This document shows positions 1-64,000 of a DNA stretch of 64,000 nucleotides, in pieces. Below the pieces are notes generated by a model that was given only the letters and a program-made list of their open reading frames with translations, did no database searches and had not been told where the DNA came from. The DNA is taken from positions 89,558 through 153,557 of the forward strand of contig NZ_LGCI01000006.1 in assembly GCF_001281525.1 (NCBI RefSeq), written 5' to 3'. A program made the translations under genes and the position numbers. The first letter of the stretch is position 1; every line of letters starts with the position of its first letter. The DNA is from Lysinibacillus macroides (lineage in GTDB: Bacteria > Bacillota > Bacilli > Bacillales_A > Planococcaceae).

Positions 1-757
1 TTTCAATGGAAGGCTGAGGTGCATCTGTGCTATTGGTATAAATATTCGGAACTGGTCCTCTTGTTAAGCCCATTGCTACAGGGATGTTTTGGGACACGGT
101 CGTCGATTTACTGGCAAATGGCACAATAATTTGGACATTTACCTCCATATGAATACCAACCTCTACATAGGCACTATTAATACCAAATTCTTCGATAGAT
201 GCGGTGACTTCACTATGGACATTCCCAATTACATGAAAGCGAATTGGAATCTTTGGTCCTAAGTTTCCCAGTAAAGGAATATTGGCAGCCTGACCCAATG
301 GTACAAAAAAGACGATACCATCCCCTTCTTGAATTCTGTTCATATCATATTCTACATTTTCTAATTCAGGTAAATGAGCAAGATCCCCTTGTTCAGCCTG
401 CTCCAAGTACATTTTCACAAGCTCTAATGTTTCAGCTCGAACACGATTGATAATTTCTGTATTAAACTTTGTCGTCATCATATTAGATGCACCTGGTGGA
501 ATATCTTCAATAATATCATTGACATCTAAAACATTTGAAGTACGAGAATTAATTGCTTTACTAACAACATAAGAGGCAATTTTATTCGTTTGTACTTCAG
601 CATATTGCAAATAGGTTGGCATAAGCCGTTCATTTAAGTAATAAATAAATAAGATCAGACAAATAACTAGACTTACAATTAAAATCGTTAAGCGATTAAG
701 ACGTACTCCCCTTTTGCTATAAGAGCGTAATTTCATTCTTTTTCGAGGGAAAAACAA
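1..757 (-). CDS. yunB: Sporulation protein YunB, 3' end beyond the window
   Basis: The minus-strand reading frame starts near 757 and runs off the left edge. The translation begins with a short basic segment, then one membrane-spanning segment (about residues 18-35), then an extracytoplasmic region with the DVNDIIEDIPPG and GLTRGPVPNIY stretches I associate with YunB, a sigma-E-dependent spore-formation protein. An ATG lies at 736, but the only good ribosome binding site (GGAGGAG, complement of 764-770) is correctly spaced from an in-frame TTG at 755-757, so I prefer TTG. The gene follows the HD-GYP gene with a hairpin between them that contains this binding site. Synteny with yunD, yunE and yunF supports the name. 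The C-terminus is not visible. Confidence 0.85.
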   Translation of the reverse strand, partial: MFFPRKRMKLRSYSKRGVRLNRLTILIVSLVICLILFIYYLNERLMPTYLQYAEVQTNKIASYVVSKAINSRTSNVLDVNDIIEDIPPGASNMMTTKFNTEIINRVRAETLELVKMYLEQAEQGDLAHLPELENVEYDMNRIQEGDGIVFFVPLGQAANIPLLGNLGPKIPIRFHVIGNVHSEVTASIEEFGINSAYVEVGIHMEVNVQIIVPFASKSTTVSQNIPVAMGLTRGPVPNIYTNSTDAPQPSIE

Positions 758-763
758 AAAAAT

Positions 764-797
764 CTCCTCCTGTTCCATAACGTATGAACAGGAGGAG
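764..797 (-). terminator. Hairpin with T tract that also contains the yunB ribosome binding site
   Basis: A perfect 12-bp inverted repeat (764-775 and 786-797, 10-nt loop) is followed on the minus strand by a T-rich run (complement of 751-763). It has the form of an intrinsic terminator for the HD-GYP gene. The descending arm carries GGAGGAG, the binding site for the downstream yunB start, so the same element could reduce both read-through and yunB translation. Confidence 0.7.
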
Positions 798-801
798 CAA
801 T

Positions 802-1911
802 TTATTCTACTTTGGGAGGCGCCACATAATCTGTCTCAACGCTTTCAATCATAACAGCTGGATAATCCACTAAATTAATTTCATATGTAGCTGTTAGCAT
901 TTGATTTTGCTCCTCAAAAATGCGAATCCATGGCAATGCTGCATCCAATGTATTTTGCCTTGAGACAATTCCACGGCGCCCGTCTGATAATTTTAAGATC
1001 ACACCATTTGGATAATGAACGACTGCTCTTTTTAAAGCTTTTACAATGCGTGGATCATAAAGCGTACCAGAACCTGATTCTACAATGGCTAACCCTTGTG
1101 AAGGTAGCATTTTTTCCCGGTATACTCGATTTGTTGTGACAGCATCAAAAACATCTGCAACACCAATAATTTTAGCAAATGGGTGAATCTCAAAATCTAC
1201 GAGACCTCGTGGATAGCCGCTGCCATCAATACGTTCATGATGCTGAAAAGCACAGTGTGCCACAAGCAGTGAAATAGAATGTAAATTTCGTAATAAATCA
1301 AAGCCATAACGAGCATGCATTTGCATTGCTTTAAACTCATCATTGGTTAAACGACCTGGCTTTGTTAAAATTTCCTTCGGCACCATTAGCTTGCCAACAT
1401 CATGCAACAAAGCCCCAATACCAATTAAGCGTAAATCCTCGACAGAATAACCAAGTTCCTTTGCAATCGCTATAGAGTACAGCGTTACTTGAAAAGAGTG
1501 CTGATATAAATATTCATCAAATAAATAAGCATCTGTTAGTACTGTTAAAATTTCATCATTTCCACCTACTACTGAAAGTAACTCATCTACAATAGAGACA
1601 ATTGTTTTGGACTGCTGATCTAAAATATAGGAAGCATTTACTGGATTACAGCCATCCATTGATTGGAACGAACTCTTAATCGTTGTAATGGCTTTATTGC
1701 GCACAGCAGGTGGCACTGTTTCTTCAACTTCAATACCCTTAGAAATTTCATCGTCAATATATAAATAATGTATATTTAACTGTTGAAGCCTTTGCATAAT
1801 ACGGGTATTTATAATAACATCTTTTTTTAAAAGTGGATGACCTGCCTCATTCCAAATGGTTCTTCCTAAAACCATACCTTCTTTTAATACATCGATTGAA
1901 ATTAATCGCAT
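802..1911 (-). CDS. HD-GYP domain protein, probable cyclic-di-GMP phosphodiesterase
   Basis: This 369-aa protein has a C-terminal HD-GYP domain. H170-D171 sit in a LLHDVGK motif, and the HHERIDGSGYPRG motif is at about 224-236. H138, H199 and H219 are the other likely metal ligands. Family members hydrolyse cyclic di-GMP and lower its level, affecting motility and biofilm. Residues 1-60 look like the small beta domain often found ahead of HD-GYP. No signal or membrane segment is visible, so it is probably cytosolic. The start is supported by a GGGGAAG site just upstream. It sits 33 nt after yunD in a minus-strand run. Activity on c-di-GMP rather than another cyclic dinucleotide is inferred from the family. 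Confidence 0.9.
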   Translation of the reverse strand: MRLISIDVLKEGMVLGRTIWNEAGHPLLKKDVIINTRIMQRLQQLNIHYLYIDDEISKGIEVEETVPPAVRNKAITTIKSSFQSMDGCNPVNASYILDQQSKTIVSIVDELLSVVGGNDEILTVLTDAYLFDEYLYQHSFQVTLYSIAIAKELGYSVEDLRLIGIGALLHDVGKLMVPKEILTKPGRLTNDEFKAMQMHARYGFDLLRNLHSISLLVAHCAFQHHERIDGSGYPRGLVDFEIHPFAKIIGVADVFDAVTTNRVYREKMLPSQGLAIVESGSGTLYDPRIVKALKRAVVHYPNGVILKLSDGRRGIVSRQNTLDAALPWIRIFEEQNQMLTATYEINLVDYPAVMIESVETDYVAPPKVE

Positions 1912-1944
1912 GATTTCTTCCCCAATCCATTCTTCAAGCTTTCT

Positions 1945-3312
1945 TTACTGCTGAAAGAATCTTTGACCATAATCTCTCATAATATTTCGTAAAAAATCGG
2001 GTAAAATATATTGCTTTTTTGCATATTTAAAGCTTGGATAAAAATAGCCAAATGTAAATAAATCTAATGTCACAAGTTTATAAATACGATCTTGATCTGC
2101 TAACTTACCATTCATCAGCAATTGTCGATCGTCATTCATTGAAAACCCATATGTCAATATTTTCCCGAAAATAACACCTCTAAAGCCTAATCCTTTTAAT
2201 TCAATATAGGGCCATTCTTCATTTTTAGATTGTAGATAAATTTCCTTCATTTCAGTAACCGATAATTCAATTGTACATAAATTAATGGGATGTGGAAAAA
2301 TTCGATGTAAATCTAATGCTGTTACTGTTCCTTTGGGAAGACCATCTAAAAAAATTCCTGCATTAAATAAGGCACAGTCTGCCCCACTTTTTTCTAAAAT
2401 AGCATGTGCAAATAAATCAGAAAGCTGTGAGTAATGAAACCATTCCTTATTATAGGATTTCTCTGTTATAAATACTGGCGTATTCAAGATTCTTTTTCCT
2501 TCATCCTCTAAAAATTGTACAATATCTTGCTCATTTTGCACAATTGGCAAATCCTTATTATGCATTAACATATCCATTTTTTTAACGACTTTTTTTATTT
2601 TTTTATCGTACATGATGGTTACATGTCCAATATATTGTCCAAATTTGCCTCCACCTGTCAATAAAACACCATTGATATATTTACCCTCAGGAAAGACATG
2701 ATGTGTATGAGAGCCAAATATCACATCAATTTCAGGACACTCTTCCGCTAATAGCTCGTCCTCTGTAATACCTAAGTGTGATAAGCATACAACAATATCT
2801 ACTTCTTTCCGCAGCTGATGTGCCAAACGTAGTAGTGTACTGCGTGCCTCGTCCATCTGCCAATCTAATTCCTCATAATACACCTCAAACATAGCTGTTG
2901 CAGCAATGACTCCGAGCTTTGTCCCCTGTTCGGTTGTTAATACGATATAGGGCTTTAGCCATGCTGGATTATTGCCATCAGCAGCATAAAGATTAGCAAC
3001 AACGACCTCAAACTTGGCATCATTATATAGATGAAAGAGCTCCTGATGGGACAATGTAATGCCTTCATTATTACCGATTGTTACAACATCATAGTGCGCC
3101 TCGTTTAGCAGTTGCACATTGCCCTTACCGACGGTGGCATCTGTATAAACATTCGAACGATCTAAATGGTCTCCAACATCAAACAAATAGCTTGTTTCCC
3201 CTAGTTTTTCCAGTTTCTTGCGCTGCTCTTTCACATAGCTTTGCATTCGTGGCCAATACTTAAAATGACTATGCAAATCATTTGTGTGAAAAATATGGAT
3301 TTTTTCAAGCAT
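1945..3312 (-). CDS. yunD: Metallophosphoesterase of the 5'-nucleotidase/UshA type, YunD
   Basis: The 455-aa protein has the calcineurin-like phosphoesterase motifs in order: HTNDLHSH near residue 9, GDHLDRS near 46, GNNEG near 80 and GSHTHH near 200. A 5'-nucleotidase C-terminal domain covers about residues 290-430. Enzymes of this type remove phosphate from nucleotides or other phosphate esters. There is no signal peptide, unlike secreted UshA, so it is probably intracellular. The usual GNHE motif reads GNNE here. The start has a GAGGTAG site. It lies between the HD-GYP gene and yunE, matching B. subtilis order apart from the HD-GYP gene. The natural substrate is not known to me. Confidence 0.85.
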   Translation of the reverse strand: MLEKIHIFHTNDLHSHFKYWPRMQSYVKEQRKKLEKLGETSYLFDVGDHLDRSNVYTDATVGKGNVQLLNEAHYDVVTIGNNEGITLSHQELFHLYNDAKFEVVVANLYAADGNNPAWLKPYIVLTTEQGTKLGVIAATAMFEVYYEELDWQMDEARSTLLRLAHQLRKEVDIVVCLSHLGITEDELLAEECPEIDVIFGSHTHHVFPEGKYINGVLLTGGGKFGQYIGHVTIMYDKKIKKVVKKMDMLMHNKDLPIVQNEQDIVQFLEDEGKRILNTPVFITEKSYNKEWFHYSQLSDLFAHAILEKSGADCALFNAGIFLDGLPKGTVTALDLHRIFPHPINLCTIELSVTEMKEIYLQSKNEEWPYIELKGLGFRGVIFGKILTYGFSMNDDRQLLMNGKLADQDRIYKLVTLDLFTFGYFYPSFKYAKKQYILPDFLRNIMRDYGQRFFQQ

Positions 3313-3347
3313 TTAAGCTACCTCACTTCAATTAGCTATTATCTATT

Positions 3348-4172
3348 TTAAGCTAATATACCTTCAATAATGGAACGAATTCCTAATAATAATAAAATAA
3401 TTCGAAGGGCTAGTACAAGTGTATCAGATTTAATTCTCTTATTTAATGCTGCCCCTAGTTTAGCACCAAAATAGGCGCCTGGAATAACAGGAATAGTATA
3501 GAGCCATGGTACATGTCCTAAATAAATATGACTGGCGGAATTGATAATAGACGTTAAAAATACCATAAACATTGATGTTGCCACTGCGACATGTGGTGGA
3601 AATAAAAATAAAATAATCATCGCTGGCACAATCATCGAGCCACCACCTATACCAAACAAACCAGAAGCAAAGCCTACCCCAAATGTAAAGATAATAGCAA
3701 ACCAAATGGGATAACCATATACATATTTTTTTCCTTCCGCATCTGTAAATGTTTGCTGTGTACCATTTTTAACAAACCATTTGACAGGCTTTAATTTATC
3801 ACGAACAAGTAAAATAATTGATAAAATAATTAATAAAATACCGAAATATAAATTGAATGAAGGTAAATCTAATCCTTTATTTACCCACGCACCAAGGATT
3901 GTTCCTGGAATACTCCCAATAAAAAAGATAAGACCACTTTTATAATCTACCGTTTTTGATTTCATATAGCTTAAAGTTGAAGCAAGCCCAGTAAAAATCA
4001 TCATAATTACGGATAAACCCACAACCTTTTGAGGTGTTATATCTGGTATCATGCCTAAATTTAAACCGATATATAAGGTAGCCGGTACTAATACAATGCC
4101 TCCACCTAGCCCCACCAATGCTCCAATAAGACCGGCAAATAATGCAATGATCATTAATAAAATAAATGCCAT
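3348..4172 (-). CDS. yunE: TauE/SafE (TSUP) family membrane permease, YunE
   Basis: The 274-aa integral membrane protein has about eight hydrophobic segments arranged as two halves, each beginning with a glycine-rich segment (GLIGALVGLGGGIVLVP near residue 14, GFASGLFGIGGGSMIVP near 165). This is the pattern of the TSUP family, whose members export or import sulfite, sulfoacetate or similar small sulfur compounds. The ATG shares one base with the stop of yunF (TAATG), so the two genes are probably translationally coupled. Substrate is unassigned for YunE. A sulfur compound would fit the nearby suf and met genes, but those are separate operons. Confidence 0.85.
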   Translation of the reverse strand: MAFILLMIIALFAGLIGALVGLGGGIVLVPATLYIGLNLGMIPDITPQKVVGLSVIMMIFTGLASTLSYMKSKTVDYKSGLIFFIGSIPGTILGAWVNKGLDLPSFNLYFGILLIILSIILLVRDKLKPVKWFVKNGTQQTFTDAEGKKYVYGYPIWFAIIFTFGVGFASGLFGIGGGSMIVPAMIILFLFPPHVAVATSMFMVFLTSIINSASHIYLGHVPWLYTIPVIPGAYFGAKLGAALNKRIKSDTLVLALRIILLLLGIRSIIEGILA

Positions 4173-5029
4173 TATAGTTCCCCTTCAAATATATTTAATT
4201 GTTTAGGCGCTAACCCCTCATCCTTAATATTCAAAATCTCTTGTAGCTCCTTGGCATTTTTCGCTGCATGCTGCCCTGAGTTATTATTAAATAATACGAA
4301 TAAATCCTTGACTTCAACATGGAGCTTTTGAATATTTTGTCCAAGCTGCTGTAGTTCTTCTTTATTGTAATCATATAAGAAGCGAACTTTACGCCAATTT
4401 TCTGCATTTCCTGTATTCCGCCATCCATGAATATTACGCCCATGGATACGCACAAGCCCCTTATGGGCAGTTGCAATAGGGTAAAAGGGAACTGAGCCTA
4501 CGCCAGCCTGTGGTTCATCGCAAACTGTGTGGATAAATTGATGCTCTCGTAAAAAATTCATCGTCTGCTGCACTACTTTATCTGCATACCAAGTTTGATT
4601 GCGAAACTCAATCGCCACCTCAAAATCCTTAAGCTGCTGTCGAATATACAGTAAATACTGAACATTTTTTGACTGACAATCAAACCAGGGTGGAAATTGA
4701 GTTAAAATCATCCCTAATTTACCATAACGTTTAAACTCATTGGCACATTCAATAAATGCATTGAACATATCATTTTTAGTTTCAAAAGGAATTTCACCAC
4801 GTAAATGCCCTGTCATGCCCTGATAGGCTTTCACAACAAAGCGGAAATTTTCTGGTGTATCCTCACACCATTTACGAACATGCGCTTTAGATGGTATGGC
4901 ATAAAAAGAAGTATCCACCTCCACCGTTAAAAAGTGTCCTGTATAATCAAATAATTTATCTTTTGAGGTAGTCACTCCACTATAAAGTGAAGGGTGATCT
5001 CCCCAACCTGTTAATCCAATTACAATCAT
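4172..5029 (-). CDS. yunF: DUF72 family protein, YunF
   Basis: The 285-aa protein has the DUF72 signature: an N-terminal GLTGWGDHPSLY, the VEVDTSFYAIPS segment that follows, a central FPPWF and a conserved IEFRN. DUF72 proteins have a TIM-barrel fold and no established biochemical role. The start at 5029 is preceded by a strong GAGGAGGGGG site. It is the first gene of the yunF-yunE pair, with a one-base overlap. The following intergenic stretch to 5158 shows nothing I recognise beyond probable promoter sequence. Confidence 0.8.
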   Translation of the reverse strand: MIVIGLTGWGDHPSLYSGVTTSKDKLFDYTGHFLTVEVDTSFYAIPSKAHVRKWCEDTPENFRFVVKAYQGMTGHLRGEIPFETKNDMFNAFIECANEFKRYGKLGMILTQFPPWFDCQSKNVQYLLYIRQQLKDFEVAIEFRNQTWYADKVVQQTMNFLREHQFIHTVCDEPQAGVGSVPFYPIATAHKGLVRIHGRNIHGWRNTGNAENWRKVRFLYDYNKEELQQLGQNIQKLHVEVKDLFVLFNNNSGQHAAKNAKELQEILNIKDEGLAPKQLNIFEGEL

Positions 5030-5158
5030 GTGACCCCCTCCTCTATGTACATAATCATAGCATACTGTTTCACACTACAAATAAATATCATGTAAAAATA
5101 TCGCTTTCTTTCCATTTTAGTATGATGGAAGCATTATGTCACTTTTGACAAATAAAAA

Positions 5159-5190
5159 GGCATGAGTCCATATTTCTTTGAACTCATACC
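5159..5190 (-). terminator. Intrinsic terminator of the siderophore-binding gene
   Basis: A 12-bp stem with two G-U pairs (5159-5170 with 5179-5190) is followed on the minus strand by TTTTTATTTG (complement of 5149-5158). It sits 18 nt after the stop of the binding-protein gene. Confidence 0.8.
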
Positions 5191-5208
5191 AATCTATGTT
5201 ATTTATTA

Positions 5209-6204
5209 CTATTTAGTAAGGTTTTGTTGAACACCTTTTAAAAATTCAATGCGACTGTAAGCTGGTCCCCCCTCCATTAATGGGTCTACAATATTGACGA
5301 ATACTTGATCATTTTTAAAGGCATTAATATTTTGAATGATTGGATTCTTTTTCAAATCCTCAACAGCATTTGGCGCATCTGCATTTTCATCTGCCGAGAA
5401 TTGCACAAATAAATAATCTGGATTCATCTCTGCAAGTTGCTCAACAGAAATAGCTTCCTGTGCTTTGGCTTTTGCAATTGCATCAGGCACCTCTAAGCCA
5501 AGTTCCTCATATAGCACAGCATTAAAGAATACTTCTTTTGGATAAACATAGGCTTGTCCACCACGAATACGGATGGCAGCTACTGTTTCACCTTGCAGCT
5601 TTTCAGTTAATGTTGATTTAGCAGCTTCAATATCAGATTTATATGTAGTTAATACTTTTTCTGCCTCTGCTTGCTTCCCTGATAATTCTGCTAATAAATT
5701 TAAGTTAGCTTCCCAGTTTGTAGAAATATGCGACACTAAAATTGTAGGAGCAATTTTCTCTAATTTACTTTTCACTTCTTCCGGAAATTTTGTGGAACCT
5801 AAAATAACATCGGGTTTTAATTCTAGGATTTTTTCAAAGTTTGGCTTTATTTTCTCACCAATTGACTCTGCTTCATCTGTCACTGATGCATAAAGCTCAG
5901 GGAACTCACCACCGACAGCAATCGCTCCTACTGGATGAACATCAAGTACAACCATATCTTCCATCGCTTCCATTGCACCTGTTACCACAATTCTTTCAAC
6001 CTTCTCTGGCACTTCATAGCTCTCCCCAAGATATTGAATTGTTCTAGTACCATTGTCCTCTTTAGATGTATCCTTTGTTGGTGCTGCCTCTTCACTCGTT
6101 GTATCGGCAGATGAATTTTCCTCTGCTTCTTTTTTCTCTCCACAAGCAGCTAGAATAAGCGTAAATAATGCAATTAAACTAATAAAAAAAAACTTCTTTT
6201 TCAT
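5209..6204 (-). CDS. Iron(III)-siderophore ABC transporter substrate-binding lipoprotein
   Basis: This 331-aa lipoprotein has a 20-residue signal ending in a LILAAC lipobox (Cys21 would be lipidated), then an acidic low-complexity linker to about residue 50. A FecB/FhuD-type periplasmic-binding fold follows, with VERIVVTGAMEAMEDMVVL near 67 and LKPDVILG near 128. Such proteins sit on the outer face of the membrane and pass ferric siderophores to a permease/ATPase pair. No permease or ATPase genes are adjacent, so it is an orphan that would share a transporter encoded elsewhere. A near-consensus Fur box upstream predicts expression under low iron. The exact siderophore cannot be read from the sequence. 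Confidence 0.88.
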   Translation of the reverse strand: MKKKFFFISLIALFTLILAACGEKKEAEENSSADTTSEEAAPTKDTSKEDNGTRTIQYLGESYEVPEKVERIVVTGAMEAMEDMVVLDVHPVGAIAVGGEFPELYASVTDEAESIGEKIKPNFEKILELKPDVILGSTKFPEEVKSKLEKIAPTILVSHISTNWEANLNLLAELSGKQAEAEKVLTTYKSDIEAAKSTLTEKLQGETVAAIRIRGGQAYVYPKEVFFNAVLYEELGLEVPDAIAKAKAQEAISVEQLAEMNPDYLFVQFSADENADAPNAVEDLKKNPIIQNINAFKNDQVFVNIVDPLMEGGPAYSRIEFLKGVQQNLTK

Positions 6205-6290
6205 TTGCTCCAGACTCCTTTAATGATAATAATTAGCGAATGCTCTCTAAAATAGGTATCGTTTATGAATCAACTCCATTCCTTTTAAGT

Positions 6291-6309
6291 GATATTGATT
6301 ATCATTATC
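6291..6309 (-). promoter_or_regulatory. Fur box upstream of the siderophore-binding gene
   Basis: On the minus strand this reads GATAATGATAATCAATATC. It differs at one position from the classical 19-bp Fur consensus GATAATGATAATCATTATC. It lies about 90 bp upstream of the lipoprotein start. Confidence 0.85.
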
Positions 6310-6400
6310 ATTTTAGTATGTATACGCTAAAAAATCCAGCACTATTTTAATATATTGTGAAATTAATGCTCGATTAGGCTTACTATCCTCCAATAAAAAA

Positions 6401-6430
6401 CCCTTGCCATAATTTTAATTGGGACAAGGG
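6401..6430 (-). terminator. Minus-strand terminator with no intact gene upstream
   Basis: A CCCTTGTC/GGCAAGGG stem is followed by a T6 run on the minus strand (complement of 6393-6400). The only sequences it could serve are the gene remnants between 6809 and 7325, which suggests a transcription unit existed here before decay. Confidence 0.55.
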
Positions 6431-6808
6431 ATGAAGCGTATTAAACGATGAATCTTCCATTGCTCTGTCAAAATAATCAACAAAAAAGCTAGAAACTTTT
6501 AAATAGAGGCACTCAATATTACTCACTAAAATTACTATCTATTACACCGTAATTTTTTACCATTACCTTCTTTTTAAAAATAAAAAGGTCTCTCGTAGCA
6601 AGGTGTAGTGCTAATTTTAGCTACTATTAGATAATTAGTTATATTCAACATATGTTGATTTTCCTAAAATGGTTGGAAGGATGAATGGAATAAGTCGATA
6701 TATTTGTCAATACTTCAATTCCGTACTGAATTAAGTATACTGTGATTAAAGATACTTCCTTATCAAAACAATAGTAGATCCCAATCACAGCCAGCTTATC
6801 CTAAAAAA

Positions 6809-7092
6809 CTAGCCAGTTTCTAGCAAGCGCATAAATACTCCCACAACTTTCATTTGATTTGTAGTAGACCCAACGACAAATAAAAAAGCTGAGAAAATAA
6901 TAAATGTACCAATAATACTAATGGAGATTCCTTTTGTAATTAACTGAACATCATACAGTCTTGCTGTTGTCCAAAGTAGCATAGTACAAAGAGAAAAAAA
7001 TAGGCATTGTGCCATCCTAGTTCAAGTTTATTAAATTGTTTGACTAAAATAAGTAACCCGATCGGTGGTGTAATGACAATAAAAGAGAATAA
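6809..7092 (-). pseudogene. Remnant of a small membrane protein with a frameshift
   Basis: A minus-strand frame from about 7092 encodes a hydrophobic peptide (FIVITPPIGLLILVKQFN, then LELGWHNAYFF). It continues only after a frame change in a T7 run near 7000 into SLCTMLLWTTARLYDVQLI and two further hydrophobic segments, stopping at 6809. Joined, it would be about 95 residues with two or three membrane segments. There is no start codon with a ribosome binding site. I do not recognise the family. Confidence 0.4.
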
Positions 7093-7260
7093 TTATCTAA
7101 TATACCCAGGGTCTTTTTTCTCTAATTTCCCCAAGTTATACCTCCAATTTCCTTCCCCTTCAATATAATCACTTGGTATTTGAGAAGATTTTATCCCTCC
7201 GTTTCTTAAAGCTTCAATAAGATCATCAACATTTTTAAGTGTGTTGTAGAAGACTCTCAC
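7093..7260 (-). pseudogene. C-terminal remnant of a soluble protein, possibly a toxin-domain end
   Basis: An open frame reaches upstream to about 7325 without an ATG and ends at 7093. It encodes NVDDLIEALRNGGIKSSQIP, then SDYIEGEGNWRYNLGKLEKK, then DPGYIR. The compact, hydrophilic, tryptophan-containing end resembles the tips of polymorphic toxins, but I cannot name a family. The next remnant follows in the same frame after a single TAA. A GTG at 7260 has no ribosome binding site. Confidence 0.35.
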
Positions 7261-7355
7261 GTTTAGTGAACAAATTATTAAAAAAATTTCTCTGTTTTTA
7301 TACTGTACAAGCCTTACTAAATTCCCTATTATAGTTAAAAAAGGAGGAATTTAAT

Positions 7356-7961
7356 TTGAAAAAATCAACAATGATATTTAGTGTATTTATTTTACTCTTA
7401 ACTTTTAGCATAGGTGCTTACGCTGCAACTAAATATAATTTTACTTTTGACGGTAAAAAACAATCTATGGATGTGCAATTAATTAATAATAAGGCATATG
7501 TACCTTTAAATGCTGTTACAGAGCTATTTGGGGGGGAGGTAACTTACGATAGTAAATCTAAAACGTATGCTGTTACATCCAATTCTACTGGTTCAACTAC
7601 TGCTCAAAATGGATTATCAAAAACAATTGATAATGTAACAGTTAAAATTGATAAGGTTGTGCAAGATTCAGATTCTTTAAAAGTGTATGTAACATATATA
7701 AATAATTCAGATAACAAAATAAACACTACCGATTCTTTAACTAGGATCGTTGCAAATGGAAAACAATACAGTTACAACACTGAATTCAATTTTGAAAGAT
7801 GGTATAAAAAAGACGTTCCTCACGCTGATTCTTATATTGAACCAGGTGTTACTGAAGAAAATGTGATTTTCTTTGAACCTGTCAATGCTGATTCCATTAA
7901 CATTGCTTTGACTGTTAAATGGGAAGACTACAGATTTAATCATGTAAAAATCACCAAATAA
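7356..7961 (+). CDS. Secreted protein with copper-amine-oxidase-like N-terminal domain and an immunoglobulin-like C-terminal domain
   Basis: The 201-aa product starts with TTG at 7356, eight bases after AAGGAGG. Residues 1-23 form a Sec signal ending AYAA. Residues 24-75 (DGKKQSMDVQLINNKAYVPL, then AVTELFG) are a copper-amine-oxidase-like N-terminal repeat, common in Firmicute cell-surface proteins and not itself an oxidase. The rest is a beta-rich domain of the DUF4352 type (VKIDKVVQDSDSLKVYVTYI). It is a monocistronic gene with its own terminator, and its role is unknown. The upstream 6431-7355 region contains only remnants. Confidence 0.75.
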   Translation: MKKSTMIFSVFILLLTFSIGAYAATKYNFTFDGKKQSMDVQLINNKAYVPLNAVTELFGGEVTYDSKSKTYAVTSNSTGSTTAQNGLSKTIDNVTVKIDKVVQDSDSLKVYVTYINNSDNKINTTDSLTRIVANGKQYSYNTEFNFERWYKKDVPHADSYIEPGVTEENVIFFEPVNADSINIALTVKWEDYRFNHVKITK

Positions 7962-7975
7962 ACTTTCTTTTATAA

Positions 7976-8003
7976 AACAGATAACTAATATTGGTTGTCT
8001 GTT
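7976..8003 (+). terminator. Terminator of the secreted-protein gene
   Basis: A 10-bp stem (7976-7985 with 7994-8003, one G-U pair) is followed by T residues on the plus strand, 15 nt after the stop at 7961. Confidence 0.75.
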
Positions 8004-8029
8004 TTTTGTATATACGTTTTTAATATTAC

Positions 8030-8272
8030 TTAAAATGGGCATGAAAAGAGGGAGTGGGAGAGCTTAATGTTCACATTACGGTTGTATGATAGATTACTTA
8101 GTGGAGGGTGGCGCATGTCAAAATTGTTTTGATAATTGCGATGATGAATAAGCATATAAAAACCAGACTCAAAATTTAAAGGTACATACGGCTTTCGTCC
8201 TATGTATGCTGTCTTATTATAAGAACTAGGTGCAGATCCTAAATTTATAGCTGCCCTAAGATCACAAAACAA
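8030..8272 (-). other. Unassigned open frame in the suf downstream region
   Basis: An 80-residue minus-strand frame (GRKPYVPLNFESGFYMLIHH in the middle) lies in the otherwise empty stretch between the 7976 terminator and sufB. It has no convincing ribosome binding site and I recognise no family. It may be a transposase or gene fragment, or chance. Confidence 0.15.
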
Positions 8273-8286
8273 TAAAAATAAAAGAT

Positions 8287-8307
8287 GACGAACTAAAGAA
8301 GTTCGCC
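8287..8307 (-). terminator. Probable terminator of the suf operon
   Basis: A GGCGAACT/AGTTCGTC stem with a 5-nt loop is followed on the minus strand by an ATCTTTTATTTTTATTG run. It is about 100 nt after the sufB stop. A second possible structured stretch (8338-8371, CGGT/ACCG pairing) lies between, without a T tract. Confidence 0.5.
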
Positions 8308-8409
8308 ACCTGCAAGAAAAAAATATCTAAAAACTGAGTCGGCACGAAATCGGTACGCACCGTTCTCGACATCTTTATTAATAGCCTTCAAATGTATATT
8401 TATGAGCTT

Positions 8410-9807
8410 TTAACCGATAGAACCTTCCATCTCGAACTTAATAAGGCGGTTCATTTCTACTGCGTATTCCATTGGTAGTTCTTTTGTAAATGGCTCGATA
8501 AAGCCCATTACGATCATTTCTGTGGCTTCTTCTTCAGAAATACCACGTGACATTAAATAGAATAATTGTTCTTCAGATACTTTTGAAACTTTTGCTTCAT
8601 GCTCTAACGAAACATTATCATTAAAGATTTCATTGTATGGAATTGTATCAGACGTTGATTCATTATCCATAATGAGCGTATCACACTCAATATTGGCACG
8701 TGCACCGCTTGCTTTAGGACCGAAACGAACTTGTCCCATATACGTTACCTTACCACCTTGTTTAGCAATCGATTTAGAAACGATTGTTGAAGATGTGTTT
8801 GGTGCCATATGGATCATTTTAGCGCCAGCATGTTGGTGTTGTCCTTTACCTGCTAAGGCAATCGATAATGTCATACCACGAGCCCCTTCACCTTTTAGGA
8901 TACATGCTGGGTATTTCATCGTTAATTTAGAACCGATGTTACCATCAATCCATTCCATTGTACCGTTTGCTTCAACAACAGTACGTTTTGTTACAAGGTT
9001 GTAGACATTGTTTGCCCAGTTTTGAATTGTTGTGTAACGGCAATAAGCATCTTTTTTCACGATAATTTCTACAACTGCTGAGTGTAGAGAATTTGTTGTG
9101 TAAACAGGCGCTGTACAGCCTTCCACATAATGTACATGTGCACCCTCGTCCACAATAATTAAAGTACGTTCGAATTGCCCCATATTTTCAGAGTTAATAC
9201 GGAAGTATGCTTGTAATGGTGTTTCTACCTTAACACCTGGTGGTACATAGATAAATGAGCCACCTGACCATACTGCTGAATTCAGTGCAGCAAATTTATT
9301 GTCAGTGTAAGGAATAACTTTACCCCAATGTGCTTTGAAAATATCTTCGTTTTCACGTAGCGCTGAGTCTGTATCTTTAAAGACAATACCAAGGTCTTCA
9401 AGGTCTTGTTTCATATTATGATACACTACCTCTGATTCATATTGCGCAGATACACCTGCAAGATATTTTTGCTCTGCTTCTGGGATACCTAATTTATCAA
9501 AAGTTGCTTTGATTTCATCAGGTACTTCATCCCATGATTTTTGGGTAGCTTCTGATGGTTTTACATAGTACGTAATTTCATCAAAATTTAAGTCACTCAG
9601 ATCGCCACCCCATTGTGGCATTGGTTTTGCATAGAATGTTTCAAGAGCTTTTAAACGGTATTCTAGCATCCATTCTGGCTCTTGTTTCATATTTGAAATT
9701 TCACGGACGATTTCTTCAGTTAAACCACGTTTTGAACGGAAAATTGATACGTCCTTGTCATGGAATCCGTATTTGTAATCGCCGATATCAGGCATTTTTT
9801 TAGCCAT
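8410..9807 (-). CDS. sufB: Fe-S cluster assembly scaffold protein SufB
   Basis: The 465-aa protein starts [17 protein letters not shown], the typical Bacillus SufB beginning. An in-frame ATG at 9825 exists, but GGAGGAG lies directly before the ATG at 9807. SufB, with SufC and SufD, forms the SufBC2D scaffold on which [4Fe-4S] or [2Fe-2S] clusters are built from persulfide sulfur and iron in the cytoplasm. The beta-helix core ([20 protein letters not shown] near residue 372) and the C-terminal helical part ([13 protein letters not shown]-like, ending GFIEPF) are visible. It is the last gene of sufC-sufD-sufS-sufU-sufB. Confidence 0.97.
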
Positions 9808-9860
9808 CGTTTCTCCTCCGTTCATTGAGTTGTATTTCTCAAAATATTCGACCCTTGCCT

Positions 9861-9889
9861 TGAGTGAAAGTATAATATACTTTCACTCA
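9861..9889 (-). other. Perfect 13-bp hairpin between sufU and sufB
   Basis: TGAGTGAAAGTAT and its reverse complement flank a 3-nt AAT loop. There is no T tract on the minus strand, so it is not a standard terminator. Inside the operon it could be an mRNA processing or stability element separating sufU and sufB messages. Confidence 0.6.
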
Positions 9890-9904
9890 TTCACAAGGAA
9901 TTTT

Positions 9905-12856
<2,952 letters not shown>

Positions 12857-12874
12857 GCTAGTTCGTCCTCCCTC

Positions 12875-13654
12875 TTATGCTTCTTGCTCTTCTGTTTCTT
12901 CTTCGATTCCTAATTCTTTTTTAATCCAGTCATAACCTTCTGCTTCTAAACGTTGTGCAAGCTCTGCGCCACCTGATTTTACAATACGTCCTTGCATCAT
13001 TACGTGTACATGATCTGGTGTAATGTAGTTCAATAGGCGTTGATAATGCGTAATCATTAAGCAGCCAAAGCCTTCACCACGCATAGCATTGATACCTTTT
13101 GACACAACTTTTAATGCATCAATATCGAGACCAGAGTCAATCTCATCTAAAATGGCAAATGTTGGTTTAATCATCATTAATTGAAGAATTTCATTACGTT
13201 TTTTCTCCCCGCCAGAAAATCCTTCATTTAAGTAACGTTGTGCCATATCTTCATCCATTTCAAGGAATTCCATGTTCTTATCTAGTTCACGAATAAATTT
13301 CATTAATGAAATTTCATCGCCTTCTTCACGACGTGCATTAATTGCTGAACGTAAGAAATCAGCATTCGTAACACCTGCGATTTCAGAGGGATACTGCATT
13401 GCTAGGAATAAACCAGCTTGAGCACGCTCGTCTACTTCCATTTCAAGTACATCTTCACCATCAAGCTCAACTGTACCTGAAGTTACTTCATATTTAGGAT
13501 GGCCCATAATAGCAGATGCTAATGTGGATTTACCAGTTCCGTTCGGCCCCATAATCGCGTGAATTTCATTTGTATTAATTGTAAGATTTACGCCTTTTAA
13601 AATCTCTTTCCCGTCGATTTCAACGTGAAGATCTTTAATTACTAAAGTTGACAT
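12875..13654 (-). CDS. sufC: Fe-S assembly ATPase SufC
   Basis: This 259-aa ABC-type ATPase powers the SufBCD scaffold. Walker A is GPNGTGKST near residue 36, the signature is FSGGEKKRNEI near 144, Walker B is FAILDEIDSGLD near 166, and the H-loop is the ITHYQ histidine near 200. The C-terminal tail is strongly acidic. It is the first gene of the suf operon, with GGAGGT before the ATG. Confidence 0.97.
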   Translation of the reverse strand: MSTLVIKDLHVEIDGKEILKGVNLTINTNEIHAIMGPNGTGKSTLASAIMGHPKYEVTSGTVELDGEDVLEMEVDERAQAGLFLAMQYPSEIAGVTNADFLRSAINARREEGDEISLMKFIRELDKNMEFLEMDEDMAQRYLNEGFSGGEKKRNEILQLMMIKPTFAILDEIDSGLDIDALKVVSKGINAMRGEGFGCLMITHYQRLLNYITPDHVHVMMQGRIVKSGGAELAQRLEAEGYDWIKKELGIEEETEEQEA

Positions 13655-14131
13655 GAAAATACCTCCATAGTGTTCAGTGAATGGATAGCCATTCCTTAAT
13701 TATCATCATTCTAATCTTAACTGAAAATCGTTCTCTATGCAAACCATTTCAATTACTTTCGGTTTTCTTAAATAAAATCTTGAAAAACAAAGACTTTGTA
13801 AGCATTTTCAGCTTATTACTTGTCAAACTTATCAATGAGAATAACGTTTCTTCATTTTCAATAAATCACTTCTAATTGAGAATGAATTTCATCTAGCTAC
13901 ATAGTGAAAACCTCGTGAAAAGGGCTAATTGTAGCGGTTTTATAACAAAAATACATAGACAACGCTATCTATACTATAACCTTTTTCATGATAATGAAAT
14001 CAATTAAGAAAACAAATATTTTGGCTCTTTGTTTGAAATGACATGTAAACATTCATAGTTATTTTTCGTCTTAAATACTATAATTAAAATAAAATCAATC
14101 TTATTTTTAGATTAATAGAGGTGAAAAGTTA
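13655..14131 (+). other. Divergent intergenic region between sufC and the GltC-type regulator
   Basis: About 480 bp, AT-rich. It must hold the suf promoter (minus strand) and the regulator promoter (plus strand). I see no open frame with a ribosome binding site and no clear operator or riboswitch. Confidence 0.5.
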
Positions 14132-15034
14132 GTGGAGTTACGTCAATTACGCTATTTTGTTGAGGTTGCTGAACGTGAGCATATTTCAGAGGCTGCTGAG
14201 CATCTACATGTAGCACAATCTGCCATTAGTCGGCAAATCGCAAATCTCGAAGATGAATTAGGCACACCCTTATTTGAACGTGTTGGCCGAAATGTAAAAT
14301 TAACACCGATCGGAAAAATATTTCTTGAGCATACGATTACAGCTTTAAAAGCGATTGATTTTGCTGCCAAGCAGGTAGAGGAGTATCTTGATCCTGCTAA
14401 AGGCTCCATCAAAATTGGTTTTCCTACAAGTTTAGCGAGCTATGTACTGCCAACCGTTATCTCTGCCTTTAAACGCGAATATCCTGGTTTACAATTCCAG
14501 CTACGGCAGGGCTCCTATCGCTTTTTAATTGAGGCTGTTAAAAATCGCGATTTAAACTTGGCTTTTTTAGGACCGCTTCCCCCTAAGGATGAATCCATAC
14601 AATCAACTATATTATTTACTGAAAATATCGCAGCCCTACTCCCAGCCAATCACCCATTAGCAAAAAGAGAAAGTATCCAGCTTGCAGAGTTAAGAAATGA
14701 TCTCTTTGTGTTATTTCCAGATGGCTATATTTTGCATAAAGTAGCGATGGATGCTTGTCGTGCTGCGGGCTTTTTACCAAATGTGATTTCCGAAGGAGAG
14801 GACTTGGATGCATTGAAAGGTTTAGTTGCTGCCGGCATTGGTGTCAGTCTCCTACCTGAAAGCTCTCTTTATGATTCAGCGGCTCGTTTTACTGTAAAAG
14901 TGCCTATTCAAGCACCTACAATCCCTAGAACGGTTGGTATTATTTCACCTATTAATCGGGAAATTGCCCCATCCGAAATCATTTTTTTAGACTTTGTAAA
15001 AAACTTCTTCTCTCGCCTATCGCAATTCCAATAA
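14132..15034 (+). CDS. gltC: LysR-family transcriptional regulator closely resembling GltC
   Basis: The 300-aa protein starts with GTG at 14132 after GAGGTG. The N-terminal winged HTH (MELRQLRYFVEVAEREHISE, then HLHVAQSAISRQIANLEDEL) and the effector domain (KIGFPTSLASYVLPTVISAF, EGEDLDALKGLVAAGIGVSL) follow B. subtilis GltC closely in length and sequence as I recall it. GltC activates gltAB (glutamate synthase) in response to 2-oxoglutarate/glutamate and is usually divergent from gltA. Here the divergent neighbour is sufC and no gltAB is visible, so the target may be elsewhere in the genome or may differ. The assignment rests on remembered family sequence. Confidence 0.8.
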   Translation: MELRQLRYFVEVAEREHISEAAEHLHVAQSAISRQIANLEDELGTPLFERVGRNVKLTPIGKIFLEHTITALKAIDFAAKQVEEYLDPAKGSIKIGFPTSLASYVLPTVISAFKREYPGLQFQLRQGSYRFLIEAVKNRDLNLAFLGPLPPKDESIQSTILFTENIAALLPANHPLAKRESIQLAELRNDLFVLFPDGYILHKVAMDACRAAGFLPNVISEGEDLDALKGLVAAGIGVSLLPESSLYDSAARFTVKVPIQAPTIPRTVGIISPINREIAPSEIIFLDFVKNFFSRLSQFQ

Positions 15035-15038
15035 AAAA

Positions 15039-15069
15039 AGAGTACATAAGTTTAAGGCTTATGTACTCT
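15039..15069 (-). terminator. Convergent terminator between gltC and metQ
   Basis: A perfect 12-bp stem with a 7-nt loop. On the minus strand it is followed by a T7 run (complement of 15033-15039), which fits metQ. On the plus strand it follows the gltC stop directly and may act weakly in that direction. Confidence 0.85.
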
Positions 15070-15080
15070 AAAATCTACTA

Positions 15081-15935
15081 TTATTTTACTGGCACTACTG
15101 CACCTTTCCACTCTTCTAAAATGAAGTCTTGGATTTCTTTAGATGTTAATACTTCTAATAATTTTTTAATTTCTTCTTTTGTTTCATCGCCTGCGCGTAC
15201 TGCGATAATATTTACATATGGAGATTCTTTATCCTCAAGAGAAATAGCATCCTCAATTGGATTTAAGCCGTTATCAATGGCAAAGTTAGAATTGATTAAA
15301 ACCGCATCGCCTTCATCGTTTTCATACATTTGTACTAGCATTTCAGGAGCAGTATTTGCATCGAATTCAAAGTTTTTAGGATTCTCTTCAATATCCTTTA
15401 ATTCTGCTGCTGTTTTATCAATACCCTCTTTTAATGTAATTAAACCTTTAGCCTCTAATAATGATAACATACGACCATGGTCAGATACTGAGTTAGAAAG
15501 TAAAATTGTTGCGCCTTCTGGAAGCTCTTCTAAAGATTTATATTTTTTAGAGTAAATACCGATTGGCTCAATATGAACACCACCAGCATTTACGAAATCA
15601 TAGCCATTGTCTTTAATTTGCAGCTCAAGGTAAGGAATATGTTGGAAATAGTTTGCATCTAGGTCTTTTGATTCTAAATCTTGGTTTGGCAGTACATAAT
15701 CTGTATACGTTTCAACTTCAAGATCCACACCTTGCTCAGCTAAAATCGGTTTTGCTTTTTCTAAAATTACTGCGTGTGGTGTATTAGAAGCACCTACTTT
15801 TAATGTTACATTTTCTTTACTATCTGTTTTTTCCCCATCAGCTGCTGAATTGGCATCCTCTTTTTTATCAGCACCACAAGCTGCTAAAGCTAGTACAAGT
15901 ATTGATAAAAATAATCCTGCTAATAACTTCTTCAT
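15081..15935 (-). CDS. metQ: Methionine ABC transporter substrate-binding lipoprotein MetQ
   Basis: This 284-aa NlpA-family lipoprotein has a signal peptide ending in the LALAAC lipobox. The family segment LKVGASNTPHAVILEKAKPI follows, then LPNQDLESKDLDANYFQHIP. It captures D/L-methionine outside the membrane for MetNP. The start is placed at the ATG at 15935, with GGGAG eight bases upstream, rather than the in-frame GTG at 15944. It is the last gene of metN-metP-metQ and has its own terminator. Confidence 0.94.
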   Translation of the reverse strand: MKKLLAGLFLSILVLALAACGADKKEDANSAADGEKTDSKENVTLKVGASNTPHAVILEKAKPILAEQGVDLEVETYTDYVLPNQDLESKDLDANYFQHIPYLELQIKDNGYDFVNAGGVHIEPIGIYSKKYKSLEELPEGATILLSNSVSDHGRMLSLLEAKGLITLKEGIDKTAAELKDIEENPKNFEFDANTAPEMLVQMYENDEGDAVLINSNFAIDNGLNPIEDAISLEDKESPYVNIIAVRAGDETKEEIKKLLEVLTSKEIQDFILEEWKGAVVPVK

Positions 15936-16002
15936 GTATAACACTCCCTTTTATTTTGTACAAAATATGTTAGCGGTAAAAACCGGAATAACCTTCTATT
16001 GT

Positions 16003-16671
16003 TTAGCGTTTATCAATTTTTTCGGTAATAAAATCACCAATCCATTGAATCACAAATACAACTACTAAGATCAAAATAGTTGCCATTAATGTCACATCTG
16101 TACGATTACGTTGGAAGCCGTCTAAGAAGGCTAAGTTTCCTAGACCTCCTGCCCCGATAATTCCTGCCATTGCTGTATAGCCAACAAGGGCAACAGCCGT
16201 TACGGTGATACCTGAGATTAATGCTGGCAAAGATTCAGGAATGAGTACCTTCCAAATAATTGTCGACGTCTTTGCACCCATTGAGCGAGCCGCTTCAATC
16301 ACACCTTTATCAATTTCACGTAAAGCTATTAAAACCATACGTGCATAGAAGGGCGCTGCCCCAATAATTAATGCTGGTAATGCCGCATTGGCTCCACGAA
16401 TTGTCCCAAGTAAAAATTTTGTAAATGGAATTAATAAAATAATCAACACAATAAATGGAATAGAGCGAAAAATATTCACAAGTGAACCAGTTAAAAAATT
16501 GACAATTTTATTAGCCCAGAGCTGATTGGGGCTTGTTAAAAATAATACGATTCCAATCACTAATCCTAGAATAAATGTTACAACCGTTGAGATAGCTGTC
16601 ATATACAGCGTCTCATATGTAGCCTCCCACATATTTTCCCAGTCTACGTTCGGAAAGAGATCACTTAGCAT
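16003..16671 (-). CDS. metP: Methionine ABC transporter permease MetP
   Basis: The 222-aa permease has five hydrophobic segments and the EAA loop (EAARSMGAKTSTIIWKVLIP near residue 140) that contacts the MetN ATPase. It starts 11 nt inside metN, indicating coupled translation. MetP and MetN form the D/L-methionine importer with MetQ. The name follows the B. subtilis yusB orthologue, and metI is the E. coli name. Confidence 0.94.
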   Translation of the reverse strand: MLSDLFPNVDWENMWEATYETLYMTAISTVVTFILGLVIGIVLFLTSPNQLWANKIVNFLTGSLVNIFRSIPFIVLIILLIPFTKFLLGTIRGANAALPALIIGAAPFYARMVLIALREIDKGVIEAARSMGAKTSTIIWKVLIPESLPALISGITVTAVALVGYTAMAGIIGAGGLGNLAFLDGFQRNRTDVTLMATILILVVVFVIQWIGDFITEKIDKR

Positions 16672-17689
16672 TTACAATCACCTCCGTTTGTACTTCGACT
16701 GTATTTAAATAATTAAGTGCTGCAGCGACATTTGCCTGTGAACCGTCAACTTGTACAATTAATGTACCATATGCCCCATTCTTTGTTTGTGAAATATTAC
16801 CATGGACAATGCTAACTTCCACATCAAATTGTTTAATAAGATGTGAAATAACAGGCTGCTCTGTATTCTCACCGACAAAGATAAGCTTCACAAGCTGGCC
16901 AGTTGGATAATTGGCTTTGATTTGTGCCACGGTCTCTAGCGTTTCCTTTGTATCTGTAATTTGCGCTACAAATTTTTTCGTAATAGCTGCCTGAGGTGAT
17001 TGGAAAACTTGCAATACCTCGCCACGTTCTACAATTTCGCCCGCTTCCATAACAGCTACACGATGACAAATTTTGCGGATCACATGCATTTCATGGGTAA
17101 TTAGCACAATGGTTAAGCCTAGGCGTTCATTGATATCCACAAGTAAATCAAGAATCGCATCTGTCGTTTCAGGATCAAGTGCAGAGGTTGCCTCATCACA
17201 TAGTAAAACCTCTGGATTATTGGCTAATGCACGTGCAATGCCTACACGCTGCTTTTGTCCACCAGAGAGCTGTGAGGGATAGGCCTTATCACGTCCCTCT
17301 AAGCCAACAAGCGCTATCAATTCCTTCACTCGTGCTTCACGTTGAGCCTTGGAAACACCCGCGATTTCTAAAGGAAAAGCAATGTTTTCAGCAACTGTTC
17401 TCGACCACAGTAAATTGAAATGCTGGAAAATCATACTTACCTTTTGTCGAGCAGCTCGAAGTTTTTGCCCTTTAATGGATGAAAACTGTTGATTGTTCAC
17501 CATTACTGTTCCTGCTGTTGGCTTCTCTAATCCATTTAATAAACGAATCATTGTACTTTTACCAGCACCACTATAGCCGATAATGCCGAAAATTTCACCT
17601 TTATCGATAGAGAGGTCCACGTTTTTGACTGCTGTTAATTCACCATTTGCTGTTTTATATTTCTTCGTAATATTTTGAAGCTGGATCAT
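16661..17689 (-). CDS. metN: Methionine ABC transporter ATP-binding protein MetN
   Basis: This 342-aa ATPase has Walker A GYSGAGKST near 38, the LSGGQKQRVGIARAL signature near 140 and Walker B VLLCDEATSALD. The C-terminal NIL regulatory domain (about 265-340) binds methionine and inhibits transport in family members. The ATG at 17689 (MIQLQNITKKYK) is seven bases after AAGGAGT, so the longer in-frame start at 17737 is rejected. That longer start lies inside the riboswitch terminator region. Confidence 0.95.
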   Translation of the reverse strand: MIQLQNITKKYKTANGELTAVKNVDLSIDKGEIFGIIGYSGAGKSTMIRLLNGLEKPTAGTVMVNNQQFSSIKGQKLRAARQKVSMIFQHFNLLWSRTVAENIAFPLEIAGVSKAQREARVKELIALVGLEGRDKAYPSQLSGGQKQRVGIARALANNPEVLLCDEATSALDPETTDAILDLLVDINERLGLTIVLITHEMHVIRKICHRVAVMEAGEIVERGEVLQVFQSPQAAITKKFVAQITDTKETLETVAQIKANYPTGQLVKLIFVGENTEQPVISHLIKQFDVEVSIVHGNISQTKNGAYGTLIVQVDGSQANVAAALNYLNTVEVQTEVIVNAK

Positions 17690-17716
17690 TGCCAATACTC
17701 CTTTTCTCATATAGAA

Positions 17717-17749
17717 AACCCCTTCACTCAGAGACAAGCAGAAGGGGTT
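17717..17749 (-). terminator. metN: Riboswitch-controlled terminator before metN
   Basis: A 9-bp AACCCCTTC/GAAGGGGTT stem is followed on the minus strand by a short T-rich run. It lies between the SAM aptamer and the metN start and would form when SAM is bound, stopping transcription. Confidence 0.88.
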
Positions 17750-17773
17750 ACCGTACTTATACGTTTAACCGTT

Positions 17774-17880
17774 CTCTCATCTTTCAAAGACAAATCTTTG
17801 GGTGATTTGGCACCTTTTCACACTGTGATGGTTGCCGGGCTTCATAGGGCACTTCCCTCCGCCACTCTTTATAAGAGTTC
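17774..17880 (-). ncRNA. SAM-I (S-box) riboswitch aptamer upstream of metNPQ
   Basis: The minus strand carries the conserved S-box elements in order. They are a 5' P1 strand CTCTTATAAAGAGTGGCGGA, then GGGA, the GCCCTATGAAGCCCGGCAAC block, the GTGCCAAATC block, and the AAAGATGAGAG 3' P1 strand. It binds S-adenosylmethionine and switches off methionine uptake genes by favouring the terminator at 17717-17749. The arrangement matches the known S-box control of metNPQ in Bacillus. Confidence 0.97.
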
Positions 17881-17933
17881 GATATATTTAATGTTTTCGT
17901 AATCTATGTGTTACTTTACCATGCCAGCAAAGT

Positions 17934-18245
17934 TCAGTCAATTGCTTTTTTTAATAATTCATATAAAAATGGTACGGATTGAAAAGCATATATTTTATTT
18001 GTCACTTTTCCGCCATTACAGACGAGCAAACAGGGAACACTTTCGATTTGATGCTCACGGGCAATCTGCTCAACAAAATTAATATTAGCTTTGCCTAATT
18101 GTAGCTGTGGCACTAATTGTTCAACAATTAACATCATTTTTGAAGCCACTGCACACGTGCCACAAATGGGCGTATATAAATAAAATGCAGCTTGCTCTCC
18201 CGACTGTACAGCCGCTTCCCACTGCTTTATTGACCATTCTTCCAT
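17934..18245 (-). CDS. yusE: Thioredoxin-like protein YusE
   Basis: This 103-aa thioredoxin-fold protein has a CGTC active-site motif in YTPICGTCAVASK near residue 27 and the cis-proline region SVPCLLV near 70. The motif differs from the WCGPC of thioredoxin, so substrate and redox potential are likely different. It has no signal peptide and is probably cytoplasmic. It lies 17 nt after yusF and matches the yusE-yusF-gcvH-yusI order of B. subtilis. Physiological role is not established. Confidence 0.85.
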   Translation of the reverse strand: MEEWSIKQWEAAVQSGEQAAFYLYTPICGTCAVASKMMLIVEQLVPQLQLGKANINFVEQIAREHQIESVPCLLVCNGGKVTNKIYAFQSVPFLYELLKKAID

Positions 18246-18262
18246 TATTCACGCAACCTTAC

Positions 18263-18604
18263 TTACAAAATATATTCATTATGGATGGAGAAATGTGCGC
18301 GCAATAAAATCATTGCTAACACTTTCCTTGGTGTTGTCTCGACTTCCTTATAGGTAGGCATTGTACGCAAATGCTCAGCCTCTGGATAATGTCTGTCCAT
18401 TAATGCACGTAGTTTATCGCCTGAAGTATCTGCATCAAAAAAGGTAAAAAGCTCACAGCCCTCATAAGGATCGAGGAGTTCCTCTAATTGATGTACACCA
18501 ATCGTACCATTCGTACATAGTATTGTAACGTGCTCATTTAAAATAGGTGCAATTTGAAGCTTATCTGAGCGCCCCTCTACTATCAAGCATTTTCCCTGGA
18601 ACAT
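18263..18604 (-). CDS. yusF: Small Toprim-domain protein YusF
   Basis: The 113-aa protein is almost only a Toprim domain. The acidic residue is in CLIVEGRSDK near residue 7 and the DxDxxG motif is FDADTSGDKLR near 56. Toprim domains bind divalent metal in primases, topoisomerases, RNase M5 and OLD nucleases, so a nucleic-acid role is likely. The exact role of YusF is unknown. It is paired with yusE and precedes it in transcription. Confidence 0.85.
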   Translation of the reverse strand: MFQGKCLIVEGRSDKLQIAPILNEHVTILCTNGTIGVHQLEELLDPYEGCELFTFFDADTSGDKLRALMDRHYPEAEHLRTMPTYKEVETTPRKVLAMILLRAHFSIHNEYIL

Positions 18605-18654
18605 TACGCCACCTCCATTTTAAACATCCCCACTTATAAGTCAGTATATAATAA

Positions 18655-18680
18655 AAAACGCCGGTAGTTGCCGACGTTTT
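18655..18680 (-). terminator. Terminator downstream of gcvH
   Basis: An AAAACGTCGG/CCGGCGTTTT imperfect stem with a T-rich tail on the minus strand, 16 nt after the gcvH stop. Confidence 0.75.
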
Positions 18681-18695
18681 CGATTAGAGCTTGTC

Positions 18696-19076
18696 TTATT
18701 CTGCAATCATTTCTTCGTATTGTTCTGCTGTCATAAGTTTGTCAACTTCTGATGCATCAGCAGGCTCTACAACAATCATCCATGCTTGTTCATATGGTGA
18801 TTCATTTACGAATTCTGGGTTATCTTCTAAATCTGCATTGACTTCAACAACAGTACCCGAGATTGGTGCGTATAGTTCAGAAACTGTTTTTACTGATTCT
18901 ACGCTGCCAAATGGATCATCTGTTTTGATTTCATCGCCAACTTGCGGAAGCTCCACAAATACGATATCTCCTAGCTCAGATTGTGCGAAGTGTGTGATAC
19001 CGATACGTACTTTACCATCTTCTACTTTTACCCATTCGTGCTCTTCAGAATATCGTAAATCTTTCGGTGTGCTCAT
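18696..19076 (-). CDS. gcvH: Glycine cleavage system H protein
   Basis: The 126-aa lipoyl carrier protein starts [20 protein letters not shown] at 19076 after GGAGGGG, and a 30-codon upstream extension is rejected. The lipoylated lysine is in [16 protein letters not shown] near residue 63. GcvH shuttles the aminomethyl group between the P, T and L proteins. In B. subtilis and related Firmicutes it also serves as the central lipoate donor to other complexes. No gcvT or gcvP lies here, as expected for a solitary gcvH. Confidence 0.96.
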
Positions 19077-19156
19077 GCCAAAACCCCTCCATAAATATGT
19101 AATCGATTCATTTTCAGTGTGCCATATTTCTCCTATAAAAACAAGGAGAAATGCGG

Positions 19157-19513
19157 TTATTTCCAAGCTTGTTCAAAATCTGATTCTTTAAACCCTAAAG
19201 TTACTTTTTTTCCATCTGTCACAATTGGGCGTTTAATGAGCATACCATCAGAAGCAAGTAGTTCAAGCTGCTCCTCCTCTGGCATCTCAGCAAGCTTATC
19301 CTTTAATCCAAGCTCACGATATTTCATGCCAGATGTATTAAAAAACTTCTTCAAAGGTTGCCCACTCGCTTGCCAGAATGCTGTGATTTCATCCTTTGTT
19401 GGCGTTTGCTCTACAATATGTATTTCTTCATAGGAAATATCATGATCATTTAACCACTTTTGTGCTTTTTTACATGTTGTACATTTTGGATAATGAATAA
19501 ATTGAATCGTCAT
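19157..19513 (-). CDS. yusI: ArsC/Spx-family protein YusI
   Basis: The 118-aa protein has the ArsC-family fold with CTTC near residue 10 ([15 protein letters not shown]), the [14 protein letters not shown] segment and the IKRPIVTDG motif near 93. The family includes Spx and arsenate-reductase-like proteins. It is not Spx itself by sequence. It is probably a cytoplasmic thiol-disulfide protein of unknown role. It is the last gene of the conserved yus block before the repeat and the IS. Confidence 0.85.
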
Positions 19514-19617
19514 TAAAATGCTCCTCTACTGTCTTTTTCTGTAGTATACCATCATAAGTGTTTTGAAGGGTGGAACTTCTCTTATTTTGGGGGTTCTAAT
19601 GATGGTTTACTGGCCGA

Positions 19618-19778
19618 ATATCCTGTACTTTCGGGCTTCTATCTATCACTTTTGCCATTCTATCCATTTATTTAAAGCTGCTATCCGTTTCTCTTAGGCT
19701 ATCCGCTACTTTTGGAGCTCTATCCGTCACTTTCGCTCTTCTATCCATCTATTTAGAGCCTCTATCCATTTTACAATG
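19618..19778. repeat. Degenerate 21-bp tandem repeat, about eight units
   Basis: Units begin at 19618, 19639, 19660, 19681 (18 nt), 19699, 19720, 19741 and 19762 (partial). Nearly all start CTATCC, with a consensus close to CTATCCGTCACTTTYGGSCTT. They lie between yusI and the terminator at 19801. Period 21 keeps a reading frame, but no start codon or ribosome binding site is linked to it. Confidence 0.8.
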
Positions 19779-19800
19779 TCATCTTCTTCACCCCAAAAAA

Positions 19801-19830
19801 CCTAGCTCCTATTAAGAAATGGGAGCTAGG
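19801..19830 (-). terminator. Terminator that probably ended the fad operon before IS insertion
   Basis: CCTAGCTCC/GGAGCTAGG stem (19801-19809 with 19822-19830) followed by T6 on the minus strand. The first functional gene upstream on that strand, apart from the transposase, is fadE. Confidence 0.75.
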
Positions 19831-19843
19831 TTTCGCATTATCA

Positions 19844-21403
19844 TATAATTGAATCAATTTCATAAATCGATTTTTTCAAGAGCTTAGACTGCTCCTGTGT
19901 CTGATTTTTGTTTTTTAAAATTTAAGCTGCGTTGTTTTGTAGCTGTAAACGTACATTCATCCGATCGACTGCTAATTTGCAGGCATTATAAATAAACGTC
20001 ACAAGGTTGAAGTGCAGTTTAGCTTTTCTACCGGTTTTGTGACGGACGTTGTTTAACTGAAAAAATTGCTTTAAATAAGCATTTACTCGTTCGACAGCTG
20101 TGCGTTCCTTGTAAAGTTTCTTCCATAGCTCGGAGCCACGTGCTGGAAACGTGTATTTGCGGATATCGGTTTCACACTTGATTTTAAACACCTTTTGACA
20201 GAGCGAGTCATCACGTAATGGACAGGTTGCGCAATCTTTTGGACGTGTGAACTTAAGCGTTTGATACTTTTCATCAAAGCTGTCGTAACAGTAGCTATGT
20301 TCACGCACACAGGTTGGACGGAAATGTTCATCAAAACCGATCATTTCGCCCTCACGTCTTTTCACATATGGAATCACAGCTTTCATCTCTTGTATTGAAA
20401 TCTGGCGGTAAATTGCTTCATAGTCATAACCTGCATCGAAAATAGCCGTTGTGAAATGGTTAGGCATGATATGGTTCATCTTTTTTAGTAACGGAATCGC
20501 CGCTTTACTATCACTCAGATTGCCGGAAGACATTAGACGCGCCACGATATATTGGCTTTTTGTCGAAACAGCTAAATGCCCTTTAAAGCCGTACCAGAAT
20601 GTGTTTTTACCATCGCTGTTTTTCTTGATGCCCCACTTTGGTTCAATGGGGATGTCTTGCCATAGAGTCGTCAATGGAATGGTTAATTGTGCTTCCAACT
20701 TCTTTTCAAAAGTCGTTTGATTCGCTTCAAGTTCTGCTTGTTCAGCGAGCCAGGCAGCACGTTCTTCTTTTGATTTACGACCACGTTTTTTCGGTTGTGT
20801 TTCTTTTTTCTCTGCTGGTTTTGCGGCATCTCTCGCTTCAAAATGTGTTGCATCAAAACTAAGGTGTTCCTCTTCAAGAAAACCTTCTGTAAAGGCAGCT
20901 TGAATAAGTTCATCGTGCATGCGATCTAAGACATCTGATTGACTAATCACGTCGACCATACGTGAATACGAGGCTTCAGATGGCACCGTGTCCGAAACTA
21001 AAAAGCCACAATCTAAGCGAAAGACGAAATCATGCGTTAATCGATTGACCAAATCTTTAACGGTAGGGATACGCTCGACAATGCGGATCATCAATGATTG
21101 AATCATCGCACCGTAGTTTAATTCTCGTGGAGCACCACGCATCGTCTTCTTTCGAAATAGTTGAAAGATTGGCTGCACATCGAAAGTGGCTAAAATAGCA
21201 TCAAAACGACGAGAACTTTCCATTTTCAATAATTCACGGATGTCAAATAGGCTCATTTGTTTTACAATAGTCATGAGGCATCATTCCTTTTCGGTGGGTT
21301 GTTTAGTCGCTACCATTATACCGAATTTGGGGAGGTGCCTCATTTTTATTTAATTTTAGCCCTTGATATTAAAGGGATTAGAATTATGAAATTAACTCAA
21401 TTA
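19844..21403 (-). mobile_element. Insertion sequence copy A, IS1182/IS5-like DDE family
   Basis: A 1560-bp segment shared with the copy at 39772-41331 in opposite orientation. The ends are imperfect inverted repeats: TAATTGAGTTAATTTCATAA at the transposase-upstream end and TAATTGAATCAATTTCATAA at the other, just inside 19846. Flanking bases do not show a clear target duplication for this copy. One transposase gene fills it. The upstream end touches the fadE stop codon. Confidence 0.9.
19922..21274 (-). CDS. Transposase, DUF772/DDE type (copy A)
   Basis: The 450-aa transposase is identical in translation to the one at 39901-41253. The N-terminus (MTIVKQMSLFDIRELLKMES) and the NYGAMIQSLMIRIVERIPTV region resemble the InsH-like DUF772 domain. 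Candidate DDE residues are in LSFDATHFE, TAIFDAGYD and ERTAVERVNAYLK. A basic, glutamate-rich insertion lies near residues 155-195 and a CATC/CPLR zinc-like cluster near 350. The start lies about 20 nt after AAAAGGAATG. It is probably active or recently active because the copies are identical. Confidence 0.92.
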   Translation of the reverse strand: MTIVKQMSLFDIRELLKMESSRRFDAILATFDVQPIFQLFRKKTMRGAPRELNYGAMIQSLMIRIVERIPTVKDLVNRLTHDFVFRLDCGFLVSDTVPSEASYSRMVDVISQSDVLDRMHDELIQAAFTEGFLEEEHLSFDATHFEARDAAKPAEKKETQPKKRGRKSKEERAAWLAEQAELEANQTTFEKKLEAQLTIPLTTLWQDIPIEPKWGIKKNSDGKNTFWYGFKGHLAVSTKSQYIVARLMSSGNLSDSKAAIPLLKKMNHIMPNHFTTAIFDAGYDYEAIYRQISIQEMKAVIPYVKRREGEMIGFDEHFRPTCVREHSYCYDSFDEKYQTLKFTRPKDCATCPLRDDSLCQKVFKIKCETDIRKYTFPARGSELWKKLYKERTAVERVNAYLKQFFQLNNVRHKTGRKAKLHFNLVTFIYNACKLAVDRMNVRLQLQNNAA

Positions 21404-23185
21404 AACAATATACTTTTCTGCTTCAATTAACTTTACGGAAGCTTCACGTTTCTTGGCGATTAAGTTGTATGGATTATTGCGTGTTAGCTTACGCAGTGCC
21501 GATAATGTCATACGTGCTGCATCGCCATCTGCTGAAGCAAGAATTGTATCCTTTGCTTCTTTTTCGATTTCTGCGAATGCCTCTTGGCAGAAAATTTGCG
21601 TATATAGTAATTTTTGCTGTGCTTTTTCAGCGCCATCACGAGCAATTGCCTTTTCTGTACGTAACACTGCGGATTCCATTGCAAATAACTGGTTGGCAAT
21701 GTTCGCAATATTCACCAATACCTCTTGCTCTTGATCAAGCTTTGCACCAAAGCGTTGTGCCGCTAAGCCTGCTGCTAATACAGCAATTTTCTTTGCATTT
21801 TTCACTAAATATTTTTCTTGTGCTAGCGGCTCTGTACCGATATCCTCTGGCATTAACATTAGCAGTTCTTGCTGTAAGTTTTGCGCCACTTGTAATAATG
21901 GTAGCTCACCTTTTAGCGCTTTTTTCATAAATGTGCCAGGTACAATCATACGGTTAATTTCATTTGTGCCTTCGAAAATTCGATTAATACGAGAATCACG
22001 GTAAATACGCTCTACCTCATATTCAGCCATAAAGCCATAACCGCCATGTAATTGTACCGCTTCATCCGCAATATAGTCTAATGTTTCTGATCCGAATACT
22101 TTGGCAATAGAGCATTCAATTGCGTACTCAGCAACGGCTCCTGCAATTACTTTCCCTTGCTTTTGCTCCTCAGGGCTTAGCTGGCTTAAACGATCCTCAA
22201 ATAAACCTACTGTACGATAGTTTAGTGATTCTGATGCATATAAATGAGAAGCCATTGTGGATAGTTTCTCTTTTGTTAAATTGAAGTCAGAAAGCTTTGT
22301 TTTAAATTGTTGACGTTGGTTTGTATATTGAATTGCAAGCTCTAATGCACGCTTAGAGCCACCAATTGTCCCAACACCTAATTTATAACGACCAATGTTT
22401 AAAATATTGAACGCAATAACATGACCACGACCAATTTCACCTAATAAGTTTTCAACAGGTACTTCCGCATCTTCTAGTACTAATGTACGTGTAGATGAAG
22501 ATTTAATCCCCATTTTCTTTTCTTCTGGTCCTACTGACACACCATTATATTCTCGCTCTACAATAAACGCTGAGAATTTATCGCCATCAATTTTCGCATA
22601 GACAACAAACACATCTGCAAAGCCTGCATTTGTAATCCATTGCTTTTCACCGTTTAAAATATAATGTGTACCTACATCGTTGAGCTTCGCAGTCGTTTTT
22701 GCACCTAACGCATCTGAACCTGAACCTGGCTCTGTTAATGCATAGGCAGCAATTAATTCACCTGAAGCAAGCTTAGGTAAGTATTTTTGCTTTTGATCTT
22801 CATTACCGAATAATACGATTGGTAATGACCCAATCCCAACGTGTGCACCGTGTGTAATAGAGAAACCGCCTGCTACAGACATTTTTTCTGCAATTAAAGC
22901 TGAAGACACTTTATCTAAGCCAAGACCCTCATACTCTTCAGGTACATCTGCTCCAAGTAAACCTAGCTCCCCTGCGCTTTTTAGCAGTCGTACGGAATGC
23001 TCAAATTCATGATGCTCTAAATTCTCAACGACTGGCAATACTTCGTTTGCTACATATTCCTCTGTTGTTTTTGCAATCATTTTATGCTCATCTGTGAAAT
23101 CCTCTGGTGTAAACACACGATCTAATTCCACATCTTCAATAAGAAATCCGCCGCCTTTAATGAAATCCGTTGTTTTTTCTGTCAT
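21401..23185 (-). CDS. fadE: Acyl-CoA dehydrogenase FadE
   Basis: This 594-aa FAD enzyme does the first oxidation step of fatty acid beta-oxidation. Visible motifs are YALTEPGSGSDA (substrate/FAD site), WITNAGFADVF and the catalytic glutamate in IFEGTNEINRM near residue 414. A C-terminal extra domain of about 150 residues is typical of the YusJ type. The start follows GGGAGGAATATAAC. The protein ends EAEKYIV, and the TAA stop coincides exactly with the terminal TAA of IS copy A, so the original stop or C-terminus may have been altered by the insertion. Confidence 0.95.
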   Translation of the reverse strand: MTEKTTDFIKGGGFLIEDVELDRVFTPEDFTDEHKMIAKTTEEYVANEVLPVVENLEHHEFEHSVRLLKSAGELGLLGADVPEEYEGLGLDKVSSALIAEKMSVAGGFSITHGAHVGIGSLPIVLFGNEDQKQKYLPKLASGELIAAYALTEPGSGSDALGAKTTAKLNDVGTHYILNGEKQWITNAGFADVFVVYAKIDGDKFSAFIVEREYNGVSVGPEEKKMGIKSSSTRTLVLEDAEVPVENLLGEIGRGHVIAFNILNIGRYKLGVGTIGGSKRALELAIQYTNQRQQFKTKLSDFNLTKEKLSTMASHLYASESLNYRTVGLFEDRLSQLSPEEQKQGKVIAGAVAEYAIECSIAKVFGSETLDYIADEAVQLHGGYGFMAEYEVERIYRDSRINRIFEGTNEINRMIVPGTFMKKALKGELPLLQVAQNLQQELLMLMPEDIGTEPLAQEKYLVKNAKKIAVLAAGLAAQRFGAKLDQEQEVLVNIANIANQLFAMESAVLRTEKAIARDGAEKAQQKLLYTQIFCQEAFAEIEKEAKDTILASADGDAARMTLSALRKLTRNNPYNLIAKKREASVKLIEAEKYIV

Positions 23186-23294
23186 GTTATATTCCTCCCA
23201 ATATATCGAATGTAATCCCCTATATATAGAAAAGCCTGAGGCACAATGTTCGGAGGCAACCGGAAACAGTATACCTCAAGCTGATCTAGCAAAA

Positions 23295-24467
23295 TTATAA
23301 AATTTCAAATACGCCAGCAGCGCCCATACCGCCACCGATACACATTGTTACAACGCCATATTTCTTCCCTTGACGCTTTAATTCATGAATTAGTTTTAGG
23401 GTTAAAATAGCTCCCGTTGCGCCTAGTGGATGACCTAATGCAATCGCTCCACCATTCACGTTAACCTTCTCTTGGTCGATGCCTAAATGGCGTACTACCT
23501 GTAATGATTGTGAGGCAAATGCTTCATTAATTTCCCATAAATCAATATCTTCTATTGATAGTCCTGCAATTTCCAACGCTTTTGGCACTGCCACGATAGG
23601 CCCGATACCCATTACTTCAGGAGGTACACCGCCAACTGCAAAGCCTAGGAATTTTGCCATTGGTGTCAGTCCTTGCTTGTCAGCTTCTTCACGATCCATT
23701 ACTAGTACAGCTGCTGCTCCATCAGATGTTTGAGAAGCATTACCAGCTGTTACAGAGCCTTTCACATGGAAGGCTGGACGTAGCTTTGCTAAGCCCTCTA
23801 CAGATGTTCCTGGACGCACACCCTCATCCATACTAAATGTAAATTTTTCCACTTGCGGTTTATTGTTCTCGTCTACGTAATGCTGTTCCACGTCGATTGG
23901 TACAATTTCATCATTGAATTTACCTTCTTTAATCGCCTTTTCAGCAAGTGTATGTGAACGAACTGCAAAGGCATCTTGGTCTTCACGACTAACATTATAT
24001 TGACGAGCTACTTCCTCAGCTGTATGCCCCATGCCCATATAATACTGTGGAGCCGTTTCCGCTAAAGTCGGATTTAAACGTGGTGTATTCCCTACCATCG
24101 GCACCATACTCATGGATTCTACACCACCAGCAAGAATAGCCTTTGAGTGTCCTAGCATAATTCGCTCTGCTGCATAGGCAATCGCCTGTAAACCTGATGA
24201 ACAAAATCTATTAATCGTCAGAGCAGGCGTTGTATCTGGTAATCCAGCAAGTGCCCCAATACTACGTGCCACATTCATCCCTTGCTCTGCTTCTGGCATC
24301 GCACAGCCTAAAATTAAATCATCAATCGGCCCTTCATAGCCTGCTCTTTTCAATGTTTCCTTGACTACAACAGCACCAAAATCATCTGGTCTTACTGTTG
24401 CTAAAGAACCTTTTTTTGCTTTTCCAATTGGAGTTCGTGCTCCTGCTACAATAACGGCTTCACGCAT
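23295..24467 (-). CDS. fadA: Acetyl-CoA C-acyltransferase (3-ketoacyl-CoA thiolase) FadA
   Basis: The 390-aa thiolase cleaves 3-ketoacyl-CoA with CoA. The nucleophilic cysteine is in [16 protein letters not shown] near residue 88. The catalytic His is in [18 protein letters not shown] near 350 and the second Cys in [14 protein letters not shown] near 380. The ATG at 24467 is chosen because AAAGGGGG sits about nine bases upstream. An ATG at 24476 is too close to that site. Middle gene of fadN-fadA-fadE. Confidence 0.95.
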
Positions 24468-24516
24468 CGTATTCATCCCCCTTTGTTTCATGTGCAAGAT
24501 TGATCTATTTCGTCAA

Positions 24517-26901
24517 CTAGTTACGAAGTGGTTTACCTTTTAACAGCATGTGTTGCATTCTTTGCTGTGAAAGTGGATCAGCAACAAGGCTAAGGAATGC
24601 CTCACGCTCTAAGTTCAATAAATATTGCTCATCGACTAATGTGCCATAAGGAACCTTACCACCTGCAATAACATAGGCTAATTTTTTAGCAATTTTTAAA
24701 TCATGTTCGCTAATAAAGCCTGACTCAAACATCCCTTGTGCACCAATCAGTAATGTACCGTAGCCTGATGCACCGACCACTGGCACTTTAGTTGGCACAG
24801 GTGGTTGATAGCCTGCCTCATAAAGCGCTAATGCCGCCTGCTTTGCATCGTATAATTGATGATCTGGGTTCACAGAAATACCATCCGCAAAGTTTAAGAA
24901 GTTATTTTCGCGTGCTTCCTCACCAGATGTTGAAACCTTCGCCATCGCAATTGTTTCAAATACTTTATTAGCAATATGTTGATAGTCTACCTCCACACCA
25001 TTTGGTAAACCTTTTAGGAACTTTTCATAAAGCGCCTTATTGCCGCCACCGCCAGGGATTAAACCAACACCGACTTCTACTAAGCCCATATATGTTTCCA
25101 TTGTTGCCTGAATATGTGTGGCTGGTAAGCATACCTCTGCGCCACCGCCTAATGTCATACCAAATGGTGCTGCTACAACTGGCTTACGGCAATATTTAAT
25201 TTTTTGCATGGCATCTTGAAATGATTTAATAACGAAATCAAGCTCGAAAATATTATCATCCTGTGCCTCTACTAAAATCATCCCTAGATTTGCGCCAACA
25301 CAGAAATTTTTCCCCTGATTACCGATGACTAAGCCCTTATAGTTAGCCTCGACCTCACTCACTGCAAAGTTAATCATTTGAATAATATCTAAGCCAATCG
25401 CATTTGACTGGGAATGGAATTCTAACAACGCAATACCATCGCCTAAATCTATTAAACTAGCCCCTGTGTTTGATTTAATCACACCATGCTTTTTCTTATA
25501 ACGTTTTAAGTTAATCTCTTTTTCATTGACTGGCACTTTCACATATTGTGAACCATTATAGTAAGCTAAATCTCCGTCTAATTCTGTATAGAATGTCTCC
25601 ACGCCATTTGCTAACATCTCTTTGACAAAAGCAGGTACCTCTCGGCCCTCAGCCTCCATTTTCGCCACAGAATCTTTTACGCCTATAGCATCCCAAATCT
25701 CAAATGGCCCTTGTTGCCAGCCGAATCCCCATTTCATCGCGTTATCAATGGCTACGATATCATCTGCAATCTCCCCATGTAGCTGTGCAGAATAAAGGAG
25801 CGTTGGTGCAAAAATCCCCCATAATAGCTCGCCTGTACGATCCTTTGCATAGGTTAACGCCTTCACTTTATTAGCCAATCCACGAGTTTGTTTTGCCATT
25901 TCAATAGAAGGTGTTTTTAATTTTTTGGCTGGACTATACGTTAAGGTTGCTGGATCAATCTCATGTATCTCTTTTCCTTGTTTTAAGAAGAAACCTTGAC
26001 CTGATTTTGCTCCTAGCCAACCGTTTGTGACCATTTTTTGTAAAAATTCAGGTACTGCAAATACTTGCTGCTCCTCACCTGTTGTTTGATCGTAAACATT
26101 TTTCGCTACATGAATGAATGTATCTAAACCAACTACATCTAGCGTACGGAAAGTTGCAGACTTTGGACGGCCGATAAGCGGACCTGTTACAGAGTCTACC
26201 TCACCAACAGAGTAACCACCTTTTAACATTTCCTGTAAAGTGATAAGTAAACCATATGTTCCGATGCGGTTGGCAATAAAGTTTGGTGTATCTTTTGCAA
26301 GTACAACTCCTTTACCAAGCACATCTTCCCCAAACGTTTTCATGAAGCTAACTACTTCAGGTGCAGTTGTATTGGCAGGAATCACTTCTAATAATTTTAA
26401 ATAGCGAGGTGGGTTGAAAAAATGTGTGCCAAGAAAATGCTTTTGAAAATCATCTGAACGTCCCTCTGCCATCGCATTAATGCTAATACCAGATGTATTT
26501 GAACTAATGATTGTTCCTGGTGAACGAACCGCATCAATTTTTTCATAAAGACTTTGTTTAATTGGTAAATTTTCTACAACAACCTCAATAATCCAATCTA
26601 CATCTTTTAGTTTCCCTAGATCGTCTTCAAAGTTGCCAACTGATAGTAGTGATAAATTTTTCTTAGAAGTAAGTGGTGCTGGCTTTTGCTTTAATAACTT
26701 TTGCAAGGCTCCGTTTACAATACGATTTCTAACAGCTGGATGCTCTAAAGAAAGCCCCTTTGCCTCTTCCTCCTGCGTCAGTTCCTTTGGTGCAATATCT
26801 AATAGAAGTGTCGGTATACCGATATTTGCTAAATGTGCTGCAATTCCAGAGCCCATCACCCCAGAACCTAGAACAGCTGCTTTTTGAATGTTGTAAGTCA
26901 C
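24517..26901 (-). CDS. fadN: 3-hydroxyacyl-CoA dehydrogenase/enoyl-CoA hydratase FadN
   Basis: This approximately 794-aa two-function enzyme has its order reversed relative to E. coli FadB. The Rossmann 3-hydroxyacyl-CoA dehydrogenase domain comes first (KAAVLGSGVMGSGIAAHLAN, then FFNPPRYLKLLEV near 168). A crotonase domain is C-terminal (GKNFCVGANLGM near 530, AAPFGMTLGGGAEVCLPATH near 575). GTG at 26901 has better spacing from AAGGGGG than the TTG at 26907. It is the first gene of the operon and is preceded by a FadR-like operator. Confidence 0.95.
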   Translation of the reverse strand: MTYNIQKAAVLGSGVMGSGIAAHLANIGIPTLLLDIAPKELTQEEEAKGLSLEHPAVRNRIVNGALQKLLKQKPAPLTSKKNLSLLSVGNFEDDLGKLKDVDWIIEVVVENLPIKQSLYEKIDAVRSPGTIISSNTSGISINAMAEGRSDDFQKHFLGTHFFNPPRYLKLLEVIPANTTAPEVVSFMKTFGEDVLGKGVVLAKDTPNFIANRIGTYGLLITLQEMLKGGYSVGEVDSVTGPLIGRPKSATFRTLDVVGLDTFIHVAKNVYDQTTGEEQQVFAVPEFLQKMVTNGWLGAKSGQGFFLKQGKEIHEIDPATLTYSPAKKLKTPSIEMAKQTRGLANKVKALTYAKDRTGELLWGIFAPTLLYSAQLHGEIADDIVAIDNAMKWGFGWQQGPFEIWDAIGVKDSVAKMEAEGREVPAFVKEMLANGVETFYTELDGDLAYYNGSQYVKVPVNEKEINLKRYKKKHGVIKSNTGASLIDLGDGIALLEFHSQSNAIGLDIIQMINFAVSEVEANYKGLVIGNQGKNFCVGANLGMILVEAQDDNIFELDFVIKSFQDAMQKIKYCRKPVVAAPFGMTLGGGAEVCLPATHIQATMETYMGLVEVGVGLIPGGGGNKALYEKFLKGLPNGVEVDYQHIANKVFETIAMAKVSTSGEEARENNFLNFADGISVNPDHQLYDAKQAALALYEAGYQPPVPTKVPVVGASGYGTLLIGAQGMFESGFISEHDLKIAKKLAYVIAGGKVPYGTLVDEQYLLNLEREAFLSLVADPLSQQRMQHMLLKGKPLRN

Positions 26902-26926
26902 AAGCAATTCCCCCTTATTCTCCCAT

Positions 26927-26944
26927 TGAATGAATAGCCATTCA
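26927..26944 (-). promoter_or_regulatory. FadR-type operator upstream of fadN
   Basis: TGAATG and CATTCA arms separated by 6 bp form an 18-bp palindrome like the B. subtilis FadR (TetR family) box TGAATGANNANNCATTCA. It lies 25 bp upstream of fadN. Repression relieved by long-chain acyl-CoA is the known control in Bacillus. The rest of the 26945-27240 gap is AT-rich with no gene that I can see. Confidence 0.75.
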
Positions 26945-27256
26945 TTTTTTGACTAAAAAAATATCAAGTTTACCTTAGTGATTTTTTATTCTGTGTTGAA
27001 TTTTTCAACCGAATCCAGCTAAGGCTTATCTCCATTTCCATTAGGTAATGAAGATAAAACTACTTTTTCTGTTTTTAGTGTAGATTATTTTGTCTAATTT
27101 AGCAATCTTTTTTCACTATTTATTTTTGCAATATATAACTTTTTTTGTTTTTTACGAGCGAAAAGCATGCAAGAAGTAGCGAGCAATACAGCGAAACAGA
27201 AAACTTTCAGGTTACGCTAAAAATGTGTAGAATGGAAAGCAAGGAGCGTGAATACT

Positions 27257-27574
27257 ATGAAAACAATTACTACGACAGAACAATTTAATGAACTGATTGC
27301 TGGTGACCAAAAGGTACTAGTAAAATTCTATGCAGGCTGGTGTCCAGATTGCACACGTATGAATATGTTTATTGATCCAATTATTGAGGAATATAGCCAA
27401 TACGCTTGGTATGAGCTAAACCGCGATGAGCTACCAGAAATTGCAGAGAAATATGATGTGATGGGCATTCCAAGTCTACTAATTTTCCAAAACGGCGAAA
27501 AGCTTGCACACTTGCATAGTGCAAATGCTAAAACACCTCAGCAAGTAACAGAATTTTTAGCTGCCCAACAATAA
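27257..27574 (+). CDS. Thioredoxin-family protein, YtpP-like
   Basis: This 105-aa cytosolic thioredoxin-fold protein has the active site FYAGWCPDCTRMNMF (CPDC) near residue 30 and the cis-proline loop MGIPSLLIF near 75. The CPDC motif differs from classical CGPC and occurs in YtpP-type proteins. ATG at 27257 is used, and a GTG at 27248 directly abuts the AAGGAGC site. Monocistronic or paired with the following gene 53 nt downstream. Confidence 0.85.
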   Translation: MKTITTTEQFNELIAGDQKVLVKFYAGWCPDCTRMNMFIDPIIEEYSQYAWYELNRDELPEIAEKYDVMGIPSLLIFQNGEKLAHLHSANAKTPQQVTEFLAAQQ

Positions 27575-27627
27575 CCAACGAGCTGCATTCTTTTCATGGA
27601 ATGCAGCTCTTTTTGAAAGGACACGAT

Positions 27628-28158
27628 ATGATGCACCAACAATTGACTTTAGCTGGAATGTCACAATATGATGCAGCTGTTGCACCAAGCTATCGCAACT
27701 CTGCCTGTGGACCGACAACAATTTATGCGATTTTAAACTACTTCAACAAATCAGCCCCTAGCATTAACGAGCTATATCAACAGCTCGGTAGCACAAAAAT
27801 TGGTTTATTTAAATGGCGGCTTATTTATTATCTTCGTCGCTTACAGCCAACCTGGGATATTCGTGACTGTTCCTTAAAGGAAGCCTTACAGGAAATTGAT
27901 GCAGGTCGCCCTGTTGCGATGCGCTTTGACCGCTATTTTAGTCTGAATTGGCGAGATCAACAATCTACCTTTGCCTACCATTGGGTTCCCCTTATTGGCT
28001 ATGAAATAAAAAATGACCAGCTATCGTTAATTTTTCATGATAATGGTGGTCCAAATCGTAATAGCAAAGTTCAACAAGCACTATTTCACAATAACGCAAA
28101 GGTGTTATCATTTGTTAAAATTACACCGAATACAAGGAACGTGCATGCTTCGCAATAA
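27628..28158 (+). CDS. C39-like papain-fold peptidase family protein
   Basis: The 176-aa protein has a cysteine-protease-like triad: Cys in YRNSACGPTTIYAI near 26, His in FAYHWVPLIGYE near 126, and Asp in LIFHDNGGPN near 142. This is the arrangement of the peptidase_C39-like families. No signal peptide is seen, so it is intracellular unless exported by another route. The start is the first of two ATGs after GAAAGGA. The substrate is unknown. Its last 38 bp overlap the end of the convergent exonuclease gene. Confidence 0.7.
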   Translation: MMHQQLTLAGMSQYDAAVAPSYRNSACGPTTIYAILNYFNKSAPSINELYQQLGSTKIGLFKWRLIYYLRRLQPTWDIRDCSLKEALQEIDAGRPVAMRFDRYFSLNWRDQQSTFAYHWVPLIGYEIKNDQLSLIFHDNGGPNRNSKVQQALFHNNAKVLSFVKITPNTRNVHASQ

Positions 28159-29005
28159 GTGTATAGCCACTCTCCTCAATCGTTTTAAAGGTTTGTGCTT
28201 GATAATTCGGCAATACTAAGCTTGTAAAATCCGCTTCTATTGGGACATCGGTTTGAATCGTTGCAAGCTCATACGATAATTGCAACATCTTTATATTTTC
28301 TTGAATTTTTGTTCGTTGCCCAGGCTTTAATTCAGCCAATGATGCCAAAATATTATCAATAGAGCCGTATGTTTGAATTAAGGTAAGTGCCTGTTTAGGG
28401 CCAATACCTTTTACACCTGGATAGCCATCACTTGTATCTCCCATAAAGGCCTTCACCTGTGCAAATTGTGCTGGTTCAATACGATATTCCTCATGAAAGC
28501 GCGCATGTGTATAAATATCATATTCTGTATAGCCTTTTTTCGTAAAAGCAATCTCTGTAGATGGTCTTAAAAGCTGAAGCAAATCTTTATCACCACTAAT
28601 TACGGTAATATCTGCCTCGTTCTGCCATTTTGTAATCATAGAGCCGATTAAATCATCCGCCTCCATTCCTTGCACTCCAAAATTTTTCCAGCCAATTTGC
28701 TGTGCTAAATTCTTTGCCATATCGAATTGTGGCAGCATCTCCTCTGGCGGTGCTGGACGATTCGCCTTATAGCCATCAAATAGATCATTGCGGAATGTAT
28801 GTGCCCCCATGTCCCAACAAACAGCCATATGAGTTGGCTTCATTATGGATTGTGCTGTTAGTACATGACGCACAAATCCTTGCGCCCCATTTGTTGGTGT
28901 GCCATCTGCAAGGCGAATAAAATGACCCATTGCTGCCGAAGCAAAAAAGGAACGAAATAACAGTGCCATACCGTCAATAATTAATAGTTTTGGTTTTGTT
29001 GTCAT
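28121..29005 (-). CDS. 5'-3' exonuclease/flap endonuclease domain protein, YpcP-like
   Basis: The 294-aa protein resembles the N-terminal nuclease domain of DNA polymerase I without the polymerase. Visible are LLIIDGMALLFRSFFA near 8, acidic residues in GMEADDLIG near 128 and VISGDKDLLQL near 148, a FMGDTSDGYPGV motif near 195 and the helix-hairpin-helix KGIGPKQALTLI near 210. It would trim 5' ends and flaps during replication or repair. ATG at 29005 follows AGAGGAT. A 38-bp convergent overlap with the C39 gene is present. Confidence 0.9.
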   Translation of the reverse strand: MTTKPKLLIIDGMALLFRSFFASAAMGHFIRLADGTPTNGAQGFVRHVLTAQSIMKPTHMAVCWDMGAHTFRNDLFDGYKANRPAPPEEMLPQFDMAKNLAQQIGWKNFGVQGMEADDLIGSMITKWQNEADITVISGDKDLLQLLRPSTEIAFTKKGYTEYDIYTHARFHEEYRIEPAQFAQVKAFMGDTSDGYPGVKGIGPKQALTLIQTYGSIDNILASLAELKPGQRTKIQENIKMLQLSYELATIQTDVPIEADFTSLVLPNYQAQTFKTIEESGYTLIAKHARSLYSV

Positions 29006-29091
29006 ACTAAAATCCTCTCTATTCCAATACAAAGTTTGCTCTTGCGTATTATAACAAACTTTCAATTACTGGCATTGTCCATCTACTGTTT

Positions 29092-30078
29092 TTATAGCAT
29101 CGCCTTTCCTTTTTTGGAAATACGATTACGGTAATCCAGTTGAATACCTGTTAGCCATTGCAAAAATGCTGTCACACCGATCTTAACGGTTTCTGGTCGA
29201 AGTGTGCTTTCCTTTGGGTCTGCATAGACAAAATCAATATGACGAACCCCCTCATTCTCACCAATAAGCTTGAGAATATCAAATAATTCATAGGCTGTTA
29301 AACCACCTGGTGTCGCTGCTGGGACATCTCGCGCAAACATAATATCCAGTGCATCTAAATCAACCGAAACATAAATTCGGTCTACCTCATACATGAGTTG
29401 ACGCAGCATTTCACGTATTGTGAGCTGAATACCATCACGTCGCATTTGCTTTAATGTAATCATATGAATACCTTGTTCTCTCGCATAATGAATCATTTCT
29501 GGTGAATTAAAAAAGCCATGTAACCCTACATTATACACATGTCTCCCTTCAACTACTCCTGCTGCTATTAACTGGTGTATGGGTGAATCTTGCGCTAAGC
29601 CAATTTCCTCTTGGTTTCTTGCATCTAAATGTGTATCAATCTGAATGATTCCAATACGATCCTGTGGAAAAGCATTTTTAATGCCTTTTAGTGAACATGC
29701 TGTAATGGCATGATCTCCCCCTATTAAACACGTAAGGCTCCTTGGATAGGCTATACTTAAATTTTCTGCTGCTGCCTCAATGGCAGATTCTGAAAGCATT
29801 CTATCTTTTTCATGAATCGCCACATCGCCAATATCCACAACTGCCAGCGCACGTAAATTTATCTGTTCATCTAAATTGTAAGACTGGAAGCTGGGCCACG
29901 CTTTCCGAAATGCATTTGGATACTGCGCTTTCGTTGATGCTTCAGTGGCATAAGATAATAAAGCACCATATACAATAATATCCACGTCATTTGGATTGGG
30001 ATTTATTTGTTGCTTAATCCATTGATGCAATGCTGAGCCTTTTTCTTGCTGCCATTGGCATTCTGGTCGTATAAACAT
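29092..30078 (-). CDS. Arginase/agmatinase/formimidoylglutamase superfamily hydrolase
   Basis: This 328-aa ureohydrolase-fold protein keeps the manganese-binding motifs CLIGGDHAITACSL near 110, IIQIDTHLDARN near 135 and VSVDLDALDI near 225. It would hydrolyse a guanidino or formimino substrate. No urease, arginine or histidine pathway genes are next to it, so the substrate (agmatine, formimidoylglutamate or another guanidine) is unresolved. The start at 30078 follows AGGTGGAGAT. Single gene in the minus orientation. Confidence 0.8.
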   Translation of the reverse strand: MFIRPECQWQQEKGSALHQWIKQQINPNPNDVDIIVYGALLSYATEASTKAQYPNAFRKAWPSFQSYNLDEQINLRALAVVDIGDVAIHEKDRMLSESAIEAAAENLSIAYPRSLTCLIGGDHAITACSLKGIKNAFPQDRIGIIQIDTHLDARNQEEIGLAQDSPIHQLIAAGVVEGRHVYNVGLHGFFNSPEMIHYAREQGIHMITLKQMRRDGIQLTIREMLRQLMYEVDRIYVSVDLDALDIMFARDVPAATPGGLTAYELFDILKLIGENEGVRHIDFVYADPKESTLRPETVKIGVTAFLQWLTGIQLDYRNRISKKGKAML

Positions 30079-30265
30079 ATTGATCTCCACCTTTATCTCA
30101 TTTTCATTCAAGTCAAATCGGCCTATATGCCACCTGATATTCTCCTTAAAATGACCTAATATATATGTTAGTAACGTTATAGTACCATTTGTACACTTAT
30201 CTTCGTTATGTTTTTCTCTTATTCTACAAAATTTTCTTCACCTCTACTGTTTAACACAGCAAAAA

Positions 30266-30294
30266 AGGTATCTCAAAAATCATTTGAGATACCT
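30266..30294 (-). terminator. Terminator whose stem encodes the last codons of the deacetylase
   Basis: Perfect 12-bp stem (30266-30277 with 30283-30294) followed by T6 on the minus strand. The stop codon at 30273-30275 is inside the stem, so the C-terminal residues are encoded by the terminator hairpin. Confidence 0.85.
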
Positions 30295-31262
30295 CTTTCT
30301 GGATGGAGACACAATTTTGCCACCTCATACATGGAATAGCTTTCAAAAGAATAGTGGCTACGCAATTCCTGAAAATAACGTAGTAGCTCCTCGAGTATCG
30401 CTAAATTTTTATCAATATGCTTCCCAAAATTATGAGGATGCCACCATATATGATAAAATGCCTGTGCTTTAGCAGCCTCTAGCATCCCTTCCTTTATACG
30501 CTTTATCTTTAACCCTTCAAATACACGCAATGGGCTACAATAAGGTCTTAAAAAAGCACTTGAGCGAATATCAATCAGCGGAGCCATTTGCATATCCTTA
30601 AATGTCACCAGATGATGACCAGTTAAGTTGAAATAGCTATCTAACCACTTTTTCGCGCCTAGCCATCTGCCTTTTGAAGTATTGTACAAAGCATGATTAG
30701 TTGGTCCTCTATAGCAAATATACCCCGCTTCTAAACATGCCTGAAAATAGTCTTTGTTTACTTGATTACGTGGAAAGGTAATGGACTTCATAGGGGCAAT
30801 ATAGCCGTCCGTAATCGTTTTCGTTGCATATAAATCTGCACAAAAATCCGCCTTTGTTTGCCCTTTTTCTAAACAATAAAAGTGAGAAAAAGTATGACTG
30901 GCAATTTCCTGATAGGGTGTACGTTTAATCTCCTCAACTAAAGATCTACCAAAATGCAAAAGATCCTCTTGCTCATTTTCGCCTACTTTCGCAAGCTGTG
31001 TATAGGCAGCATAGCGCATGTCTTCATACTTCACTGGGATACCTCGTAAATAATGAGCCATCTCTGCCTTTGATTCGGCAAACAATAAGCCTACTGTCGC
31101 CCAAGTTGCATGAATATGATATTGCTCAAATAACGCTAATATTTTAGGCAGGGCTTTGCGTACACCATATAGGTTTTTATTGTATCGTCCATAGCGAAAA
31201 ACATCATGGACACCCCATTTTAGCTCAAAATCTAATGAAATAACGAGACCCCCACCGTTCAT
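30273..31262 (-). CDS. Polysaccharide deacetylase (NodB-like)
   Basis: The 329-aa protein has a NodB-homology fold: SLDFELKWGVHD near 9 with the metal-binding aspartates, and the HxxxH motif IASHTFSHFY near 121. FPRNQVN near 161 follows, with WWHPHNFG near 270 carrying the late histidine. It would remove acetyl groups from a surface or matrix polysaccharide. There is no signal peptide, which suggests a cytoplasmic precursor as substrate. It closes a three-gene run with two acyltransferase-like genes upstream (gaps of 4 nt and an overlap), probably one exopolysaccharide-modifying unit. Confidence 0.85.
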   Translation of the reverse strand: MNGGGLVISLDFELKWGVHDVFRYGRYNKNLYGVRKALPKILALFEQYHIHATWATVGLLFAESKAEMAHYLRGIPVKYEDMRYAAYTQLAKVGENEQEDLLHFGRSLVEEIKRTPYQEIASHTFSHFYCLEKGQTKADFCADLYATKTITDGYIAPMKSITFPRNQVNKDYFQACLEAGYICYRGPTNHALYNTSKGRWLGAKKWLDSYFNLTGHHLVTFKDMQMAPLIDIRSSAFLRPYCSPLRVFEGLKIKRIKEGMLEAAKAQAFYHIWWHPHNFGKHIDKNLAILEELLRYFQELRSHYSFESYSMYEVAKLCLHPERGISNDF

Positions 31263-31266
31263 ACTG

Positions 31267-32013
31267 CTACTTCCTCCATTTTTTCACACCAAGCAAACGT
31301 GCACGTATTTTAGATAGTGTAATATAGCCTGAATAAACATTCACAACCTGTCCACCAAAGCTTTGCTTCAAGGCTCGTACATGAGGATCATCTGTTAATT
31401 CACCCATATCATATAAAATAAAACCTTGCTGTTTTAAATGCAGTAAGTTATGCCATAGCAAGAAACGATTCACATAACGCAAAGGTCGTTGTAAATGAGT
31501 TGCCATAGCTGCCGCATCACATGTTACCTCATAATAAGACATCGCTTTTTTTGCATGTACAATATCAAGCCGGTAACACATTGTTTGTCCACAAATACTT
31601 TGGACTTCAGATAATAATAAAGCCCCCTGCTGATTTAATAGCAGTATCGTTTCCATTTGTAATTTGCCAATACCTTTAAGCTTCTTTCTTTTAGCAAATT
31701 GATTGTAAAACTGTTGAAAGGCTTGCAAATTCACCGCTGAAGGCTCACGATACAAAATCACTTGGTAAAATTCCTGTTGCGCACATCGCAAAAGTTGCCG
31801 ATTTCCCTCTGACAGTGCTAAATACAAGGAAAGCTCAGACTCTCGAAGCGAAATATGAATCGTTTCACTTCGAACAAGCTTGCGGCTCGGTACTAGTGAA
31901 TGTGTATAACCTACAACCCTCATGGACTTTCGAATATTTGCTGGCTTTTCGACAAAATAAAAATGCTGCATTGCGATATTCCATCGCTTACTTTTAATGG
32001 ACAGAATGAACAT
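31267..32013 (-). CDS. FemAB/GNAT-like acyltransferase-fold protein
   Basis: This approximately 248-aa protein is not confidently assigned. The C-terminal part (LLWHNLLHLKQQGFILYDMG, then LKQSFGGQVVNVYSGYI) resembles the end of FemAB/GNAT-like transferases, which usually show a DxGG segment followed by KxxFGG. It overlaps the end of the upstream gene by about 20 nt. The start at 32013 (ATG after GTGGGGGCG) is uncertain, and the GTG at 32022 is possible. Role in modifying the same polysaccharide as its neighbours is inference. Confidence 0.55.
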   Translation of the reverse strand: MFILSIKSKRWNIAMQHFYFVEKPANIRKSMRVVGYTHSLVPSRKLVRSETIHISLRESELSLYLALSEGNRQLLRCAQQEFYQVILYREPSAVNLQAFQQFYNQFAKRKKLKGIGKLQMETILLLNQQGALLLSEVQSICGQTMCYRLDIVHAKKAMSYYEVTCDAAAMATHLQRPLRYVNRFLLWHNLLHLKQQGFILYDMGELTDDPHVRALKQSFGGQVVNVYSGYITLSKIRARLLGVKKWRK

Positions 32014-33655
32014 CGCCCCCACTCTCTGTATATTTTTCTACATGATGTCGCTTATAATAAGCCATTTTATAATGCTTTATTCGAGAAATAGGTTGATAGC
32101 CTAGCTGTATTAAGCGTTTTCGTTTCCGCCATTGCCAAAAGCCTGCCGTTATCCATAGTGCCTGTGTAGGTTTGCTATGGCGAAAATAAGCCGTAATAAT
32201 ATCAATCTGTGTAGCATCGTCATGGCTTAAAAAACAGGTTTGCTTTGGCAAAGCCTCGGTAATTTGCAGTGTATCCATATGCCAATGGGAGGCATGTAAC
32301 GCAAACGCCAGCTTATTCGTTTCCGCAAAGGGGTCTTTATAAAGCGTATATCCCTTATAAAAGAGGTCCATCAGCTCTTTTTGTTCAAGTTGCATCGCTT
32401 CCTGAATAGACATTTCCATAAATAAATTACCAACAGGCTGCTGTGGAGCAATAGCCTCTGAGGGGGATAACTCATATAAAGTCACTTGTTGCAAACGAAT
32501 AAATCTTTCTACGAATTGTTGTCCATATTCTAACCAATCTTTTACCTTTCCATACTTTACTAAAAGTCGTAATTGTCCCAGTAGAGGCTGCTGCCAGTGC
32601 TGACTGCCTTTAGCAAAATTCTTCAGTCGTTCCTTTAATGTTAAAAAACCTGCCAGTAATTTTGTACGCTTTGTACCACTGCTAGCAAGCATATTTCTGG
32701 TAAAATCAACGCCAGAGCGCCATTCTAATTTATAGGGCTCATAGCCAATCCCCATATCCAACAGGCGATAGTTTGCAGCATAAGCTCGCTGAATCGTTTC
32801 CTGATTAGCCATACGTTCAACACCAAATATATGAAATAAAGGTTCATATGCACGTGCATACGTTATATAACGCCCACGGCAACAAAGCCCATATGTGCAG
32901 GCAATCCATTGATTTTCAAACAAAAGTGCATGGATCTTCACCTCTAAGGCTTCCCCTTGCAGCATTGCTAAGCGCTCAAAAAATTCCCTATTCTTGCCTC
33001 TAATAAAACCACTTGTCCCAACCCTTTTCCGCTGTTGTCGATCAAATAATCGAAACATTTGCCAAAGCTCGTCCTGCAAAGGCATATGCTTTGTTAATAA
33101 GCCTAAATTTCGCAGCTTACTTGCCTGTTGATCTATTGTATGCACATTTTGTTGTTGCTCTGACAAAGCGAGATAGGGTGTCACAATACGAAAAATATGG
33201 GCAGGCAATTGTTTTTCCACAAAGTATTGCTCAATCGTCGTTGTAGATTGTTTACTTTCTAACAAGCCATGCAATGAAAAAATAATATGTTGATGCTTAC
33301 GACGAAGCTCATCAAAGACAAAGGTTGTAGCTTGCATAAACCATTCTTTTTTGGCGATAATTCCTGTGTAATAAGCAATATCTTCACCTGCAAAAGTATA
33401 CACCCTTATCCCCCAACGAATAGCTACAGTAAAAGGAAAAAAGGCAATAATCATCCCTTTATGTTCAACAGCGTAAAGCTCCACACGTTCTTTACGCCCT
33501 AGCATTTGCCACCAATTATAAAACCAAGCAAATTCAATAAAGGGGTTATCATTGTCCTCTTGTTCTAACATATCATCCCAAATTTCCTTGTACCACATCA
33601 GCTCATCATCTGTTCGAATACGAATTAATTGCAAGAAAATCCCCTTTCTTTTCAT
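31994..33655 (-). CDS. GNAT-family protein of the CelD/BcsL type for extracellular polysaccharide
   Basis: The 553-aa protein has a PF13480-like GNAT_6 region (ELYAVEHKGMIIAFFPFTVA near 90, RLLDMGIGYEPYKLEWRSGV near 300) found in cellulose or exopolysaccharide acyltransferases. A further domain of about 200 residues has no family I recognise. It lies first in the run with the FemAB/GNAT-like gene and the deacetylase. The start codon at 33655 has only a weak site upstream. It is predicted to be cytosolic. Confidence 0.7.
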   Translation of the reverse strand: MKRKGIFLQLIRIRTDDELMWYKEIWDDMLEQEDNDNPFIEFAWFYNWWQMLGRKERVELYAVEHKGMIIAFFPFTVAIRWGIRVYTFAGEDIAYYTGIIAKKEWFMQATTFVFDELRRKHQHIIFSLHGLLESKQSTTTIEQYFVEKQLPAHIFRIVTPYLALSEQQQNVHTIDQQASKLRNLGLLTKHMPLQDELWQMFRLFDRQQRKRVGTSGFIRGKNREFFERLAMLQGEALEVKIHALLFENQWIACTYGLCCRGRYITYARAYEPLFHIFGVERMANQETIQRAYAANYRLLDMGIGYEPYKLEWRSGVDFTRNMLASSGTKRTKLLAGFLTLKERLKNFAKGSQHWQQPLLGQLRLLVKYGKVKDWLEYGQQFVERFIRLQQVTLYELSPSEAIAPQQPVGNLFMEMSIQEAMQLEQKELMDLFYKGYTLYKDPFAETNKLAFALHASHWHMDTLQITEALPKQTCFLSHDDATQIDIITAYFRHSKPTQALWITAGFWQWRKRKRLIQLGYQPISRIKHYKMAYYKRHHVEKYTESGGDVHSVH

Positions 33656-33726
33656 TATTCACCATCCACGAATATTGTACGTACCGTTCTATATGTATAT
33701 TAAATAATTAGAGAAATATGAAAAAA

Positions 33727-33764
33727 AAAGAGTTATCAGGATGATAGGCTGATAAACTCTTTTT
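33727..33764 (-). terminator. Terminator downstream of the OsmC gene
   Basis: AAAAGAGTTATCAG pairs with CTGATAAACTCTTTT (one bulge) and the minus strand continues with a long T run. It can also act on the plus strand because T residues follow both arms. Confidence 0.8.
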
Positions 33765-33772
33765 CGTATTAA

Positions 33773-34222
33773 TTATAGGTTTGCTTTGATCAGTTGAATA
33801 GTATATTCAATGGCAACATTGCCCTTTAATGCCTTACTAATCATGCAGGTTTGCTCTGCCTTTTGTGCTAAACGCGTAATTCTCCTTTCCAAACGCTCTG
33901 AAAGCTCTTCGACAACAATACGTGGCTTATGTACAATTTTTTCATAAGTAAAACTACCATTTATCACATTGACAAAGCCCTCTGATTGTAGGGATAAGTC
34001 AACCACAGCAATGGCTGAATTTTCAAGTAGTGTGGCAAATGTAATTACATAACAGGTTGCTGCTGCACCTAGTAGCATTTCATCAGGATTTGTACCAATA
34101 CCTGGTCCATTCATTTCCCGCGGAATAGAAATTTTTGTTTGTAAATTATGCGCCATAAGATTCCCTATACCATTTCTTCCTTCTGACCATGTTAAGTCCA
34201 TTGTAAATTTATGTTGCGTCAT
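33773..34222 (-). CDS. OsmC/Ohr-family peroxide reductase
   Basis: The 149-aa OsmC-fold protein has the two redox cysteines in LLGAAATCYVITFATLLE near 57 and EQTCMISKALKGN near 125. Family members detoxify organic hydroperoxides using lipoylated or thiol partners. The sequence is nearer the OsmC/YhfA-like branch than Ohr, a judgment by eye. RBS GAAAGGAGAG precedes the ATG. Monocistronic with its own terminator. Confidence 0.85.
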   Translation of the reverse strand: MTQHKFTMDLTWSEGRNGIGNLMAHNLQTKISIPREMNGPGIGTNPDEMLLGAAATCYVITFATLLENSAIAVVDLSLQSEGFVNVINGSFTYEKIVHKPRIVVEELSERLERRITRLAQKAEQTCMISKALKGNVAIEYTIQLIKANL

Positions 34223-34256
34223 ATTCTCTCCTTTCCGCTATTCCTTTAAAGGCTAG

Positions 34257-34295
34257 AAAAATGCTCGCTCCACACCTTGGCGAAACGAGCATTTT
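34257..34295 (-). terminator. Terminator of the Na/Pi cotransporter gene
   Basis: 10-bp AAAATGCTCG/CGAGCATTTT stem just after the stop at 34298, with T residues following on the minus strand. Confidence 0.8.
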
Positions 34296-34297
34296 CA

Positions 34298-35911
34298 CTA
34301 TTCAGCCGTAGCAGTATGTGCTTTTTCTGTCTCTGTATGACGTCCTTTTTTTGTGAAAGTCTGGTACTCAGCTAAGCGAGCTGTTGTACGCCAATAGTGG
34401 TAAACAAGACCATCAATCCATAGCAAAGCCTCCACCTTCGATGCTGCAATCTCTAACTCTACTACATTTTCAACAGTATGCTCGAAATAGGCATTTCTTT
34501 TATCTCGTCTTACAGTAGCCATTTCAGAAGATGTCGCCTCTAATAAGTTTGCTATTTCAGGCAAACGCTCATCTTCATCAATTATCACTAGTACCTTCTC
34601 CAAAACCTCCAACCATTGCTGTGTTAATGCGTCCTGCAATTGAAAAGTATTAGGACTTTGTACACGTAGTGCCTTTGATAAACGATATAAATGATCTAAA
34701 GCATGTAACAGCGCAATATGCTTAGAGCGCTCTTTTTTTGAGGAGGACTGTATGGCATCCATAAATAAACGAGTCTTTTCAATCGCATCATCAATTTGTG
34801 TTAATTGATTTTCAATTTCGGCTGTTCGTTTTTTCCCTCGAATAAGGGCTATAAGAACAGTTGTTAATTCCTTTGTAATTTCCTGCAATGTATTAAAGGA
34901 TACCTCTACCGCTACACCAGGTAATTTTGTGACACTATCATCTAAATTACGTGTTAAATGATTTCCTTTTTCAGGAATCATTCTTTCAATTAACTTTGCA
35001 AATAGACGAACAAATGGCATAAAGATAATCGCACCAATCACACTAAATAATGTATGGAAAATCGCAATACCTAATGTTTCATCAAAGCTACCATTAATGG
35101 ATTTTGTGATAAATTCAGTAAATGTAAAGATAAATGTTGCACCAAGTGTTACGATAATGGCGGTTACGACATTAAATAGCACATGTGTAGCAGCTGTTCG
35201 TTTCGCAGCCGTAGAAGCCCCAATTGCTGCAAATAATGCAGTTGCGGTCGTCCCAATATTTTGCCCAATGACTAAATAAGCCGCTTGCTCAAAATCAATA
35301 GCGCCTGCATATAAAGCGGTTAATGTTGCCGCTATTGCTGCACTGGATGCCTGCATAATAACCGTCATCACAAGACCTAACACGATTAAGATCAGTTTTC
35401 CACTAATCGAATTGGCATCAAAGGCATCAAACGGAATTTTATCCTGTACAGCTGCCATCCCACCTTGAAGAATATCAATACCTAAAAATAATAGACCAAA
35501 ACCTGTAAATAGCCCACCAATCGCTTTATAATCACGAGGTGCCAGCAATTGTACAAAGACACCAAGCGCAATAAAGGGCAATGACATGGTTTGCATATTA
35601 ATTTTAAAACCTATAAGCGAAATAATCCATCCCGTACTAGTACTACCAATATTCGCCCCAATAATCACACCAATAGATTGCACAAATGTTAGTAGCCCCG
35701 CACTAACAAAGCCAATTGTAATCAATGTTGTGGCAGTAGAGGATTGTACAAGCATTGTCATCAATGCACCCGATAAAACAGAGCTAATGGTTCCGCCAGT
35801 AAAACGATTCAACCATTTCTTTAATGCATCACCAGCAAGTTCCTTTAAACCATTTGTTAGCATTGTCATGCCGAGCAAAAATAAACCAATGCCTCCAAGC
35901 ACATTAATCAA
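34298..35911 (-). CDS. Na/Pi cotransporter family protein with PhoU-like tail
   Basis: This 537-aa membrane protein has the paired QSS-type motifs of the Na/Pi family: TMLVQSSTATTLITIGFVSA near 52 and TVIMQASSAAIAATLTALYA near 184. There are eight or more hydrophobic segments up to about residue 310. Residues 330-520 are helical and PhoU-like. It would couple sodium entry to phosphate uptake or export. The start is a TTG at 35911, or a GTG at 35902, both with weak sites. No pst or pho genes are adjacent. Confidence 0.88.
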   Translation of the reverse strand: MINVLGGIGLFLLGMTMLTNGLKELAGDALKKWLNRFTGGTISSVLSGALMTMLVQSSTATTLITIGFVSAGLLTFVQSIGVIIGANIGSTSTGWIISLIGFKINMQTMSLPFIALGVFVQLLAPRDYKAIGGLFTGFGLLFLGIDILQGGMAAVQDKIPFDAFDANSISGKLILIVLGLVMTVIMQASSAAIAATLTALYAGAIDFEQAAYLVIGQNIGTTATALFAAIGASTAAKRTAATHVLFNVVTAIIVTLGATFIFTFTEFITKSINGSFDETLGIAIFHTLFSVIGAIIFMPFVRLFAKLIERMIPEKGNHLTRNLDDSVTKLPGVAVEVSFNTLQEITKELTTVLIALIRGKKRTAEIENQLTQIDDAIEKTRLFMDAIQSSSKKERSKHIALLHALDHLYRLSKALRVQSPNTFQLQDALTQQWLEVLEKVLVIIDEDERLPEIANLLEATSSEMATVRRDKRNAYFEHTVENVVELEIAASKVEALLWIDGLVYHYWRTTARLAEYQTFTKKGRHTETEKAHTATAE

Positions 35912-36176
35912 CCTATAAACACACTCCCCGCTTTATTTTATTACCTACTGACAATAGGCAAATTCTACAACTACTATGTCCATTCTATTCAAATAGAGGC
36001 GCTTTCTACCGGCTTAACTTCAGCCTTCTCCTCTTTGTGCTATATGTGAGATCTTTATCCTGTAGACATCTCATAAGCTTTTATTTATTACATGGAAAGT
36101 ATAGTAATTGTTTCTGTTCATTTAGAATTACCTAAATATTCTTATATAGTACCATTATTGAATTTGAGAAAATAGG

Positions 36177-36473
36177 ATGTTTTTCATTTATGTACAAAAA
36201 CAAGCAATGTTTGAAAAAACAATGTCACAAACTTGCAGAACGAGTACTGATTTGGAAGAAAAAAGGATATATTTCACAGAGCAGCGATGGAATAATACAC
36301 TACCAATTGTAGACTCTTGCAATCAAACAACTATGGTATTTAATTTTTACTATTTTCAAAAGTCATACTCCTTCTACATTGCTATAGAAGGGCAAGCATA
36401 TTCCGGGCTATTTCGCATACATTTGATAAAACGGCATGAAGTTTATAATAGAGTGGAGGAATTTTACAGGTGA
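36177..36473 (+). other. Doubtful 98-codon frame ahead of the ZIP gene
   Basis: The frame ends in a GTGA overlap with the ZIP start, which is the usual sign of coupling. However, it has no proper ribosome binding site, an unusual composition and no family I recognise. The rest of 35912-36469 shows nothing else I can name. Confidence 0.2.
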
Positions 36474-37165
36474 GTGCAATGGTACTTGGTGGATTTTTAT
36501 TTTTTAGTGTAAGCATAGGTGGCGCTATTGCCTGGATTTTCTCTAAGCTCTTTCAGCATACAACACAGGGGCTATCATTATTATGTGGTGGTTTTTTAGT
36601 TGGTCTGCTTATCCTCGATATCATCCCTTCCTCTGTTCATATTTACCAGCCATTTGGGATGATACTTGGTATTTTTATTGGCTACTGTATCTTTCAAATA
36701 CTCGATAGCTTATTGCATACATCTTCCACCCAGCATTCCTCTGTCTCTCTTTTAACGCTTGCCATGATTATTCATACAATTCCTATCAGCCTTACTGTTG
36801 GAAATTTACTTAGCAATGCCGCATTAAGTATTTCGCTCACAGCCTCTATTATTCTGCATCATGTTCCTGAGGGCTTTGCTTTGTCAACGGCACTGATTGC
36901 TCAAGGAGAAAGGCTATGGAAGCTCTTTATGTACTTCTTTATTTTCTCTATTTTCTTTAGTGTTTTTATTTGGTTTGGTCAATATTGGGTGTTAACAAAT
37001 AAAGCACAGGGCATTTTAATGGGGATTTCTATAGGATTAATAGCCACTGCCAGCGTTTCTGAATTTATTTTGCATCATCTTCGAGCAGTTAGTGTGAAAT
37101 CCTTTATTATCTATCTCTTTTTAGGCTATCTATTAAGCTATAGCTTCCATATACTTGTGGAATAA
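36470..37165 (+). CDS. ZIP-family metal transporter
   Basis: The 231-aa integral membrane protein has about seven or eight hydrophobic segments. The ZIP signature is ASIILHHVPEGFALSTALIA near 135, with the metal-binding HxxPE, and MIIHTIPISLTVGN near 100 is a second conserved helix. It would move zinc, iron or manganese into the cytoplasm. GTG at 36470 follows GGAGGAATTTTACAG. The metal cannot be stated. Confidence 0.82.
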   Translation: MSAMVLGGFLFFSVSIGGAIAWIFSKLFQHTTQGLSLLCGGFLVGLLILDIIPSSVHIYQPFGMILGIFIGYCIFQILDSLLHTSSTQHSSVSLLTLAMIIHTIPISLTVGNLLSNAALSISLTASIILHHVPEGFALSTALIAQGERLWKLFMYFFIFSIFFSVFIWFGQYWVLTNKAQGILMGISIGLIATASVSEFILHHLRAVSVKSFIIYLFLGYLLSYSFHILVE

Positions 37166-37169
37166 GTTA

Positions 37170-37236
37170 AAAAAATCCGCGTAGTTTTCTATGAGACGGC
37201 TCGCATCTTGTCCATAGAAAGAAAAGCGGATTTTTT
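37170..37236. terminator. Bidirectional terminator between ZIP and SLH genes
   Basis: An 11-bp AAAAAATCCGC/GCGGATTTTTT stem with an inner TTTCTATG/CATAGAAA pairing. T runs follow on both strands, serving ZIP (plus) and the SLH gene (minus). Confidence 0.85.
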
Positions 37237-37759
37237 CCATTATATGTTTATAACCGTCATTCTTCTTCTCCTAATAACATGATCGTAACTGTTAAAATTT
37301 TAGAAATTTCTGCACGTGTAAGATTTCCCTTTGGATTAAACTTACCATTTGTCCCATTTAAAATACCCAATTGTTGTAATAAACCAATTGCTTCTACAGT
37401 ATCCTCACGCATTTGATTTTTATCTGTAAATGTATTGTTGTTGCTTACCTGAGTAACATCCAGCTCCATTCCTACTAAATATTTAGCAGTCACATAGGCC
37501 ATTTCTTCACGTGTTACAGGTTTTTTGGGTTCCAGTTTTCACCATCAAAAATATCCATTAAGCCGTATTCTTGTAAAATAGCTACTTCCTTTGCTCCCCA
37601 AAAACCATCGAGATCTGTATAAGTGGCAGCTCCTTCATAATCCTTATTTACATCTAAGCCTGATGCTCAGAAAATAATAGCCGCTAGCTCCCCACGCGTA
37701 ACCTGTCCATTTGGATGAAATGTTGTTGCAGACGTTCCATTAATAATGTCTGTTTGATT

Positions 37760-37830
37760 TGAACTACGCCCACTTAGTTATTGAAGTGGGTGATTCCTAA
37801 GAACACCAGCGTAACTGCCAGTTATGGATT
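37760..37830 (-). ncRNA. Predicted omega RNA 3' part and element right end
   Basis: The sequence between the tnpB stop and the right end contains the CCCACTT/AAGTGGG hairpin (37769-37790). In characterised TnpB systems the omega RNA scaffold overlaps the tnpB 3' end and reads out into the flanking DNA as guide. Here the guide would begin with ATCAAACAGACATTATTAAT from the SLH gene. The 5' boundary is not determinable by eye. Confidence 0.45.
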
Positions 37831-38980
37831 AGGCTATCCCCGTAGTTCCTACGGTTAGAAGCCTTATCGCTTCGTTTTTCAGATTTTGTCCTGCGTTCAT
37901 ATCTCTATCGTGATGTGTGCCACAAGAAGGGCAATCCCACTCACGAAGATTTAAATGCTTAACGTCTTTGTTTTTGTGTCCGCAAGCTGAACATAGTTGA
38001 GAACTAGCAAATGTTTTAGATACTGCAATTACCTGTTTACCATACCAATTTGCTTTATATTCCAACATCGTTCTAAATTGTGACCAAGATACTTCGCTGA
38101 TTGCTTTCGCTAACTTATGGTTCTTTAACATATTGGATACTTGCAAATCTTCGATACCGATGACATCGTGGTTTTTGATGATGTCAGTAGAAATTTTTTG
38201 CAAATAGTCTGTTCTTGCATGCGTTATTTTTTCATGAATGCATGCGACTTTCACCTTTTGTTTTTGGTAGTTTCTTGCTTCCTCTAACGACTTCTTTTGC
38301 TTCAATGCCATTTCTTTTCGCCTTGACAAAATACGCTGTTCTTTCGCCAGTTTCTTTTCAAGTGAACAGAAAAACTTCGGATTTTTATACACCGTTCCAG
38401 TAGAAAGAATCGCAAAATCTTTAAGACCAACGTCCATACCGACAGAAGAGCCTGTTTTTTCTAGTGGCTGCACGTCTGTTTCAGCAAGAATCGAGACAAA
38501 GTATTTTCCACTTGGATTTCGTCTGATTGTCGCGTTAAGAATACGCCCTTCAACCTCACGACTTTTTGCAAACTTGACAAATCCAAGTTTGGGTAACTTG
38601 ATTTTGTTTCCTACAATCGTAATATTGCCGTTCGTGTGCTTTGTTGTGTAGGATTGTACTTTATTGTTTTTAGACTTGAAACGTGGTGCTTTAGTCTGTT
38701 TCTTGAAAAATCGTGCATACGCATCCGCAAGGTTTTTAAGGGAGGATTGAAGCGCAATGCTGTCTACTTCTTTCAACCAAACGTATTCTTTCTTCAGTTG
38801 TGTTAACCGAGAAGAACAAGTATGATAAGTGAACCCTTTTCCTGTTTCTTTGTAAGCATCCTTCCATTTTGCTAAAAAATAATTGAAGACAAAACGCGAA
38901 CAACCGATTGTTTTAGCTATGAGGATTTCTTGTTCTTTGTTTGGATAGATACGGAATTTGTATGCTTTGTTGACCAACAC
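37829..38980 (-). CDS. tnpB: RNA-guided endonuclease TnpB
   Basis: This 383-aa TnpB (OrfB_IS605) has the N-terminal [14 protein letters not shown] and a RuvC-like nuclease with D183 ([10 protein letters not shown]), E277 ([12 protein letters not shown]) and D360 ([11 protein letters not shown]). A zinc ribbon is split inside it (LCSACGH and CPSCG). All three catalytic acids are present, so it looks intact. TnpB proteins cut DNA next to a target-adjacent motif using an omega RNA from the element's right end and promote retention of the element. The start is placed at the GTG at 38980 after GGGAGG, and other start codons lie within 9 nt. Confidence 0.92.
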
Positions 38981-39771
38981 ACGAAACACCTCCCTCTTTA
39001 CCGGAATGTTTGTTTCTATTTTAACCGAAAGGGCGGGGCTTTGGCTATCACCAACCGCCCTTCATCACCCCCTTACGCATTCGGCTACGCCCTACACATT
39101 CCTTGAAGCGGACGTCTTCTGTCGAAAAACGATAAACATTGAATATAGCTTTCAGCCCAGTGACCAATCGCATCCTTAAAATAACCACCTGACTTTAGGT
39201 CAATCTCTGCACGAGCAAATACTGCTAGCATGTCATTCAAATCTTCTGCATTAACAGCCTCCCAATTTACCAGCTACATATATTTCACTCTTAAAAGAAT
39301 TTCCAGTTTGCGTAATTTTTATTTCAATAGCATTGCCAAATAATCTTTTAAATTTCTCATAATTTTCCTTAAACTCTATTGCTCCCTCTGGATATGCATG
39401 TGTACCATCTATATAAGCTTGAAGAATTGCTGCTAACGAAACCTTTACTGTAATACTATTGCTTGTTGTTGTAAGTGTCATTTTATCGTTTTCCAGTCCT
39501 ACTTTAACGAGTAATAACATTTTATAAATATCTTGATAGGACATCGCTTGTGATTGACCCGTTGTTGCAACAGCCTTCTTTGCATGGATAAGACTCGCAA
39601 CATCTACAGCTTCCTGTGCAGAGGCTTGTCCACCAACCCCTCCTGTAAAACATGCAATACTTAGTGCTCCAGCTAACATTATCTTTTTCATTATTCTTCC
39701 TCCTTTATTCCTTAAATAAAGTGTATAAAAACAACTATTAATAAATCTATAAAATTATGGAATTCAGTTAA

Positions 39772-41331
39772 TAATTGAGTTAATTTCATAATTCTAATCC
39801 CTTTAATATCAAGGGCTAAAATTAAATAAAAATGAGGCACCTCCCCAAATTCGGTATAATGGTAGCGACTAAACAACCCACCGAAAAGGAATGATGCCTC
39901 ATGACTATTGTAAAACAAATGAGCCTATTTGACATCCGTGAATTATTGAAAATGGAAAGTTCTCGTCGTTTTGATGCTATTTTAGCCACTTTCGATGTGC
40001 AGCCAATCTTTCAACTATTTCGAAAGAAGACGATGCGTGGTGCTCCACGAGAATTAAACTACGGTGCGATGATTCAATCATTGATGATCCGCATTGTCGA
40101 GCGTATCCCTACCGTTAAAGATTTGGTCAATCGATTAACGCATGATTTCGTCTTTCGCTTAGATTGTGGCTTTTTAGTTTCGGACACGGTGCCATCTGAA
40201 GCCTCGTATTCACGTATGGTCGACGTGATTAGTCAATCAGATGTCTTAGATCGCATGCACGATGAACTTATTCAAGCTGCCTTTACAGAAGGTTTTCTTG
40301 AAGAGGAACACCTTAGTTTTGATGCAACACATTTTGAAGCGAGAGATGCCGCAAAACCAGCAGAGAAAAAAGAAACACAACCGAAAAAACGTGGTCGTAA
40401 ATCAAAAGAAGAACGTGCTGCCTGGCTCGCTGAACAAGCAGAACTTGAAGCGAATCAAACGACTTTTGAAAAGAAGTTGGAAGCACAATTAACCATTCCA
40501 TTGACGACTCTATGGCAAGACATCCCCATTGAACCAAAGTGGGGCATCAAGAAAAACAGCGATGGTAAAAACACATTCTGGTACGGCTTTAAAGGGCATT
40601 TAGCTGTTTCGACAAAAAGCCAATATATCGTGGCGCGTCTAATGTCTTCCGGCAATCTGAGTGATAGTAAAGCGGCGATTCCGTTACTAAAAAAGATGAA
40701 CCATATCATGCCTAACCATTTCACAACGGCTATTTTCGATGCAGGTTATGACTATGAAGCAATTTACCGCCAGATTTCAATACAAGAGATGAAAGCTGTG
40801 ATTCCATATGTGAAAAGACGTGAGGGCGAAATGATCGGTTTTGATGAACATTTCCGTCCAACCTGTGTGCGTGAACATAGCTACTGTTACGACAGCTTTG
40901 ATGAAAAGTATCAAACGCTTAAGTTCACACGTCCAAAAGATTGCGCAACCTGTCCATTACGTGATGACTCGCTCTGTCAAAAGGTGTTTAAAATCAAGTG
41001 TGAAACCGATATCCGCAAATACACGTTTCCAGCACGTGGCTCCGAGCTATGGAAGAAACTTTACAAGGAACGCACAGCTGTCGAACGAGTAAATGCTTAT
41101 TTAAAGCAATTTTTTCAGTTAAACAACGTCCGTCACAAAACCGGTAGAAAAGCTAAACTGCACTTCAACCTTGTGACGTTTATTTATAATGCCTGCAAAT
41201 TAGCAGTCGATCGGATGAATGTACGTTTACAGCTACAAAACAACGCAGCTTAAATTTTAAAAAACAAAAATCAGACACAGGAGCAGTCTAAGCTCTTGAA
41301 AAAATCGATTTATGAAATTGATTCAATTATA
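39772..41331 (+). mobile_element. Insertion sequence copy B, same 1560-bp element as copy A
   Basis: Matches 19844-21403 in the opposite orientation over 1560 bp, with the same imperfect inverted ends. The flanks end and begin with TAA (39769-39771 and 41330-41332), which may be a short target duplication. It lies just upstream of the SLH pseudogene, about 80 bp from its start. Confidence 0.9.
39901..41253 (+). CDS. Transposase, DUF772/DDE type (copy B)
   Basis: 450-aa transposase with the same translation as copy A, from ATG at 39901 about 10 nt after AAAAGGAATG. See copy A for motifs. Being intact in both copies, either can mobilise both elements. Confidence 0.92.
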   Translation: MTIVKQMSLFDIRELLKMESSRRFDAILATFDVQPIFQLFRKKTMRGAPRELNYGAMIQSLMIRIVERIPTVKDLVNRLTHDFVFRLDCGFLVSDTVPSEASYSRMVDVISQSDVLDRMHDELIQAAFTEGFLEEEHLSFDATHFEARDAAKPAEKKETQPKKRGRKSKEERAAWLAEQAELEANQTTFEKKLEAQLTIPLTTLWQDIPIEPKWGIKKNSDGKNTFWYGFKGHLAVSTKSQYIVARLMSSGNLSDSKAAIPLLKKMNHIMPNHFTTAIFDAGYDYEAIYRQISIQEMKAVIPYVKRREGEMIGFDEHFRPTCVREHSYCYDSFDEKYQTLKFTRPKDCATCPLRDDSLCQKVFKIKCETDIRKYTFPARGSELWKKLYKERTAVERVNAYLKQFFQLNNVRHKTGRKAKLHFNLVTFIYNACKLAVDRMNVRLQLQNNAA

Positions 41332-41577
41332 AAAAAGATTGATTTTACCCATACTTATCATCACTACTTCTTTTGTTGCTAGCCAATCCCCATTCTAAAA
41401 AGATGTTCTATAGGGTACACCTAGTATATAAATGCTTTTTGTAATTAATATATATATATAATATCAAGAGCTATTGTTTGATTTTAAATCGCTGAAAGAC
41501 GTAGGATATACTTGTATCAAAATAAACTTATTTTTATATTGCTATATCAATGTATTAATTTTCGAGGAGGAAGTCAG

Positions 41578-42477
41578 ATGAATTATCAAAATATTACAGT
41601 AGCAGGTAGTGGCGTACTAGGAAGTCAAATTGCTTATCAAACAGCTTTTAAAGGCTTTCAGGTAACCGTCTATGATATTAATGATGAGGCATTACAGCAT
41701 GCCCAAGATCGTATTGCCAAATTAAAACCACTTTACCAGCAAGACTTAGGTGTAACACAAGAGGAAGTAGATGCCGCGTATGCACGTCTAACATTTAAAA
41801 GTGACTTAGCACAGGCGGTTGCTAATGCAGACCTTGTGATTGAAGCTATTCCTGAGGTTGTAGCAATTAAAACAGACTTCTACACACAGCTTGGTAAAGT
41901 AGCCCCTGCAAAAACTATTTTTGCAACAAATTCGTCTACGTTATTGCCTAGCCAATTTGCAGCTGCAACTGGTCGTCCAGCGCAATTTTTAGCTTTACAT
42001 TTTGCCAATACGATTTGGAAAAACAACACGGCTGAAATTATGAAACATGCTGGTACAGATATGAAGGTATTCGAGGAGGTTGTAGAATTTGCACGTGCAA
42101 TCGGCATGGTGCCACTGCCATTATACAAAGAACAGCCAGGCTATATTTTAAACTCATTGCTAGTGCCATTTTTAGATGCAGCAGAATTACTGTTAATCAA
42201 AGAAGTAGCTGATCCTGAAACAATCGATAAAACATGGATGATTGGGACAGGCGCTCCACTTGGACCATTTGCCATCCTAGATATTGTTGGTATTAATACT
42301 GCCCATAATATTGTGGAAGCCAAAGCAGCTGCAACGGGTGATGAAAACATGAAAAAGTTGGCAACCCTTTTAAAAACAGAGTATATCGACAAGGGCAAAC
42401 TTGGTCGTGCTACAGGGGAAGGTTTCTATACTTATCCAAATCCCAACTTTGAAAAAACAGATTTTTTAAAAGGCTAA
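41578..42477 (+). CDS. 3-hydroxyacyl-CoA dehydrogenase (3-hydroxybutyryl-CoA type)
   Basis: The 299-aa NAD-dependent enzyme starts at ATG 41578 after GAGGAGGAA. The Rossmann GxGxxG is VAGSGVLGSQIAYQTAFKG near 6. The catalytic region has FATNSSTLLPSQ near 115 and LALHFANTIWKNNTAEIM near 138. The C-terminal helical domain ends GEGFYTYPNP. It would oxidise or reduce short-chain 3-hydroxyacyl-CoA. It shares only the N-terminal domain type with fadN 15 kb away and is not part of that operon. Confidence 0.88.
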   Translation: MNYQNITVAGSGVLGSQIAYQTAFKGFQVTVYDINDEALQHAQDRIAKLKPLYQQDLGVTQEEVDAAYARLTFKSDLAQAVANADLVIEAIPEVVAIKTDFYTQLGKVAPAKTIFATNSSTLLPSQFAAATGRPAQFLALHFANTIWKNNTAEIMKHAGTDMKVFEEVVEFARAIGMVPLPLYKEQPGYILNSLLVPFLDAAELLLIKEVADPETIDKTWMIGTGAPLGPFAILDIVGINTAHNIVEAKAAATGDENMKKLATLLKTEYIDKGKLGRATGEGFYTYPNPNFEKTDFLKG

Positions 42478-42487
42478 TCATAGTTAA

Positions 42488-42521
42488 AGAGCAATCACCC
42501 TTTAGAAAGGGCAATTGCTCT
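42488..42521 (+). terminator. Terminator after the 3-hydroxyacyl-CoA dehydrogenase gene
   Basis: AGAGCAAT/ATTGCTCT outer stem with an inner CCCTTT/AAAGGG pairing, followed by TTTTT on the plus strand. Confidence 0.85.
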
Positions 42522-42535
42522 TTTTCTGATTTTAC

Positions 42536-42880
42536 TTATTTAGCATTCGCACAGCTTGTTGGCGCAACAGTGATTGCAAAATATTTATCATAATGTTTTG
42601 CACAATTAGGATTAAATTCAGTACTACAGTATAGACATGTGTCATTTTGTAAATATTCATGGATTGTTAGTTCATTTCTACATACCCCACAAAGAATAGC
42701 TTTTCCATAAAACTCGTTCTCCTGCCATACTTGTGCACCATGGGATTCATTTTCACTATGGCATTTATAGCAAGGATAATATTTATCGCAACACTTGAAC
42801 TTAATCAGCGTTGTATCATTTTGTTGATGATAATGTTTACAACGCCCCTCATCGTCAATCGTGGCATGAAGCTTTTCCAT
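42536..42880 (-). CDS. CHY-type zinc finger protein
   Basis: The 114-aa protein is rich in Cys/His ligands: CKHYHQQNDTTLIKFKCCDK near 14, YPCYKCHSENESH near 37, LCGVCRNELTIHEYL near 63 and CLYCSTEFNPNCAKHY near 81. This is the CHY zinc finger pattern. Bacterial members are short and of unknown role. The start follows GGAG. No linked pathway. Confidence 0.85.
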   Translation of the reverse strand: MEKLHATIDDEGRCKHYHQQNDTTLIKFKCCDKYYPCYKCHSENESHGAQVWQENEFYGKAILCGVCRNELTIHEYLQNDTCLYCSTEFNPNCAKHYDKYFAITVAPTSCANAK

Positions 42881-42911
42881 CGTTTATCTCCTTTTTTAAA
42901 GAATGCTCTAA

Positions 42912-43832
42912 CTAAGCAGCATTCCGATTTTTCTGTTCCACTATAACACTTAAAATACCAAAAACTAAAAGTAATAGTACACCAATCAATGTAATCGTTG
43001 ACCATTGCAATCTTGGATCAAAAAGCTGGAAAAAGAAGGTGAATACAGGAATAAAACATAGTGACATCATCACTAAAAAGACCTCACAATATTGAATACC
43101 CTTTTGTAGTAAATACATTGGTATTAATACGCCCATCACAGTCATCAATAAAATCCAGCCAATATTTTCGAATAAATAAGTGAACAACACATCATAAGTA
43201 GCTATAAAGGATAGCCCAATAATACCGTAAAATCTTTTTGATAAAATCATAGAGCTTGTCCAACCTAGCTGGCTTAACTGTTTAGAATAGACTGTGCAGA
43301 ATACAGCACCAAGCCCACATAGTATACTTGCACCAACACCCAAAATACTAGATTGATCCCACGATTGTACGGCGGATTTTCCTGTAAAAATAGCAACAAT
43401 TAATAATAAGCTTGCCGCAAATATACCAAATGCAATACCCCATTGCGCCTTTAACACATGCTTTTTTTGCTGAATGACTAGCATCAGGGCAAATAACGGC
43501 CCCAATCCCATCTCCAATGAACTGACAATTGCCGGTTCAATATATTTCAATGCAAAGTAAAATCCCATAAAGGCTAAAATGGAAGCAGCATTTAACTTCA
43601 ATAATGGTAATCTTGCTGTACGCCAGTTTGGTGCTATCTTTTGTCTACTTGTAATAAGCTGAAAAAATATAGTGGTTATAAAAAAGCTAACGCCTGTAAA
43701 AAGAAATGGATGCACTGCCTGCACACGATTTGAATAATAAACCTGACTAACAGAGGTTAAAATCGCTGACAATAATAAGCTTCCCACCCCTACTATGTAT
43801 ACATTACGTTTATGAACAATTATCGTATCCAT
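42912..43832 (-). CDS. DMT/EamA family transporter
   Basis: The 306-aa protein has ten hydrophobic segments in two EamA repeats, typical of drug/metabolite transporters. ATG at 43832 follows GGAGG at good distance, so the GTG at 43844 is rejected. The substrate cannot be predicted. Encoded alone. Confidence 0.82.
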   Translation of the reverse strand: MDTIIVHKRNVYIVGVGSLLLSAILTSVSQVYYSNRVQAVHPFLFTGVSFFITTIFFQLITSRQKIAPNWRTARLPLLKLNAASILAFMGFYFALKYIEPAIVSSLEMGLGPLFALMLVIQQKKHVLKAQWGIAFGIFAASLLLIVAIFTGKSAVQSWDQSSILGVGASILCGLGAVFCTVYSKQLSQLGWTSSMILSKRFYGIIGLSFIATYDVLFTYLFENIGWILLMTVMGVLIPMYLLQKGIQYCEVFLVMMSLCFIPVFTFFFQLFDPRLQWSTITLIGVLLLLVFGILSVIVEQKNRNAA

Positions 43833-44024
43833 CGAATCCTCCACCTTTCCTTAGCTTTTTATGTCAGCTCATTTTTTATGAATTCCAACTATAATACCAC
43901 AAAACTATGTGAATTTTACAAATTTTTAGGGTCTGCCCTAAATTATCTAGCACGATAAAAATAAAGCAATTGCACCGATATACACATTACCATATAATAA
44001 CAGCAATAAAGGAGCTGAAAATTT

Positions 44025-44576
44025 ATGAAATCCCACAGCATGGCTAAGCATTTCCTGCTATTGCAGGAGCAACGGATTTACTACCTACCAGCTATTCAGA
44101 CGCTTTCTCAGGAAGAACTATGGCATCGACCCTATGAAGGAAAATGGTCTATTGGTGAGCATTTTTATCATTTATATTTAATTCTCAAAATGCTCCATAC
44201 AGCAACCAAATATTCTTTATTCCTCACACCTATTGCGAAACTACAAAGAAACAAGCCCTTTGCTACTGAAATACATGATATTTATGCTGCCTATAAATTG
44301 AAAAAAGGAAAAGGAATGCCAGCACCTAAAATCTTAATACCACCTAAAAAAATATACTTTGCGCTCAGCAGCCAGGATATTGAGCAAACACTTATGAACG
44401 AAACATTGGCATTACAGTGGTTAGTAAAAAATATTGAGGAAGATATCGCAGGGCATATTCGCTTTCCAGACCCTATTGCTCATTATCCTAATCTTATTCA
44501 AGCGATCCAATTGCTCGCTATTCATGAACAGCATCATTTTAAAATTATGGAAAAAACATTCTCTTACACCAAATAA
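44025..44576 (+). CDS. DinB-like metal-binding domain protein
   Basis: The 183-aa protein has the DinB/YfiT-type three-histidine metal site: WSIGEHFYHLYLILKML near 42 and IHEQHHFKIMEK near 165. Four-helix-bundle proteins of this superfamily include thiol transferases. The start follows AAAGGAGCTG. The role is not known. Confidence 0.78.
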   Translation: MKSHSMAKHFLLLQEQRIYYLPAIQTLSQEELWHRPYEGKWSIGEHFYHLYLILKMLHTATKYSLFLTPIAKLQRNKPFATEIHDIYAAYKLKKGKGMPAPKILIPPKKIYFALSSQDIEQTLMNETLALQWLVKNIEEDIAGHIRFPDPIAHYPNLIQAIQLLAIHEQHHFKIMEKTFSYTK

Positions 44577-44694
44577 AACAAAGCCATCTTTGTGTGCATA
44601 GACAACAAAGATGGCTTCTATCTGCCAAACGCAATATTTTTTTGTTCCTTTAAGTCATTATTTTTATTTCAAATAACTCTATTTATCAAAAAGC

Positions 44695-45546
44695 CTACGA
44701 TAGCAACATGCGCAAAAACTTTTCAAAGTGGACACCTGCTTCACTGGGTATTTGCTCCTTTGCTGTGGCCTCAATAGCCGTAGCTAAAAATGCTTCTGCA
44801 AGCTTCATAGACTCTACTAAATCCTGCCCACGCATCATACCGCCCATGATAACAGAGGCAAATAAATCACCTGTACCAGAATAGCTTTGACCATTATAGT
44901 CACGAATACTAGAAAATGAACGAGTTGCATTGATATACATATTGCCTACATAACGCTTAGTCGTATCTGCTGGCGGCGGATTCAAGCCTGTAATAATAAC
45001 GTTTGCTCCCGTTATCTGCTGTAGCTGCTGCCCTGCCTCCTCAAGTGCCTGCATATAATCTGTTTTATTTTGATAATGCTGTAGCTTATCATAGGACAGA
45101 CCTGTCAGCAAGCAGCATTCTGTCACATTTGGTGTAATCAGATCAGCACATGTCACAAGCGCTCTCATACGATCAAGCAGCTCACCTGTAAACATTTTAT
45201 AAACCTCGCCATGGTCGCCCATTACTGGATCAACAAGCAATGTTGTTTCATTTGAATGAAACACATCTAAAAAACGAAAAATATTATCGATTTGCTCCTT
45301 GCCTGTGACAAAGCCTGTATGAATGCCATCAAATGCTACCCCAAGCTTGTTCCACTCCTCAGTAAAATATTCCATCTTTGACGTTAAATCCTCACAATAA
45401 AAGCTAGAATATCCCGTTTGAGCCGTTAAAATGGCTGTTGGCAAAGGCACTGCTTGAACACCCATCACTGATAAAACAGGTATGGCAGCCGTTAGGGAGC
45501 ACTTCCCATACGAGGACATATCCTGAATAACCGCAACTTTCTTCAT
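44695..45546 (-). CDS. pdxK: Pyridoxal/pyridoxamine kinase (PdxK/PdxY type)
   Basis: The 283-aa ribokinase-superfamily enzyme begins KKVAVIQDMSSYGKCSLTAA and carries the substrate segment LLVDPVMGDHGEVYKMF near 108 and the anion-hole motif YSGTGDLFASVI near 223. It phosphorylates vitamin B6 forms in salvage to PLP. It is divergent from an S component of an ECF vitamin transporter, which suggests both serve B6 uptake and salvage. PdxY-like and PdxK-like names are both possible. Confidence 0.85.
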   Translation of the reverse strand: MKKVAVIQDMSSYGKCSLTAAIPVLSVMGVQAVPLPTAILTAQTGYSSFYCEDLTSKMEYFTEEWNKLGVAFDGIHTGFVTGKEQIDNIFRFLDVFHSNETTLLVDPVMGDHGEVYKMFTGELLDRMRALVTCADLITPNVTECCLLTGLSYDKLQHYQNKTDYMQALEEAGQQLQQITGANVIITGLNPPPADTTKRYVGNMYINATRSFSSIRDYNGQSYSGTGDLFASVIMGGMMRGQDLVESMKLAEAFLATAIEATAKEQIPSEAGVHFEKFLRMLLS

Positions 45547-45724
45547 TCTTCACTCCACCTAACTCATCCTACTTATACTGCTCTCATCGTATCACAATTA
45601 AATAAATACGAAAATAATCTCAATCTGACCACTAACTCTTTTACAAAATTGGCACTTTCATTATAGTCAGTCCTTTGCTAAAGTAAAAATCATCAAAATA
45701 TTCATTATAGTGAGGAAGAGATCC

Positions 45725-46276
45725 ATGCACAGTATTCAACGATATACCTATACAAAACCGCGAACAAAAACATTTGATTTAGTGATTACAGCCATTTTAG
45801 CAGCACTTGTTTTTGTGGCCACGATGTTTATTAATCTAAAGCTACCATTTGGACAGGGTGGACTTATTCATTTAGGGACATCCATGCTGTTTATCTCAGC
45901 TATTTTATTTGGCCCTAAAAAGGGAGCACTTGCCGGCGCAATCGGGATGGGCTTATTTGATATCGTGGGTGGCTGGTTAATTTGGGCACCAACTACCATT
46001 ATTTCGCGTGCGCTACAAGGCTTTATTGTTGGTAAAATCGCTTGGTCTAAAGGCTATAGAGGCGACAATATTGGACTAAATATTTTAGGAGCCGTTCTAT
46101 CAATGCCTGTGATGATTGCCGTGTACTACATCGGGCAAGCTATTATGTTCAATAGCTGGATTGCCCCACTGGCATCAATTCCCGGAGATATTATTCAAAA
46201 TATTGTTGGCTTAATTATTGCCATTCCTGTATGTATTGTATTGAAAAAAACACCATACTTTAAAAGAAACTTTTAA
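45725..46276 (+). CDS. ECF transporter S component, probably for vitamin B6
   Basis: This 183-aa hydrophobic protein has about six membrane segments after a basic start (MHSIQRYTYTKPRTKTFDLV). It has the ECF-S pattern with LVFVATMFINLKLPFGQGGL near 34 and AIGMGLFDIVGGWLIWAPTT near 80. The first of these holds the AxxxA-like interface helix. The ATG at 45725 is chosen because GAGGAAG precedes it and the 45710 GTG is too close to the site. Pyridoxine specificity is inferred from the divergent pdxK. Confidence 0.8.
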   Translation: MHSIQRYTYTKPRTKTFDLVITAILAALVFVATMFINLKLPFGQGGLIHLGTSMLFISAILFGPKKGALAGAIGMGLFDIVGGWLIWAPTTIISRALQGFIVGKIAWSKGYRGDNIGLNILGAVLSMPVMIAVYYIGQAIMFNSWIAPLASIPGDIIQNIVGLIIAIPVCIVLKKTPYFKRNF

Positions 46277-46277
46277 T

Positions 46278-46315
46278 AAAAACATGCCATCTCCATAATA
46301 AGGTGGCATGTTTTT
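46278..46315 (+). terminator. Terminator of the ECF S component gene
   Basis: 15-bp stem with one G-U (AAAAACATGCC/GGCATGTTTTT core) followed by a T run on the plus strand. Confidence 0.85.
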
Positions 46316-46375
46316 ATTTGCTTATTAGTGACATGAGTCCTGTCCATTTTCATACTATAGGATGGAGGTGATAAA

Positions 46376-46816
46376 ATGCCAAGAGTAAAATATCGTGATG
46401 CTGATATTGCCTTGATGGCACGAATGATGAGGGCCGAGGCTGAAGCTGAAGGAAATCAAGGAATGCTATACGTTGGGAATGTTATTGTCAATCGTGCTAT
46501 TGCTGACTGCTTAGATTTCAATGATGTGAGAACCATTGAGCAAGTAATTTTTCAAGTACAGGGCAATAATTATTCCTTTGAAGCCGTTCAAAAGGGCAAT
46601 TTATTTTACCAGCGGGCCCGCTCATCTGAAAAAAAGCTAGCGAAGCAAAACTTGGATTTTTGGAGAGAGCACCCAGCAAAATATGCACTGTGGTATTTCA
46701 ATCCATATGCACCATGCCCGCCAACATGGTATGGTCAGCCATTTACAGGGCAATTTAAAAATCATTGCTTTTATGAACCAGCAGCTGGAACATGTGAAAG
46801 TGTTTATATGGGGTAA
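46376..46816 (+). CDS. cwlJ: Spore cortex-lytic enzyme CwlJ-type cell wall hydrolase
   Basis: The 146-aa protein matches CwlJ in length and motifs: a SleB-like hydrolase domain with MARMMRAEAEAEGNQGMLYV near 14 including the conserved glutamate, then WYFNPYAPCPPTWYGQPFTG near 104. CwlJ degrades cortex peptidoglycan with muramic delta-lactam during germination and sits in the spore coat. There is no signal peptide, as expected for CwlJ. It starts after GGAGGTGATAAA. Confidence 0.88.
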   Translation: MPRVKYRDADIALMARMMRAEAEAEGNQGMLYVGNVIVNRAIADCLDFNDVRTIEQVIFQVQGNNYSFEAVQKGNLFYQRARSSEKKLAKQNLDFWREHPAKYALWYFNPYAPCPPTWYGQPFTGQFKNHCFYEPAAGTCESVYMG

Positions 46817-46824
46817 GATATAAT

Positions 46825-46858
46825 AAAGGGAACTCCTCATCTAGCGAGTGTTCCCTTT
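46825..46858. terminator. Bidirectional terminator between cwlJ and the PC4-like gene
   Basis: AAAGGGAAC/GTTCCCTTT stem of 9 bp with T-rich tails on both strands, between convergent genes. Confidence 0.8.
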
Positions 46859-46862
46859 TCAC

Positions 46863-47072
46863 TTATTTCAACAATGCTTGTAATGCTTGTACCTCGTCCT
46901 CTGACAATGTGATGCCCTTCCCCATTTTCTCACGGTTCGGTGCCCATTCGCGAATATCATACTTCGGTGCATGACCATTCCAGCTAATGAGGTTTAGCTC
47001 CTTTTTCCAGCCCTTTGCTGATTCTGAGAGCACGCCAATTTGCTCGATAATTTCGTATTTGATCTCTGCCAT
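46863..47072 (-). CDS. YdbC-like PC4-family small DNA-binding protein
   Basis: The 69-aa protein MAEIKYEIIEQIGVLSESAK, followed by GWKKELNLISWNGHAPKYDI and WAPNREKMGKGITLSEDE, matches the YdbC/PC4 transcriptional coactivator-like family. That family binds single-stranded DNA as a dimer. ATG at 47072 follows GGAGG. Physiological role in Firmicutes is unclear. Confidence 0.82.
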   Translation of the reverse strand: MAEIKYEIIEQIGVLSESAKGWKKELNLISWNGHAPKYDIREWAPNREKMGKGITLSEDEVQALQALLK

Positions 47073-47135
47073 AATAGCCTCCATTAGTTATTTTCATATA
47101 TGGTATCATAACAGCTTATATGACAAATAGTGAAA

Positions 47136-47921
47136 TTAATCTTCTTGATGCGTACCTCCACCATACAACCAACGAAGCGCACGAATAAAGTGCTGACTAA
47201 AGAAGCAGACATCATGTGTGCCCTCAGGGTTTAATTCAAATAATAGATTTCCTTCCAAATAGTCCTCCTTTGTCAATTCTTGATAAGCTTTTTTCGTAGC
47301 CTCCACCATATTCTTTTGAATGCTATCTCTATAAATGCCTTCTAACTCCCCCACATATAAATACAAATGATGATTTTGACGATTCACAGCTGGCTTTATA
47401 TAGGTATTCCCTTGACGTTTTACTTCCTCTCCTCGTATATACTGTAGAACATCCTCATACCAAAACGAAGCGGATAGCACAATATATTGATGAAACACTT
47501 CTGGATAATAATACGAAGCAAAGATTGAAGCAAGCCCGCCAAATGAGCATCCTGCAATAGCTGTATAGGAAGGGGCAGGATTGGTAGCATAGTGTGTATC
47601 TATATACGGCTTTATTTGGTGAACAATCGTATCCAAATAATTTTTCACCTGCCCACCTAAATTAGGTGTATTTGGCATAAGAGACGGCGCTTCCCATGGT
47701 GTATACTCATTATTCCGATCAATTGGTACGATACCAATAATAATCAGTGGCTCAATTTGCGCTGTAATAATTAAATGATCAATATAGTTCATCGCCTGTA
47801 TAGCACCATTCCCACCATCATGCATATAAATGGTACGATACTGCTTTGCTGGATCATATCCCGATGGTAATACGATTGAAACATCATACTGATTAATTTT
47901 TTCATATTTAATTGAAATCAT
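47136..47921 (-). CDS. Esterase-D family hydrolase, probable siderophore esterase
   Basis: The 261-aa alpha/beta hydrolase has the nucleophile elbow IAGCSFGGLASIFASYYYP near 122 (G-x-S-x-G form GCSFG), an oxyanion region YMHDGGNG near 32 and a late histidine in NPEGTHDVCFF near 235. This matches esterases that cleave cyclic trilactone siderophores such as bacillibactin (BesA/Fes-like). A strong Fur box lies upstream, supporting an iron role. There is no signal peptide, so it would act on imported siderophore. Specificity is inference. Confidence 0.8.
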   Translation of the reverse strand: MISIKYEKINQYDVSIVLPSGYDPAKQYRTIYMHDGGNGAIQAMNYIDHLIITAQIEPLIIIGIVPIDRNNEYTPWEAPSLMPNTPNLGGQVKNYLDTIVHQIKPYIDTHYATNPAPSYTAIAGCSFGGLASIFASYYYPEVFHQYIVLSASFWYEDVLQYIRGEEVKRQGNTYIKPAVNRQNHHLYLYVGELEGIYRDSIQKNMVEATKKAYQELTKEDYLEGNLLFELNPEGTHDVCFFSQHFIRALRWLYGGGTHQED

Positions 47922-47946
47922 TTGTCTTTCTCCATCCTTTTAAATT

Positions 47947-47965
47947 GATAACGATAATCAATATC
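47947..47965 (+). promoter_or_regulatory. Fur box upstream of the esterase gene
   Basis: GATAACGATAATCAATATC has two mismatches to the 19-bp consensus GATAATGATAATCATTATC, 26 bp upstream of the esterase start. The rest of the 47966-48238 stretch is AT-rich with no gene that I can see. Confidence 0.82.
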
Positions 47966-48238
47966 AATTATAATAATAGTATACTTTACCATGAAAATGA
48001 AGGTGAAATTTTTATCTTTCAAGACCTTAATGTATGTAGCATTAAAGTAGCTATATTTTTAACACTGAAAATATAGTATTATAAACTTTATTAACATTTC
48101 GTTTTTAATCCATGATTTTTTATTCACTTTTTCAAACAGTCTAATGAATACTTAGTCATGCCATGAAAAGGCTGGGCATTATTAATTTGTCTATTATAAA
48201 AGCCGTATAATTCTCAAATTAAAGAAACAATAGAACAA

Positions 48239-48297
48239 GAAAACCCGAACTATTACAAAATGCTAGCTAAGCATTTGGCAATATCGTTCGGGTTTTC
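48239..48297. terminator. Long hairpin with T tail downstream of the transglutaminase gene
   Basis: Perfect 12-bp GAAAACCCGAAC/GTTCGGGTTTTC stem with an inner stem-loop (TGC/GCA), 70 nt beyond the transglutaminase stop. It can act on either strand. Confidence 0.7.
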
Positions 48298-48367
48298 TAT
48301 TGGCTAAAATCCTTTTATCCCAGTCTTATATTATCTTATTAAATTTCATAGAGTTAAACTTCCCATC

Positions 48368-49225
48368 TTATAAATGCTCAATTTTTGTCACATCCACTTT
48401 GACGGTTAATGCGTGTGCCCCTCCTTGGTAAACACCCTCTACAGGGCTTACATCTCGATAATCACGTCCCACACATAAAATAATATGATTATCTAGCACC
48501 TCTACATTATTTGTCGGATCAAGACCTATCCATCCGATACCAGGTACCATAATTTCTACCCAAGCATGTGTTGCCGTATCTCCAATAAGGTCATCGTCTT
48601 TGCCAACATATAAATAACCACTTATATAACGTGCTGGAATACCACAATAACGCAATACCCCAAGCATAATATGTGTATAATCCTGACAGACACCAGCCTT
48701 CAACTCAAATGCCTCTGTCGCTGTTGTGTTCACTGTTGTGGCATGTGGATCGTACTTAATCGCATGGTGTAAGTACGTCATCACATCACATGCTAATTTT
48801 AAGGGATTGTCACTTTTACCGCCAATAGCCGTTAAAACCTCCTGAATTTGCTCTTCATGTAGGGATGTCAGCTTTGATGTATTCAGATAAGGTAAATAAT
48901 GACTTTTAAATAGCTGTGATTGAAAAATATTACGCATTTCTTCTGAAAAATTAATTTGATAAACATACGGCGCTTTTTGCACACTCACTGTAGAGGTTGC
49001 TGTAATGACAAGTTCTTTATGTGGTTCTGCAATAAAAAAGCTGCCAACATTATTCAGCCAAATATCCATATATTCCTTTATCATTGACGGTGGTGAAATA
49101 TTTAAATTATACGATAAAACACGCTGACATTCGCCCGCTCTAGGCTTTAAACGTATTGTATTCAGTGATTGTTCCACTTCACTTTCATAAAGAAAAATAT
49201 TGCTATGTGTGATATGGTACTTCAT
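48368..49225 (-). CDS. Transglutaminase-like cysteine protease family protein
   Basis: The 285-aa protein has the bacterial transglutaminase N-terminal domain (residues about 1-85, with SLNTIRLKPRAGECQRVLSY) and a transglutaminase core. The core Cys is in LKAGVCQDYTHIMLG near 178, His in GDTATHAWVEIMVPG near 220 and Asp in WIGLDPTNN near 237. It has no signal peptide. It is the third gene after an alpha-E protein and a circularly permuted ATP-grasp, a frequently conserved trio predicted to make or modify peptides. Reaction unknown. Confidence 0.88.
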   Translation of the reverse strand: MKYHITHSNIFLYESEVEQSLNTIRLKPRAGECQRVLSYNLNISPPSMIKEYMDIWLNNVGSFFIAEPHKELVITATSTVSVQKAPYVYQINFSEEMRNIFQSQLFKSHYLPYLNTSKLTSLHEEQIQEVLTAIGGKSDNPLKLACDVMTYLHHAIKYDPHATTVNTTATEAFELKAGVCQDYTHIMLGVLRYCGIPARYISGYLYVGKDDDLIGDTATHAWVEIMVPGIGWIGLDPTNNVEVLDNHIILCVGRDYRDVSPVEGVYQGGAHALTVKVDVTKIEHL

Positions 49226-49262
49226 ACGTTTCTCCTTTTGTATGCGTAGCGTGTTGCATGCT

Positions 49263-50210
49263 TTACACAGCCAGAATAGGTGGTGTTAAATAATAGGCTT
49301 GAGCTAGAATAGGACCAAAATCTGTACAATTTTGTCGAATATCTTTTACCCTCTGCTTCTGCTCTGCTAACGTTAACGTCGCCATATCAACATTGGTTAA
49401 AGCAATCAGTTCATCTAACGCACGATACATATTTTCTACATTTTGATTTGTTAATCCCTGTTCTATATCATACACTGTATCTCGAATTTTATATAGCCCA
49501 TACGCCACAGAGCGAGAACATTTTACATCACTAATTAAAAAATTCAACACACTGTCTACTGTTAACACACGAGAACGGTAGGCATATTCCTCAGCAGTAT
49601 TCGTAAGCTGCAAGCCTAAGCGTATCGCACGATCTGGCTCTAATTGACCTTCTATTTCCAATAAATGATGCAAAATTAATGCTGTTTTCTCAGAGCGTTC
49701 CAGCCATTTACCAATCTTTAAAAATTTATAGCCCATATCTCTGGTCATCAATGAATCAATAACACCTGTTGCTGTCAAAGCCGTTTTTCGAATATGTGTT
49801 AAAAAATTTGTCGTATTTAGCAATGCAAATGTCTCTGGATAGGCACCCTCTTGAATATCTAAATACAAATCATTCCATTCCTCCCACAGCTCATTCGGCA
49901 AACAATCCCTTGTATTACGAGCATTCATACGCACACTCGTAATGGTAGCTATTAACGAATTGAAATTATCACGATCATAGATTAAATAATGCACCATATC
50001 CTCTAAAGTATTTTGTGGATAACGCATTTGATAATCTTCAATATACCCGCAAATTGTAGGCACAATAAGCGATTCTTTTTCATACATCAGATCCTTATGA
50101 TTTGACTCTAGTGTATACTCTAATTGTGCATATAAAATATGCGCATTTGCTTGTGTACGTTCAGCATAACGTCCAATCCAATACAATGAATCCGCTACAC
50201 GACTAAGCAT
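49263..50210 (-). CDS. Alpha-E domain protein
   Basis: This 315-aa all-helical alpha-E protein begins MLSRVADSLYWIGRYAERTQ, its diagnostic start. A later run (AVDSVLNFLISD-type helix near 245, then CSRSVAYGLYKIRDTVYDIE) is also typical. Function unknown. It overlaps the ATP-grasp gene by 8 nt, and AAGGGGG lies nine bases before the ATG at 50210. It is coupled to the ATP-grasp and transglutaminase genes in many bacteria. Confidence 0.88.
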   Translation of the reverse strand: MLSRVADSLYWIGRYAERTQANAHILYAQLEYTLESNHKDLMYEKESLIVPTICGYIEDYQMRYPQNTLEDMVHYLIYDRDNFNSLIATITSVRMNARNTRDCLPNELWEEWNDLYLDIQEGAYPETFALLNTTNFLTHIRKTALTATGVIDSLMTRDMGYKFLKIGKWLERSEKTALILHHLLEIEGQLEPDRAIRLGLQLTNTAEEYAYRSRVLTVDSVLNFLISDVKCSRSVAYGLYKIRDTVYDIEQGLTNQNVENMYRALDELIALTNVDMATLTLAEQKQRVKDIRQNCTDFGPILAQAYYLTPPILAV

Positions 50211-51654
50211 GTTCACCAACCCCCTTCACAATCCACGTATCTTTACCGCCTCCACCTTGAGAGGAATTCACAACAAGCGAGCCTTCTTTTAAAGCCACAC
50301 GTGACAATCCTCCTGGCAACACATATATGTCCTCTCCACTCATCACAAAGACACGCAGATCCACATGACATGGATAAAAATGTCCATTTTGAAATGCAGG
50401 AGCACGTGATAATTTAATCGTTGGCTGCGCAATATATTGATGGGGTGATTCTACTATTTTTTCATAGAAGATTTGCCGTTCCTCCTCCGTAGAATGTGGT
50501 CCAATTAACATATCATAGCCACCAGACGCACCAACATTTTTCACAACAAGCTCCGCTAAATGTGTAAGCACCCATTCTCTTGTTGCATCATCTTCAAGTA
50601 AATAGGTCTTCACATTATCAATAATCGGCTCTTCTTTTAAATAAAAGCGAATCATTTCTGGTACATATTGATACATCGCCTTATCATCTGCAACACCATT
50701 ACCAATCGCATTTAAAATCGCCACATTGCCCTTATTATAAGCATCTAGTAAATGTGGTACACCAAGCATAGAATCTTCTCTAAAATAAACAGGATCAAGA
50801 AAATCATCATCAATCCGTCGATAAATTACGTCTACTCGTTTAAGACCGAGAATCGTTTTTAAATAAACAACATTCTCCTTCACCACTAAGTCGCGCCCTT
50901 CCACAAGCGGAATATTCAAATGCTTTGCTAAAAACACATGGTCATAGTAAGCAGAATTATAAATACCTGCCGTTAATAAAACCGCATGGACCTCTTCATC
51001 CACTGGCATATTTATTGGACGATGTGAAAGTAATGCCTCCTGTAGATGCTGCAATTGCCCCTCCAACCGCTCAATAGCGTAGTCATCAAAAAATTCAGGG
51101 TAAATTTTCCGCATCACATAGCGGTTCTGATAGACATAGCTCATACCTGAGGGGTTGCGTAAATTGTCTTCAAGCACACAATACTTGCCATTTTCATCTC
51201 GAATTAAATCAATACCGGCAAGAAAGATATGATTTTGTAGCGGGATATTTGTTCCAACAACTTGCTGATAGTAATATGGATTATTCTCAATAAGCGCTTT
51301 GGGGACAATGCCTGCCTTGACAATGTCTTGAGCATGGTAAACATCCTGTAAAAAATGATTTAATGCCTTGACTCGCTGCTTCATACCACTCTCAATCATT
51401 TTCCATGTATTTTCTGGAATAATTATCGGAATAAAATCAAATGGCATGGTGCGTTCTGTTCCACCTTCTGCTCCATATACAGTAAATGTAATTCCTTGTC
51501 TTAAGAAGCTGGATTGTGCTGCATGATGCTTATCATACAGTTGCTGCTCAGAAAACGACTGCAGCTGTTGATAGAACGTTTGATAATGCTTTTTAGGTTT
51601 GCTCCCATCTAGCATTTCATCATAAAATACACCAGATTCATATAATTTCCACAT
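50203..51654 (-). CDS. Circularly permuted ATP-grasp type 2 protein
   Basis: The 483-aa protein starts MWKLYESGVFYDEML at 51654 after GGAGGGA. CP-ATP-grasp motifs include GIDLIRDENGKYCVLEDNLR near 145, followed by NPSGMSYVYQNR. The nucleotide-binding end has VNSSQGGGGKDTWIV near 465. The fold activates a carboxylate with ATP, probably to form peptide or amide bonds. With the alpha-E and transglutaminase proteins it forms the trio predicted by comparative genomics to build or process a small peptide. The product is unknown. Confidence 0.88.
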   Translation of the reverse strand: MWKLYESGVFYDEMLDGSKPKKHYQTFYQQLQSFSEQQLYDKHHAAQSSFLRQGITFTVYGAEGGTERTMPFDFIPIIIPENTWKMIESGMKQRVKALNHFLQDVYHAQDIVKAGIVPKALIENNPYYYQQVVGTNIPLQNHIFLAGIDLIRDENGKYCVLEDNLRNPSGMSYVYQNRYVMRKIYPEFFDDYAIERLEGQLQHLQEALLSHRPINMPVDEEVHAVLLTAGIYNSAYYDHVFLAKHLNIPLVEGRDLVVKENVVYLKTILGLKRVDVIYRRIDDDFLDPVYFREDSMLGVPHLLDAYNKGNVAILNAIGNGVADDKAMYQYVPEMIRFYLKEEPIIDNVKTYLLEDDATREWVLTHLAELVVKNVGASGGYDMLIGPHSTEEERQIFYEKIVESPHQYIAQPTIKLSRAPAFQNGHFYPCHVDLRVFVMSGEDIYVLPGGLSRVALKEGSLVVNSSQGGGGKDTWIVKGVGEHA

Positions 51655-51884
51655 AATAAAATCCCTCCAATACATATCTATATTAGTTAAAATACGACAT
51701 CTTCTAACAAAATTCCTTTATTTTCTGAATTTTCGTAATTTACTAGTTTACACTTGGTTAGACAGATAGGGCTTGTAAGCTTAGAAGAGGTGTACAGTGT
51801 GGAACAGCGATCATTATACGGCTTTTATAGGATGAATTAACTTATATGAGAACTATAAATAAAAAATGAATACTGTAAGAAACA

Positions 51885-51967
51885 AAAAGAAGCAACCAAA
51901 GGCACTACACCACAAAAATTAGATATTTTACGCTAACTTTTGAGTGCCGTCCAGGATCGCTTCTTTT
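51885..51967 (-). terminator. Terminator of the secreted nucleotidase gene
   Basis: AAAAGAAGC/GCTTCTTTT outer stem with a GGCACT/AGTGCC inner pairing. A T-rich tail follows on the minus strand, just after the stop at 51976. The remainder of 51655-51884 shows no gene. Confidence 0.75.
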
Positions 51968-51975
51968 CGTCTTAC

Positions 51976-54177
51976 TTACTTTTTAATTTTTACATAACGG
52001 CTATAAACATAACCTGTTTTATCTTTATACGAGATTTTATACCAGCCTTGCTCCTTACCTAAAATCGTTATTTCTGTATTTTTGGCAAGTGTACCATATA
52101 CTTTTCCAGCATTCGATGGCTTTGAACGAACATTTAAGTGATAGGCAGTCACAATGCCTTTAGGTAATTCTGGTTGTGTTACAATTGGCTTTGAGTTATC
52201 TGGTGCTGGCTTTTCTTCTTTATCCTTAGGAGTATTCAACACTTTGACAAGCTTCTGATAAAACTCTCCTGTTGTTTTCACTTTAGCAAATTGACTCGCA
52301 TCGACTTCCGCTTTTGCTGCTAATGCTTCAATTTCTTCTTTCTTTATAGCATCTTTGACATTAATCGAAGCAATATTTGTATATTTTCCGTCCTCTGATG
52401 TAGGAATAGCTAAAATACCTTTATTCACTAGCTCCACAACAGCAGCACGAGCAGGTGATTTTGTATCGACGCCAATAATTTTCCAGTTATTTTGAATAAC
52501 AGGCTCGTATACACCATTCATTTCCTCTTGCAAGTAACGAATCGCTAAATTACGGATTGTACCTCCTGTTTCTCCATAAGCACTTTCCTCTTTCGAAGAC
52601 CAAATCATATTAAACGTACGTCCTTCAAGTGCTTGACCTGTTGACACAAGGAAATCCATTCGATAGGCGTTCATGCCTAGCTTTAATTGGTCATCCATAT
52701 GAATTGGCGTGCCATCTAATTTACGAAGATTTTTTATCCTCTTACCAGTCTGCTCTGTTAAATCAATATCATATTTAACATTCCCAAAATAATCATTTGT
52801 ACTATATTTAGAGGCACGGCGTGTTGGATTAAAGCTCACTGTTACATCCCCATCACGTGTACTATTGAAATAATCAACAGCCCATTCCATATAATCCTTT
52901 AAGTCTTGGCCCGTTACCTCATAAACCGATACCTCTCCACCAGCAAATTGATAATTATAAGCAATGTCCTTTTTCTTAATCGGACCTATATCTAATGCTG
53001 CTTTATCATTATCAATCTGGTGTGCAACTACATCCGCATTACTATAATGGAGCATGACTTCATGGAAGAAGTCAGATAAAGGTGTTTCTTGAATGTGGAC
53101 AGAAGGAATGCCAGTAATTTCATTTTTCGGCACAAGATCTGTTCCTTTTAGCTGTGCCACCTCAATATTAGCATCGGCACGTGCAAACTCATGATATGGC
53201 TTTAATATTTCTTCTAGCTCTTTATCAGATTCAACAAAAGTTCCATCCTCATTCTTAACCGGAATTGTTGACGCATCTTTTTCCTTTAATGCAATTTGCT
53301 CCCCTTGACGAGTAAATGTTAAATCGATACGTGAAATATGTGAACCATATTTATTAGGCTCTGTAATGAGAACGCCATTCACGTCTTCTTTATTAATCAG
53401 CACATGATTATGACCTGCAAAAATAGCGGCTAACTCTGGAATCTCATTGGCCATTTCCTTGACACCTGTTCCTGGAACACCATTTTCATTTTCCAAGCCC
53501 ATATGCATAAGTCCAATCATCACATCTACTTGACCCTCTAATTCTTTGACCGCTTTTTTCGTTTCTTCTATGGGATTTTTAACAACTAATCCGTCTAAAT
53601 GATTCGTACCCTTTTCATACTCTGTAATAAGCGGTGTTACCATCCCAATAACGCCAATTTTAACACCCTCACGTTCAATAATTGTGGACGCAGGTAAATA
53701 ACGCTCTCCATTTTCTTTATAGACATTACCAGCAAGTCTTGCTCCATTAAATTGACTCGAAACCTTGTCCAATACATCCAAACCGAAATTAAACTCATGA
53801 TTGCCATATGTCCAAGCCTCATAGCCCATTTCATTTACAGCAGCTAGCATTGGAGATTTTGGTTGATCATTGAACAACTCAGCCGAATTATCCTGTATTA
53901 AATCACCATTCTCCAATAAAATTGTATTCGGATTGTCTTTACGAATATCCTTAATAATTGTATACAATTGTGTTAAGCTTCCTGTTAAATTTGGCCCATC
54001 CGTCGCATAATCCCAAGGCATAGAGCGCCCATGAATATCTGATGTAGCAAGAAGTGTAATCTGAATATCCTGTTCCTTCTCTTGTGCATTGACAGTTGTT
54101 TGGCTAAAGAAAATACCTGTTACCAGAACCAATACCGCTATACTAAGTATGGATATACCTTTTTTCAATCTGTTCAT
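51976..54177 (-). CDS. Secreted 5'-nucleotidase/2',3'-cyclic phosphodiesterase with SH3 domain
   Basis: The 733-aa protein has a signal peptide to about residue 31 (TTVNAQ). A calcineurin-like phosphoesterase domain follows with TSDIHGRSMPWD near 45, LENGDLIQDNS near 89, YGNHEFNFG near 122 and FAGHNHVLINKEDVNG near 253. A 5'-nucleotidase C-terminal domain covers about 340-560, followed by a linker and a bacterial SH3_3 domain at about 670-733 (HLNVRSKPSNAGKVYGTLAK). It would degrade extracellular nucleotides and stay at the cell wall through SH3. It is monocistronic. Larger than yunD and not a close paralogue. Confidence 0.9.
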   Translation of the reverse strand: MNRLKKGISILSIAVLVLVTGIFFSQTTVNAQEKEQDIQITLLATSDIHGRSMPWDYATDGPNLTGSLTQLYTIIKDIRKDNPNTILLENGDLIQDNSAELFNDQPKSPMLAAVNEMGYEAWTYGNHEFNFGLDVLDKVSSQFNGARLAGNVYKENGERYLPASTIIEREGVKIGVIGMVTPLITEYEKGTNHLDGLVVKNPIEETKKAVKELEGQVDVMIGLMHMGLENENGVPGTGVKEMANEIPELAAIFAGHNHVLINKEDVNGVLITEPNKYGSHISRIDLTFTRQGEQIALKEKDASTIPVKNEDGTFVESDKELEEILKPYHEFARADANIEVAQLKGTDLVPKNEITGIPSVHIQETPLSDFFHEVMLHYSNADVVAHQIDNDKAALDIGPIKKKDIAYNYQFAGGEVSVYEVTGQDLKDYMEWAVDYFNSTRDGDVTVSFNPTRRASKYSTNDYFGNVKYDIDLTEQTGKRIKNLRKLDGTPIHMDDQLKLGMNAYRMDFLVSTGQALEGRTFNMIWSSKEESAYGETGGTIRNLAIRYLQEEMNGVYEPVIQNNWKIIGVDTKSPARAAVVELVNKGILAIPTSEDGKYTNIASINVKDAIKKEEIEALAAKAEVDASQFAKVKTTGEFYQKLVKVLNTPKDKEEKPAPDNSKPIVTQPELPKGIVTAYHLNVRSKPSNAGKVYGTLAKNTEITILGKEQGWYKISYKDKTGYVYSRYVKIKK

Positions 54178-54350
54178 TTCCTCAACGCCTCCCTCTTATT
54201 CTGAATGTTAAGATTTGCTTCACTAGTGTAGCACTTAAAATACCTTATCTCCAGGTAATATATAGCATAAAAGTAATAGAGTTGTTGATTTTTTAATAAA
54301 TTTTTTGGTGATTATCCTTTTACTAAATACATTTTTAGTAAAATAAAAGA

Positions 54351-54389
54351 GGGATATTGAATAAGAGTTTAACTCCCATTCACTATCCC
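54351..54389 (-). terminator. Terminator of the MFS gene
   Basis: GGGATA/TATCCC outer stem with further pairing (TGAAT/ATTCA, GAGTT/AACTC) and a T-rich tail on the minus strand. Confidence 0.7.
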
Positions 54390-54401
54390 CTGTTTTCTTT
54401 G

Positions 54402-55655
54402 TTAAAGACTATTATTTTCTGCTTTCCATCGCTTCTCCTTTAAACAAATAACGCCAATTAAGCCTATTGCGGAAAAGAGAGTTGGTATGATTAAACCATA
54501 GAAATATCCATCCCCTAAACGTCCAGTTATATCCAAAACATAACCAAAAATCATCGGTAGCAATGCGGCACTTAAAAAGCCCCCTGTATTCGCAAAGCCC
54601 GAAACAATGCCAGATTCTGTTAGGGGAAAAGACTGACGAACAGCTGCAAAGGTTAAAGCACTTGCCCCATAGCCAAAGCCGATGATAAAGAAAAGTACGA
54701 CAAGTAAGAAAAACGGCGGCTGTCCTTTAAAGAACAGAAAGGATAACCAGCTCAATAAAGCAGTAATATGAACGGCTATATATGGCTTTTTAATCGTAGC
54801 TAGCCAGCCTGCAACCCAGCTCATGAATGGGGCGCCAATCAATGCCCCAATCAGACCAATCATAATTAGCTGACTTGCATCTGAACGTGTCATCTCATAC
54901 ATATTGATTCCATATGGCACTGCCCACGAGCTGATAAAGCCAACATATCCCCCAACAACCCCAAAATGGCAAAAAAATAAAGCCCATGCCTGCCGATTTG
55001 AACAGATTCTTTGTAATAAAACAGCCGTTTTCTCTCGTTGTATCTCCTTCGTTACCGCTACCTGCTCCTCTGGTAAGATACGCTTTGGACTTTTCACAAG
55101 CACAACGTACAGCAGCACACCACATAAACATAATAGGATTCCTGCTGCAAAAAATGTTATTCGCCAGCCAAATAAAAGGATCATTGTAGCAAAAGGCACT
55201 GTTGCTAATAAAAAGCCTAAGCTTCCTGTCATACCTGCAAAGCCAATTAACCGAACAAACTCCTTTTTCTGAAACCATTGCGCCAAAATAAGCACCATAT
55301 TCACCCATATCGTCGCATCGCCTATCCCAATCAGCAGCCTCGAAAAAAATAGCACAAATTCATGTGTACCAAGACTGTAAAAAACCGTCCCTAAGCCCGT
55401 AAGAGCAGCACCAACGATGAGAAAAAAATTCGGACCAAAGCGATCTGCTAAAATCCCCATTGGAATTTGCAAGCTCGTATACACCAAAAATTGTACACTC
55501 GTCAATAGCCCAATTGTCGATGCTGTCACACCGAAATCCTTCATCAACTGATCTGTAATTAACCCTGGAGCAGTTCGTTGACTTGCCATAATCAAATACG
55601 TAAACAATACAGAAGCAAACACAATCCATCTGTACTTATCATGCTGTCTATCCAA
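54402..55655 (-). CDS. MFS transporter
   Basis: The 417-aa permease has twelve hydrophobic segments. An MFS-type loop motif is GILADRFGPNFFLIVGAALT near residue 67 (between TM2 and TM3), and an equivalent RxGx-type loop lies near 260. The N-terminus reads DRQHDKYRWIVFASVLFTYL. The substrate is unknown. It has its own terminator, and an IS3 remnant lies upstream of it. Confidence 0.85.
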   Translation of the reverse strand: MDRQHDKYRWIVFASVLFTYLIMASQRTAPGLITDQLMKDFGVTASTIGLLTSVQFLVYTSLQIPMGILADRFGPNFFLIVGAALTGLGTVFYSLGTHEFVLFFSRLLIGIGDATIWVNMVLILAQWFQKKEFVRLIGFAGMTGSLGFLLATVPFATMILLFGWRITFFAAGILLCLCGVLLYVVLVKSPKRILPEEQVAVTKEIQREKTAVLLQRICSNRQAWALFFCHFGVVGGYVGFISSWAVPYGINMYEMTRSDASQLIMIGLIGALIGAPFMSWVAGWLATIKKPYIAVHITALLSWLSFLFFKGQPPFFLLVVLFFIIGFGYGASALTFAAVRQSFPLTESGIVSGFANTGGFLSAALLPMIFGYVLDITGRLGDGYFYGLIIPTLFSAIGLIGVICLKEKRWKAENNSL

Positions 55656-55768
55656 TAATCATTACTCCCATTAGCTTTTATATTATTTATATGAATGGTA
55701 TGCCATGATAAAAACCTGTTTTTGAACTTCTCTCTGTCAAGTAGGCAATGGAAATAATAAAAATTGTA

Positions 55769-55894
55769 TTAAGCGACTTGAGTCCTGAATTCTAAAGGAC
55801 CTAAGCCGCTTAATCGTCTCTGATAACAATAGTGATTATAAAAATGAACATAGTCAATTATTAGTTTTAACTCTTCATATGAATCGTACTTCTA
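55769..55894 (-). pseudogene. C-terminal remnant of an IS3-family transposase
   Basis: The minus strand encodes KYDSYEELKLIIDYVHFYNH, then YCYQRRLSGLGPLEFRTQVA and a stop. This is the conserved end of IS3-family OrfB (helix with YYN, then a GLxPxEyR tail). Upstream it runs into a stop near 55895. About 42 residues remain. The surrounding 55656-56011 region contains no other feature I can name. Confidence 0.8.
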
Positions 55895-56011
55895 CAAATA
55901 ATATTTTAAGGATGTATACATTATTGCATCACTTTATGTAAAAAATGCACAATGATCTTTTCGCATCTACCAATATATCGCTTTTATAAAATGCGCTACA
56001 TTCATATCCTA

Positions 56012-56467
56012 TTAAAATGGTACTTCTTGCTTTGCTGCTAATACATAATTAAATAGAGCGAGTTGTAGATCGTTTTCTTGCTCTTGCTTAAGGTGATATT
56101 CTTCTTGGCCTTCTTCATTCTTAATTACATAAATATAGGAAGTAAATTCATTTATCATGAGATAGTGAAATCCTGCATATGCACATTTTTCAGCATACTG
56201 TAGCATCGTTTTAAAGTCTACTAGTTGTTTATGACCTTTGTAATAGAGCGACTTAACAATTGTACGATCATATGCAGATAATGTCACAGCACGGCAAAGC
56301 TCTTTTTTATTTTTTACATCCACTGGTATTTTATATTTTTCACCAATGACTGCACATAGTATAAAAAATTCGCTGTTTTGCTGAAAGAGTCTGCATTTAG
56401 CTATTTGGTGATACAGAGGAAAATGCTCGCTCGATACATACACGCGCAATTGACCTAATTCATCCAT
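56012..56467 (-). CDS. 151-aa protein of unknown function, fourth gene of the ATPase operon
   Basis: I do not recognise this family. The protein MDELGQLRVYVSSEHFPLYH, then FILCAVIGEKYKIPVDVKNK, is mixed alpha/beta with aromatic residues and no signal or membrane segment. It starts 8 nt inside the ATPase gene with a GGAAGGGG site, so it is translated together with it. In size and position it resembles small partner proteins of DndD-like or ABC three-component systems, but I see no DndE signature. Its dependence on the ATPase is inferred from the overlap. Confidence 0.75.
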   Translation of the reverse strand: MDELGQLRVYVSSEHFPLYHQIAKCRLFQQNSEFFILCAVIGEKYKIPVDVKNKKELCRAVTLSAYDRTIVKSLYYKGHKQLVDFKTMLQYAEKCAYAGFHYLMINEFTSYIYVIKNEEGQEEYHLKQEQENDLQLALFNYVLAAKQEVPF

Positions 56468-58466
56468 GCAAAACAGCCCCTTCCTGCACTTTCATAATTC
56501 TCGTCTCCCCTGCACCTATTGATTCCAGTCGATAGTAAGTGCCAATTATTCCTGTTTCTTCAAATTGCACTTTTTCATTATGGCCAAATTCTCGATCAGT
56601 AACAAGTAACACCCATTGGCTACTTATTTTCGGTAAATACTCCAGCAAATTTTGTTGATGTTGAGATGAGATTCTTCCGAAGGGGGTATCCATGAATAAT
56701 GGCATCTCCATCATGTTACTACCTGAAGCTACTTGCGCTAATGCGGTAATAAAACTTAGCGAAAGGACCTGTCTCTGCCCTTGAGAAATATTTGCTAAGA
56801 AGGGTTGCTCGTAGGCGTTTAATACCTCTAACGAGTAATCCTTTTCTACTTTTACACGCTTTATCATATCTTGACCTGCTTTATCAAGTAAATACATTAA
56901 GTTCTGTTGGGTAGCCAATTGAAGGTCTTCAATTAAATCTGCCTCAAACTGACGAATAATATGTTCCATTGATTTTGTCGCCTGCTCCAATATGCTATGT
57001 TTTTTAATAAGTACTTGATGAATGCCACTTTTTTTCTCCAGTTCTTTTCTACTACTGTTAAGCTTGATTTTTTTCATGCTTACAGTCTCCTGTGTTTGTT
57101 GATTTTCTTTCATTTGTAATTTAATAGTGGTAATTTCCTCTTGATGCTGTGTTCGTTCTGCATTTAACTGCTTGATTTCATCTGTATTAACAGTTCCGAT
57201 TTTTTTGTTAAGTTGCTCTAGCTCCCATTGCAGCCTTTCCTTTTGATTCATCAAGCGCTCGATGCCATCTTTCGTCTTTATAATAAAATCTTGTCGTTCC
57301 TCTAAATACGATATGATGATTTGAATACCCTGGTATAACTGATGAATATCTTTTTTTGCTTCAAAAGATCGAAGTTGCTGCTCTAATTTTTTTAATTCTT
57401 GATGGCGACGATCTCCCTCTTCCATCTGACTACCACATATACAAAACATATTATCGATTAATTCTGCAACAAATTCCGCATTTATCCCCATAAAATTCTT
57501 ATCCAATAATTCTGTTGATATCATTGTCATTTGCTGCAATAATAAATCTTCACTCATAAGTAGTGGTAGATATTTATTTACTTTTCTTGCTTCTTGAAAT
57601 TCAGCATCAATATGTGTTGTCAATTCTTCTAAGCTTGTTTCGATACTTCGCCGTTCGTCAATATCCTTTTTCATTGTTTCAAACTGCTCTAACTGCTTTT
57701 CAATTTCATAAACTGCATGTTCATTTCTTTTTTGATTCGATAACAATTGATTGTACGCTAATTGTAGTTGTCCTTCCTCCGTATCCAGCTGCTCTAATTC
57801 TTTTAGCACAATTCTTAGTTCCCCTGTTGAATGTTTTTGAAGATCCTTTTTCACTTGATGCAATAATTTTTTCAAAACATCTTTTGACTTTAATATTTGA
57901 TCAATTTTCAGCAAATTTTTGATCCCTGTCGCTACCTCTTCTTTTTGCTGTGGTGAAACTCTTGTTAATCTTTCAATTCGCTCTCCATCGAAAAAGAAAT
58001 AATGTTTTACACGTGGATCAATGATCATCATAATTTCTAATTCAATCTCATTTTCAGTGTGCCATTCATGATGAGTTGTTTCATTCACCAATTGAACAGC
58101 ATGAAGTTCCTCACGTATTTTCCCATCCAACTCTTTTATTGAAAAATATGTGCGTGTAATTTTATAATCTTGATCTTGGTGGGTAAACCATAGTGTTACA
58201 CTACTGTTAATTCCCTGATTAATAAGCGCTTGCTCTTCAATCGCTTTAATATTAGCCAGCACAATATCTGATGAATGTTCATCTTGCTCCAAACGAGTAT
58301 CACCAAACAAAGCGAACATCATCGCTCGGTAAATAGCTGTTTTCCCACGCCCATTTTCACCTTGAATAACTGTTACAACCTCATGCTCTTTGGAGTGTGC
58401 AAACTCAATTTGTTCTGTGTCATAAAACTGACGAAAATTCGTCATTTGCAAACATTTAACAATCAC
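56460..58466 (-). CDS. DndD/Rad50-like ABC ATPase
   Basis: This 668-aa SMC/Rad50-type ATPase resembles DndD. Walker A is QGENGRGKTAIY (35-46) and YFFFDGERIERL (156-167) is a DndD-like segment. Coiled-coil arms (about 180-300 and 350-500) flank an apex with CICG (C342, C344), which may be a degenerate zinc hook. The ABC signature is ISQGQRQ (560-566) and Walker B/D-loop is PLFMDTPFGRIS (589-600). The H-loop-like WVLLVTDREF is near 618. Such ATPases act on DNA with ATP-driven clamp opening. GTG at 58466 follows AGGGGGAT. It lies 3 nt after the 60-aa gene. Confidence 0.9.
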   Translation of the reverse strand: MIVKCLQMTNFRQFYDTEQIEFAHSKEHEVVTVIQGENGRGKTAIYRAMMFALFGDTRLEQDEHSSDIVLANIKAIEEQALINQGINSSVTLWFTHQDQDYKITRTYFSIKELDGKIREELHAVQLVNETTHHEWHTENEIELEIMMIIDPRVKHYFFFDGERIERLTRVSPQQKEEVATGIKNLLKIDQILKSKDVLKKLLHQVKKDLQKHSTGELRIVLKELEQLDTEEGQLQLAYNQLLSNQKRNEHAVYEIEKQLEQFETMKKDIDERRSIETSLEELTTHIDAEFQEARKVNKYLPLLMSEDLLLQQMTMISTELLDKNFMGINAEFVAELIDNMFCICGSQMEEGDRRHQELKKLEQQLRSFEAKKDIHQLYQGIQIIISYLEERQDFIIKTKDGIERLMNQKERLQWELEQLNKKIGTVNTDEIKQLNAERTQHQEEITTIKLQMKENQQTQETVSMKKIKLNSSRKELEKKSGIHQVLIKKHSILEQATKSMEHIIRQFEADLIEDLQLATQQNLMYLLDKAGQDMIKRVKVEKDYSLEVLNAYEQPFLANISQGQRQVLSLSFITALAQVASGSNMMEMPLFMDTPFGRISSQHQQNLLEYLPKISSQWVLLVTDREFGHNEKVQFEETGIIGTYYRLESIGAGETRIMKVQEGAVLHG

Positions 58467-58469
58467 CTT

Positions 58470-58652
58470 TTATCCCCCTATCTGACTGAGTTTATTGTCA
58501 AGAACTCGTTCAATTTTTTTAGCATGTGCCTCTACTGATAGGGTTTTCTTTTTGTCTACTTGTTTGACTGTTTCCAATATCAGATCATTGACTAACGGAT
58601 CTTCTTCCTCCAATAAAGAGGATAGCTTGGCAATTAGTAAATTATCTCCCAT
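58470..58652 (-). CDS. 60-aa helical protein between the large protein and the ATPase
   Basis: The product MGDNLLIAKLSSLLEEEDPL, then VNDLILETVKQVDKKKTLSV, is predicted helical with an acidic start and basic end. It begins on the base after the upstream stop codon (TAG then ATG), has GGAGGAAG before it, and ends 3 nt before the ATPase start. The exact spacing argues that it is a real, translated, co-regulated component. A middle-component-like adaptor role, as in ABC three-component systems, is a guess from size and position. Confidence 0.7.
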   Translation of the reverse strand: MGDNLLIAKLSSLLEEEDPLVNDLILETVKQVDKKKTLSVEAHAKKIERVLDNKLSQIGG

Positions 58653-61600
58653 CTATACTTCCTCCAATAATTTTGTATGAATCATTTCATCTCCTATAAT
58701 TTCAAAGCGTGCCTGACCTTTCTCTATGGCTTGCTCAATCGAGTTTAACAGCATACCTGATTTAGAGTATCTAATTTTCATTAAATACTCTCTCAATTGT
58801 TGAACCTTCACTGCCCCTTTAAAAGAATTGATTAAAATATATTCAATCAAATCTACCTCCGATTGAATATTGCCCTCCTTCAATGTAAATATTTCTTTAT
58901 AGGAGCCAAAAATATGAAAGGCCTCTGCCTTTTTCAATACATCACCCAATAGTTCCTTACTCCAGCTTATATGATTATCTAATACCGGTAATTTATCCAC
59001 CTTATACAATTCTGGTAATAAGATATAGGAGCGTTCTTTTTCTACTATCATTTCATTCATTAATTGAGACATCGTACAAACAATTTCATTTACACCATCC
59101 TCTGTTAATCCAACAATATCTCGATGGATGTATTCCCCATATTGACCTTTCGCATAGTAAAGAATATCGTTTGAGCGCACTAAAGCAATATCCAACATTC
59201 GAGTATTTTGCTGCACACCAAATACATCCTCTAACCACTCTTCTACCTCTTCACGTGCAACAATATCTTCCTGCTCTTTTAAATAGCTGCTGACAAACTG
59301 TTCAGCCGTTAATTCGTCGGGATGGACTCCCTCATCATTTATGTAGGGGAATTTTGAAAATTGCAATTGCTCGATTCCAATTCGCCTCAATACATAGTAA
59401 AATACTTGTCTTGTTTCAATTCCAACACTTCGTATTAATAATTTAAATTTTTCATAAGCACTATGAATTGTTATGATCTTTTGTTCGGACATTTGTGATT
59501 TCAAATAAGCTATAGGTTTTTCTAGCTGTTCTTTTGTTATATGCTCATAATTAGAAATAATCGTATAATATCCATATTTAAACTGTATAATATTTGAATT
59601 GGAACTTAAATTGTAATCGAGAGTGAATTTTCTCCAGCCTCTCCCACGAATAAATAGATCTTCTAATTCTTCATAGGAAACAGCACGGCCTTTTTCTTCG
59701 ATAAATTGAATAATCCACTCTGCATTTGATTGTCTTTCATCGCCCTCTTTTAATACATTCGGGAACTTAGGCAATATAATACCTTCATTTGCATAGAGAC
59801 GTAAAAGAGTATACAATGCATATTCATTAGGAACATTCTGTGCTTGAGCTTCTTTCTTGACTGACTCATATAATTTCAATATATGAATAAAGTCTTCATT
59901 TTCTAATAATTTGCTTGCTAGCTCATTCACCAATCTCAACCATGCCAGATCAACTGTGACAAATTTATGATGAATATAAACGCCTCTACCCCATAGTAAT
60001 AATTTGTCTTGAATGCCCTCTCGTAAACAAACAGAGTTAAAGGAACGCTCTCCATGAAAGCTACCAGGCATTAAATCATTCGCTCGTTCGATGAGCATTC
60101 CCTCTTCTTTATAAATTTCAACTCCTTCAGGGAATTGTAAAAATACCATCTCCACTATATCGATTTTCTTCAAGCCGCTTAATACCGCTTGATCTTCTGA
60201 AAGCCAAGTGACAAATGTATTAGCTATCATCCAAACTGCTTCATACGGCAGTGATTCTTCTTCTGCATGCTCCATACAATACGCTGTTAAAGCATCATGA
60301 GATATAAGCTGTAAAGCAAAATGTTCTTTGATATCCTGTTTAAATTGCGCTAAATATTCATCAAATTGATCCTGGGTCCATGTAGTAAGAAGTAGGTGAT
60401 TAAATCGCCTTTCTTCCCTTATGCCTACTTGGCCTAAAGCTTGTAAAATAACAAAATCAGTCTCCTCTGTCATTTGGTGAAACCAAACATTCATTATAAA
60501 AGTTTTTTTCGCTATTTTCTCTTGAATAAAATGACGTATCCAATCAAGTGAACTGACAACTATTTCATCACCTTTTAGCAATATTTGTCTTACTCTTTCC
60601 CTTGTGATACCAGCAGATTGCCCCAATTCTTCCAATGTTAAATGTTTCCCTGAAGCAAATGTTTGATATTTTTTTTGCATAAAAGCCTGATATCGATTAG
60701 ATAAACGATTTTGTTCAGCATCTAAATACCATTTTTTGAAAAGATTAATTTCGTGATGAAACCTTTCATGATCTGGTAGTTGTTTAATTTCAAGTAATGC
60801 TCTTTGCTTATCTATATATGTTTGCAACGCGTGGAAAAATTTACTTACCTTCAATCTCCCTATTTTTTTAATTGAGAGTAATTCGCTAAAATCGTTTGGT
60901 AAATCAGCAATTCTATTTATATTTCCTTCACGCTGCAGTTGTTCTATTGTTCCTTGATATTCTGGAAAATCGGCTACTGTTAGAGGATATGAGAAAAATA
61001 CTTCTTCTATTTCAAAAGATTCTTGTTCAAAACGAACTACCTTCTCTGGTCCTTCTTTTACTTCTTCCACATCATCTTGTACTATACTGTCCGCATAACG
61101 ACCTAGTTGATCCCAAAATTTCCTGACTGCTTTTGGACCAACACCATCTAATTTCATATGAATACCATCAAGTGGCTCTATAAAATCAGCCAATGTTTGA
61201 ATACCATTTTGAGCTAACTCCTCAATCAATTTATTACAACCATTAATACCAATACTGTTTAATAAAAGATCCTTGTACTTTTCATGAATAAATAGCTGCT
61301 CCTTAAAATATTGCAGTCTATAAACTCTTTTTTCAGTATGTTGTGATTCATCAGTGCTTTGTAATATTAGTTCCTCTGACCATTCTTTTTGTAAGCCTTG
61401 TAAAAATTGGTCCAAGTCATCTTTTAGATGAAGTCTTAATGATGACAGCATAAAGTTTTGTAAATCTTTCAATTCTTTTACACCATATTGTTTTAATTGA
61501 TTGGCAGGTATACTCGTTGTTACGTTGCTGATTGAAATATGTTGTGCTTGTGGATTTATGTTTAATATTCCATCATTTTCTTCATTAATCTTTGGTTGAA

Positions 61601-62819
61601 ATTGTTGTAATGCCCCTGTAAAACGAAAGCCCAGCCAATACAAATCTGGCATTAATAAATAAAAATCTTCTTTGGATTGTTTATAGTATTCTCTTAAAAG
61701 CTCTACTGTTATTTCATTGAATTCTGTCACTTGCATAGCAGCTGATAGCTTTCCAAAATGAGGTGATACCCATTCCCTAAATAATTGAGATTTAAGATGC
61801 ACTGGCATTTTTATTTGCTCTTTTACACTCCAAAAATCATCTGGTATTATATCTAGTGTAGCCATTGGTTGAGAGATATTATCATCAGATTGAGTAAGAA
61901 TCGCTTCTACCTCATCTTGTGTTTGAGCCTCATCGATCTCCTGTATTGGTGTTTGTAAATTTCCTTGTCCCTCTACCGTCGCCTCGGCACTACCAATGAA
62001 CGATTTGTTTAATAGAAACCAAGCTGGTTTATTTTTTGTCACACGTCCACCTTTTTTAGAAAAACGGAAATAAATCTTGTGTTTTTTCAATTCTAATAAA
62101 AATTTGTTAATCTCCCAGCCGCCAATAACCCATAATGCACCACCTTTATCTCGTTTATCAATATAAGATAAGTTATGCTCCTCTAAATACTGAATTAACG
62201 GATACTCTGTTTTGGTCACACTTACGCCTACTGTCGTTTTTTTAGATGGCTCCATTTGTTTGGCTTTTTCTTGTTTTAAATAGGCTAACTCTCTTTGTAC
62301 TTCTGCCCACATCTCATCTACTTGTTGTAATTTATTTTCGATTATTGGCTTGACCATTTCTTCTATTTTCTCTGAATTTAGTGCATCATTTCCTTTGCTT
62401 TTTTCAGGTTCTTTATAGAGTGGTGCTTCAAAATCATGATTCACAAAAATTTGCATGTACCAAACACTAATATCATAAATAAATCGATGTGCTTGTAATA
62501 CATCCTGTATATGCACTTCCTTGAATTCATGAGCTGCTTTATTACCCTTTTTTCGTATCCATTCCAACTTTACATAGATTGCTTCTTCGATAGCATTGGT
62601 GCGATATAATTTATGTATTCTCTCAGAATGTTTTAATGGATAAATAGTCTCTATTCCTTCCATATCACTAATCATTTTCACTAATTGCTCTGTATATAGA
62701 CGCGCCTGCATTAGGCTTGCCTGTGGCTGATCATATAGTGTGTCTTCAATTTGCTTAGCTAGTTCCAGCATTTTAGGTGTTATATTTTTGACAAAATCCA
62801 ATAAAAAATTATGCCCCAT
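58653..62819 (-). CDS. 1388-aa multidomain protein: HEPN-like N-terminus, HhH and sigma-4-like HTH
   Basis: No single family is recognised. By residue: 1-135 resemble the DUF4145-type HEPN-like domain (RKKGNKAAH at 89-97). 150-200 are coiled-coil-like and charged. 205-270 hold a KGGALWVIGGWEINKFLLEL-type module. 430-470 and 540-575 carry helix-hairpin-helix-like pieces (KLDGVGPKAVRKF at 556-568). 727-748 are a sigma-70 region-4-like HTH (LTLEELGQSAGITRERVRQI). 750-1388 contain repeated winged-helix-like segments. The combination suggests DNA or RNA recognition with a possible HEPN effector. It is the first gene of the four-gene operon and has no intact gene upstream before the IS3 element. 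No transmembrane segment is visible. Confidence 0.85.
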   Translation of the reverse strand: MGHNFLLDFVKNITPKMLELAKQIEDTLYDQPQASLMQARLYTEQLVKMISDMEGIETIYPLKHSERIHKLYRTNAIEEAIYVKLEWIRKKGNKAAHEFKEVHIQDVLQAHRFIYDISVWYMQIFVNHDFEAPLYKEPEKSKGNDALNSEKIEEMVKPIIENKLQQVDEMWAEVQRELAYLKQEKAKQMEPSKKTTVGVSVTKTEYPLIQYLEEHNLSYIDKRDKGGALWVIGGWEINKFLLELKKHKIYFRFSKKGGRVTKNKPAWFLLNKSFIGSAEATVEGQGNLQTPIQEIDEAQTQDEVEAILTQSDDNISQPMATLDIIPDDFWSVKEQIKMPVHLKSQLFREWVSPHFGKLSAAMQVTEFNEITVELLREYYKQSKEDFYLLMPDLYWLGFRFTGALQQFQPKINEENDGILNINPQAQHISISNVTTSIPANQLKQYGVKELKDLQNFMLSSLRLHLKDDLDQFLQGLQKEWSEELILQSTDESQHTEKRVYRLQYFKEQLFIHEKYKDLLLNSIGINGCNKLIEELAQNGIQTLADFIEPLDGIHMKLDGVGPKAVRKFWDQLGRYADSIVQDDVEEVKEGPEKVVRFEQESFEIEEVFFSYPLTVADFPEYQGTIEQLQREGNINRIADLPNDFSELLSIKKIGRLKVSKFFHALQTYIDKQRALLEIKQLPDHERFHHEINLFKKWYLDAEQNRLSNRYQAFMQKKYQTFASGKHLTLEELGQSAGITRERVRQILLKGDEIVVSSLDWIRHFIQEKIAKKTFIMNVWFHQMTEETDFVILQALGQVGIREERRFNHLLLTTWTQDQFDEYLAQFKQDIKEHFALQLISHDALTAYCMEHAEEESLPYEAVWMIANTFVTWLSEDQAVLSGLKKIDIVEMVFLQFPEGVEIYKEEGMLIERANDLMPGSFHGERSFNSVCLREGIQDKLLLWGRGVYIHHKFVTVDLAWLRLVNELASKLLENEDFIHILKLYESVKKEAQAQNVPNEYALYTLLRLYANEGIILPKFPNVLKEGDERQSNAEWIIQFIEEKGRAVSYEELEDLFIRGRGWRKFTLDYNLSSNSNIIQFKYGYYTIISNYEHITKEQLEKPIAYLKSQMSEQKIITIHSAYEKFKLLIRSVGIETRQVFYYVLRRIGIEQLQFSKFPYINDEGVHPDELTAEQFVSSYLKEQEDIVAREEVEEWLEDVFGVQQNTRMLDIALVRSNDILYYAKGQYGEYIHRDIVGLTEDGVNEIVCTMSQLMNEMIVEKERSYILLPELYKVDKLPVLDNHISWSKELLGDVLKKAEAFHIFGSYKEIFTLKEGNIQSEVDLIEYILINSFKGAVKVQQLREYLMKIRYSKSGMLLNSIEQAIEKGQARFEIIGDEMIHTKLLEEV

Positions 62820-62998
62820 TTTTAATTATCCCCCACCATCTAATGATTTCATTTTCGCATGTCTTCTTTTCCAATTACTTTATTAAATTATATCTTTTCT
62901 TTTTAGGAAAATAAAAGAAAAATTAGCAGAAGAATGGACCAAAAAGAGCTAGCTATTATTAAATGGTTATGGACTAACCTAATTTCATAAGACAACAT

Positions 62999-63060
62999 AA
63001 AACACCTCTGAAATGGGTATGTATAAACATGTACATATTCAATCATTCTGGAGGTGTTTT
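62999..63060 (+). promoter_or_regulatory. Hairpin hiding the IS3 orfA ribosome binding site
   Basis: AAAACACCTC (62999-63008) pairs perfectly with GAGGTGTTTT (63051-63060), and the latter contains the GGAGGTG site of orfA. IS elements often use such structures so that transcription coming from outside does not produce transposase. Confidence 0.6.
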
Positions 63061-63063
63061 TCT

Positions 63064-63381
63064 ATGACAAGGAGTAGTTATTCTTCTGATGTAAAGTGGG
63101 CCGTTGTGAAAGAAAAATTAGCAGGTAAATTAACGACGAAAGAGATTATGGAGAAATACGGGATTAAAAATAAATCGCAAGTGGAAACATGGATGCGTTG
63201 GTACAAAAATAAGGAGCTTTATCGCTTTGATCAACCAGTAGGCAAGCAGTATACGTATGGGCATGGACCCGAAGGAAAAAGTGAACAAGAAATGAAGGAT
63301 CGTAAAATGATGCATCTTGAAATGGAGAATGAGATTTTAAAAAAGTTTATGGAAATCGCAAAGGAGTTGAACGGAAAGTAA
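63064..63381 (+). CDS. IS3-family transposase OrfA
   Basis: This 105-aa HTH protein starts MTRSSYSSDVKWAVVKEKLA at 63064 after GGAGGTG. It has the helix-turn-helix TTKEIMEKYGIKNKSQVETW near 22 and a C-terminal leucine-zipper-like helix (HLEMENEILKKFMEIAKEL). OrfA binds the terminal repeats and, fused by frameshifting with OrfB, makes the transposase. It stops at 63381, 11 nt before the orfB frame begins. Confidence 0.88.
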   Translation: MTRSSYSSDVKWAVVKEKLAGKLTTKEIMEKYGIKNKSQVETWMRWYKNKELYRFDQPVGKQYTYGHGPEGKSEQEMKDRKMMHLEMENEILKKFMEIAKELNGK

Positions 63382-63392
63382 TCTTACAAACC

Positions 63393-64000
63393 GTGGCGAA
63401 GTTACGTAAGAAATATACAGTCACACTCATTTTAGAGGTGTTAGATATCCCACGTGCAACATATTATCGTTGGACGAAAGAAGGCGTTGATGAACATTCT
63501 CCCATTGAAACGGCCATTATTACGCTTTGTGAGAAAACGAAGTATCGTTATGGACACCGTAAAATTAAGCATTTATTACACAAAGAATATGGCTATCAGT
63601 TGAACCGTAATACCGTTCAAAAATGGATGCAAAAGCACAACCTCCAATGTCGGGTGAAAAAGAAACGTCGATTTAAAGCGGATCAGGGACCCGAAATAAT
63701 CGCCCCTAACTTATTAGCTCGCTCTTTTACAGCTACGGCGCCCAATGAAAAGTGGGTAACAGATATTACGTACATTCAGTATGGATCAACAACCATGTAT
63801 TTAGCGACGGTTTTGGACCTATATAATAACGAGATTGTTGCATACAAACTTTATGACCATCAACAGACACCTCTTGGTAATGGATGTATTAAAGGCGGCT
63901 TTAGAAGCTAGAAATGATCCCAAAGGAGTGATTGTGCATTCGGACCAAGGGAGTGTTTATACATCTTACGCATATCAAAATTTATTGGAGGAGATGAAGT
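63393..64000 (+). pseudogene. IS3-family transposase OrfB, frameshifted and cut by the window edge
   Basis: The OrfB frame opens at 63393 (MAKLRKKYTVTLILEVLDIP) and shows the HTH_21-like region RYGHRKIKHLLHKEYGYQLN and the start of the rve catalytic domain (NEKWVTDITYIQYGSTTMYL, first D of DDE). Near 63874, an extra G changes the frame. The correct continuation (VMDVLKAALEARNDPKGVIV, then HSDQGSVYTSYAYQNLLEEM) is readable in the next frame to the window end. Confidence 0.85.

Follow-up and report, generated by a model that had tools for sequence, protein, structure and literature searches.

A Pbe-type ATPase cassette of Lysinibacillus macroides with a HEPN-domain protein in the place of PbeA

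In a 64,000-nucleotide stretch of the Lysinibacillus macroides genome (the window), four minus-strand genes form a conserved cassette in which a PbeBCD-type core is joined by a large protein that carries a DUF4145/HEPN domain and stands in the place of PbeA. The cassette is probably a Pbe-type scanner whose PbeA DNase has been exchanged for a HEPN effector, and for this arrangement we infer a function in defense and an RNase activity.

A conserved cassette in a variable region

The layout read in an earlier note on this DNA, four minus-strand genes spaced by 0, 3 and -8 nt, was recovered with every reading frame in place (Table 1), and the site of the cassette is a variable region adjoining the tmRNA gene (ssrA). 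Related loci were collected by an alignment scan of genome contigs (a single-sequence scan matched none), and the same layout is present in 12 of the 80 loci listed (272 were found), one of which, L077, is broken into pieces; the ATPases of these 12 loci are 37-51% identical to that of the window over the best segment. Because these loci repeat the gene order, with genes of similar size and junctions that are short or overlap, the cassette is not a chance arrangement, and the expectation that its genes travel together in Bacillaceae and their kin is supported; the idea of a cassette unique to one genome is rejected by the 12 other loci. In PADLOC-DB, the Pbe models match the ATPase only, and the large protein gives partial matches.

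Table 1. Positions of the cassette genes, their domains and the flanking element in the window.
Feature	Position	Strand	Description
Gene 1	58653..62819	-	1388 aa, ATG start; DUF4145/HEPN and sigma-4/HhH-like core; occupies the place of PbeA
DUF4145/HEPN domain	62481..62750	-	Residues 24-113 of gene 1 product; Pfam 31.1 bits, cut-off 23.1
Module of about 65 aa	62004..62207	-	Residues 205-272; conserved; common with the C-terminal end of MTES_1575 nuclease-domain proteins
Helix-hairpin-helix, weak	61056..61154	-	Residues 556-588; HHH_5 E 0.084, 13.8 bits, cut-off 27
Sigma-70 region-4-like HTH	60579..60668	-	Residues 718-747; Pfam Sigma70_r4 25.7 bits, cut-off 24.1
Gene 2	58470..58652	-	60 aa, ATG start; small protein at the PbeB position
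Gene 3	56460..58466	-	668 aa, GTG start; PbeC, CxC-type ABC ATPase
CxC zinc-hook motif	57435..57443	-	C342-I-C344 of PbeC; invariant in a six-row alignment
Gene 4	56012..56467	-	151 aa, ATG start; PbeD, DndE-cognate family
IS3-like element	63013..64000	+	HTH_28, HTH_21, rve and ORFs; upstream flank, outside the cassette

The Pbe-type core and the large protein

The product of gene 3 is a Rad50-like ATPase with Walker A, signature and Walker B motifs and the sequence CICG, and it matches the PADLOC model of PbeC at E 1.9e-156 versus 2.2e-54 for that of DndD, with a score below the cut-off of the NCBIfam DndD model (160.2 versus 245.85 bits); these features identify it as PbeC with a CxC zinc hook. 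Gene 4 encodes a PbeD homologue, as indicated by hhalign (probability 96.3, E 1.5e-9) between 12 PbeD sequences of the HEPN type and 15 from Pbe loci outside the HEPN clade, nine of the latter coming from loci with dndC. The gene 4 product is matched by no PADLOC model up to E 1, and a PDB search with a PbeD profile matched no DndE and nothing otherwise useful; in systems anchored on a CxC ABC ATPase and DndE, the DndE cognate characteristically has a pair of ribbon-helix-helix domains. At the PbeB position, a small protein of 55-68 aa is present in 12 of 12 HEPN-type loci, in 10 of which it is homologous to the gene 2 product (phmmer, E 8e-22 to 1e-4), the small reading frames of L061 and L091 having been recognized by eye. 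The gene 2 product has no PADLOC or Pfam match up to E 1 and a single NCBIfam match at E 0.034, far below the cut-off, and its putative assignment to PbeB follows from position, size and orthologues within HEPN-type loci. The description of the operon as DndD-like and undescribed is thus not supported in that form, since genes 2-4 match the PbeABCD core and PbeC fits far better than DndD.

The large protein had been labeled HEPN-like/HhH/sigma-4-like, of which the DUF4145 and Sigma70_r4 assignments stand above their cut-offs and the HhH assignment, below its cut-off, is only weakly supported. The sigma-4 HTH was found in 24 of 25 family members, and the family profile has as its top PDB match the sigma factor RpoD (1tty, E 4.7e-17); at E <= 0.1, HHH_5 is found in 5 and RNA_pol_A_CTD in 9 of the 25. 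Over its length, the large core shows homology to the additional gene of five-gene Pbe loci that bear PbeA (phmmer E 2.1e-75; hhalign against the large proteins of those loci, 961 columns, E 9.7e-38), and the cores of the HEPN-type large proteins are 27-36% identical to that of the window. The match of the conserved 65-aa module to MTES_1575 proteins comes from partial stretches of the three such proteins examined.

The motif residues of the HEPN domain are E44-x3-K48 and R89-x3-N93-x3-H97, and the invariance of E44, R89, N93 and H97 in 12 of 12 intact copies makes a toxic activity of the large protein plausible. With seven residues separating R89 from H97, the R-x7-H spacing exceeds that of the Rx4-6H motif described for HEPN RNases (PMC3710099), and the DUF4145 motif is graded ‘mostly conserved (80%)’ in a table of the same work (Anantharaman 2013, PMC3710099); a PDB search with the HEPN region matched nothing useful. 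The atypical spacing would fit a different role, in which DUF4145/HEPN serves for docking or RNA binding without catalysis and the ATPase and the sigma-4/HhH protein bind or clamp foreign DNA alone. The same role is favored by the N-terminal occurrence of DUF4145 in HsdR and in some DndF-like proteins, where it may be an accessory part, and by the report that DndCDEA-PbeABCD acts otherwise than by direct cleavage of viral DNA, with some resistance left after deletion of pbeA (Xiong 2019, PMC6459918). It is nevertheless unlikely, as the four residues have remained invariant despite the divergence of the cores, and as the HEPN domain appears where the PbeA effector is missing.

Absence of PbeA and relation to known systems

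The proposed exchange of PbeA for a HEPN effector draws on two separate analyses, for the HEPN label on the PbeC tree was assigned without regard to PbeA, and the absence of PbeA comes from searches of the loci. On the tree, the HEPN form is a single clade nested within the clade of five-gene loci (one change, SH-aLRT 100). PbeA, an HKD nuclease with an SF2 helicase, is absent from the operon in the window, a search at E 1e-40 detected it in none of the stretches fetched for the 12 HEPN-type loci, and the 15 listed matches to PbeA in the L. macroides genome cover the helicase part only (profile 234-629; best 104.8 bits). PbeA-like helicases near L064, L065 and L088 were rejected as PbeA, being closer to type IV restriction enzymes. 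All 31 of the 31 listed loci that have the large protein but no HEPN domain carry PbeA (a shortened ORF in L080), among them L067, L082 and L099 as examples of five-gene Pbe loci with a large sigma-4/HhH protein. Five of the 31 fall outside the main clade, namely L117 and four from alphaproteobacteria, whose large proteins share with that of the window the sigma-4 part only (71 columns).

The cassette has in common with PbeABCD and the related CxC-ABC-ATPase-DndE systems, as far as these are covered in the sources consulted (PMC6459918, PMC10853773), a PbeC-type CxC ABC ATPase and the gene order, together with a small protein of 60 aa (66 aa for PbeB in Pbe) and a PbeD of 151 aa (152 aa in Pbe). 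Three traits of the CxC-ABC-ATPase/DndE-anchored group, a CxC ATPase, an adjoining cognate PbeD and a small, fast-evolving protein, are present. The traits that define PbeABCD sensu stricto, PbeA and coupling to phosphorothioation genes, are both missing, although this coupling is not strict, as 320 of 553 PbeAC are solitary and without dnd genes (Xiong 2019, PMC6459918). Plain PbeABCD is rejected by the absence of PbeA; the cassette further differs from it in that no dndC was found and in the addition of the 1388-aa HEPN/sigma-4/HhH protein. The five-gene Pbe loci, which hold the nearest PbeC relatives, encode a homologous large core and place it upstream of their pbe genes, but they retain PbeA, and their large protein yielded no HEPN domain.

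Neither a standard Dnd nor a restriction-modification system had been expected here, and both are rejected: dndC was not found in the L. macroides genome, nor in the stretch fetched for any of the 12 HEPN-type loci, which excludes DndBCDE for this genome, and the cassette contains no methylase. In DndBCDE/DndFGH, DndD is a sister ATPase of PbeC (PMC10853773). RloC and PrrC also combine an ABC ATPase with HEPN, and PrrC is tied to type I restriction (PMC3710099), but in these the Rad50-like ABC ATPase and the HEPN RNase share one polypeptide, whereas the cassette encodes them in separate genes and adds PbeB, PbeD and the sigma-4/HhH core. A DUF4145-SIGMA-HTH fusion shows the same domain pairing, with no PbeBCD partners mentioned in the portion of that work considered (Anantharaman 2013, PMC3710099). 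A characterized system that already unites the four families would have made the cassette a known one, but Pbe is not such a system, since the cassette lacks PbeA and the portions of the literature covered do not count the large protein among the Pbe components; within the same portions, no description of a HEPN-for-PbeA version was found, the Pbe core itself being already described.

In the proposed exchange, the HEPN domain would have become fused to the sigma-4/HhH protein already present as a large extra component in five-gene Pbe loci, thereby taking the place of PbeA. A PbeC dimer with its zinc hook and PbeD would scan or clamp DNA, PbeB would restrain or couple the complex, and the large protein would bind DNA via its HhH and sigma-4 modules and dock on the PbeBCD core. 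The engagement of foreign DNA, or the defeat of a neighboring restriction system, could act as the trigger, upon which the HEPN domain would be released, cleave RNA and halt the infected cell. A bolder version, tentative and on balance doubtful, holds that a chassis of PbeBCD and the HhH/alpha-CTD-like, sigma-4-like protein swapped a DNA cutter for an RNA cutter and recognizes invaders that lack phosphorothioate marks, perhaps via promoter-like DNA or by guarding a type I neighbor; the HhH/alpha-CTD-like and sigma-4-like modules resemble the promoter-reading parts of RNA polymerase. If true, this version would explain how ‘solitary’ Pbe systems discriminate self from foreign.

The proposed exchange of effectors suggests that a single sensing machine can take different weapons. 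How the dnd-less PbeAC pairs work was left open in the part of the Pbe study considered (Xiong 2019, PMC6459918), and the HEPN clade offers a natural experiment, with a retained scanning core, no dnd genes found and a different effector; its comparison with PbeA-type systems would assign sensing and killing to their parts and tell whether the core can work with either DNA or RNA cleavage. The extra sigma-4/HhH protein of the five-gene Pbe loci gains a place in a system, and the cassette gives a definition that detection tools can use.

Defense neighbors and the weaker readings

A defense setting for the operon is supported by its relatives, which frequently adjoin type I restriction, Zorya or BREX genes. 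Among the listed loci, type I restriction genes lie near 7 of 12 HEPN loci versus 1 of 68 others (Fisher p 1.9e-6; p 0.004 in the comparison with 16 Bacillota five-gene loci), p-values that serve as guides only because the loci are related and the references, which came from three of these same HEPN loci, are partly biased. With hsdM references from the L. macroides genome, the counts are 4 of 12 versus 0 of 68 (p 3e-4). This association recalls PrrC and its partner PrrI and raises the alternative of an accessory or guard of neighboring type I systems, silent until the enzyme is inhibited and then attacking RNA, for which PrrC and RloC provide an ABC-ATPase and HEPN precedent with a restriction link in PrrC (PMC3710099). 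Such a guard is quite improbable: five of the 12 loci lack type I genes in their neighborhood, with Zorya instead in two (L063 and L065) and BREX in one (pglX and pglZ flanking both sides of L081), and the copy in the window adjoins no restriction genes, the N6-methylase genes of its genome lying on other contigs. Furthermore, two of the seven type I-associated loci have a short hsdR piece (97 and 384 aa), hsdR references from the L. macroides genome, which represent a different hsdR type, show no excess (1 of 12 versus 3 of 68 at E 1e-10), and clustering in defense islands accounts for the association equally well.

That the cassette is a decayed solitary Pbe system, no longer working after the loss of PbeA, is very improbable, for the absence of PbeA, the decayed pbeCD remnant of one relative (G205, locus L054) and the broken L077 are outweighed by the window and 11 well-diverged loci, in all of which the four genes are intact, tightly joined and conserved in their motifs. 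A housekeeping operon for DNA repair or of the chromosomal SMC type, to which the Rad50-like ATPase might point, is scarcely credible given the variable region beside ssrA, the defense genes next to relatives and the distribution of the full-length large protein, which was found in a single genome among 32 of the genus and a single one among 261 of the order (query residues 190-1388), that of the window each time. A plasmid search with the large protein returned matches to its N-terminal domain only, and the ATPase has plasmid relatives of less than 60% identity; on viral contigs, 14 loci were found, all of them partial ATPase matches.

Relationship of the cassette to Pbe systems

The four minus-strand genes at 56012..62819 have the positions and lengths that the earlier note stated, and their junctions of 0, 3 and -8 nt were reproduced; the ATPase gene starts with GTG. 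Residues 1-642 of the 668-aa ATPase match the PADLOC model of PbeC with an E-value of 1.9e-156 (best DndD model in PADLOC, 2.2e-54), and the protein carries a CxC zinc-hook (C342-I-C344), an ABC signature and Walker motifs. Rakesh 2024 (PMC10853773) characterizes Pbe-type systems by a CxC hook together with a coupled DndE-type partner and a small protein that is disordered; Xiong 2019 (PMC6459918) gave these CxC/DndE-type systems the name PbeABCD. The gene 4 product (151 aa, versus 152 aa for the characterized PbeD) has by itself no direct match in PADLOC or NCBIfam and no credible one in Pfam, while an alignment of 12 copies from loci with this four-gene layout (HEPN-type loci) matches an alignment of 15 PbeD proteins, drawn from Pbe loci outside the HEPN clade and accompanied by dndC in 9 of 15 cases, at E 1.5e-9. 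Gene 2 (60 aa, versus 66 aa for the characterized PbeB) is assigned as the PbeB-position protein from its position, size and orthologues.

Krishnan 2020 and the figures and supplements of Rakesh 2024 aside, no published description of HEPN-PbeBCD, or of the large sigma-4 protein as a Pbe component, was found in the literature searched. The Pbe core is known, and the cassette, which to the earlier note looked like an undescribed conflict system, is best placed as a variant of an already described Pbe kind, with HEPN-PbeBCD being new within the literature searched. PMC3710099 tabulates DUF4145 fused to SIGMA-HTH, perhaps representing proteins like the 1388-aa protein encoded by gene 1, and Rakesh 2024 (PMC10853773) places endoRNases such as HEPN near ABC-DndE cores, tending toward system boundaries.

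The large protein and its predicted activity

In the 1388-aa protein, residues 24-113 score above Pfam's threshold for DUF4145, which belongs to the HEPN clan (PMC3710099), and residues 718-747 match sigma-70 region 4 (Pfam); a profile of 25 large-protein relatives matches sigma factors with solved structures, the best at E 4.7e-17. RNA polymerase alpha-CTD and HHH_5 models match 9 and 5 of these 25 relatives, respectively, with E-values up to 0.1, the protein of the window itself giving a weak HHH_5 match and no more. A module at residues 205-272 recurs at the C-terminus of proteins that carry an MTES_1575 nuclease domain, as seen in three partial stretches. From about residue 330, the core is homologous to the extra gene that precedes pbeA in five-gene Pbe loci, which retain PbeA (HKD nuclease plus SF2 helicase) and in whose large protein no HEPN domain was found, as seen against an Aneurinibacillus copy (phmmer, E 2.1e-75) and nine copies from Bacillaceae, Clostridium and Staphylococcus (hhalign, 961 columns, E 9.7e-38). 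Four alphaproteobacterial large proteins have only the sigma-4 stretch in common with it.

Residues E44, R89, N93 and H97 are invariant in all 12 intact HEPN-type copies, in which 112 of 1388 positions are invariant, and K48 is present in 11. The R-x7-H spacing exceeds the Rx4-6H that PMC3710099 gives for active HEPN domains, and RNase activity is therefore put forward as a prediction. PbeC-PbeD would most likely scan DNA, following a proposal in Rakesh 2024 (PMC10853773), with PbeB acting as a putative restraint; the large protein would supply DNA-binding modules and, in the HEPN clade, may also be the effector. The nearest working analogy is RloC/PrrC, in which a Rad50-like ATPase controls a HEPN RNase, although in the cassette the ATPase and HEPN are on separate polypeptides.

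Separate proteins of 364-367 aa in four loci (L012, L017, L018 and L019) resemble the large protein, contain DUF4145 in both cases scanned, and possibly belong to another conflict system. A DndF-type protein with a DUF4145-like N-terminal part is listed in the table.

Coordinates of features in and around the Pbe loci and related stretches.
Feature	Locus	Coordinates	Remark
tmRNA gene, window's genome	L155	14451-14803	just past the window's end
End of similarity to window's genome, genus relative	L175	~12.84 kb	16-22 bases inside tmRNA 3' end
End of similarity to window's genome, genus relative	L176	~13.44 kb	16-22 bases inside tmRNA 3' end
Decayed pbeC and pbeD remnants	L054	7365-8689	another genome of the family
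HEPN-Pbe cassette	L081	2055-18184	between BREX pglX and pglZ; SIR2-domain gene adjoins
DndF-type protein	L058	10472-12745	N-terminal part DUF4145-like; gene adjoins pbe genes
Radical-SAM-like gene	L067	2171-4087	Radical_SAM above cut-off
Radical-SAM-like gene	L068	11726-13117	Radical_SAM slightly below cut-off
Radical-SAM-like gene	L099	12677-14710	no Pfam match
Radical-SAM-like gene	L069, L073, L074, L075, L103		judged on first residues only
GHKL/HSP90-like ATPase genes	L050; L099	16904-18880; 14707-16215	near five-gene Pbe loci; HATPase_c_3

Distribution and origin of the HEPN-type loci

A PbeC alignment scan of named prokaryote genomes yielded 272 loci. The analysis covers the 80 best: 12 have the four-gene layout, 31 combine PbeA with a HEPN-less large protein, 28 have PbeA only, and in 9 neither was detected. 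The ranking of these 80 followed resemblance to the window's ATPase, so HEPN types are rarer in nature than 12/80. Their hosts include Bacillus, Pullulanibacillus, Gracilibacillus, Virgibacillus, Salimicrobium, Halobacillus (2), Metabacillus, Alkalicoccobacillus and others; one Gracilibacillus locus (L077) is broken into pieces, and the 11 intact ones fall in Bacillaceae (10) and Sporolactobacillaceae (1). Within at most ~10 kb per side (the L062 stretch ends directly past the cassette), the best PbeA-like match at the 12 loci has E 2e-21. The PbeA-like helicases found there are closer to type IV restriction enzymes, or part of Zorya.

In a PbeC tree built by a quick method from 80 rows (79 loci and the window, without L077), all 12 HEPN rows fall into a single group (SH-aLRT 100) nested in a 39-row group, the remainder being 26 loci with large protein and PbeA and one undetermined locus. 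The simplest history is that PbeABCD gained the large gene, after which HEPN was fused and PbeA lost.

Among genomes of the genus, 1 of 32 was found to encode the large protein at full length, and among those of the order 1 of 261 (query residues 190-1388), in both cases the window's own; two further genus genomes match the protein's N-terminal domain only. The best pieces of the L054 remnants are 58% (pbeC) and 42% (pbeD) identical to the window's genes, and no large gene was found beside them.

Insertion site and defense neighbors

In the window's genome, an MFS gene and the tmRNA gene flank a space that is filled by the cassette and an IS3-like element. This space holds other genes in two relatives (G002 and G022), and in the nearest relative (G008) flank similarity likewise stops after the MFS gene. 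Because similarity stops within the tmRNA 3' end in two genus relatives (L175, L176), another island appears to have inserted there. The N6-methylase (hsdM-like) genes of the window's genome are on other contigs than the cassette; searches of this genome gave no match to dndC, and matches to PbeA in its helicase part only. Two hsdR-like genes near hsdM-like genes on its contigs C10 and C13 (L177, L178) have first residues resembling the start of the HEPN-type protein.

Of the 12 HEPN loci, 7 have type I restriction genes within the stretch retrieved, versus 1 of 68 other Pbe loci; two of the seven are counted on short hsdR fragments of 97 and 384 aa, and the references, drawn from three HEPN loci, bias the count toward HEPN loci. 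Because the loci are related, the Fisher p-values are guides only: 1.9e-6 for all seven, 2.0e-5 when the 97-aa locus is left out, and 0.004 when 16 five-gene loci from Bacillota form the comparison group. When the references come from the window's genome instead, hsdM is detected in 4/12 versus 0/68 loci (p 3e-4, likewise a guide), and hsdR (E 1e-10) in 1/12 versus 3/68, showing no excess, these hsdR references being of another type that misses hsdR in L072 and L091. Among the best 80 of 272 loci, dndC accompanies 0/12 HEPN, 5/31 large-protein-plus-PbeA and 13/28 PbeA-only loci; L083 is the sole dndC-bearing five-gene locus within the main clade. Zorya genes lie downstream of the cassette in L063 and L065.

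Several five-gene Pbe loci have a radical-SAM-like gene beside pbeD or upstream, a possible unstudied modification partner. Type IV-like PLD/SF2 helicase restriction genes are neighbors at L064, L065, L088 and L099, together with small genes whose first residues look NUDIX- or MazG-like.
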